A stretch of DNA of 33,170 bases from NCBI GenBank assembly GCA_017445015.1, contig JAFSVL010000030.1, positions 1 through 33,170 of the forward strand, read 5' to 3'. The notes beneath the pieces were generated by a model. The model saw nothing but the letters and a program-made list of their open reading frames with translations, did no database searches and had not been told where the DNA came from. Positions 1 to 33,170 of the stretch are shown in pieces; position 1 is the stretch's first letter, and each line of letters starts with the position of its first letter. The position numbers and the translations under genes were made by a program. The DNA is from Bacteroidales bacterium. GTDB taxonomy: Bacteria; Bacteroidota; Bacteroidia; Bacteroidales; UBA932.

Positions 1-24
1 CCTCGGACACGTCAGAGGGAGGGA

Positions 25-99
25 CCCGACGGATACAAGTTATCGCGCAGCGATGACGCAGGAGACGTCGGGAGGGATGGAGTGAGCGAAGCGAACGGA
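25..99. repeat. Dispersed structured element, copy A
   Basis: About 75 bp that match 13199-13273 at roughly 59 of 75 positions without gaps. A closing stem is formed by cccgacg (25-31) and cgtcggg (66-72), perfectly complementary. Inside it a second hairpin, gttatcg/cgatgac around the loop cgcag (39-57), can form with one G-U pair. The 3' part contains the conserved block ggagtgagcga (79-89). Orientation is unknown; complementarity is slightly better read on the + strand because the other copy needs a G-U pair there. Function unknown. Confidence 0.75.
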
Positions 100-153
100 A
101 CCCTCCGGGAGCTCCTGCCGCCTTCCGCATCCCCACACCAGTTGCCCCACGAG

Positions 154-177
154 GGCGTGTCCACCCTCGGACACGTC
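154..177 (+). other. Hairpin upstream of the lyase gene
   Basis: ggcgtgtcc (154-162) pairs with ggacacgtc (169-177) across the loop accctc, nine pairs with one G-U. The right arm is part of the 15-bp direct repeat. There is no T run on either side typical of an intrinsic terminator. Confidence 0.5.
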
Positions 178-236
178 AGGGGGAAGGAATTTTGGCGATC
201 TTGATAAAAAATGTATATTTACCTGTTGGATAAATA

Positions 237-244
237 GTTATTTG
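237..244 (+). promoter_or_regulatory. Possible -7 element for the lyase gene
   Basis: GTTATTTG ends four bases before the ATG at 249. It matches the Bacteroidetes TANNTTTG motif only in its TTTG half, and no good -33 box is seen. The position mirrors the short-leader arrangement seen at other genes in this window, so it is recorded as a weak candidate. Confidence 0.25.
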
Positions 245-248
245 TATT

Positions 249-2174
249 ATGAAACCGAGAATCCTGCTTTCAGCCCTGACGTGCTTCCTGCTCAGCACAG
301 GGACCCTGTCAGCCTATGTGGAGCGCAACATGCTCCGCAGCCAGGCGGACGAAGCCCAACTGAAGACCCTTCTCATCCCGGACCAGAAGTGGGTCCCATT
401 CCCGGCCTACGGTGACCATGCCGGATGGGATGCCCTTCTGGGTGACTGGAAGGAGCCCCTGATCTCCCGCGGAGAGATGGCCCTCAACTACGAATGGAGG
501 GTCGTCACCGCAACCGATTACCTCACCCACGACCGCGGAGGCTCACAGCGTGCAGCCGGAGCCAACCTGAATTCCAACATCTTGAAAATCATCGATCTCT
601 TCTTTGCGGAACTGGCAAGCGGACAGGGAAAGTACATCGACCAGCTGATGAACGGCACGTTCGCCATGTGCGAAACGTCCTCCTGGGTCCTTTCGCATCA
701 CCTGCACATCCAGAAGAGCCGGCACCATTTTCCTCAGTTGTTTGAAAATGCCATCGACCTCGTGGCCGGAGATGTGGGGTCCGTCATGGCATGGGTTTAC
801 TACTATTTCCACGATGAGTTCGACAAGATAGAGCCTGAAATCAGCCGCCGCATCTACTATGAGCTGGACAAGCGTATCATGACCCCCTACCTCACCGAAA
901 CCCATTTCTGGTGGAAGGGAGATACATTCAATCCGGATACCGAACGGCTCAACAACTGGACACCGTGGTGCAGCGTAAACTGCCTCGAGGTGTTTGCGCT
1001 CTGCGAAAAGGACCAGGACCGCTTTGCAAAGGCCGCCTACATGTCCATGGAGTCCGTTGACAAATACCTCAACTACATTGATGGGGATGGATGCTGCGAT
1101 GAAGGTCCCACCTACTGGTACCAGGGTCCGGCGAAAAACTTCGAGTATCTCCTGTTCCTCAACTGGATTACCGACGGAAATGTCAACGCGCTTGACAACC
1201 CGATGATCAAGAGGATGGGAGAATACATCGCAAACTCCGTCGTCGGAAACAGTTGGGTGGTCAACTTCTCTGACGCGAGCGCCCGCAGCGAAGAACACCC
1301 TTTCGTGCTCTACAATTACGGGAAAGGGGTGAACAGTACGCTGCTAAAGCGCTATGCCGCATATGTAATGCACGAAAAACCCGGCGCCGTTCCAAGGGAC
1401 CGTTTCATCATCCGCATGTTCTACTCCCTCCTTGTCAAGGATGAACTTGGGAAGGAGACTCCCGAACTTGTAATGGAACCCTACACCTGGTATCCGGAGA
1501 CCCAGATATGTTACATGAGGGAGAATGACGGATTTTTCGTAGCATCGAAGGGCGGCCATAATGCCCAGAGCCACAACCACAACGACATCGGCACGGTATC
1601 CGTCTATTACAAGAGTATCCCGATCCTCATCGACGCCGGCGTGGGAACTTACATCACCAAGACTTTCAGCCCGCAGCGCTATGAGATCTGGACCATGCAG
1701 TCCAACTACCATAACGTCCCGCTAATCAACGGATTCGCCGAAAAGGAAGGACGCCGTTATAAGAGCGAGCCGTCCACGTTTAACCCGAAAACCATGACAT
1801 TCTCGGTTGATTTCGCCGGGACATACCCCGCAGAAGCCTGTGTCAAGAGCATGCTCAGGAACGTTACCCTCAAAGGCGGAAAGGTAACCATCAAGGACAG
1901 TTACCTGCTCACGCAATCCATCAAGCCCGCGGACTTCAACTGGCTGACGTGGGGAGATGTCGACACCGGCACTCCCGGCAAGGTCAGGATAAGCGTCCAG
2001 GGCGAGACAGTGACCCTCAACTATGACGGGAAAAGGCTTGAACCTGTCATCGAGACCATCATCCAGGACGATCCTCCGCTGCGGGACGTCTGGGGAGACC
2101 GGATCTACCGCGTCACCCTGCGCGAGCGAAAGGCCGCTGCCAAGGGCACATACACCTTCACCGTAACACGATAG
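249..2174 (+). CDS. Secreted heparinase II/III-like polysaccharide lyase
   Basis: 641 residues. Residues 1-22 look like a signal peptide (basic start, hydrophobic core, small residues at the end), so the enzyme is probably exported to the periplasm or surface. The middle (about 90-400) is rich in Trp/Tyr helices as in the alpha/alpha toroid of heparinase II/III lyases, with a Tyr-rich segment GPTYWYQGP near residues 284-292. The C-terminal part carries SHNHNDIGTV near 440-450, the His/Asn cluster typical of the heparinase II/III C-terminal beta domain, followed by a conserved YHNVPLING segment. Family members cleave uronic-acid polysaccharides by beta-elimination; the substrate here cannot be told. 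No SusC/SusD pair, sulfatase or glycoside hydrolase accompanies it. It converges on the TPR gene with only 17 bp between them. Confidence 0.82.
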   Translation: MKPRILLSALTCFLLSTGTLSAYVERNMLRSQADEAQLKTLLIPDQKWVPFPAYGDHAGWDALLGDWKEPLISRGEMALNYEWRVVTATDYLTHDRGGSQRAAGANLNSNILKIIDLFFAELASGQGKYIDQLMNGTFAMCETSSWVLSHHLHIQKSRHHFPQLFENAIDLVAGDVGSVMAWVYYYFHDEFDKIEPEISRRIYYELDKRIMTPYLTETHFWWKGDTFNPDTERLNNWTPWCSVNCLEVFALCEKDQDRFAKAAYMSMESVDKYLNYIDGDGCCDEGPTYWYQGPAKNFEYLLFLNWITDGNVNALDNPMIKRMGEYIANSVVGNSWVVNFSDASARSEEHPFVLYNYGKGVNSTLLKRYAAYVMHEKPGAVPRDRFIIRMFYSLLVKDELGKETPELVMEPYTWYPETQICYMRENDGFFVASKGGHNAQSHNHNDIGTVSVYYKSIPILIDAGVGTYITKTFSPQRYEIWTMQSNYHNVPLINGFAEKEGRRYKSEPSTFNPKTMTFSVDFAGTYPAEACVKSMLRNVTLKGGKVTIKDSYLLTQSIKPADFNWLTWGDVDTGTPGKVRISVQGETVTLNYDGKRLEPVIETIIQDDPPLRDVWGDRIYRVTLRERKAAAKGTYTFTVTR

Positions 2175-2191
2175 CGTACGGAAGAAAATCC

Positions 2192-3550
2192 CTATTCCCC
2201 TTTGAGATAGGCGTTGTATTTCTGGTTCTTTTCCTTGTACTGGTTGCCGAGGGCCTCATTGTCCTGACGGCTGTAGGCGGAATAGAGGTTGTAGCAGACA
2301 ATCTTGAGATACTGGGCGGCCACATCCTTGTTGTTCTTTTCTTCAGAGATATTGAAGAAAGACTCGAAAGGCTCGACGCACTGCACCAGCGCATCCATAT
2401 ACTGGTTCACCAGGGCCTCATACTTATTGTTGTCGTCCTCGCGCTGCGCCTGGTCATAGAAGCCCATCGCCTCGTCATAGTAGAACTTGCCGATGCAATA
2501 GTAACCATAGGCATACTTGGGATCCACCTCAACACTCTTCTTATAACCGGCGATGGCCTCTTCCTTCATGCCGAGTTTCGCACGCACATCGGCCTCCACG
2601 GCATAAAGTGAAGCATTTTTGGGATCCTGCTGCTTGGCTTTGGTAAAGAGGTCGAAAATCTCCTGCGGATCTTCCTGAAGCTGGATTTTCTGGTTGATCA
2701 GGTTGATGACGATCTCCTGGTTCAGGGAGTACTTGGCGATACCCTGCTCCAGATAGCCCTTGGATTCCTTGCGGATGGCCAGAGAGTCAGCGGCATTCGC
2801 CGCCTTGTCCAGGGTCGCCTCGGTCACATAGTAAAGGGCGGCATACACCTTGCCCTCGCTGTCGTAACCATATTCCAGGCACTTGTTCAGGATATCCTTG
2901 GCCTTGGCGTTGTCTCCCGACAGGCGGGCGGCGACGGAGGCGTTGAAGAGGGCCAGCGTATCCAGTTGGGCGTAAGGGGGTTCGGCAGAGACCAGCGCGG
3001 CCTGCTCGAACATATAGGAAGCCTTGTCCAGTTTCTGGGTATAGTAGTAGAAGGCCGCCTCATTCTGGAACTTGCCGGAAATGTTCTTGTAGGCGTCAGC
3101 CACTTCCTTGCCTTTCTTAGGATCGAGTTCAAACGCCTTCTTGTAGGCGCCGAAAGCCTGTTCGAGCGCATCGGGATAGGCCGCGTTCCGGACCTCGGTA
3201 AAGAGCAGCTGACCGCTCTTGGCATCGAAATAGAGGTTCGCGTTCTCGAAAGAGAGTTTTTCTACAGATTTGCCTTCGATCTGTACAATTTCCGTACGCT
3301 TGGGCTTGAGTCCCAGGTCGGAGAGCTGCACCTTGTACTGAACGGAGGAGAACTCCTTGAGGGGCGCATTGTAGGCGTCCAGCATTTTCTTTCCGAAATT
3401 GATCCAAGATGCCGGCTTTGAGGCGCTCTTCGGATCAACCGTGGCCAGGCGCGCCTTTTCGGCCGCCTTTTTCGCGTTTTCGATATTGCCCTGCGCGGCT
3501 GCCGGAAGGAGGGCGAACACCGCAAGCGTCAAAAGGATAATCTTTTTCAT
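2192..3550 (-). CDS. Exported tetratricopeptide-repeat protein
   Basis: 452 residues starting MKKIILLTLAVFALLPAAAQG, a clear signal peptide with an AQG-type cleavage site, so probably periplasmic. After an N-terminal region (20-130) without a recognised domain, several helical TPR-like units follow, for example around 130-215, 235-290 and 295-375 (DPKNASLYAVEADVRAKLG, then DPKYAYGYYCIGKFYYDEA). TPRs mediate protein-protein contacts; no catalytic motif is visible. It lies 31 bp behind gyrA on the same strand and is likely co-transcribed. The start is the only ATG before the signal peptide. A GACTAAA heptamer repeated three times sits directly before the start codon. Specific function unknown. 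Confidence 0.85.
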   Translation of the reverse strand: MKKIILLTLAVFALLPAAAQGNIENAKKAAEKARLATVDPKSASKPASWINFGKKMLDAYNAPLKEFSSVQYKVQLSDLGLKPKRTEIVQIEGKSVEKLSFENANLYFDAKSGQLLFTEVRNAAYPDALEQAFGAYKKAFELDPKKGKEVADAYKNISGKFQNEAAFYYYTQKLDKASYMFEQAALVSAEPPYAQLDTLALFNASVAARLSGDNAKAKDILNKCLEYGYDSEGKVYAALYYVTEATLDKAANAADSLAIRKESKGYLEQGIAKYSLNQEIVINLINQKIQLQEDPQEIFDLFTKAKQQDPKNASLYAVEADVRAKLGMKEEAIAGYKKSVEVDPKYAYGYYCIGKFYYDEAMGFYDQAQREDDNNKYEALVNQYMDALVQCVEPFESFFNISEEKNNKDVAAQYLKIVCYNLYSAYSRQDNEALGNQYKEKNQKYNAYLKGE

Positions 3551-3552
3551 GG

Positions 3553-3574
3553 CTTTAGTCTTTAGTCTTTAGTC
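3553..3574 (-). repeat. GACTAAA x3 microsatellite against the TPR start codon
   Basis: On the + strand the heptamer ctttagt is repeated three times in perfect tandem (3553-3573); on the coding strand this reads GACTAAA x3 and ends two bases from the ATG at 3550. It fills most of the 31-bp gap between gyrA and the TPR gene. A-rich sequence just before the start favours initiation in Bacteroidetes, so copy-number change could alter expression. Confidence 0.85.
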
Positions 3575-3581
3575 TTGTTGT

Positions 3582-6098
3582 TCATTTCGGTTCCTGCGAC
3601 TCCGGCTCCGTTTCCTCCTCATTGCGGCTCACCACCGATACGGAGGCTATCGAGTCATTCTCCCGGATGTTGATCAGGCGCACCCCCTGGGTGGCCCGGC
3701 CCATCACCCGGATATCCGACGCCGGCATCCTTATCGTCAGGCCGGACTGGGTGATAATCATCAGGTCGTTTTCGTCGCTGACGTTCTTTATCGCAACGAC
3801 CGTGCCAGTCTTGTCCGTGATGTCCAGCGTCTTTACGCCTTTGCTTCCGCGGGCGGTCAGGCGGTAATCCTCCGGATCGGAGCGTTTGCCGTATCCGTGC
3901 TCGCTGACGACCAGGATGGTCTGGCCGGAGGCGGCCTCCGCGGCGGGATTGTAGGCAATCATCCCCACAACCTCGTCACCTTCTCCCAGGCTGATGCCCC
4001 GTACACCGGAAGAGACGCGGCCGAGACTGCGGGCATCTTCCTCATTGAAGCGCACGCAGCGGCCTCCGCGGGCGGCAATCATCAACTGGTCGCTGCCGTC
4101 GGTAAGCAGGGCCTCCACCAGCGCATCCCCCTCGCGGAACTTGATGGCGGTGATGCCCTTGTTGCGGGTACGGGAATTGGCGTATTCGGTGAGCAGCGTC
4201 TTCTTGATGACGCCCTCCCGAGTAACCATCACTACATAATGGCTGTCCGTATATTCCTTGTCCTCTATGGACTTGGCATTCAGGTAGGTAATAATGCTGT
4301 CATCCGCCTCGATGGGACGCAGGTTGCGGATGACGCGGCCCTTCGAGCTGCGGTTGCCCTCGGGCAGTTCATAGACCTTGATGCGGTAGCACATGCCCTT
4401 GGCGGTGAAGAAAAGCATCGTCGAATGCATGTTGGCCACATAGATATGCTCGATGAAATCCTCATCGCGGGTGGCGCCGCCCTTCGCCCCCACGCCGCCG
4501 CGGGCCTGGGTGCGGAACTCGGTAAGCGCCGTACGCTTGATATAGCCGAGATGGGAGATCGTGATGACCACGTCGTCGTCGGCATAGAAATCCTCGGGAT
4601 TGAATTCTTCCGCGGAGAGGGTGATTTCCGTGCGGCGGTCGTCGCCGTACTTCGCCTTCATCTCCAACGTTTCGTCCTTCACCACCTTGAGCTGTTCTTC
4701 CTCGCTGCCGAGGATCTGCTCGCAACGGGCGATGAAGCGCTCGAGCTCGTCATACTGGGCCTGGAGCTTTTCCTTTTCCATGCCGGTCAGCTGGCGCAGG
4801 CGCATCTCGACGATGGCCGTAGCCTGCGGCTCCGTAAAGCCGAAAGTCGCCATCAGTTCGCTGCGGGCATCCTCGACAGTCTTGGAACGCTTGATGATGG
4901 CGATGATTTCGTCGATGACGTCGATGGCCTTCAGCAGACCCGCGAGGATGTGGGCGCGGCGCTGCGCGGCGTCCAGGTCGAATTTCGTGCGGCGCACGAT
5001 GACCTCGTGGCGGAAATCCACGAACTCCGCAATCATCTCCTTGAGAGACAGGGTGCGCGGACGTCCCTTCACCAGGGCCACGTTGTTTACGGCAAAACTG
5101 CTCTGAAGCGCAGTATATTTGTACAGGGTATTGAGAACCACATTGGAATTATGCCCCTGCTTCACGCGGAAAATCACGCGCAGTCCTTCCCGGGAAGACT
5201 CGTCGTTGAGATAGGTAATCCCCTCGATTTTCTTGTCCTCCACCATTTGGGAGATGCGCTCGAGCATCTCCTTCTTGTTCACCATGTAGGGCAGTTCCGT
5301 CACGACGATGGTCTCGCGCCCGGAGGCGTCCTCCTCGATTTCCGCCTTGGCGCGGACGACCACGCGGCCGCGGCCTGTCGTATAGGCGTCGATGATGCCC
5401 TGACGGCCCTGAATGATGCCCCCCGTCGGGAAATCGGGCCCCTTGATGTGCTCCATCAGACCCTCGACCGTGATGTCCGGATTATCGATATAGGCGCAGA
5501 TGGCATCGCAGCACTCGCCGAGGTTGTGCGGCGCCATGTTCGTCGCCATACCGACGGCAATACCGGAAGATCCGTTGAGCAGCAGCAGCGGCAGTTTGGT
5601 GGGCAGCACCGTCGGTTCCTCGAGCGAATCGTCGAAGTTCAGCATCATATCGACGGTGTTCTTGTCGATATCCGCCAGCGTGTCCTCCGCCATTTTTGCA
5701 AGTTTCGCCTCCGTATACCGCATGGCAGCGACCGGGTCTCCGTCCATGGAACCGAAGTTCCCCTGGCCCCAGACCAGCGGATAGCGCTGGTTCCACCACT
5801 GCGCCAGACGCGCCATGGCATCATAGACGCTGGAATCGCCGTGGGGATGGTATTTACCCAGCACCTCACCGACGATACGGGCCGATTTCTTGGTCTGTCC
5901 GCCATAACTGAGCCCCAGGCCGTCCATGCCGAAAAGAACTCTCCGCTGTACAGGTTTCAATCCGTCCCGTGCATCCGGGAGCGCCCTGGAGACAATGACC
6001 GACATCGAGTAGTCGATGTAGGCCGAACGCATCTCTTGATCGATTTCTACCGGCTCGATCAGGCCGTGTATTTCTGTCTGTGTTTCCATTGTATCCAT
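3582..6098 (-). CDS. gyrA: DNA gyrase subunit A
   Basis: About 838 residues, the usual GyrA length. It cuts and rejoins DNA in the A2B2 gyrase that introduces negative supercoils. The catalytic tyrosine lies in MRYTEAKL (about residue 128). The quinolone-resistance region reads [12 protein letters not shown] with Ser at about 89 and Asp at about 93, the wild-type residues at the positions equivalent to E. coli 83 and 87. [10 protein letters not shown] near 525-535 resembles the GyrA box, followed by the C-terminal beta-pinwheel blades. The reading frame opens with a GTG at 6104, but a TATCTTTG promoter element at 6106-6113 lies immediately upstream, so the ATG at 6098 (or 6089) is the more likely start. 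gyrA is divergent from clpC and followed by the TPR gene. Confidence 0.97.
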
Positions 6099-6105
6099 AA
6101 ACACA

Positions 6106-6113
6106 CAAAGATA
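6106..6113 (-). promoter_or_regulatory. gyrA -7 promoter element
   Basis: TATCTTTG on the - strand, a perfect match to the Bacteroidetes TANNTTTG motif, ends seven bases before the ATG at 6098. No clear TTTG -33 box is seen at the expected spacing. The short distance implies a very short or absent 5' leader. Confidence 0.6.
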
Positions 6114-6136
6114 GCAAAATAATCCGGAAAATATAC

Positions 6137-6144
6137 TATTTTTG
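6137..6144 (+). promoter_or_regulatory. clpC -7 promoter element
   Basis: TATTTTTG matches TANNTTTG and ends 21 bases before the ATG at 6166. It overlaps the alternative TTG codon at 6142, which argues against that codon as start. The -33 region is not convincing. Confidence 0.5.
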
Positions 6145-6165
6145 TCCCGTTACAAGAACATTTTT

Positions 6166-8496
6166 ATGCAACTGAGAATTTCCCCCGAACTACACGAAAT
6201 CGTCGGTTATGCACGGGACGAGGCGATGCGCACCGGAAGTTATTCCATCGGAACGGACCACCTGTTCCTGGGCATCCTCCGGCACGGCGACAACGGCGCC
6301 TGCCGCTGCCTTTCCTCCCTCGGGGTAAATCTCGAAGATTTCAAGGCCAGCCTTGACCGCAACACCATCAGCGGCGAACTGATTTCCTATTCCGAGATCG
6401 ATAAAGTGGTTTTCTCCCGGCTCTGCCAGAACGCCCTGAACCTCACCATTTTGGAAGCCACGCGCAGCCGCAGCGACACCGCCGACAGCCGGCACCTGCT
6501 GCTGGCCCTGCTCAGGTCCTCGGGCGGAGTGGCGAAAACCTACCTGTCCGACCTGGGCATCAATGCGAAACTGGTCGCGCAGCAGTTCTGCGGGGAGCCC
6601 GCTGCCGGCGAAGCTGCCAGCCAGAGGGAAAACGCGGAAGAAAACGAAGCTCCCGAGTCCGGGGAGCCCACGGAAAAGGGAAGCCTTCTGGACGAATTTG
6701 CGCGGGACCTGACCGCCGAGGCGCTCAGCGGACGGCTGGACCCCGTCGTGGGCCGGGACCGCGAGATCGAGCGCGTCGTGGAGATCCTCGGCCGACGCAA
6801 GAAGAATAATCCGATGCTGATCGGGGAGCCGGGCGTAGGCAAATCCGCCATCGTCGAGGGGATAGCGCTGCGGCTCGCTTCCGACAGCGTTCCCGCCCCC
6901 CTCCGCGGCAAGAAGCTCTATTCGCTGGATATCGCGTCGGTCGTCGCCGGCACGCGCTACCGCGGGGATTTCGAGAAGCGCATCAAGGGCCTTATCGCCG
7001 AACTGCGCGAGCGCACCGACGTCATCCTCTTCATCGACGAATTCCATACAATGGTGGGGGCCGGCGGCGCACAGGGCAGCCTGGATGCCGCGAATATGCT
7101 CAAGCCGGCGCTGGCGCGCGGGGAACTGCAGTGCATCGGGGCGACGACGATGGACGAATTCACCAAAATCGTCGAGAAAGACGGGGCGCTGGACCGCCGC
7201 TTCCAGAAAATCGTCGTAGAAGCCACCGACATCGCCCAGACCCTGGAAATTCTGACGCAGATTGCGCCGCAGTACGAACAGTTCCACGGCGTACGCTATA
7301 CAAAAGAAGCGCTGGAGGCCTGCGTACGCCAGACCGACCGCTATATTCCGGCGGCGCACCTGCCGGACAAGGCCGTCGATGCGATGGACGAAGCCGGATC
7401 GATGGTGCGGCTGCGCGGCGGAAAGACCGTCGGCGTGGAAGACATCGCCGCGGTCGTATCAAAAATCTCCGGCATCCCCGCCGGAAGGGTCGCGCGGCAG
7501 GAAGGACAGCGCCTGCTAGAAATGCAAAAGCGGCTCGCAGGCAGCGTCATCGGCCAGGACGAGGCTGTGGAAAGGGTATGCCGCGCGATTTGCCGGAACC
7601 GGGCCGGACTCAAGGACCCCGCACGGCCCATCGGGACTTTCCTGTTCTTCGGCCCCACCGGAGTGGGCAAGACCAAACTGGCGAAGAGCCTGGCAAGTTA
7701 CCTCTTCGATTCCGAGGAAAACCTGATCCGCATCGACATGAGCGAATACGGAGAAAAAATCGCCTCATCCCGGCTTGTGGGTGCGCCACCGGGCTATGTC
7801 GGCTATGAAGAAGGCGGACAGCTCAGCGAGGCGGTAAGGCGCAAGCCCTACAGCGTCGTCCTGCTCGACGAGATAGAAAAGGCCCACCCGGACATCTTCA
7901 ATCTGCTGCTGCAGGTCCTTGACGAAGGAAGGCTCACGGACAGCAACGGACGCACGGTCAATTTCCGCAATACGATCGTCATCATGACCTCGAACGTGGG
8001 CTCGCGCGATCTGGAAGACTACGGCGGAGGCATCGGGTTCGGACGCTCGGACGAGCAGTTGGAGCAGCGCCGCCGGAGCATGCTCGACAAAGCGGTACGC
8101 AAAGCCTTCCCGCCGGAGTTCATCAACCGGATTGACGAACAGGTCTTTTTCCGCAGCCTGGGGCGGGACGATCTGGAAAAAATCATCGAACTGGAACTGA
8201 AGGGTCTCAGGGAGCGGGCCGCGGAAGCGGAGTACCGGCTTACGGTCTCCCCTGCCGCAAGGCGCTTCATCGCGCAACAGGGATATGATCCCGCCTACGG
8301 GGCCCGGCCGCTGCGCAGGGCCATCACCCGCTATGTCGAGGACCCGGTTTCGGAATTCATCCTCTCCGACAAACTTTTACGCCGCCCGGAAGGGGGCGGC
8401 GCAAAATCCTTGAGCGTAGTCCTGGCTCCCGACGGAGCGGGAACCGCCGTAAAGGTCACTGGTCGGATTTCGAGTAGATATCGTCCAAAGATTTAA
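6166..8496 (+). CDS. clpC: ClpC-type AAA+ unfoldase, ATP-binding subunit of Clp protease
   Basis: 776 residues from the ATG at 6166 (an upstream TTG at 6142 would add eight residues, but lies in the likely promoter). Two Clp N-domain repeats at about 1-145, a first AAA+ module with Walker A GEPGVGKS (near 225) and Walker B VILFIDEFH, a middle section, and a second AAA+ module with Walker A GPTGVGKT (near 505) and Walker B VVLLDEIEKAH, then the C-terminal D2 small domain. It unfolds substrates and feeds them to ClpP, and this class takes part in protein quality control; clpP is not in the window. The last 41 bp overlap the end of the convergent esterase gene. Confidence 0.95.
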   Translation: MQLRISPELHEIVGYARDEAMRTGSYSIGTDHLFLGILRHGDNGACRCLSSLGVNLEDFKASLDRNTISGELISYSEIDKVVFSRLCQNALNLTILEATRSRSDTADSRHLLLALLRSSGGVAKTYLSDLGINAKLVAQQFCGEPAAGEAASQRENAEENEAPESGEPTEKGSLLDEFARDLTAEALSGRLDPVVGRDREIERVVEILGRRKKNNPMLIGEPGVGKSAIVEGIALRLASDSVPAPLRGKKLYSLDIASVVAGTRYRGDFEKRIKGLIAELRERTDVILFIDEFHTMVGAGGAQGSLDAANMLKPALARGELQCIGATTMDEFTKIVEKDGALDRRFQKIVVEATDIAQTLEILTQIAPQYEQFHGVRYTKEALEACVRQTDRYIPAAHLPDKAVDAMDEAGSMVRLRGGKTVGVEDIAAVVSKISGIPAGRVARQEGQRLLEMQKRLAGSVIGQDEAVERVCRAICRNRAGLKDPARPIGTFLFFGPTGVGKTKLAKSLASYLFDSEENLIRIDMSEYGEKIASSRLVGAPPGYVGYEEGGQLSEAVRRKPYSVVLLDEIEKAHPDIFNLLLQVLDEGRLTDSNGRTVNFRNTIVIMTSNVGSRDLEDYGGGIGFGRSDEQLEQRRRSMLDKAVRKAFPPEFINRIDEQVFFRSLGRDDLEKIIELELKGLRERAAEAEYRLTVSPAARRFIAQQGYDPAYGARPLRRAITRYVEDPVSEFILSDKLLRRPEGGGAKSLSVVLAPDGAGTAVKVTGRISSRYRPKI

Positions 8497-9409
8497 GTTC
8501 CCAGGGCTTGATGGCGCTGTCCGTCAGGGCGGCGTCCTCCGTGAAAGTTTCTTTGTCCACCACGTTGGCCCGGATAAACCGGTCCATCAGCGGGTAATTG
8601 CGCATCATGGACCCGGCCACTTCATGTCCGATTCCCTTGAAACGGTAAATCGCGCAGGGGACGCCGGACTTCTCCAGCACCGGGAACAGGCAATGGCTGC
8701 CGGCAAAGCACAAGTTAAAGAAACTGATCTTTTTATAGGGGACAATCTTGTCGTCCATCCCGTGAAGGAGCAGCGTCGGCGCCGGGGCTGCCTGCCGGTA
8801 GCGGACCGCTCCCCTGTCCGAATACACCGCACCGGAAAAGGACACGACGCCCGCATAGGCAAAGTCCCGGGGCAGCACGGCGGAAAGCGCACCGCCGTTG
8901 CAGCGCTCCCAATCGGCCTGCAAGACCGTAATGGCCCCCGCCGAGGAGCCGCAGAGCACGATTTTCGCGGGATCGACACCCGTCGCCTCCGCATTGTCCA
9001 AAAGGAAAACGGTGGCGGAAAAGAGGTCCTCCACGGCCATGTCTATGGCCTTTTTCAGCAAATCGCGCTGGGCGATGCCCATCTTGGTCACGTCCTTGAG
9101 GCCGAGCCGGTAGTCGATGGCGACCACGCGGTAGCCGTCGTCCGTGAGCCGCTTGTAGAAAGGGATCAGGGACTCATGGTCCCGGTTTCCGGTCTTGAAT
9201 CCGCCTCCGAACACATAGAGCAGCGTCGGCATTCCCAGTCCTTCCGTTCCGGACGCCGGCGCATAAACATCCATCCAAAGCCCCTCGCTGCCGCGTTCGG
9301 CAAAAAGAAAAGTCGCCGAGGGGCGGATTGCCGGCTGCGCCTCCAGAGGCAGGCCGGGAGCCGCCAAAAGACCGGCGGAAAGCATCGTCGTCAGCAGTCG
9401 CTTCATCAT
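8456..9409 (-). CDS. Exported alpha/beta-hydrolase (esterase/lipase-like)
   Basis: 317 residues from the ATG at 9409, the first of two adjacent Met codons; the frame upstream has no domain. Residues 1-24 form a signal peptide (MMKRLLTTMLSAGLLAAPG). VFGGGFKTG resembles the HGGG oxyanion-hole motif, LCGSSAGA is a GxSxG nucleophile elbow, MDDKIVP should hold the acid and GIGHEV the catalytic histidine. This combination fits carboxylesterases of the hormone-sensitive lipase or BD-FAE kind; substrate unknown, deacetylation of plant or dietary glycans is possible. The start codon overlaps the stop of the nucleoside phosphorylase gene (ATGA), indicating translational coupling, and its 3' end overlaps clpC by 41 bp. 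Confidence 0.85.
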   Translation of the reverse strand: MMKRLLTTMLSAGLLAAPGLPLEAQPAIRPSATFLFAERGSEGLWMDVYAPASGTEGLGMPTLLYVFGGGFKTGNRDHESLIPFYKRLTDDGYRVVAIDYRLGLKDVTKMGIAQRDLLKKAIDMAVEDLFSATVFLLDNAEATGVDPAKIVLCGSSAGAITVLQADWERCNGGALSAVLPRDFAYAGVVSFSGAVYSDRGAVRYRQAAPAPTLLLHGMDDKIVPYKKISFFNLCFAGSHCLFPVLEKSGVPCAIYRFKGIGHEVAGSMMRNYPLMDRFIRANVVDKETFTEDAALTDSAIKPWELKSLDDIYSKSDQ

Positions 9410-10275
9410 AGTTGAGTCGCCAGGGTATCCAGGGAGAGCTGTATCAGGCCTTCGATTTTCCGTTTGTAATCGGGATTGCTGTCCTTGAGGAGACGGTTGG
9501 CAATGGCGCAGCACACCGTTCCGGCTTCGTGTCCGAGTTTGGCGGCCAGGCCGGCAAGCGCGGAACTCTCCATCTCGAAATTATTGATTTTCATCCCGCC
9601 GCAGCGGAAACTGGAAATCCGGTCCAGCATATCGGGCATCGCCAGCGGAAGACGCACCACACGCCCCTGCGGGCCATAGAAGCCGGGGGCGGAAATGGTC
9701 ATTCCCTGGATGGTGGTATCCTTGAAGGCCTCCGCCATACGTTCGGAAGCGCGCACGAAATACGGATCAGGCAGGCGGGGGTTCCAATCCATGTGCTTCT
9801 TGAACGCCTCCTCGAAATCCTCGAGGGACTCGCGGTCCGCATACCAGTTCATCAATCCGTCAAAGCCGATGGAGACCTTGGAAAAGACATAGGAACCGAT
9901 GGGGACATCCGGCTGAAGGGCACCGCAGGTACCGATGCGCAGGATGGAAAGGCTCCGGTGCTCCGCTTTGACCTCCCGCGTGGAGAAATCAATATTGGCC
10001 AGGGCATCCAGTTCGGTCATCACAATGTCGATATTGTCCGTACCGATACCGGTGGAAAGGAGGGTAAAACGCTTCCCTTTGTAGCTGCCCGTCACAGAGA
10101 CAAACTCGCGCGAAGCATTGCGGCATTCCACGCTGTCCAGGAATACGGACATCTGGGCCACCCGTCCGGGGTCGCCCACGACGATGACCCGGTCCGCCAG
10201 ATCCTCCGGCTTGATATGGATATGGAACGCGGATCCGTCGGGATTGATAATCAGTTCAGATTCAGGGATTCTCAT
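9406..10275 (-). CDS. Nucleoside phosphorylase, uridine phosphorylase-like
   Basis: 289 residues of the PNP_UDP_1 fold. VIVVGDPGRV near the N-terminus is the phosphate-binding loop, LLSTGIGTDNIDIV and LRIGTCGALQ are typical core motifs, and NNFEMESSAL near 235-245 carries the conserved ribose-binding Glu-Met-Glu-Ser. These enzymes split nucleosides with phosphate into base and ribose-1-phosphate for salvage in the cytoplasm. The motif set is closest to uridine phosphorylase, but base specificity cannot be read with certainty. It is third in a four-gene run, seven bases after the DUF4293 gene and overlapping the esterase. Confidence 0.87.
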   Translation of the reverse strand: MRIPESELIINPDGSAFHIHIKPEDLADRVIVVGDPGRVAQMSVFLDSVECRNASREFVSVTGSYKGKRFTLLSTGIGTDNIDIVMTELDALANIDFSTREVKAEHRSLSILRIGTCGALQPDVPIGSYVFSKVSIGFDGLMNWYADRESLEDFEEAFKKHMDWNPRLPDPYFVRASERMAEAFKDTTIQGMTISAPGFYGPQGRVVRLPLAMPDMLDRISSFRCGGMKINNFEMESSALAGLAAKLGHEAGTVCCAIANRLLKDSNPDYKRKIEGLIQLSLDTLATQL

Positions 10276-10281
10276 ACAGTG

Positions 10282-10710
10282 TTATTTTTTATGTTTCGCG
10301 GAACGCAGGCGGGAAGCGCTGCGCACCATCAGTTCATCGGCGTAGATACCCCTCAGGGCCAGCACGGCGAGGATGACCGCAATCAGCGGGAACACGGCGG
10401 TATAGCGGAAAACGAGCGCACTGTCCGCCGTAAAATAATCCCAGGCTATCCAGCCCTGGAGCCCGAGCGCCACCACCAGGGCCGCCGCCGTCAGGCGCAG
10501 CTGCAGCATCCTGCGGGAAAAACTGAAAAGGGCGGCGGCGAACCCCGCCACACTTACGCTCAGCAGCACCAGATACGGAAGTTTCTCTGTATAGCGGACG
10601 GGAAGCAGCTCACCGGCAGGACCGATGACCTCCGCCGCCACGCTCCAGAAGAGCGACACGAGCAGCGCGGTGGCCAGGGCCAGGTAGAGGGTTTGTACTC
10701 TTTGCCACAT
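10282..10710 (-). CDS. DUF4293 family membrane protein
   Basis: 142 residues with the opening MWQRVQTLYL that is characteristic of the Bacteroidetes DUF4293 family. Four hydrophobic segments at about 7-27, 46-65, 72-90 and 100-118 predict a four-helix inner-membrane protein, ending in a basic tail (RSASRLRSAKHKK). The function of the family is unknown. It starts two bases after the stop of the LytTR gene, so the two are surely co-expressed. Confidence 0.82.
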   Translation of the reverse strand: MWQRVQTLYLALATALLVSLFWSVAAEVIGPAGELLPVRYTEKLPYLVLLSVSVAGFAAALFSFSRRMLQLRLTAAALVVALGLQGWIAWDYFTADSALVFRYTAVFPLIAVILAVLALRGIYADELMVRSASRLRSAKHKK

Positions 10711-10712
10711 GA

Positions 10713-11588
10713 CTATCTTGAATTAAATCGGTTAAGCACGGCTTCCTCATAGGTCTTGGAGATCGGGATGGGCTCCACGCCGGCGGCGTCCAGCGTAAGA
10801 TAGTAGCCGTCCTTCTCGCTGGAGAGGACCTCCACCTTGTTGATATTTACCAGGAATTTGCGGTGGCAGCGCACCAGGTCGCTGTCCACGAAACTCTCTT
10901 CGATGGTCTTGAGCCGGCAGCGCAGCATATACTGTTTCATCGCTCCGGAAGCATCCGAATACCAGACCTTGACATAGTTGTCGTCAGACTCGATGTAGTA
11001 GAGCTTGTCCTGCGTCAGGGAAAGTTTGATGACACCGGCGTTGTCGAAAAGCGTGATGCGTTTCTCATCCTGCGGACCGATGGGCAGGTCCGTCACCACC
11101 GAAGAATAATTCATCAGCCGCATCGTATTATTCTTATCCTCGATGGCAAAGTACTGTCCGATAAGGATATACGGAACCCCGACCGCCACCGTCACAGCCA
11201 TCAGCGCACGGGCGAAGAGGGTTCCCGGAGGGATCGACGATGCGGGCAGGCCCAGCGACGGGGCGGCGACAGAGAGCCCCGTATAGAGCAACGCCACCGC
11301 AACGACTTCCGCCAGCAGCCAGAGGATATACCCCAGATAGGTGATGTGCTCGTCCCGGTTGATGTACATCAGGCGGCGGCTCAGGGAAAGCAGCGCGAGG
11401 CACAGGACATAGAAGCCGAGCATAACCCCGGATGACACCGCATCGTCCAGCGAAAACCAACTGCCCGTAAAGAAATGGCTCACCAGCAGGATACAGACCA
11501 GCGAAAAAAGCGCGGTGAAAAGCACCGTCGCCATCAACTGGTATTTTCCCAGCAGATATTTCGGTATCCTGTCGGAGAGCAAAAACAT
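10713..11588 (-). CDS. Membrane-anchored LytTR-domain DNA-binding regulator
   Basis: 291 residues from the ATG at 11588; a TTG two codons earlier lies inside the probable promoter. Four transmembrane segments (about 17-40, 52-72, 82-106, 124-146) are followed by a linker and a LytTR domain at about 180-285, with the typical YIESDDNYVKVW and RCHRKFLVNINKV segments. LytTR domains bind direct repeats upstream of target genes. There is no receiver or kinase domain, so the membrane part may sense the signal itself. It heads the operon LytTR, DUF4293, nucleoside phosphorylase, esterase and is divergent from fabF, with 50 bp between the two start codons. Confidence 0.87.
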   Translation of the reverse strand: MFLLSDRIPKYLLGKYQLMATVLFTALFSLVCILLVSHFFTGSWFSLDDAVSSGVMLGFYVLCLALLSLSRRLMYINRDEHITYLGYILWLLAEVVAVALLYTGLSVAAPSLGLPASSIPPGTLFARALMAVTVAVGVPYILIGQYFAIEDKNNTMRLMNYSSVVTDLPIGPQDEKRITLFDNAGVIKLSLTQDKLYYIESDDNYVKVWYSDASGAMKQYMLRCRLKTIEESFVDSDLVRCHRKFLVNINKVEVLSSEKDGYYLTLDAAGVEPIPISKTYEEAVLNRFNSR

Positions 11589-11591
11589 GCT

Positions 11592-11599
11592 CAAAGATA
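11592..11599 (-). promoter_or_regulatory. -7 promoter element of the LytTR operon
   Basis: TATCTTTG on the - strand ends three bases before the ATG at 11588, the same octamer as in front of gyrA and engB. The spacing would give an essentially leaderless transcript. A -33 box is not clear. Confidence 0.5.
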
Positions 11600-11610
11600 A
11601 GATTTTTTAA

Positions 11611-11622
11611 CTACATTTGTAG
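11611..11622. promoter_or_regulatory. Short dyad overlapping the fabF -7 element
   Basis: ctaca-tt-tgtag is a 12-bp palindrome with a two-base centre, located between the divergent LytTR and fabF start codons and overlapping TACATTTG. It could be an operator, or simply chance in AT-rich DNA. Confidence 0.35.
11612..11619 (+). promoter_or_regulatory. fabF -7 promoter element
   Basis: TACATTTG is a perfect TANNTTTG match, 19 bases before the fabF ATG at 11639, leaving room for a leader of about a dozen bases. No convincing -33 box. Confidence 0.6.
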
Positions 11623-11638
11623 CATAACGAAGGAAATT

Positions 11639-12886
11639 ATGAAAGGAAAACGCGTAGTAATTACCGGCATGGGAGTCCTTTCCTGCCTGGGGAACGACAT
11701 CAACAGCTTCTGGAAAAATCTCGTGGACGGCGTCTGCGGGATTGACTTCATCACGGAGTTCGATACCGACGCGCTTCCCGTCAAGATCGGCGGCAAGGTG
11801 CGCGGCTTCGACCCTCTGGAATTCGGCATGGACAAGGCCTTCATCCGCAAGCAGGATCCTTTCACGATTTATGCGATGGCGGCCGCCTGGCAGGCGTTCA
11901 AGGAGTCCGGGCTCGTATCCGGCGGAAACATCGATCCCTTCCGCCTGGGCGTTTACATCGGTTCCGGCGTGGGCGGGTTCACCGTCGCGCACCGGGAAAT
12001 CAACAAGATGTACGACGACCCTTCCGGCCGCTGGCTCTCCCCCATGTTCATCCCCACGATGATCTCGAATATCGCCAGCGGGCAGGTCGCCATCAAATTC
12101 GAGGCGAAAGGCCCCTGCATCGATATCGTCACCGCCTGTGCCACCTCCACCCATTCCATCGGCGAGGCCTACCGGACCATCAAGCACGGCTATGCCGATG
12201 CCATCGCCGCCGGCGGCACGGACAACTGCACCATCCCCCTCGGACTGGTGGGATTCGGGAACCTGAAAGCGCTTTCCCGGGCGACCGACCCCAAATATGC
12301 CTCGCTTCCCTTCAACCTGAACCGCGGCGGATTCGTGATGGCGGACGGGGCGTCCGTACTGATCCTGGAAGAATACGAGCACGCGAAGGCACGCGGCGCA
12401 AAAATCTATGCCGAGATGGTGGGCTACGGCAGTACCTGCGACGCTTTCCATGCCACGGCGCCGCGGCCCGACGGCAGCACCCAGGCACGATGCATTACCG
12501 ATGCCTGCGAGGAAGCGGAATTCGATGCGGCGAAAGATACGGTCTATATCAACGCCCACGGTACCGGTACCAAATTGAACGACGTCGCGGAAACGATTGC
12601 CTACAAAAACGCGTTCGGGGATTTCGCCTACAAGTGCCATATCTCATCGACGAAATCCATGCACGGGCACATGCTCGGGGCCACCGGCTCCACGGAGGCC
12701 ATTGCAGCGATCCTTGCGCTGCACGACGGAATCGTACCGCCGACCATCAATCTCGATACCCCGGATCCGGAATGCGACCTGGACTACACGCCCTGCAAGG
12801 CCGTCAAGGCGGACATTACCCTCTCCTTAAGCGATTCCTTCGGATTCGGGGGGCACAACGCCTGCCTGGCGTTCAGGCGTCCCTGA
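11639..12886 (+). CDS. fabF: 3-oxoacyl-ACP synthase II (KAS II)
   Basis: 415 residues, normal for FabF. The enzyme condenses malonyl-ACP with a growing acyl-ACP in type II fatty-acid synthesis. The Cys-His-His triad is visible: Cys in DIVTACATSTHS (near 163), His in NAHGTGTKLND (near 304) and His in STKSMHGHMLGATGS (near 341), and the C-terminus ends with the glycine-rich FGFGGHN. It stands alone, without acpP next to it, so it may be a second KAS of the genome. Its stop codon sits in a perfect 10-bp inverted repeat whose right arm is also the start of the tandem repeats that follow. Confidence 0.95.
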   Translation: MKGKRVVITGMGVLSCLGNDINSFWKNLVDGVCGIDFITEFDTDALPVKIGGKVRGFDPLEFGMDKAFIRKQDPFTIYAMAAAWQAFKESGLVSGGNIDPFRLGVYIGSGVGGFTVAHREINKMYDDPSGRWLSPMFIPTMISNIASGQVAIKFEAKGPCIDIVTACATSTHSIGEAYRTIKHGYADAIAAGGTDNCTIPLGLVGFGNLKALSRATDPKYASLPFNLNRGGFVMADGASVLILEEYEHAKARGAKIYAEMVGYGSTCDAFHATAPRPDGSTQARCITDACEEAEFDAAKDTVYINAHGTGTKLNDVAETIAYKNAFGDFAYKCHISSTKSMHGHMLGATGSTEAIAAILALHDGIVPPTINLDTPDPECDLDYTPCKAVKADITLSLSDSFGFGGHNACLAFRRP

Positions 12887-12891
12887 ACGCC
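12868..12891 (+). other. Hairpin spanning the fabF stop codon
   Basis: ggcgttcagg (12868-12877) is perfectly complementary to cctgaacgcc (12882-12891) with loop cgtc. The fabF TGA (12884-12886) is in the right arm. No T run follows, so it is not a classical intrinsic terminator. Confidence 0.65.
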
Positions 12892-13045
12892 ATTATGATC
12901 CATTAGGGGATGGTTCCCCTAAAACCCTTCTGTCGCGGCATTGCCGCTCCGAATCCCGGCGGACCTGAACGCCATTATGATCCATTAGGGGATGGTTCCC
13001 CTAAAACCCCTCTGTCGCGGCGCCGCCGCTCCGAATCCCGGCGGA
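12882..13045. repeat. 82-bp tandem duplication after fabF
   Basis: Unit 1 (12882-12963) and unit 2 (12964-13045) differ at only a few bases. Each unit has an 8-bp hairpin ttaggggatggttcccctaa (12903-12922; 12985-13004) and a second hairpin: gcggca-t-tgccgc in unit 1 (12935-12947), gcggcg-c-cgccgc in unit 2 (13017-13029). In the second hairpin an A-T pair is replaced by G-C with both strands changed. A partial third start, cctgaacgc, lies at 13046. Confidence 0.9.
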
Positions 13046-13172
13046 CCTGAACGCGACACCTTTTTTTTTATGAGACTGTCCGCGGGAGTTGCCTCTGAAG
13101 CGACTAAGCTCCTGCGTAGTAGGAGCTGAAGGGGCTCTCCCGCGGGCCTGAACGCCAAACCTTTTGATGAGA
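13046..13172. repeat. Direct repeats (about 25-30 bp) flanking a hairpin block
   Basis: cctgaacgc...acctttt...atgagac begins at 13046 and again at 13147, 101 bp apart; the first copy has a longer T run. Both begin with the same nine bases that open each 82-bp unit. The hairpin at 13080-13145 lies between them. Confidence 0.65.
13080..13145. other. Nested hairpin
   Basis: Outer arms ccgcgggag (13080-13088) and ctcccgcgg (13137-13145) are perfectly complementary; inside, agctcct (13107-13113) pairs with aggagct (13121-13127) around a 7-base loop. A related block, ggagctgaaggg, recurs at 13580-13591 near prfA. Confidence 0.65.
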
Positions 13173-13198
13173 CGCAGCACAAAAGGGAGCGGAAGCGG

Positions 13199-13273
13199 CC
13201 CGCAAGATACAAGGTAGTGCGCAGCAATGACGCAGGAGATTGTGGGGGGGCCGGAGTGAGCAAGGCGAACGGA
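13199..13273. repeat. Dispersed structured element, copy B
   Basis: Ungapped match of about 59 of 75 positions to 25-99. The closing stem is cccgcaa (13199-13205) with ttgtggg (13240-13246), one G-U pair, with exactly the same 41-base arm spacing as in copy A. Three base pairs have changed on both sides compared with copy A (A-T to C-G, C-G to A-T, G-C to A-T). The central loop cgcag and the block ggagtgagc are conserved. A separate hairpin, cgggta-cag-tacccg, follows at 13281-13295. Confidence 0.78.
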
Positions 13274-13280
13274 GTTCCGA

Positions 13281-13295
13281 CGGGTACAGTACCCG
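13281..13295. other. Small hairpin after structured element B
   Basis: cgggta (13281-13286) and tacccg (13290-13295) are perfect complements around the loop cag. It is at the place where copy A has the palindrome ggagctcc (108-115), so a 3' hairpin may be a loosely conserved part of the element. Confidence 0.5.
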
Positions 13296-13416
13296 AACGC
13301 CCGGAGGCAGCCGCAATCCAAACATCATTGAGCTTCCCTGCCCGTTAAAGGTAGGATACTACAATACAATGGGACAGCAATCTCTTCAAAACCGGCCAAA
13401 AACGCGCCGTTCGCTG

Positions 13417-13424
13417 TACCTTTG
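13417..13424 (+). promoter_or_regulatory. Possible promoter of a short RNA
   Basis: TACCTTTG matches the TANNTTTG motif and lies just before a strong hairpin followed by six T residues (13444-13466). No -33 box is evident, and the match may be chance. Confidence 0.3.
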
Positions 13425-13434
13425 GGTGAGCAGG

Positions 13435-13540
13435 TCCGGCAACCCCCGAATTTCGGGGCGTTTTTTGCCAGGTTTCCGGACCTCGGGTCCTGCAACCCCG
13501 AAGAAATTGCCGCTTTTTTGCCAGGTTTCCGGACCTCGGG
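13435..13540. repeat. 53-bp imperfect tandem repeat
   Basis: Unit 1 (13435-13487) and unit 2 (13488-13540) share their last 27 bases exactly (13461-13487 and 13514-13540, starting with six T) and most of their first 12; the middle differs. Unit 1 has the intact terminator hairpin, unit 2 only a weak 4-bp remnant (gcaa/ttgc). Right after it gggctgaagaac occurs twice. Confidence 0.85.
13444..13466 (+). terminator. Intrinsic-terminator-like hairpin with T run
   Basis: ccccgaa (13444-13450) pairs with ttcgggg (13452-13458), followed by cg and six T (13461-13466). It is about 560 bp beyond fabF on the same strand. An additional outer stem aggtccgg (13432-13439) with ccggacct (13476-13483) encloses it. 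Confidence 0.65.
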
Positions 13541-13610
13541 CTGAAGAACGGGCTGAAGAACAGGGCAACGGACGGGCGCGGAGCTGAAGGGCTCTGTCGC
13601 GGATGTGATA

Positions 13611-14699
13611 CTACTCCCCGGCTTCTTTGAGGCGTTCGGCGTTTTCGGCCACCTGAAGCTGATCGATACAGTCCTGGATGTCTCCGTCCATAAAGACGGG
13701 CAGATTGAACATGCTCCAGCCGGTGCGATGGTCCGTCACACGGCCCTGGGGATAGTTATAAGTACGGATCTTGGCGGAACGGTCGCCGGTAGAGACCATC
13801 GTCTTGCGCTTGGCAGAAATCTCGTCGAGGTATTTCTGATGTTCCAGGTTATAGAGACGGGTCCGGAGTTCCTCGAAGGCGCGGTCCTTGTTCTTGAGCT
13901 GCGAGCGTTCCTCCTGGCACTGCACCACGAGTCCCGTGGGGATGTGCGTCAGGCGCACGGCGGAATAGGTCGTATTCACCCCCTGGCCGCCGGGGCCGGA
14001 AGAACAGAACAGGTCGAGCCGGATATCGTCCCAACTCAAATCCACATCGAATTCGCCGGCTTCGGGGAATACGGCCACGGAGGCCGCTGAGGTCTGGATG
14101 CGCCCCTGCGTTTCGGTCTGGGGCACGCGCTGCACGCGATGCACGCCGGACTCATATTTCATCGTACCGTAAACCGTATCGCCGGTAAGTTTGAAAACGA
14201 TCTGCTTATAGCCGCCGGAAGTGCCGGGCGTCTGGTCGGTAACCTCCAGTTTCCAGCCCTTGGATTCGGCGTAATGGGCATACATGCGGAACAGGTCGCC
14301 CGCAAAGATGGCCGCTTCGTCGCCGCCGGTACCACCGCGGATTTCCACGATGGCATTCTTGGCGTCGTCGGGGTCAGCGGGGATGAGCAGCAGGCGGATG
14401 CGCTGCTCCATTTCGGGCAGCTTCGGCTCGATTTCACCGATTTCCTCGCGTGCCATCTCCTTCAGTTCATCGTCCTTCTCGTTGAGCAGGATATCCTTGG
14501 CCGACGCAAGGTCGGAGAGCATCTTCTTGTATTCCAGTCCCGCAGCGATAATCGGCTCCAGTTCCTTATAATCCTTGTTCAACTGGACATAACGCTTCAT
14601 ATCCTGCATCACTTCAGGGCTTGCCAGCTGGTCCTGCAGCGACTGGAACTTGTCCTGCAGCGACAATACCTTATCCAACAAATTATTATTTTCTGCCAT
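13611..14699 (-). CDS. prfA: Peptide chain release factor 1
   Basis: 362 residues from the ATG at 14699, where homology begins (MAENNNLLDKVLSLQDKF); the frame continues open upstream without family similarity. RF1 reads UAA and UAG and triggers peptide release. The stop-recognition tripeptide is PQT in RVPQTETQGRI (PxT as in RF1, not SPF as in RF2), and the catalytic GGQ is in SSGPGGQGVNTT near residue 230. The PCRF domain with its long N-terminal helices fills about 10-140. It follows the 13-gene chain on the same strand but is separated from it by 191 bp containing a very long inverted repeat. Confidence 0.96.
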   Translation of the reverse strand: MAENNNLLDKVLSLQDKFQSLQDQLASPEVMQDMKRYVQLNKDYKELEPIIAAGLEYKKMLSDLASAKDILLNEKDDELKEMAREEIGEIEPKLPEMEQRIRLLLIPADPDDAKNAIVEIRGGTGGDEAAIFAGDLFRMYAHYAESKGWKLEVTDQTPGTSGGYKQIVFKLTGDTVYGTMKYESGVHRVQRVPQTETQGRIQTSAASVAVFPEAGEFDVDLSWDDIRLDLFCSSGPGGQGVNTTYSAVRLTHIPTGLVVQCQEERSQLKNKDRAFEELRTRLYNLEHQKYLDEISAKRKTMVSTGDRSAKIRTYNYPQGRVTDHRTGWSMFNLPVFMDGDIQDCIDQLQVAENAERLKEAGE

Positions 14700-14813
14700 A
14701 TCTTTTTCTTCCTTTTTATTATCTGATATTGTATTTAGAGACAATGAAAAAATTACCCGCGTCACTTTTGTCGCCTGTGCCACCCGTTAATTTCTTCATC
14801 GTCACTTACTCCT

Positions 14814-14891
14814 GAAACAGACTGTGAGAGCGGGCGCTTGTTGCTTCGCAACCCTATCCGGGTAAATGCGCCCGCTCTCACAGTCTGTTTC
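14814..14891. other. Perfect 24-bp inverted repeat with two hairpins in its loop
   Basis: The arms 14814-14837 and 14868-14891 are exact reverse complements over 24 bp. The 30-base loop contains gttgc-ttc-gcaac (14840-14852) and an adjoining accc/gggt pairing (14851-14854 with 14860-14863), which compete at two bases, so a three-way junction is possible. The right arm ends on the first base of the stop codon of the upstream gene. No T run, no obvious target-site duplication, no gene inside. Confidence 0.9.
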
Positions 14892-16012
14892 TATGGGATA
14901 CTTTTCAGATAACAACGCCGCCGCATAAACGGCTCATGCTCATAACTGTTCCAAATATTCACCGCACTGTTGCTCTCGATCTGGGGATTGGAAATGGCCC
15001 AGCGGTTGCCTATCTTGAGCGCCTTGTCCGCCATTTCCTCATAATAGACGGCAGACACGCCTTTGTTCTGCCACTGCGGCGCCGCCCCGTTCACCATCAA
15101 ATCCGTCGTCTCGTAATTGTACAGGGCCCGCAGCAGATGCCACCAGCCGAAGGGGAAAAGACTGCCCTTCGCTTTCTGGAGCGCCGGAGAAATCGTCGGG
15201 AAAGAGATGCCGAAGGCCACGATGTCATTATTCTCGTCCAGCAGCATACAACTGGCCTTGTCGGTAATGAACGGCATCACGGAAGCGGCTTCTTCCTCGA
15301 TTTCCTCGTCGGTCAAGGGGATGAAATTCAGGACCGTTTCGGCAAAACTTTCGTTATATACCTTGAAAAACTTGCGCACCAGTTCCTTGTCCTTCTTGAG
15401 GACGTCCAGGCTGCCGATATGCAGGTTGTAGCGCTCCTTCACCAGCTTCGACACGCGGCGCGCCTTGTCGGGCACCCCGTGGTTCGCCACCATTTTATAT
15501 TGCAGCCAGTCACACTCCTTCCCGAAACCGAGGCGCGTCATGAACTCGTTGTAATACGGATAGTTATACAGGCAGTTGAAAGGAGGGATATTCTCATAGC
15601 CCTCCACGAGCATCCCCTGTTTCCCGAAGGTATTATAGTAGAGAGGACCGTGGATTTCGGTCATCCCCTGCTCCTTCGCCCACGACGTCGCGGTATCGAT
15701 AAGGAGTTCCGCCACGGCGAAATCCTCGATGCAGTCGAACCAGCCGAAACGCGCGCGCTTCTTGCCATAACGCTCATTGTAGCGGGGATTGACCATCGCA
15801 CAGATGCGCCCGACCACCTGTTTTCCGTCCAGGACCATCCAGAGTTTGCGCCTGCAATAGGCAAGGGCGGCCGCGCGCGTAAGGTTTTTCTCCTCCTGCG
15901 CATGCAGGGCGGGAACATACTGGCGGCAATTCCGGTACAATTCGTCCGGAAAGCGGATGAACTGCTTCAATTCCTTCCGGGTAACGACTTCTTGAATGTG
16001 GTAGTCAGGCAT
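14891..16012 (-). CDS. GNAT-like acyltransferase family protein
   Basis: 373 residues from the ATG at 16012 (MPDYHIQEVVTRKELKQFIRFP), four bases after the ribF stop. It resembles a conserved Bacteroidetes family with acetyltransferase-type folds: an early VVGRICAMVNPRYNERY segment, GWFDCIEDFAVAELLIDTATSWAKEQGM, GPLYYNTFGKQGMLVEGYENIPPFNCLYNYPYY, and a second half with AFGISFPTISPALQKAKG and WAISNPQIESNSAVNIWNSYEHEPFMRRRCY. The substrate is unknown. Last gene of the 13-gene chain; its stop codon touches the long inverted repeat. Confidence 0.65.
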   Translation of the reverse strand: MPDYHIQEVVTRKELKQFIRFPDELYRNCRQYVPALHAQEEKNLTRAAALAYCRRKLWMVLDGKQVVGRICAMVNPRYNERYGKKRARFGWFDCIEDFAVAELLIDTATSWAKEQGMTEIHGPLYYNTFGKQGMLVEGYENIPPFNCLYNYPYYNEFMTRLGFGKECDWLQYKMVANHGVPDKARRVSKLVKERYNLHIGSLDVLKKDKELVRKFFKVYNESFAETVLNFIPLTDEEIEEEAASVMPFITDKASCMLLDENNDIVAFGISFPTISPALQKAKGSLFPFGWWHLLRALYNYETTDLMVNGAAPQWQNKGVSAVYYEEMADKALKIGNRWAISNPQIESNSAVNIWNSYEHEPFMRRRCYLKSIP

Positions 16013-16016
16013 ATTT

Positions 16017-16931
16017 TCAGTAGGTATAGTCCGCAAATTTAAGGCTTTGCGCGGAAATTTCCAATCGGTCGCGCTCCAGTTGGGCGGAGAGGGCTTCCAG
16101 CGATTCGAAACGCCGTTCCTCGCGGATGCGCTGCAGGAAGCGGATGCGGATATCGAGACCGTAGATATCCTCGTCAAAATCAAGGATATGGGTTTCGACC
16201 GTAACGGCCCCGCTGCCGCCCAGCGTCGGCCGGACGCCGATATTGGTCATCCCGAAATAGACCGCCCCTTCCACTTCCACCTGCACGAGATACACGCCGT
16301 TGGCGGGCACCAGCAGCCGCGGCTCGTAGAGCTGCATATTCGCCGTGGGGAAACCCAGGGTCCGGCCGATACGGTTGCCGGCCACCACGACCCCCTTGAG
16401 CGAATAATCCCAGCCGAGCATCGCACGGGCCGCGTCGATGCGGCCTTCGGCGAGGCAGCGGCGGATGGCGGTGGAACTCACCGCGGTAGTCCCGTCCGGA
16501 GCGGGAACGCTCCCGCAGCGCAGGACTTCCAGTCCCAGGGCCGAAGCGATGGCTGCCGTATCGTCCGGCGGAAGAAGGTCCGCACCGATACGGTTGTCAT
16601 ATCCCAGCACCAGCGCCGTGGCGCCGAAGCGCCGCTGGAGCACCTCCCGGAGGTACGCTTCCGTAGAGAGCGCACCAAAGTCGCGGGAAAAGGGCAGGAC
16701 CTCCACGCGGTCCACACCCCGGGCTTCAATCATGGCCGTCTTGTCCTCGAGCGAGGTCAGCAGCCGGAGGGAATCAGCCTCCTGCTGCAGCACGGCCCTG
16801 GGATGCGGCCAGAACGTGACGACCACGCTCTCGTCTCCCCGGCTGCGCGCAAGGGAAACGAGCCTCTCAAGCACAAGACGGTGCCCGAGATGGACACCGT
16901 CAAAGAATCCTGTCGCTACGCTTACAGCCAT
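16017..16931 (-). CDS. ribF: Bifunctional riboflavin kinase / FAD synthetase
   Basis: 304 residues. The N-terminal FMN adenylyltransferase half opens with ATGFFDGVHLGH, which contains the nucleotide-binding GxFDGxHxGH motif, and SSTAIRRCLAEG closes that half; the C-terminal flavokinase half shows GRTLGFPTANMQL and FGMTNIGVRPTLGG. It turns riboflavin into FMN and FAD in the cytoplasm. The ATG at 16931 overlaps the end of glgP by 10 bp. The catalytic motif starts at residue 7, so this protein lacks the first ten or so residues (a short strand) usually seen in RibF; no alternative start is available nearby upstream in frame that is not inside glgP. Confidence 0.93.
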   Translation of the reverse strand: MAVSVATGFFDGVHLGHRLVLERLVSLARSRGDESVVVTFWPHPRAVLQQEADSLRLLTSLEDKTAMIEARGVDRVEVLPFSRDFGALSTEAYLREVLQRRFGATALVLGYDNRIGADLLPPDDTAAIASALGLEVLRCGSVPAPDGTTAVSSTAIRRCLAEGRIDAARAMLGWDYSLKGVVVAGNRIGRTLGFPTANMQLYEPRLLVPANGVYLVQVEVEGAVYFGMTNIGVRPTLGGSGAVTVETHILDFDEDIYGLDIRIRFLQRIREERRFESLEALSAQLERDRLEISAQSLKFADYTY

Positions 16932-19495
16932 TTCACGAGGGGAAGGTCCTGCCTGTGGGGCAGCAGGGGGTTCTTGGGATAGACCCGGGTTCCGACCTGA
17001 TAGAGACCCGTCCGCTCGGGCAGGGTCTCCACGACATAACGTGCCACGCCGTTCTCGTAGGATGCGAGCGCAAACTCCCGGTGCTCGCCGATATGCAGTT
17101 TCCCGGCCTTGTCGCTCACGGAGAAGAGGATTTCCACGCCGATATCTTCGGGCTTGAGGCGTCCGAGGTCCAGCACGACCTCGCAGTGCATCGGGTGCTC
17201 TTCGGAGAGCGTGTATTGGGATTCCGGACGGGTATAGGACAGCACTTTGATATTGCCCCATTCCTCGGAAACCGACTTTTTCCACGCGGTGATTTCCCGG
17301 GCAAGGGCACCGCCGTCCGCAGTCAGTTTCCCATAGCGCTCCGCGAGCGGCAGGTAATAACGCTCGCAGTAGTCCGTGAGCATCCGGTTGGTCGTGAACT
17401 CGCTCGCCACTTTGGCAATCGTATTCTTGATATAGGAGATCCAGGTCGCGCTCCGGCCCGTAGCCTTGTCCAGCTTGTAGTAGGCGGGGGCGATTTCGTT
17501 CTCAATGATATTGTAGATGGTCGCGGAGTCGAGTTCGCTCTGGTAATTGTCGTCCTCGTAGGTACGTTCGAGGGGAAGTGCCCAGCCGCAGTCCTTCTTG
17601 TATCCTTCCACCCACCATCCGTCCAGCACGGAGAAGTGCATGACGCCGTTCATCGCCGCTTTTTCGCCGGAAGTACCGGAGGCCTCGAGCGGACGGGTCG
17701 GGTTGTTGAGCCACACGTCCACGCCCTGCACAAGCCGCTTGGCCAGGGTGATGTCATAACCCGGCACGAATACGATCTTGCCGATGAAACGGTCCTGCTT
17801 GGAAATTTCGATAATCTGACGGATCAGGTCCTGTCCCATGCCGTCGGCGGGATGCGCCTTTCCGGCAAAGATGAACTGCACGGGGCGGTTGGGATTGTTG
17901 ACCAGGGCATCCAGACGGTCGAGGTCGCGGAACAGCAGCGTCGCCCGCTTATAGGTAGCGAAACGGCGTGCAAAGCCGATGGTAAGCACATCCGGGCGCA
18001 GGGTGTCGGTAATGGTCACCACCTGGCGCGGGGAATAATGGCCGCTCACGGACGGGTCGGTCAGGCGCTCGGTAATGGCGCGGAGCAGATCCCGCTTCAT
18101 CTCCTTGCGGACATTCCATATCTGCTCGTCGGAGACATTATAGATACCCTCGAAGCAGCGCTTGTCATAATGGTGGGTCTTGAACGCATCGCCGAACACC
18201 GTGCTGTGGAGCATCTTCCAGGCATGGGAAGCCCAACTGGAATAGTGGACGCCGTTCGTAACATAACCGATATGCAGTTCCTCGGGCAGATAGCCCGGGT
18301 ACATGTTCGAGAAAATCTCCTGGCTTACCTTGCCGTGCAGCATGGAAACGCCGTTGACGTTCTGGGAAATATTGGCGGCGAGGATACTCATGGAAAACTT
18401 CTCCCCCTTGTCGTAGGCATTGATTTTCCCGAGGGCCATCAGGGTGTCCCAGTCTATGCCGAGACGGCGGGGATAATCGTCCAGGTACTTGTGGAGCATG
18501 TCCTCGTCGAAGGCGTCATGCCCCGCAGGCACCGGCGTATGGGTCGTGAAAAGGCCGGAAGCACGGACCACCTCAAGCGCTTCGTCGAAATGATAGGCGC
18601 CGCTGCCGATATACTCGCAAAGGCGCTCCAGGCCGATAAAGGCGGCATGCCCTTCATTGCAGTGGTAAACCTGGAATTCATCCATTCCCAGCGCACGCAG
18701 GGCACGGATACCGCCGATACCGAGCAGGAGTTCCTGCTTGAGCCGGTTCTCCCAGTCTCCGCCATAGAGCTGGTGCGTGATCTGACGGTCTTCCGGCGTA
18801 TTGGCTTCGAAGTCCGTATCCAGCAGATAGAGGTCCGTGCGCCCTACCGCCACTTTCCAGATGCGGGCATAGAGGGTACGCCAAGGGAAATTCAGGGTGA
18901 TGGTCTTCCACTGCCCGTTCTCGTCGAGCACCGGCTGGGCGGGCGTACGATGGAAATCCTGTGCGTCATACTGCGCCACCTGATTGCCCTGGGGCGTCAG
19001 TTTCTGGGTGAAATAACCATAACGGTACAGAAAGCCCACCGCGACCATATTTACATTCATGTCGCTGGACTCCTTGAGATAGTCTCCCGCCAGGATGCCC
19101 AGGCCTCCGGAATAAATTTTCAGCGAGGTATCCAGGCCATATTCCATGCAGAAATAGGCGATCTTGGGGTCGGTGCGCTTCTCCTTGAGCGCCATGTAGG
19201 CATTGAACTCCGCCATCACGGCCCGGAGCATGGAAAGGAAGTTCACATCCCCCGCCAGCTGCTTGTAGCGCTTCAGGCTGACTTTGTCGAGGATGGCCAT
19301 GGGATTGTGGCCGGATTTGTGCCACAGGTCCGGATCGACGGTTTTGAAAAGGAGTTTTGCGTTGTCATTCCAGCACCACCACAGATTCTGGCATAAGGTT
19401 TCAAGGCCCTGAAGTTCGTCGGGAAGGCGGCGTGTCACCATGACGCTCCTCCAAGACGGGGCCCCCATCTCGTTTCGGTTGTTTTGCATTGTCAT
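16922..19495 (-). CDS. glgP: Alpha-glucan (glycogen) phosphorylase
   Basis: 857 residues. Glycogen phosphorylase releases glucose-1-phosphate from chain ends with inorganic phosphate. The N-terminal part (about 20-120, QGLETLCQNLWWCWN) is the DUF3417-type domain of the shorter-core alpha-glucan phosphorylase class. The pyridoxal-phosphate site is in RPLEASGTSGEKAAMNG, with the Lys near 612. A C-terminal beta-rich segment of about 110 residues (from roughly 745) follows. It starts 16 bp behind the GH57 gene and its last codons overlap ribF. Two starts three codons apart (19495 and 19489) are possible. Confidence 0.94.
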   Translation of the reverse strand: MTMQNNRNEMGAPSWRSVMVTRRLPDELQGLETLCQNLWWCWNDNAKLLFKTVDPDLWHKSGHNPMAILDKVSLKRYKQLAGDVNFLSMLRAVMAEFNAYMALKEKRTDPKIAYFCMEYGLDTSLKIYSGGLGILAGDYLKESSDMNVNMVAVGFLYRYGYFTQKLTPQGNQVAQYDAQDFHRTPAQPVLDENGQWKTITLNFPWRTLYARIWKVAVGRTDLYLLDTDFEANTPEDRQITHQLYGGDWENRLKQELLLGIGGIRALRALGMDEFQVYHCNEGHAAFIGLERLCEYIGSGAYHFDEALEVVRASGLFTTHTPVPAGHDAFDEDMLHKYLDDYPRRLGIDWDTLMALGKINAYDKGEKFSMSILAANISQNVNGVSMLHGKVSQEIFSNMYPGYLPEELHIGYVTNGVHYSSWASHAWKMLHSTVFGDAFKTHHYDKRCFEGIYNVSDEQIWNVRKEMKRDLLRAITERLTDPSVSGHYSPRQVVTITDTLRPDVLTIGFARRFATYKRATLLFRDLDRLDALVNNPNRPVQFIFAGKAHPADGMGQDLIRQIIEISKQDRFIGKIVFVPGYDITLAKRLVQGVDVWLNNPTRPLEASGTSGEKAAMNGVMHFSVLDGWWVEGYKKDCGWALPLERTYEDDNYQSELDSATIYNIIENEIAPAYYKLDKATGRSATWISYIKNTIAKVASEFTTNRMLTDYCERYYLPLAERYGKLTADGGALAREITAWKKSVSEEWGNIKVLSYTRPESQYTLSEEHPMHCEVVLDLGRLKPEDIGVEILFSVSDKAGKLHIGEHREFALASYENGVARYVVETLPERTGLYQVGTRVYPKNPLLPHRQDLPLVKWL

Positions 19496-19511
19496 TTAAG
19501 GTTCTATACTA

Positions 19512-20705
19512 CTACTTCTGCGCAAGCGCATCATTCACACGAATCATAAAATCACTGAGGACATTCATATAGTTGATAAATGCCTCGTAAGGGGTGTCAT
19601 AAGGGTTGAACTGCTTATGGATCTCACCGTCGGAGAAGAACTTGGTGCACATATAGTACAGGTGATCGCTCTCCTGGAGATGGCCGAAATCCTCCCACAA
19701 CTGGGGGTCGTTCAGCAGGGCCAGTGTCTCGGTGAGGGAATAGAGTTTATTGAAAGCGTCCTGCTGCAGTTCATTGCCGAGCCAGGCGGTGACATCACGC
19801 TCCTCGTCCGCCCAGGAAATGGGCTCGGGAACGGAAAGTTCCGACACGCTCTTGTGACGGCGGGCCACCTCGGAGGGCGTCTGGAAATCCATGGTCTTGT
19901 CCGCAAGGACTTTGTCCGGCAGGGCCCGCATGAAGTCGAAAATCCCGCTCCCGGCACTGCGATGCTCGCCAAAGGTCTCATAATCCATAAAGAGGTTCAC
20001 CACATCCCCTTCCGCCGCGGCAAGCCAGTGGGCGAACTTATCCGCCGTCAGCGGCCATTCCTGCCAGTCCCGGTTTTCAAAGCGGAAAGCGATATCATCG
20101 CTCAGGGCGTAATTGCGGAGCAACAGTTTCAGTTTCGGTTCGAAATCATGGGTATATACATAGTTCGGACTGCGCCAGCCCATAATGTGGCGGGCGCCTT
20201 CGGTCACCATCGTCTTGAAACCCAGTTTATAGACCTCCTCGCCGATGGCGTCGGAATAAATCAGCTCGGTATTGCGGAAAGCCTGCGGGGTTACGCCGAA
20301 GTGGGATTCGACCGCCGCCTTGTGCTTGAGTACCTGATGGCTGAATTCCGCAGGGCTGGACAGGGACGCGAGCGAATGGAAATAGGTCTCGCAGAGGAAC
20401 TCGACGCAGCCCGTATCGGCGAGCCTCCGGAAAGATTCCGTAACCTCGGGCGCATAGCGGTCGAACTGGTCGAGCGCCGAACCGGAGATGGAAAAGGCTA
20501 CCTTGAATTTTCCCTTATGCTTTTCAATGGTTTCCAGCAGCAACTGGTTCATCGGCAGATAGCATTTCTGAGCGATGCGCCTGAGTATGGTGCGGTTTTC
20601 GAAATCGTCGTAATAATGACTGTCCTTGCCAATGTCGAAGAAGCGGTACAGTCGGAGCCGGCTGGGCTGGTGCACCTGGAAATACAGGCAAATCGATTTC
20701 TTCAT
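19512..20705 (-). CDS. Glycoside hydrolase family 57 protein
   Basis: 397 residues. GH57 conserved regions are in order: HQP at 12-14, GCVEFLCETYFHSL at 99-112, FRNTELIY with the nucleophile Glu at 147, and FMDYETFGEH with the acid/base Asp near 241. The family covers alpha-amylase, 4-alpha-glucanotransferase and branching activities; the length and the neighbours suggest a cytoplasmic enzyme acting on glycogen or malto-oligosaccharides. No signal peptide. It begins three bases after the GT4 stop, which makes the pair strongly linked. Confidence 0.92.
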   Translation of the reverse strand: MKKSICLYFQVHQPSRLRLYRFFDIGKDSHYYDDFENRTILRRIAQKCYLPMNQLLLETIEKHKGKFKVAFSISGSALDQFDRYAPEVTESFRRLADTGCVEFLCETYFHSLASLSSPAEFSHQVLKHKAAVESHFGVTPQAFRNTELIYSDAIGEEVYKLGFKTMVTEGARHIMGWRSPNYVYTHDFEPKLKLLLRNYALSDDIAFRFENRDWQEWPLTADKFAHWLAAAEGDVVNLFMDYETFGEHRSAGSGIFDFMRALPDKVLADKTMDFQTPSEVARRHKSVSELSVPEPISWADEERDVTAWLGNELQQDAFNKLYSLTETLALLNDPQLWEDFGHLQESDHLYYMCTKFFSDGEIHKQFNPYDTPYEAFINYMNVLSDFMIRVNDALAQK

Positions 20706-20708
20706 ATT

Positions 20709-22004
20709 TTACTGCGTGTTGGTTACTGATTCATAAACGGCCTTCATCTTCGCGGCCGCATTGTTCCATTTCAGGTTGTTGACCTCGTCATAGCCCTGGG
20801 CCCCCGCAAAATGCGAGAGGGCGGGATAGTTGATCAGGGCGTAAATATCATCGGCGAGGGCGTCCACATCCCAGAAATCCACCTTGAAAGCGTAACGGAG
20901 CACCTCGGCGGCACCCGACTGCTTCGAAATGACGGACGGGACCCCGGTGCGCATCGCCTCAAGCGGCGAAATGCCGAAGGGCTCGGACACCGAAGGCATG
21001 ATATACACGTCCGAAAGCGCGAACATCTGCTGCACTTCCGCACCGCGCAGGAAGCCCGTAAAATGGAAACGGTCGGAAATGCCCAGGCGCGCCGCATGGC
21101 GGATGCAGCGGTTCATCATGTCGCCGCTACCGGCCATCACGAAACGCACGCCTTTGGTACGCTTGAGCACCTTGGCCGCCGCGTCGATGAAGTATTCCGG
21201 ACCCTTCTGGAAGGTAATCCGCCCGAGGAAAGTCACGACCTTGTCCTTCACCCCGCGCTCCGCGACGACGTTCCCGCGGCCGCTGAAATCCACCGCGTTG
21301 TGCACCGTCACCACCTTCGCGGGGTCGATGCCGTATTTGTTGATGACGATATTGCGGGTCAGGTCGCTGACCGTAATCACGCGGTCCGCGGCCTCCATGC
21401 CGCGCTTTTCGATGGCATAGACGCGGGTATCCACCATATCGTCGGTACCGCGGTCGAAGGAAGTCGCATGCACATGCACCACGAGCGGCTTTCCGCTGAC
21501 CTCCTTCGCGGCGATGCCGGCCAGGTAGGTCAGCCAGTCATGGGCGTGGATCAGGTCGAACTGACCGCTCCGCTCACGGGCGATGGTCGCCGCCACCTGC
21601 GCGTACTTGGCCACCTCTTCGAGCAGGTTCGCGCCGTATTTTCCGGAGAACTTGTATTTCTGTCCGTACTGCACGCGGAATTCCTTCCGCTGCCCCTTTT
21701 TCTCATTCTCGACCGCCTCCTCGAAGGCCTCGACATCCAGATAGGGTTTGAGGTTGGAGCCGATGCGCACGAACTTCACCTTGTCCAGGAAATCATCCAC
21801 GGTCTCGCTGAAATCCTCCACGGGAACGTCGCTGGCGTTCACGATCGTCGTGGCGCTCTGGTCCTCGTCCCCGGAAGCGGAAGGCATCACGAAAATCGTC
21901 TGCACCCCGTTGGCCGCCAGTCCCTTGACGATACCCTCGCAGGCCGTACCGAGCCCTCCGGCGATATGCGGAGGAAACTCCCAGCCGAACATCAGGACTC
22001 TCAT
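20709..22004 (-). CDS. GT4-type glycogen synthase
   Basis: 431 residues with a GT-B fold. MRVLMFGWEFPPHIAGGLG holds the glycine loop, HDWLTYLAG is in the N-terminal half, GRITFQKGPEYF opens the C-terminal half, and EPFGISPLE (near 338-346) is the donor-binding E-x7-E motif. Given its neighbours it very probably elongates alpha-1,4-glucan. It is a glycosyltransferase family 4-like enzyme and not the KTGGL-type GT5 GlgA of E. coli, so UDP-glucose or ADP-glucose could be the donor. The ATG overlaps the stop of the debranching gene by four bases. Confidence 0.88.
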   Translation of the reverse strand: MRVLMFGWEFPPHIAGGLGTACEGIVKGLAANGVQTIFVMPSASGDEDQSATTIVNASDVPVEDFSETVDDFLDKVKFVRIGSNLKPYLDVEAFEEAVENEKKGQRKEFRVQYGQKYKFSGKYGANLLEEVAKYAQVAATIARERSGQFDLIHAHDWLTYLAGIAAKEVSGKPLVVHVHATSFDRGTDDMVDTRVYAIEKRGMEAADRVITVSDLTRNIVINKYGIDPAKVVTVHNAVDFSGRGNVVAERGVKDKVVTFLGRITFQKGPEYFIDAAAKVLKRTKGVRFVMAGSGDMMNRCIRHAARLGISDRFHFTGFLRGAEVQQMFALSDVYIMPSVSEPFGISPLEAMRTGVPSVISKQSGAAEVLRYAFKVDFWDVDALADDIYALINYPALSHFAGAQGYDEVNNLKWNNAAAKMKAVYESVTNTQ

Positions 22005-23944
22005 AAGCTGCCCTCCTTCTTGAAACGGTCGATAAAGTATTCCACCGAAAGGAGCGCCGCCGTACTGGTCGCACTGGAAATGGCTCCGTGCGGCTCATGC
22101 GGGGGATCTCCGTCGTAGAGTTCGGAGAAGGCACCTACGCCGTGTTTGCCCAAATCCTCGAAGAAGCCCTTGATCAGCCACTCGGCCTTGCTGAGGAAAG
22201 CCTCCCCCTTCACCTTCATGCACACCTCCACATAAGGGGCGAGCAGGAAGGTCCAGCAGGAGCCCTGCTGGTAGGCCAGGTCACGGTCGATCTGCGTACC
22301 CTCGTACACGCCGCGGTACTTGACGTCGCGGGGAGAGAGGGTACGGATGCCGCGGCGGGTAACGAGTTCCCGGTCGAAGACGCGCAGGATCGAAGGCACC
22401 AGTTCATCGGGAACCGGGCTGTAATCCACCGCCAGGGCATATATCTGGTTCGGACGGATATCGGGGTTCCGGCCGTTTCCGTCCACATAATCCGCCAGAC
22501 AGCCGGTCTCCGGATTCCAGAAGGTCGGAACGAAATTCTCCTTCACGCTGTCGCGGACGGGCGTCCAGCGGGTGACGAAACTGCCGCCGGCGGTACCGAA
22601 GCGCTTCTCCATATCGATAGCGAAGCACAGGGCATTGTACCAGAAGGCGTTGGTTTCCACCTGATAGCCGGCACGCTCCGTAACGGGGCCGCCGTAGGCA
22701 TAGGCATTCATCCAGCTCAATGCCACGCCGTCCATCTGGGCCCAGAGCAGGCCGCCGGGCTGCATCGACACCTCCTGGCGCTCGCCGGGAGCGTAACTTT
22801 CGATGATGCCCCGGACAATCACGCCGTACTTTTTCCAGACCTTCCGGGCATCCGCTCCGAACTTGATGTATTTCTGGAGAATCAGTGGCAGGTACAGCGG
22901 GGATTCCACCTGCGTGGTACGGCGGAACAGGCGCTCCTGTTCGTCGGCCACCAGGTTGTCGAGGATCTCTTCGAAATCCTCGGGACGGCCCGCGCAGAGG
23001 GTAAGCCCGGGCAGGGCCAGCAAGGTCTCCCGGAGCAGGCCCGTCTTCAGCCAGGAAAAGCCCGCATTGATTTTTTTGCGGTTGTTATGGTTGACAATCA
23101 GCAGGTTGGCACAGCGCACAAGCTGGTCATGGAAACTGGTGATTTCCGGAGCTTCCGCATAAATCGCATTGAAGGAACGCTTGAGCTGTGCGGGGTTCGC
23201 TTCGGCGATGGAAGCGGAAAAGACCGCATCCTCCCCCTTCTTGAGGGTCAGGGACAGCGAACCGGGGACGAAAAGGTCCTCCCGGCAGTCAAAGCCCCGG
23301 CGGTACTCGTCGGAATAGGTGACTCCCTCATACCAGACCGGCGACGCTTCGAATTCCGCGCTGCGGGTATTGAGTTGGAGGTAAAGGTCGGGGAAACCGG
23401 GATAGAGCTTGAAGGAAACGCCGCCGGGGACGAGCCGCGCCGCCGTCTGCGCCGCATCGTTGCGGTGCGTCAGGTCATGTACGTTGCGGAACGCCAGGAA
23501 CGGCTTGAGCTGCAGTTTGACGGAGGAGGGTCCTTCGACAAGCGAATAGCGGATCAGGACCTGGTCGCGCCCGGGATTGAGCAGCAGGGTCTTGGTAAAG
23601 ACCAGGTCGCCGACCTTGTAGGTGATCTTCGGCGCGGGATCCGCTTCGAAATCGATGATGTATTTGTGGCCGCGGGGATCGTAGATATCGCCGTAGCAAT
23701 GGATGCCCAGATTAAAGCGCTTGCCCGAGAGGACGAGCGTTTCATCCAGTGCGGAGAGAAGCAGGTACTTGTCGCCGCCGAAGCGGTCGAGCGTCACCGA
23801 GAGCAGTCCGTGATAGCGCCGGGTGTTGCAGGTCACCGTAGTGGTGTTGCAGCACGCGCCGCTCTTGTTCGCCAGCAGGATTTCCCGCTTGAGCGAATAG
23901 GAGAGGTTGACCAGCTCCGCTTTATTGAATTTCAGAAATGACAT
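22001..23944 (-). CDS. Glycogen debranching enzyme (amylo-alpha-1,6-glucosidase type)
   Basis: 647 residues from the ATG at 23944 (MSFLKFNKAELVNL); the frame upstream is only the antisense-like end of glgB reading. N-terminal half (about 10-270) resembles the bacterial glycogen-debranching N domain (NTRRYHGLLSV, DPRGHKYIIDFEADPAP); the C-terminal half is an (alpha/alpha)6 barrel with LLWAQMDGVALSWMNAYAYGGPVTERAGYQVETNAFWYNAL split over 480-520 and DRDLAYQQGSCWTFLLAPY near 585-603. It hydrolyses alpha-1,6 branch stubs. One base separates it from glgB and an ATGA overlap joins it to the GT4 gene. Confidence 0.92.
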   Translation of the reverse strand: MSFLKFNKAELVNLSYSLKREILLANKSGACCNTTTVTCNTRRYHGLLSVTLDRFGGDKYLLLSALDETLVLSGKRFNLGIHCYGDIYDPRGHKYIIDFEADPAPKITYKVGDLVFTKTLLLNPGRDQVLIRYSLVEGPSSVKLQLKPFLAFRNVHDLTHRNDAAQTAARLVPGGVSFKLYPGFPDLYLQLNTRSAEFEASPVWYEGVTYSDEYRRGFDCREDLFVPGSLSLTLKKGEDAVFSASIAEANPAQLKRSFNAIYAEAPEITSFHDQLVRCANLLIVNHNNRKKINAGFSWLKTGLLRETLLALPGLTLCAGRPEDFEEILDNLVADEQERLFRRTTQVESPLYLPLILQKYIKFGADARKVWKKYGVIVRGIIESYAPGERQEVSMQPGGLLWAQMDGVALSWMNAYAYGGPVTERAGYQVETNAFWYNALCFAIDMEKRFGTAGGSFVTRWTPVRDSVKENFVPTFWNPETGCLADYVDGNGRNPDIRPNQIYALAVDYSPVPDELVPSILRVFDRELVTRRGIRTLSPRDVKYRGVYEGTQIDRDLAYQQGSCWTFLLAPYVEVCMKVKGEAFLSKAEWLIKGFFEDLGKHGVGAFSELYDGDPPHEPHGAISSATSTAALLSVEYFIDRFKKEGSL

Positions 23945-23945
23945 A

Positions 23946-25949
23946 TCATCTGTCGTTTTGTTCCAATACGATTGCGCAGCGGCTCGGCAGATACAGGTAC
24001 AGGGTATGGCCGTACGCCTGGTTGCCGTTCGGACAGCGCTGCGGCACCGCCGTATGCTCCTCGTCCCCGGAAAGACGGCCGAACCCGCCGAATGATTTTT
24101 CATCCGAATGGAAGGCCATCTTCCACACCCCCTCCGGCGCCGCAAATCCGTAGTTCTCAAAAGAGTCCGTCGGATTGAAATTAAATGCAAAGATAGTGTT
24201 TTGCCGCCTGAATATCAAGATTTTTTTCTGCTCGTCCGCCACCAGCAGTTCCGGGCGCACGGAGAGCGTCCCCCGTGCGCGGAGGTAGTGGACCATACTG
24301 CTGTCGAAGGCGCTCAGGAAACGGTAACGCAGGAGCGGATTATCCTCCAGCGACCATTGCCGCCGGGCATATTTGAAAGACCACCCGTTCCCCTCCCGCG
24401 GGAAATCGATCCATTCGGGATGCCCGAACTCATTGCCCATGAAGTTGAGGTAACCGTCCCCCGCGGTAGCGGCGGTGACGAGCCGGATCATCTTGTGCAG
24501 CGCCATGCCCCGGTCCACGAGCAGGTTCTGCGAGCCTTCATTCATGGACCAGTACATCTCCTTGTCGATCAGCCTGAAAATAAGCGTCTTGTCCCCCACC
24601 AGCGCCTGATCGTGACATTCGGCATAACTGACGGTCCGCTCGTCGGCCCGCTTGTTGGTGAGTTCCCACCAGATTTCACCCATGGACCAGTCCCAGTCCG
24701 ATTTTTCCTTGATCCACTTGATCCAGTGGTCGGCCACCCCCATCGCCATCCGGTAGTCGAAACCCTGGCCGCAGGCCCCGAAAGGCGCCGCCAGTCCCGC
24801 CATGCCGCTCATATCCTCGGCGATGGTAATGGCATCGGGATTGATTTCATGGATCAGAAGGTTGGCCAGCGCAAGGTAACTGACGGCATTCTCATCGACG
24901 CCCTGGTCAAAATAAAGCGAATAATCGCCGAAGTCCTTGCCCAGGCCGTGGTCCCAGTACAGCATGCTGGTAACGCCGTCGAAACGAAAACCGTCGATAT
25001 GGTACTCCTCCATCCAGTATTTGCAGTTGGACAGCAGGAAGTACTTCACCTCGTCCTTGCCGTAATCGAAACAGCGGGAACCCCAGGCGGGGTGGTGCCC
25101 CTGCGGGCCGGCGTAGAAGTAGAGGTCGTCGCGGCCGTCCAGACGGCTCAGGCCCTCGGCCTCGTTCTCCACGGAATGGGAATGCACGATGTCCATGATG
25201 ACGGCGATACCGCGGCCGTGCGCATCGTCCACCAGGCGCTTGAAATCCTCGGGGGTCCCGAAACGGGAGGACAGCGCAAAAAAGTTGGAGACCTGATAGC
25301 CGAACGAGCCGTAATAGGGGTGTTCCTGCAACGCCATCAACTGAATACAGTTGTAGCCCAGACGCTGGACGCGGGGCAGCACGTTCCGGCGGAAATCCTC
25401 GAACGAGGCGACCTTCTCCTCTTCGGAACTCATGCCGATATGACATTCGTAAATGAAGGGATTGTCGATTTTCCCGGGTTTGCGGTGACGCCACTTCCAG
25501 CGGGGCATATCCCAGACCTGCGCGCTGAATATCTTGGTTTCCGGGTCCTGCACGACGCGCGTCACATAGGCAGGGAGCCGCTCCCCCGCCCCTCCGGACC
25601 ACTCCACGAACATCTTGTAGAGTTGCCCGTGGCTGAGGAACCCGGCGGGAATCTTCAGCTCCCAGTTGCCGTTGCCGACGGGCTGGAGGGCCCAGGCAGG
25701 GACACGTTTCCAGTTATTGAAATCGCCGATGAGGTAAATCCGGTTCGCGCTCGGCGCCCATTCGCGGAACACCCATCCGCCGTCCTCCGTACGGTGCAGG
25801 CCGTAATACAGGTGATTATTGATGCTGGAGCGCAGGCTCCTGCCCCCGCAAAGTTTCTCCCGGTCGGCCATGATACGGGCGTGACGCGCCTCGATGGCCT
25901 CTTTGAAGGGCTCCAGCCAGGGATCGGTTTCGTAAATCTTTTTCATCAT
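23946..25949 (-). CDS. glgB: 1,4-alpha-glucan branching enzyme
   Basis: 667 residues from the ATG at 25949, which overlaps the xseB stop (ATGA). A CBM48 domain at about 45-150 (FREWAPSANRIYLIGDFNNW) precedes a GH13 barrel. Catalytic residues: nucleophile Asp in DGFRFDGVTSM (near 320), acid/base Glu in IAEDMSG (near 378) and Asp in AECHDQALVGDK (near 445). The IYECHIGMSSEEEKV segment and overall pattern are those of the eukaryote-like GH13_8 branching enzymes that are common in Bacteroidetes. It transfers alpha-1,4 chains to 6-hydroxyls, forming branches. Confidence 0.95.
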   Translation of the reverse strand: MMKKIYETDPWLEPFKEAIEARHARIMADREKLCGGRSLRSSINNHLYYGLHRTEDGGWVFREWAPSANRIYLIGDFNNWKRVPAWALQPVGNGNWELKIPAGFLSHGQLYKMFVEWSGGAGERLPAYVTRVVQDPETKIFSAQVWDMPRWKWRHRKPGKIDNPFIYECHIGMSSEEEKVASFEDFRRNVLPRVQRLGYNCIQLMALQEHPYYGSFGYQVSNFFALSSRFGTPEDFKRLVDDAHGRGIAVIMDIVHSHSVENEAEGLSRLDGRDDLYFYAGPQGHHPAWGSRCFDYGKDEVKYFLLSNCKYWMEEYHIDGFRFDGVTSMLYWDHGLGKDFGDYSLYFDQGVDENAVSYLALANLLIHEINPDAITIAEDMSGMAGLAAPFGACGQGFDYRMAMGVADHWIKWIKEKSDWDWSMGEIWWELTNKRADERTVSYAECHDQALVGDKTLIFRLIDKEMYWSMNEGSQNLLVDRGMALHKMIRLVTAATAGDGYLNFMGNEFGHPEWIDFPREGNGWSFKYARRQWSLEDNPLLRYRFLSAFDSSMVHYLRARGTLSVRPELLVADEQKKILIFRRQNTIFAFNFNPTDSFENYGFAAPEGVWKMAFHSDEKSFGGFGRLSGDEEHTAVPQRCPNGNQAYGHTLYLYLPSRCAIVLEQNDR

Positions 25950-26131
25950 GCCGCGTCCGTTTTTTCCCAACCTTCACGAAGGCCCCGCAAATATTTGCGG
26001 CACGCCTCTATGAGTTCCGCCGACTCCTTCAGGTACTTTTCTATCTCCGGAAGGCCCGTGGCGGGGTCCTCGATCCTGGCGGCCAGCAGGTCCAGTCGGG
26101 ACAACGCCTCAAGATAATCAAATTTTTTCAT
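25946..26131 (-). CDS. xseB: Exodeoxyribonuclease VII small subunit
   Basis: 61 residues, typical for XseB. The family pattern is visible: FDYLEALSRLDLLAARIED near the start, then LPEIEKYLKESAELIEACRKYLRGL, two helices of a coiled-coil hairpin. Several copies bind one XseA to make ExoVII, which degrades single-stranded DNA. It overlaps xseA upstream and glgB downstream by ATGA, so its translation is coupled on both sides. Confidence 0.93.
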   Translation of the reverse strand: MKKFDYLEALSRLDLLAARIEDPATGLPEIEKYLKESAELIEACRKYLRGLREGWEKTDAA

Positions 26132-27261
26132 ATTTTTCTATCTACTATACATTTAAGCCGCCCGTCGCGGAAAATTACATCGATCTCATCCCCTTCGGCG
26201 ATACCCTCCGCCCGCTTGAGCACCACCCCGCGGGCGTCCGTCACCAGCGAATAGCCGCGTTCCAGCACATTCATGGGGTTGGAGGCGGAGAGCCGCTCCT
26301 CCAGGGCACGCACCCGCTGTTCCTCGAGCGACAGCCGCGAAAGGGCCGAAAGGCGCAACTGCGACTGCATCGCAAGCAGACGCTCGTCTTCCGCGGCAAA
26401 GGCTTCGATAAACTCGTCCGAGAGCGCCGTCGGGGTCTTCACCGCACGGAAGGCCACCCGGTCGGCGATATGATGGTCGCGCTCATGGCCGATGGCGGTA
26501 AACACCGGAATCGGGCAGGTGGCTATCGCCAGACACAGGCCGTAATCATCGAAGCAGGAAAGGTCGCCGGCAGAACCGCCGCCGCGCAGAAGGAGCACCG
26601 CATCAAAATGCTTCCCGGAAGTTTCCACCCGCTGAAGCGCATCCGAGATGGATCCGGGCGCCGCCTCGCCCTGCATCGTCGCCTCGAAGAGTTCCACGCC
26701 GAAAACAAAGCCGTAGGCATTGCCCTCCAGATGGCGCACGAAATCGCCGTAGCCCGCCGCCGTAGCCGCCGAAACCACCGCCAGCGCATAAGGCAGGTCC
26801 GGCAGCGACAACGCCTGCTGCGCATCCAGCAGCCCTTCCTTTTCCAGTTTTTCCAGCGTACGCCGGCGCTCCAGTTCCGCTGCGCCGAGCGTAAACTCCG
26901 GCTGGATCTCGTCAATCACGAGGGTCAGTGAATAAATCCCGCTGTAACTGACCTGGACGCGGGCAAGCACCTGCATCCCCACCTGAAGACCGCCGCCGAG
27001 GGCTTCGCGCAGAAAAGGCAGGAGCAGGCGGTAGCGGGAACCCCAGATCACCGCTTTCGCCCGGGCCAGCACGCTGCCCCCCTCATGCTCCACCAGGTCC
27101 AGGTAACAGTGCCCGTTGGCCTTGGTAGATATAGAAGCGATTTCCGCCTGCACCCAGCACTTGGCGGGACAGGCGGACTCGACGCCGGCTTTGATGCGCT
27201 CCTGCAGTTCAGACAGGGCGAGCGGCGTTACTTCTTGCGGCAGAAAATCTGGACCGGACAT
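26128..27261 (-). CDS. xseA: Exodeoxyribonuclease VII large subunit
   Basis: 377 residues. An OB-fold domain at about 10-110 ([23 protein letters not shown]) is followed by the nuclease core with [33 protein letters not shown] and [14 protein letters not shown], the conserved ExoVII motifs. The coiled-coil after about residue 290 is short, and the protein is clearly shorter than E. coli XseA (about 456), as in related Bacteroidetes. The start at 27261 lies inside the end of der (34-bp overlap); it fits the N-terminal alignment of the OB domain. It degrades single-stranded DNA from both ends together with XseB. Confidence 0.93.
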
Positions 27262-28541
27262 CCTGTAAAATTAAAGTGTTCACGAAGCTGGTTCTCCAGG
27301 AAGCGTTTGTACGGATCCTTGATATACTGGGGCAGATTGCAGAAAAAGGCGAAGGCCGGGAAGCGCGTGGGAAGCTGTGTCACATATTTGATCTTCACAT
27401 ACTTACCCTTCCACGCGGGCGGGGGCGTTTCCTCGACGACAGGGAGCAGGGCCTCATTGAGCCGCGCCGTGGGAATCTTCTGCGAATAGTTGGCATACAC
27501 CTGTTCCACGGCATCCAGCACATCGGCGATGCGCTGCTTCTTCTCCACGCTCGTAAAGATGACGGGGACGTCGTCAAAGGGCGCGATGCGGCGCTTGAGC
27601 CCCTGGGTATATTCGCGCAGGGTATTGCTGTCCTTTTCGAAGAGGTCCCATTTATTGACCACCAGCACGCAGGCCTTCCGGTTGCGCACGACCAGGTTGA
27701 AAATATTCATATCCTGCGCTTCCATGCCGGAAGTGGCGTCTATCATCAGGACACAGACGTCGGCGTTCTCGATGGCACGGATGGAACGCATCACGGAATA
27801 GAACTCCAGGTCCTCCTTCACCCTGGCCTTGCGGCGGATGCCGGCGGTATCGACCAGGATCAGGTCATGCCCGAATTTATTGTAGCGGGTAGAAATCGCA
27901 TCGCGCGTCGTTCCCGCAATCGGCGTGACGATATTGCGATCCTCGCCCAGCAGGGCGTTCGTCAGCGAGGATTTTCCGACATTGGGCTTGCCGATGATGG
28001 CGACGCGGGGGATGCCGTCGGTCTGATCTTCCGCCGCGCCGGGAGCTTCGGGCGGGAGCGACGCCACGACCGCGTCCAGCAAATCGCCGGTACCGCTGCC
28101 GTTGGCCGCCGAAATGCCATAGAGATCCCCCAGACCCAGGGAATAGAACTGGTAGGTATCGAAGACTTTCTCTCCGGAATCCACCTTGTTGACACAGAGC
28201 ACCACCGGCTTTTTGCTGCGGCGCAGCATCCGGGCGATGGCGGAATCATAGTCGGTAACGCCGGTACCCGCCTCCACGACGAAGAGCACCACGTCCGACT
28301 CCTCCACGGCAATCTCCACCTGCGAACGGATAGCCTTCTCGAAGACATCCTCGGTCGCGTTGGCATAGCCGCCGGTATCGACGACCGAAAATTCGCGGCC
28401 GCACCATTCGCAGCGGCCGTAATGCCGGTCGCGGGTTACGCCGGATTCGTCATCCACGATGGCCTGGCGCATCCCCACCAGGCGGTTGAACAGGGTGGAT
28501 TTCCCTACATTCGGTCTCCCGACAATCGCTACAAGACTCAT
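27228..28541 (-). CDS. der: Double-domain ribosome assembly GTPase Der (EngA)
   Basis: 437 residues from the ATG at 28541 ([15 protein letters not shown]); the 26 codons in frame upstream lie in a hairpin-containing leader and match no Der protein. Two GTPase domains in tandem: P-loops GRPNVGKS (near 8) and GKPNVGKS (near 180), switch motifs DTGGY and DTAGI, and the NKVD and NKWD guanine-specificity motifs. The C-terminal KH-like domain ends with a Lys-rich tail. Der is needed for 50S subunit maturation. A 13-bp inverted repeat at 28546-28606 lies immediately before the start. Confidence 0.96.
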
Positions 28542-28545
28542 ACAC

Positions 28546-28606
28546 AAGTTTCGCCGGTCGTTCTGTTTTTCGCAATTCGAATGTTCGGGGGGAACCGGCG
28601 AAACTT
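28546..28606 (-). promoter_or_regulatory. 13-bp inverted repeat in the der leader
   Basis: aagtttcgccggt (28546-28558) and accggcgaaactt (28594-28606) are exact reverse complements with a 35-base loop. The proximal arm ends five bases from the der start codon. No T run follows in the direction of transcription, so a leader control element or processing site is more likely than a terminator. Confidence 0.7.
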
Positions 28607-28631
28607 TTTCCCTCCGCACATCCTTACTTCG

Positions 28632-28931
28632 TTACCCTCTCCCTAAATCCCTCCCCTCAGGGAAGGGACTTTCTATCGCCCTGCGGGCTCCAAACTCGCA
28701 GGTATCGCAAGCATAACCCTGACCACAGTCTTCGGGTTGGCCGGGCTTACCAGGGCAGCCGGCGCCGTGCAGGGAGGCATCTTCCTCCTTGAAGCAGCGG
28801 ATGCCCCGCTTGCGCAGTTCCTCGTTACCCCCGACATCAAACTGAGGGAACTCCTTGCGCCTCAAGATATTGAAGCACAGGAGCAAGACGCACAGGGCGA
28901 CGACGGCAAGGGTCAGAAGAAGGACTTTCAA
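28632..28931 (-). CDS. Small cysteine-rich membrane protein
   Basis: 99 residues. One hydrophobic segment at about 3-23 anchors the protein, followed by RRKEFPQFDVGGNEELRKRGIRC, which fits a conserved family of short Bacteroidetes membrane or secreted proteins of unknown function. The C-terminal half adds four further Cys (GC, DC, AC, TC) in a Gly/Pro-rich stretch, hinting at metal binding or disulfides. Its ATG overlaps the prs stop by four bases. The last 15 or so residues are Arg/Gly/Pro-rich and may be a late extension. Function not known. Confidence 0.72.
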   Translation of the reverse strand: MKVLLLTLAVVALCVLLLCFNILRRKEFPQFDVGGNEELRKRGIRCFKEEDASLHGAGCPGKPGQPEDCGQGYACDTCEFGARRAIESPFPEGRDLGRG

Positions 28932-29899
28932 AAGATGAAATCAGGGCTGATGGGTTCGTAATTATACACTTTATGGATAATGCGCGCAAAGACCTCCGTC
29001 ATGGAGACGATGCGGATTTTCGGGTCTTCCGCAAGTTCGGGATGCGGAATCGTATCGGTAATAAAGACAGTTTCCAGCGCAGAGGCATGAATCCGCTCCA
29101 GCGCACTGCCGGAAAGGATACCGTGCGTGGCGCAGGCACAGACGCTCGCGGCGCCCTTCTCCTTGAGCACATCGGCCGCCTTGCAGAGCGTTCCGGCGGT
29201 ATCGATCATATCATCGACAATGATTACGTTCTTGCCCTCTACATCGCCGATAGCCGTGATGGAGCCCACCACATTGGCCCTTTCCCGGGTCTTGTGACAG
29301 ATGATGACGGAGGCGTCCAGCGCCTTGGCGTAGGTATTGGCACGCTTCGCACCGCCCATGTCCGGAGCCGCGATGGCCAGGTTGCCGATATTGAGGGAGG
29401 CCAGGTACGGGATGAACACCCTGCTGGCATACACATGGTCCACCGGGATATCGAAAAAGCCCTGGATCTGGTCCGCATGCAGGTCGCAGGTCATGACCCG
29501 GTCAGCCCCGGCCGCGCGAAGCAGGTTCGCCACCAGTTTCGCACCGATCGCCACCCTCGGCCTGTCCTTGCGGTCCTGACGGGCCCAGCCGTAATAGGGC
29601 ATCACGGCGATGACCTTGTCCGCGGACGCCCGCTTTGCCGCATCGATGGTCAGCAACAGCTCCATCAGGTTGTCCGCAGGCGGGATGGTGGACTGCAGGA
29701 TATAGACCGTCGCACCGCGCACGCTCTCAGAAAAGTGAGGCTGAAATTCCCCATCACTGAACGGCGTCACTTCCAGCTTTCCGAGATGCAACTCCGGCTC
29801 ACCGGGCGAGCGGAGCTGATTGAGATGTTCAATCACGCGGCAGGCGAAGGCTTCCGAAGCCCTGCACGCGAACAATTCCATTCTGTGGCTGTGAATCAT
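28928..29899 (-). CDS. prs: Ribose-phosphate pyrophosphokinase
   Basis: 323 residues. It makes PRPP from ribose-5-phosphate and ATP, the precursor of purines, pyrimidines, NAD, His and Trp. Visible motifs: SDGEFQPHFSESVRG, the flexible loop region YYGWARQDRKDRPRVAIGAK, DLHADQIQGFFDIPVDHVYA, and the PRPP-binding VIIVDDMIDTAGTL near 220-233. The ATG overlaps the engB stop (ATGA), and the downstream small gene overlaps its own stop in the same way. A little longer than E. coli Prs because of a short N-terminal extension. Confidence 0.95.
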   Translation of the reverse strand: MIHSHRMELFACRASEAFACRVIEHLNQLRSPGEPELHLGKLEVTPFSDGEFQPHFSESVRGATVYILQSTIPPADNLMELLLTIDAAKRASADKVIAVMPYYGWARQDRKDRPRVAIGAKLVANLLRAAGADRVMTCDLHADQIQGFFDIPVDHVYASRVFIPYLASLNIGNLAIAAPDMGGAKRANTYAKALDASVIICHKTRERANVVGSITAIGDVEGKNVIIVDDMIDTAGTLCKAADVLKEKGAASVCACATHGILSGSALERIHASALETVFITDTIPHPELAEDPKIRIVSMTEVFARIIHKVYNYEPISPDFIF

Positions 29900-30498
29900 T
29901 GTTTTATAGCGTTAAATAAGTCCCGGATATAAGTAAGGATCTCCTCCTTCCCCCTTCCGCTTGCGGACGACGAGACGAACACCGGGGGCAGCGACTCCCA
30001 CTGGAGGAGCAATTCCGACTCGTTGCGCCGCATCTGCTCCCTGAGCGCCTGCGGCCCCATTTTGTCCGCCTTGGTATATATCAGGGCGAAAGGGATTCCG
30101 TTCTCGCCCAGGAAGGTGATGAACTCGCGGTCTGCCGCCTGAAGGTCGTGGCGCGCGTCGAGCAGCACGAAAAGCTGTACCAGTTCCTCCGAGCGCAGGA
30201 TATAATCGCCGATCATCGCCTTCAGCGCATCGCGCAACTTGCCCGGCAGACGCGCATAGCCATAGCCCGGCAGGTCCACCAGATACCATTTGTCGTTGAT
30301 CAGGAAATGATTGACGACCTTGGTCTTGCCCGGCGTGGAAGAGGTCATGGCCAGCTTCCGGTTGCCGCACAGCATATTGATAAGGGAGGATTTACCTACG
30401 TTGGAACGCCCGATAAAGGCAAATTCGGGGAGACGAGGCTGCGGTCTGCCTTCAATCCTGGCACTGCTGCCTGCGAACTTTGCCCCGGTGATTTTCAT
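29896..30498 (-). CDS. engB: Ribosome biogenesis GTPase YsxC/EngB
   Basis: 200 residues. G1 is GRSNVGKSSL (near 31-40), G3 is DLPGYGYA, G4 is TKAD (near 144), and the G5 region VFVSSSASGRG is seen near 176. EngB/YsxC (YihA) binds the large ribosomal subunit late in assembly. First gene of the 13-gene chain that runs to 14891; a good promoter lies directly upstream. With der four genes later, two ribosome-assembly GTPases share one transcript. Confidence 0.95.
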   Translation of the reverse strand: MKITGAKFAGSSARIEGRPQPRLPEFAFIGRSNVGKSSLINMLCGNRKLAMTSSTPGKTKVVNHFLINDKWYLVDLPGYGYARLPGKLRDALKAMIGDYILRSEELVQLFVLLDARHDLQAADREFITFLGENGIPFALIYTKADKMGPQALREQMRRNESELLLQWESLPPVFVSSSASGRGKEEILTYIRDLFNAIKQ

Positions 30499-30503
30499 AG
30501 GTA

Positions 30504-30536
30504 CAAAGATACATCCCGCAGAGCAATTTCACAAAA
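30504..30536 (-). promoter_or_regulatory. Promoter of the engB-led operon
   Basis: On the - strand TTTTG (30536-30532) is followed by 20 bases and TATCTTTG (30511-30504), matching the Bacteroidetes -33/-7 pattern TTTG-N19-21-TANNTTTG. Only five bases separate the element from the ATG at 30498, so the transcript should be almost leaderless. Best promoter in the window. Confidence 0.75.
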
Positions 30537-30543
30537 TATTTTT

Positions 30544-31581
30544 TCAGCCGTAATACGCCTTATACCAGCGGGCGAAATTCCTCAGGCCCTCGCGCAGCGT
30601 AATCTTCGGGGTGAAGCCGAAATCCCGCTCCAGGGCCGATGCGTCGGCGTAGGTGACGGGGACATCGCCGGGCTGCATGGGGACGAGTTCCCTGTGCGCC
30701 TCAAAGTCGTAGTCTTCGGGCAGGACCCCCGCGGCGAGCAGTTCTTCCTGAAGGATCTTCACGAAATCCAGCAGGTTCTCCGGCCGGCCGCCGCCGATGT
30801 TATAGACGGCATAGGGCGGGACGGGCAGGCCGTCCTCACCTTTCCTGCGCTCCGGGGCCTTTGCCATCACGCGCACGATTCCCTCGACGATATCATCGAC
30901 ATAGGTAAAATCGCGCCGGCAGTTGCCGTAGTTGTAGATCTGGATGGTCTGCCCCTTGAGCAGTTTGTCGGTGAAGCCGAAATAGGCCATGTCCGGCCGG
31001 CCGGCGGGACCGTACACCGTGAAGAAGCGAAGGCCGGTCGAGGGGATGTCGTAGAGTTTGCTGTAGCAATGCGCCATCAGTTCGTTGCTCTTTTTGGTGG
31101 CGGCATACAGGCTTACCGGGTTGTCCACGCGGTCGTCGGTGCTGAACGGCACCTTCTTGTTGCCGCCATAGACGGAACTGGAGGAGGCGTACACCAGATG
31201 TTCCACCGGATGATGCCGGCATGCCTCCAGGATATTGTAGAAGCCGATGATGTTGCTCTCGATATAGACGTCCGGGTTCTCGATGCTGTAGCGCACCCCG
31301 GCCTGGGCCGCCAGGTTGACCACGATATCGAACCGGTATTCTTCAAAAAGTTTGTCAAGGAGCGCCTTGTCCGCAATATTTCCCTTCACGAACTCATAGC
31401 CGGTGCCTGCGGGCTTCGCCTTTTCCAGTTCGCGGAGCCGGTACTCCTTGAGCGACGGATCATAATAGTCGCTGAGGTTGTCAATGCCCACAATCATCCC
31501 TCCTTCCATCTCCCGGAAGAGGCGTTTCACCAGATTGGAGCCGATAAATCCGGCACTGCCGGTAACAAGAATCTTTTTCAT
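30544..31581 (-). CDS. UDP-glucuronate 4-epimerase-like NAD-dependent epimerase
   Basis: 345 residues from the ATG at 31581 (MKKILVTGSAGFIGSN); the frame upstream reads into the cupin gene. Extended SDR with GxxGxxG (GSAGFIG), catalytic Tyr-x3-Lys in SLYAATKKSNELMAHCYS, and the segment GPAGRPDMAYFGFTDKLLKG plus RRDFTYVDDIVEGI that marks UDP-glucuronate 4-epimerases. It interconverts UDP-GlcA and UDP-GalA for surface polysaccharides. Last gene of a three-gene module, four bases after the cupin gene. Confidence 0.9.
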   Translation of the reverse strand: MKKILVTGSAGFIGSNLVKRLFREMEGGMIVGIDNLSDYYDPSLKEYRLRELEKAKPAGTGYEFVKGNIADKALLDKLFEEYRFDIVVNLAAQAGVRYSIENPDVYIESNIIGFYNILEACRHHPVEHLVYASSSSVYGGNKKVPFSTDDRVDNPVSLYAATKKSNELMAHCYSKLYDIPSTGLRFFTVYGPAGRPDMAYFGFTDKLLKGQTIQIYNYGNCRRDFTYVDDIVEGIVRVMAKAPERRKGEDGLPVPPYAVYNIGGGRPENLLDFVKILQEELLAAGVLPEDYDFEAHRELVPMQPGDVPVTYADASALERDFGFTPKITLREGLRNFARWYKAYYG

Positions 31582-31585
31582 AACA

Positions 31586-31981
31586 TTAAATCTGCAATAT
31601 ATCCTCCGTGCCCAGCGGCTCATACGCCCCGTCCTTGCACTCCAGGATCACGGTACCGGATTCCAGCGCACGCACGGTGTGCCACCGGCCGGCGGGGATA
31701 TTCAGGGCTACGCACCCGCCACCCGGCGCCAGCGTCACCGAATCGCACAGGACGCCGGCCTCATCGTAATACTCCTCCACCAGGCGCCCCCGCAGGCAAA
31801 TCACCGTCTCGCTGGACTTTGTGTGCCGATGGACGGGCAGCGGGCTTCCCGGCTCGATAGCGTTCAGCATCCGCTGGGAACCGTCCTCCGCCGAGTTGCG
31901 CAGGTCAAAATTCATCCGCAGCCGCGGCGATGCCTTCGCCTGCGCGGTCAAATCATCCAATAAAGTTTGCGTTATCTTCAT
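31586..31981 (-). CDS. WbuC-family cupin metalloprotein
   Basis: 131 residues. The beginning LLDDLTAQAKASPRLRMNFDLRNS and the cupin motifs PVHRHTKSSETVICLRG and NIPAGRWHTVRALESGTVILECKDGAYEPL are those of the WbuC family, found in O-antigen and capsule loci. The His residues (HRH, H in RWH) and Glu should bind a metal. The reaction is not established. ATG overlaps the stop of the WecA-like gene by four bases. Confidence 0.9.
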   Translation of the reverse strand: MKITQTLLDDLTAQAKASPRLRMNFDLRNSAEDGSQRMLNAIEPGSPLPVHRHTKSSETVICLRGRLVEEYYDEAGVLCDSVTLAPGGGCVALNIPAGRWHTVRALESGTVILECKDGAYEPLGTEDILQI

Positions 31982-33009
31982 TTTTTCAAGGATTCAAGAT
32001 ATTCAGCATGAAGATGATAGTACTTCTTCATAAACAGCACATACGCGCCCGTCAACACCAGCGTCATAGCCACCAGATAAATCCAGTGCGCCGCCACTGA
32101 CGCAGGGCAAAGATAGATGAATCCCAGCGAAATCGCCAGCTGCAGCCCCATATAGATGAGGCTCACGCTCACGTGGCTCATTCCCAATTCATTGGCCATC
32201 AACTGATAAGCATGCTTCCGGTGCGCCTCGCCCAGATTCTCGTGCAGCATAATCCGGTGCAGGATAGTCAGCACCCCGTCAACGCCATAAACTAAAAGGA
32301 AAATCAGCCAGGTAACGTCCCGCGTCTTCATCATCACGCAGCCGACCAGGAACAGCACAATGAACGCTATCCCGACGCTCCCCACATCCCCCGCAAAACA
32401 TTTTGCCTTGTTCTTCGGCCGGAAATTGAAGAAACCGAACACCAGCACCGACAGGATTACCACCACAATCAGGCTCCCGTCCACGAACTTCCCGGTCATA
32501 TCCGACCTCCGGTTCAATAGCAATAACGGCACCAGCACCGCCAGCGAATACCCTGCCGTGATACCGTTGATGCCGTCCATAAAATTATATATGTTCGTCG
32601 CGCCGACGCAAACGATCAGCGCCGCAACAGCCATCAAGGCCCATACCCACCAGGCGAACTCACCGCCCGCAAATCCCAGGCTCTGGACAATCTGCCAGAA
32701 CAGCAGTCCCATCGCCACGAACTGCACGACCAGGCGCACGCTGTCCGGCAGCGAATGGATATCGTCCACGAAGCTGATTCCCGCCGCCAGCGTCACCGCC
32801 GCCAGCATCCACGGATACTGGAACCCGAAGAACGCGCTCCACACCCACAGCCCGACGGCAAAAATCACCCCTCCCCCGCGGATCACCACCTTCGTATGCG
32901 AACTCCGACCGTTGGGTTTATCGATGATGTTGCTCTTATCCGCGACGCGGAAGTAAAGCAGTTCTGCGATGACCAGAATAGCAGCAATGATGATATATGT
33001 CAACCACAT
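31978..33009 (-). CDS. WecA/MraY-like polyprenyl-phosphate sugar-1-phosphate transferase
   Basis: 343 residues from the ATG at 33009; a TTG at 33021 in frame is less likely. About ten transmembrane segments. The family motifs are SFVDDIHSLPDSVR, NIYNFMDGINGITAGY, KCFAGDVGSVGIAF and the HRKHAYQ loop, with the Asp residues that bind Mg. Such enzymes transfer a sugar-1-phosphate from a UDP-sugar to undecaprenyl phosphate and start O-antigen, capsule or exopolysaccharide units; the sugar cannot be read from the sequence. First gene of the module and probably the edge of a larger polysaccharide locus to the right. Confidence 0.92.
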   Translation of the reverse strand: MWLTYIIIAAILVIAELLYFRVADKSNIIDKPNGRSSHTKVVIRGGGVIFAVGLWVWSAFFGFQYPWMLAAVTLAAGISFVDDIHSLPDSVRLVVQFVAMGLLFWQIVQSLGFAGGEFAWWVWALMAVAALIVCVGATNIYNFMDGINGITAGYSLAVLVPLLLLNRRSDMTGKFVDGSLIVVVILSVLVFGFFNFRPKNKAKCFAGDVGSVGIAFIVLFLVGCVMMKTRDVTWLIFLLVYGVDGVLTILHRIMLHENLGEAHRKHAYQLMANELGMSHVSVSLIYMGLQLAISLGFIYLCPASVAAHWIYLVAMTLVLTGAYVLFMKKYYHLHAEYLESLKK

Positions 33010-33170
33010 ACACTGTTTCAAGATTTAAATAGTCAAGCCTGCTAAACCCCTTCTACGCGACCGTCGCGAGAGTCGGGCATAGGCAGGCACATTGTTTTTC
33101 GTTTTCAAATAACACATTCTCGAGGCGTCCGGCCAGCGCCAGAAGCCAGGAGACAAAAGAAGACAAGGCA
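33010..33170. other. Non-coding end of window
   Basis: Upstream region of the WecA-like gene. A small hairpin cgcga-ccg-tcgcg lies at 33056-33068, and just before it ctaaaccccttct resembles part of the 82-bp units after fabF (ctaaaacccttct), a short similarity only. On the - strand GTTATTTG at 33110-33103 resembles the weak octamer before the lyase gene. No gene seen. Confidence 0.5.

Follow-up and report, generated by a model that had tools for sequence, protein, structure and literature searches.

We describe a family of structured elements, R1, which is probably a subterminal module of a lineage of IS1182-like transposons that has also spread in the form of copies without a transposase. 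The window analyzed here is the 33,170-nucleotide Bacteroidales contig JAFSVL010000030.1 (assembly GCA_017445015.1), which belongs to a 93-contig, 80% complete genome bin and holds two decayed R1 copies and one fragment.

The full element is about 145–170 nt in length and comprises an outer stem (P1), a hairpin with an associated pseudoknot (P2), the helices P3 and P3b, and a hairpin P4. P1 is long, the best stem around 134 matches having a median of 26.5 pairs when gaps are allowed. P2 is a 7-bp hairpin with the loop ACCCNC, the last five bases of which pair with a downstream GNGGG to form the pseudoknot. P3 is the 7-bp stem that the first-pass annotation of this DNA had noticed; it contains a conserved internal loop, GATACAA opposite GCAGGAGA, and is capped by the hairpin P3b. 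P4 is short, with GGAG on one side and CGGAG on the other. Other genera have shorter variants of approximately 105 nt, as in genome G473.

Two alignments lead us to consider R1 as almost certainly a structured family, and they bear out the earlier suggestion of a structured multi-copy family with compensatory changes. The first, A2, contains 29 copies and was obtained from a 36-row alignment (A1) by dropping L001 and L002, which are the copies in the window, together with some near-duplicates from genomes G016 and G020. In A2, whose seed rows were found by similarity to the window and which hence leans toward the window's subfamily, 95.2% of the cells are paired, as against 75.4% in shuffled and 38–49% in slid structures; changes on both sides are seen in 29 of the 46 pairs and the covariation score is 0.505 versus 0.148. 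The second contains 111 distinct rows and, being fitted to the R1 model, leans toward it; here 95.5% of the cells pair versus 71.1%, with both-side changes in 36 of 41 pairs. The pseudoknot (A2 columns 28–32/44–48) is paired in 99.3% of the cells and two of its five pairs are changed on both sides, the central pair (31/45) being CG in 13 copies, UA in 9, GC in 5, UG in 1 and another combination in 1. Within the P3 internal loop, inspection of A1 and A2 by eye revealed linked changes between unpaired bases (GATAC/GGAGA, GAGAC/GGAAA and GATGC/GCAGA), which suggests a conserved non-canonical motif. The first-pass annotation had recognized no known RNA family, and Rfam 15 likewise gives no match in the window at the gathering threshold; at E<=5, seven loci with good R1 copies yielded two sub-threshold matches, both of which lie outside the element. 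An identity with an Rfam family or a tRNA gene was set aside, as R1 matches neither.

The two segments that drew attention to the element, copy A at 25–99 and copy B at 13199–13273, had been reported to match at about 59 of 75 positions without gaps, with about 16 differences, seven of them in the arms of one stem, and with a constant arm spacing. On recount these figures are exact: 59 of 75 positions are identical, 7 of the 16 differences fall within both arms of the single 7-bp stem, and the arms start 41 nt apart in both copies, with 34 nt separating them. The next-best ungapped 75-mer for copy A on either strand of the window matches at 38 of 75 positions, and a repeat search of the window gave 77% identity over 86 nt (14–99 and 13188–13273). 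A covariance model of R1 built from 29 other copies, with both window copies left out, detects copy A at 1..117 (+; cmsearch 107.3 bits, E 5.9e-22; model positions 27–145, cut off at the 5' end) and copy B at 13130..13293 (+; 64.6 bits, E 1.1e-12). It also detects a weak fragment of a further copy at 139..235 (+; 21.3 bits, E 0.0028), in which the P2 hairpin (about 156–175) alone is well matched and the remainder is unrecognizable; in the repeat search, positions 1–24 of the window are 92% alike with 165–188.

Sequence comparison places the P3 arms of copy A at 25..31 (+, CCCGACG) and 66..72 (+, CGTCGGG), and those of copy B at 13199..13205 (+, CCCGCAA) and 13240..13246 (+, TTGTGGG). In copy A the P3b hairpin (39..57, +, GTT-ATCGC-GCA-GCGAT-GAC) and the 3' strand of the pseudoknot (15..19, +, GAGGG) were located by eye; P3 and P3b pairs are among those counted in the alignments, and the pseudoknot corresponds to the A2 columns given above. 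The partner of this strand, the P2 loop, survives only as positions 1–4, the contig start having truncated copy A such that the left arm of P1 and the 5' arm of P2 are missing. Copy B is decayed on its 5' side, where P2, the pseudoknot and much of P1 are lost, and 34 nt of its model match, at the place where most of P2 would lie, are unmatched. Because of this truncation and decay the window pair reveals only the 3' half of R1; the stem first noticed is real, and the element extends well beyond it and P3 is one of several helices. The repeat also reaches the ends of three other contigs of the bin (C32:1-51, C45:6-66 and the final bases of C81), as is expected, since assembly breaks at repeats.

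Copy B lies between two convergent genes from the ORF list, a 415-aa ORF on its 5' side (11639..12886, +) that is FabF-like by reading and a 390-aa ORF on its 3' side (13611..14783, -) that is PrfA-like by reading and that served as the anchor for the comparison of orthologous sites below. Other repeats are found in the same region: an 82-bp unit present twice in tandem (12876–13039, 93% alike) upstream of copy B, each unit with a GGGGATGGTTCCCC palindrome; two identical copies of a 27-nt direct repeat, TTTTTTGCCAGGTTTCCGGACCTCGGG, with starts 53 nt apart (13461–13540); and, just upstream of the prfA-like gene, a perfect inverted repeat (14814–14891) whose 24-bp arms enclose a loop of 30 nt.

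The pairing in R1 is strand-specific. A G.T pair on the strand of the first-pass annotation is an A.C pair on the opposite strand, and an excess of the former therefore means that folding occurs on the given strand. The ratio of G.T to A.C is 84:27 in P1 (114 copies), 96:1 in P3 and 100:1 in P3b, with the excess in P3 and P3b coming mainly from one conserved wobble pair each. Genomes with many copies show how the stems vary. Of the ten copies read in G530, nine have near-identical cores and one (L255) differs in P3, and a single P1 pair is seen as G-C, G.U and A-T in otherwise similar copies. P1 is ACTTGCCTC/GAGGCAAGT in L246 and L255, with a G.U intermediate in L252; it is ACTTACCTC/GAGGTAAGT in L247 and L249, with one wobble more in L253; and it is AGATGCATC/GATGCATCT in L248, L250 and L251. 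The P1 of L254 is imperfectly paired. Two loci with matching flanks in two genomes, L115 and L118, differ by a fully compensated change in P3, and L118 lacks 20 nt of P2.

In G473 the 11 copies (L275–L285) have cores of two near-identical types and mostly different outer arms of 17–43 bp, in which 315 of 321 P1 pairs are Watson-Crick. In one of them (L282, the same site as L290 and L294) an arm overlaps the last codons and the stop of comF. Such differing arms around near-identical cores, together with an arm that runs into a coding region, would be accounted for if P1 were kept by a DNA process such as template switching that corrects quasi-palindromes, instead of by selection on an RNA. We regard this as unlikely, given that the 84:27 excess in P1 is not expected from a process that is blind to strand and that the end of comF could instead be supplied by the arm of the element. 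The variable outer stem may alternatively stem from insertion into existing host palindromes, or the copy-specific stems may have arisen by slow drift only. Among the inverted repeats listed in a scan, which was dominated by the N runs of one locus, few long ones lay outside R1. Another of the G473 copies (L283) may be flanked on both sides by a 10-bp direct repeat, as judged by eye.

R1 is abundant in the genus of the window. The first-pass annotation had proposed a covariance-model search for more copies, and its proposal would have fallen if there were none or if they did not keep the stem; the opposite was found, with copies abundant and the stem kept. A plain DNA search detected copies in 20 of 61 genomes, all of the window's genus, and the R1 model detected the element in 323 of 400 genomes from this genus, a count in which negative genomes may be false negatives because at most seven candidates were scored per genome under strict filters. 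At the family level 36 of the 119 genomes, spread over 10 of the 25 genera, have R1, and in an order-wide sample of 119 genomes (E<=1e-6) it was found in the window's own genome only. Several single genomes have ten or more matched copies. At least 120 stretches in named genomes match an exact core pattern; most of the 80 matches listed carry the title uncultured Bacteroidales or Bacteroidia and one is titled Fibrobacter, and many of the titles among the matches listed name rumen, other ruminant or horse samples. On contig C23 of G437, R1 recurs at 9160, 13374, 17629 and 21854, a regular spacing of about 4.2 kb that perhaps reflects copies riding on tandem gene duplications.

Reading of the flanks revealed that several R1 copies adjoin genes for IS1182-like transposases, two of which score 415 and 468 bits with NCBIfam NF033551 (IS1182; cut-off 270). 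The locus L374 displays the arrangement: an R1 copy on the minus strand (1473–1627), the transposase gene and an R1 copy on the plus strand (3314–3456) follow one another, and a 24-nt inverted repeat of 96% identity encloses both copies. No target-site duplication was seen by eye at this locus. A search of 250 genus genomes with the L374 transposase (E<=1e-120) recovered 20 loci in 19 genomes, the locus of the query included. R1 (E<=0.01) lies beside 19 of these 20 loci and at both ends of 12, or beside 18 of 19 without the query's own locus, the 20 being close relatives of a query that was chosen because R1 flanks it. Thirty of the 31 R1 matches at these loci point outward; the exceptions are L400, which has no R1, and L401, the R1 of which points inward. 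Where a second copy is present, it often scores weakly or is truncated by the end of the contig (22–52 bits in several loci). The link of R1 to the transposons of one IS1182 lineage is thus very likely, in keeping with the earlier proposal of a mobile repeat tied to a transposase. By the transposase score and the inverted repeats at both ends of L374 these transposons resemble the IS1182 family, from which they are set apart by having, just within both ends, an outward-pointing element with covariation and a pseudoknot. We know of no such feature in the IS1182 family.

With a laxer cut-off (E<=1e-40) the transposase was detected in 8 of 78 chosen genomes, with R1 beside it in 5; R1 is absent beside the transposase in G511 (51% identity), G305 and G074, and also in G199 (55%). 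The remaining 70 genomes gave no transposase match, and these include the R1-rich G016, G437, G473, G499 and G530. We compared the flanks outside R1 with shuffled controls at eight testable loci, the flanks of L404 and L405 being too short and L395 and L406 not being included. An inverted repeat of the GAGGNTGAC type exceeds the shuffled maximum in four of them (L378, L391, L394 and L399). L397 has a motif of this type below the control maximum, L398 is one point above the control owing to a T-rich match distinct from the GAGGNTGAC motif, and L380 and L396 have no inverted repeat above the control. A similar repeat is seen by eye at both ends of the G511 transposon, which lacks R1.

Among the 3' flanks of R1, 14 of 106 contain a motif resembling these terminal inverted repeats (TIR), versus 3 of 406 control gene ends, with some of the 14 being transposase loci themselves (L046, L090 and L134). 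As the motif is found in just these 14, solo copies of R1 are not simple internal-deletion forms of the transposon. Taken with the R1-rich genomes without a transposase, the small number of TIR-like flanks implies that either R1 spreads by itself or transposases have been lost while the copies remain. Six inverted pairs of R1, five divergent and one convergent, have no transposase between them, and the spacer of one (L132) retains a palindrome resembling, by eye, one that precedes the transposase; these short pairs look like transposase-less forms. Two such pairs with matching flanks, L121 (5329–5658) and L129 (854–1159), have their two members in opposite order, as would result from inversion of the block. 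R1 shares with MITEs and other non-autonomous derivatives of insertion sequences its short, non-coding, multi-copy nature, its variable and mostly intergenic sites and its link to an insertion sequence. It is unlike them in that the insertion-sequence inverted repeats are missing from most solo copies and in having a pseudoknotted fold under strand-specific selection for pairing.

Most of the R1 copies seen are solitary, and they often lie between convergent genes. By our own codon-score gene calls, convergent genes surround 46 of 78 R1 sites. Among the other gaps the figure is 36 of 407 overall and 6 of 61 for those of 150 nt or longer; cruder, length-based calls gave 31 of 65 R1 sites as convergent. 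On the 3' side, 77 of 99 neighboring genes are directed toward R1, and 35 of these 77 end 75–120 nt from it; on the 5' side, 61 of 88 genes share the strand of R1. These gene-context counts omit three matches inside called genes and those without a called neighbor. Within 130 nt 3' of R1, 56 of 106 flanks have a terminator-like hairpin, a feature of 28 of 98 flanks on the 5' side and of 41 of 107 ends of control genes; the motif GGNTGAC/GTCANCC is present in 34 of 106 3' flanks, versus 5 of 98 and 9 of 107, respectively; short or duplicate flanks were dropped from the hairpin and TIR-motif counts. The 112 matches behind the context, hairpin, 111-row and TIR counts, and most of those behind the wobble counts, are not independent, because many come from G016 or from pairs within one locus. 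In the copies read by eye no run of T directly follows P1.

These preferences on the 3' side, along with the R1-rich genomes without a transposase, would also fit a structured element that is mobile or parasitic in its own right and targets terminator-like hairpins, whether those of host terminators or the terminal hairpins of the IS1182 lineage. We hold this to be rather doubtful: the presence of R1 at 19 of the 20 loci of the lineage, and at both ends of 12, goes beyond what chance choice of targets would easily produce, and no gene able to move R1 alone was found.

The sites of R1 turn over, and R1 is absent beside the same gene in most of the relatives compared. Thus prfA is present in 58 of 61 genus genomes and R1 at 1 of 30 prfA loci compared (the window itself), and comF is present in 35 of 40 genomes and R1 at 2 of 30 comF loci compared; about 1.5 kb around each gene was covered, with that gene alone as the anchor. 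Other than the transposase, no conserved neighboring gene was noticed in the flanks that were compared. This turnover, the near-identity of the cores within a genome and the placement of copies around transposases make it very unlikely that host selection maintains R1 as a small RNA or 3'-UTR element that was duplicated over time, despite the strong strand-specific constraint on its pairing and its frequent sense position downstream of genes (the 61 of 88 above) being what such an RNA would show.

The inverted R1 pairs also resemble REPINs, and genomes with R1 tend to have RAYT-like genes, raising the question of whether R1 is a REP/REPIN-type substrate of a RAYT (Y1/HUH) transposase. Such genes were found in 44 of 46 R1-positive versus 4 of 12 R1-negative near-complete genomes of the genus (Fisher p 1e-5), a comparison of hand-picked genomes from which the window's own genome (80% complete, R1-positive, with no RAYT match) was left out. 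However, R1 adjoins the RAYT gene in 3 of 30 loci, in 1 of a further set of 10 (a gene already counted among the three) and in none of 20 at E<=0.01, and many RAYT loci are bordered by short palindrome pairs of their own that are unlike R1; no RAYT frame was located in 8 of the 20 loci of the last set when read for such palindromes. As R1 is rarely beside RAYT genes, many of which have other short palindromes next to them, we dropped this explanation as extremely unlikely. REPs are given as 20–40 bp (PMC3116915, PMC3733652). As far as these descriptions go, R1 is like REPs and REPINs in being an extragenic palindromic repeat that sometimes forms inverted pairs, and unlike them in its length of about 145 nt and its multiple branches, the RAYT genes of the same genomes often adjoining other, short palindromes. 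The RAYT-like transposases seen at L216–L245 and L354–L373 are diverse, and many of them are flanked, on one side or on both, by a short palindrome pair of their own. In G016, the loci L034, L041 and L045 contain long intergenic arrays of several types of palindromic repeats, and two of these types also border, by eye, RAYT genes of this genome (L218 and L364), for which reason the array repeats are probably RAYT REPs.

Structured RNA candidates from the human microbiome include palindromic ones of 80–132 bp from Bacteroidetes (PMC8040213). In the main text of that study, to which our comparison refers, the candidates named in the passages compared are tied to phage, TPR, RuvA or TonB genes and the string 'transpos' does not occur, which distinguishes them from R1. 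In the open-licence literature on such elements, on IS1182 with palindromes or terminators and on REPs of rumen Bacteroidales, no recognizable description of R1 was found, PMC8040213 being covered by its main text.

The first-pass annotation had offered a mobile repeat or a functional RNA as alternatives. R1 is indeed a candidate module of a mobile element, but the two are not exclusive, its fold being selected on one strand. On the explanation that we favor, namely a subterminal module of an IS1182-like lineage, the transposon would be laid out as inverted repeat, R1, transposase, R1 and inverted repeat, with both R1 copies facing outward. The transposase, acting in cis or in trans, would spread R1, and copies without a transposase would be left behind or spread as singles or short inverted pairs. 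In outward transcripts the fold may act as RNA at their 3' end, adjoining the inverted repeat with its terminator-like hairpin, and could there end and insulate transcription, which would allow insertion between convergent genes to be tolerated. That the transposase spreads R1 and that the fold works as RNA at the transposon edges is a combination we put forward tentatively.

RNA modules at transposon ends act as guides in other families of insertion sequences: the omega RNA of IS200/IS605 and the bridge RNA of IS110 work with TnpB/IscB and with the IS110 recombinases, respectively. R1 is similar to these in being a structured module encoded at transposon ends, and differs in that the IS1182 enzymes linked to it are DDE transposases, for which we know of no RNA partner. 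In a bolder version, which we consider decidedly unlikely, an IS1182-family DDE element would encode at each end an outward-facing pseudoknotted RNA that is a working part of transposition, being either bound by the transposase or involved in picking terminator-like sites between convergent genes.

Were this true, a class of transposases with no RNA partner known to us would have gained one. A strongly covarying module at both ends of a lineage of DDE transposons is a direct, testable candidate for an RNA-transposase partnership, or at least for an insulator thanks to which insertion sequences can persist between convergent genes. The genomes with ten or more matched copies constitute a natural experiment, in some cases with cores that are near-identical and paired arms that vary independently.
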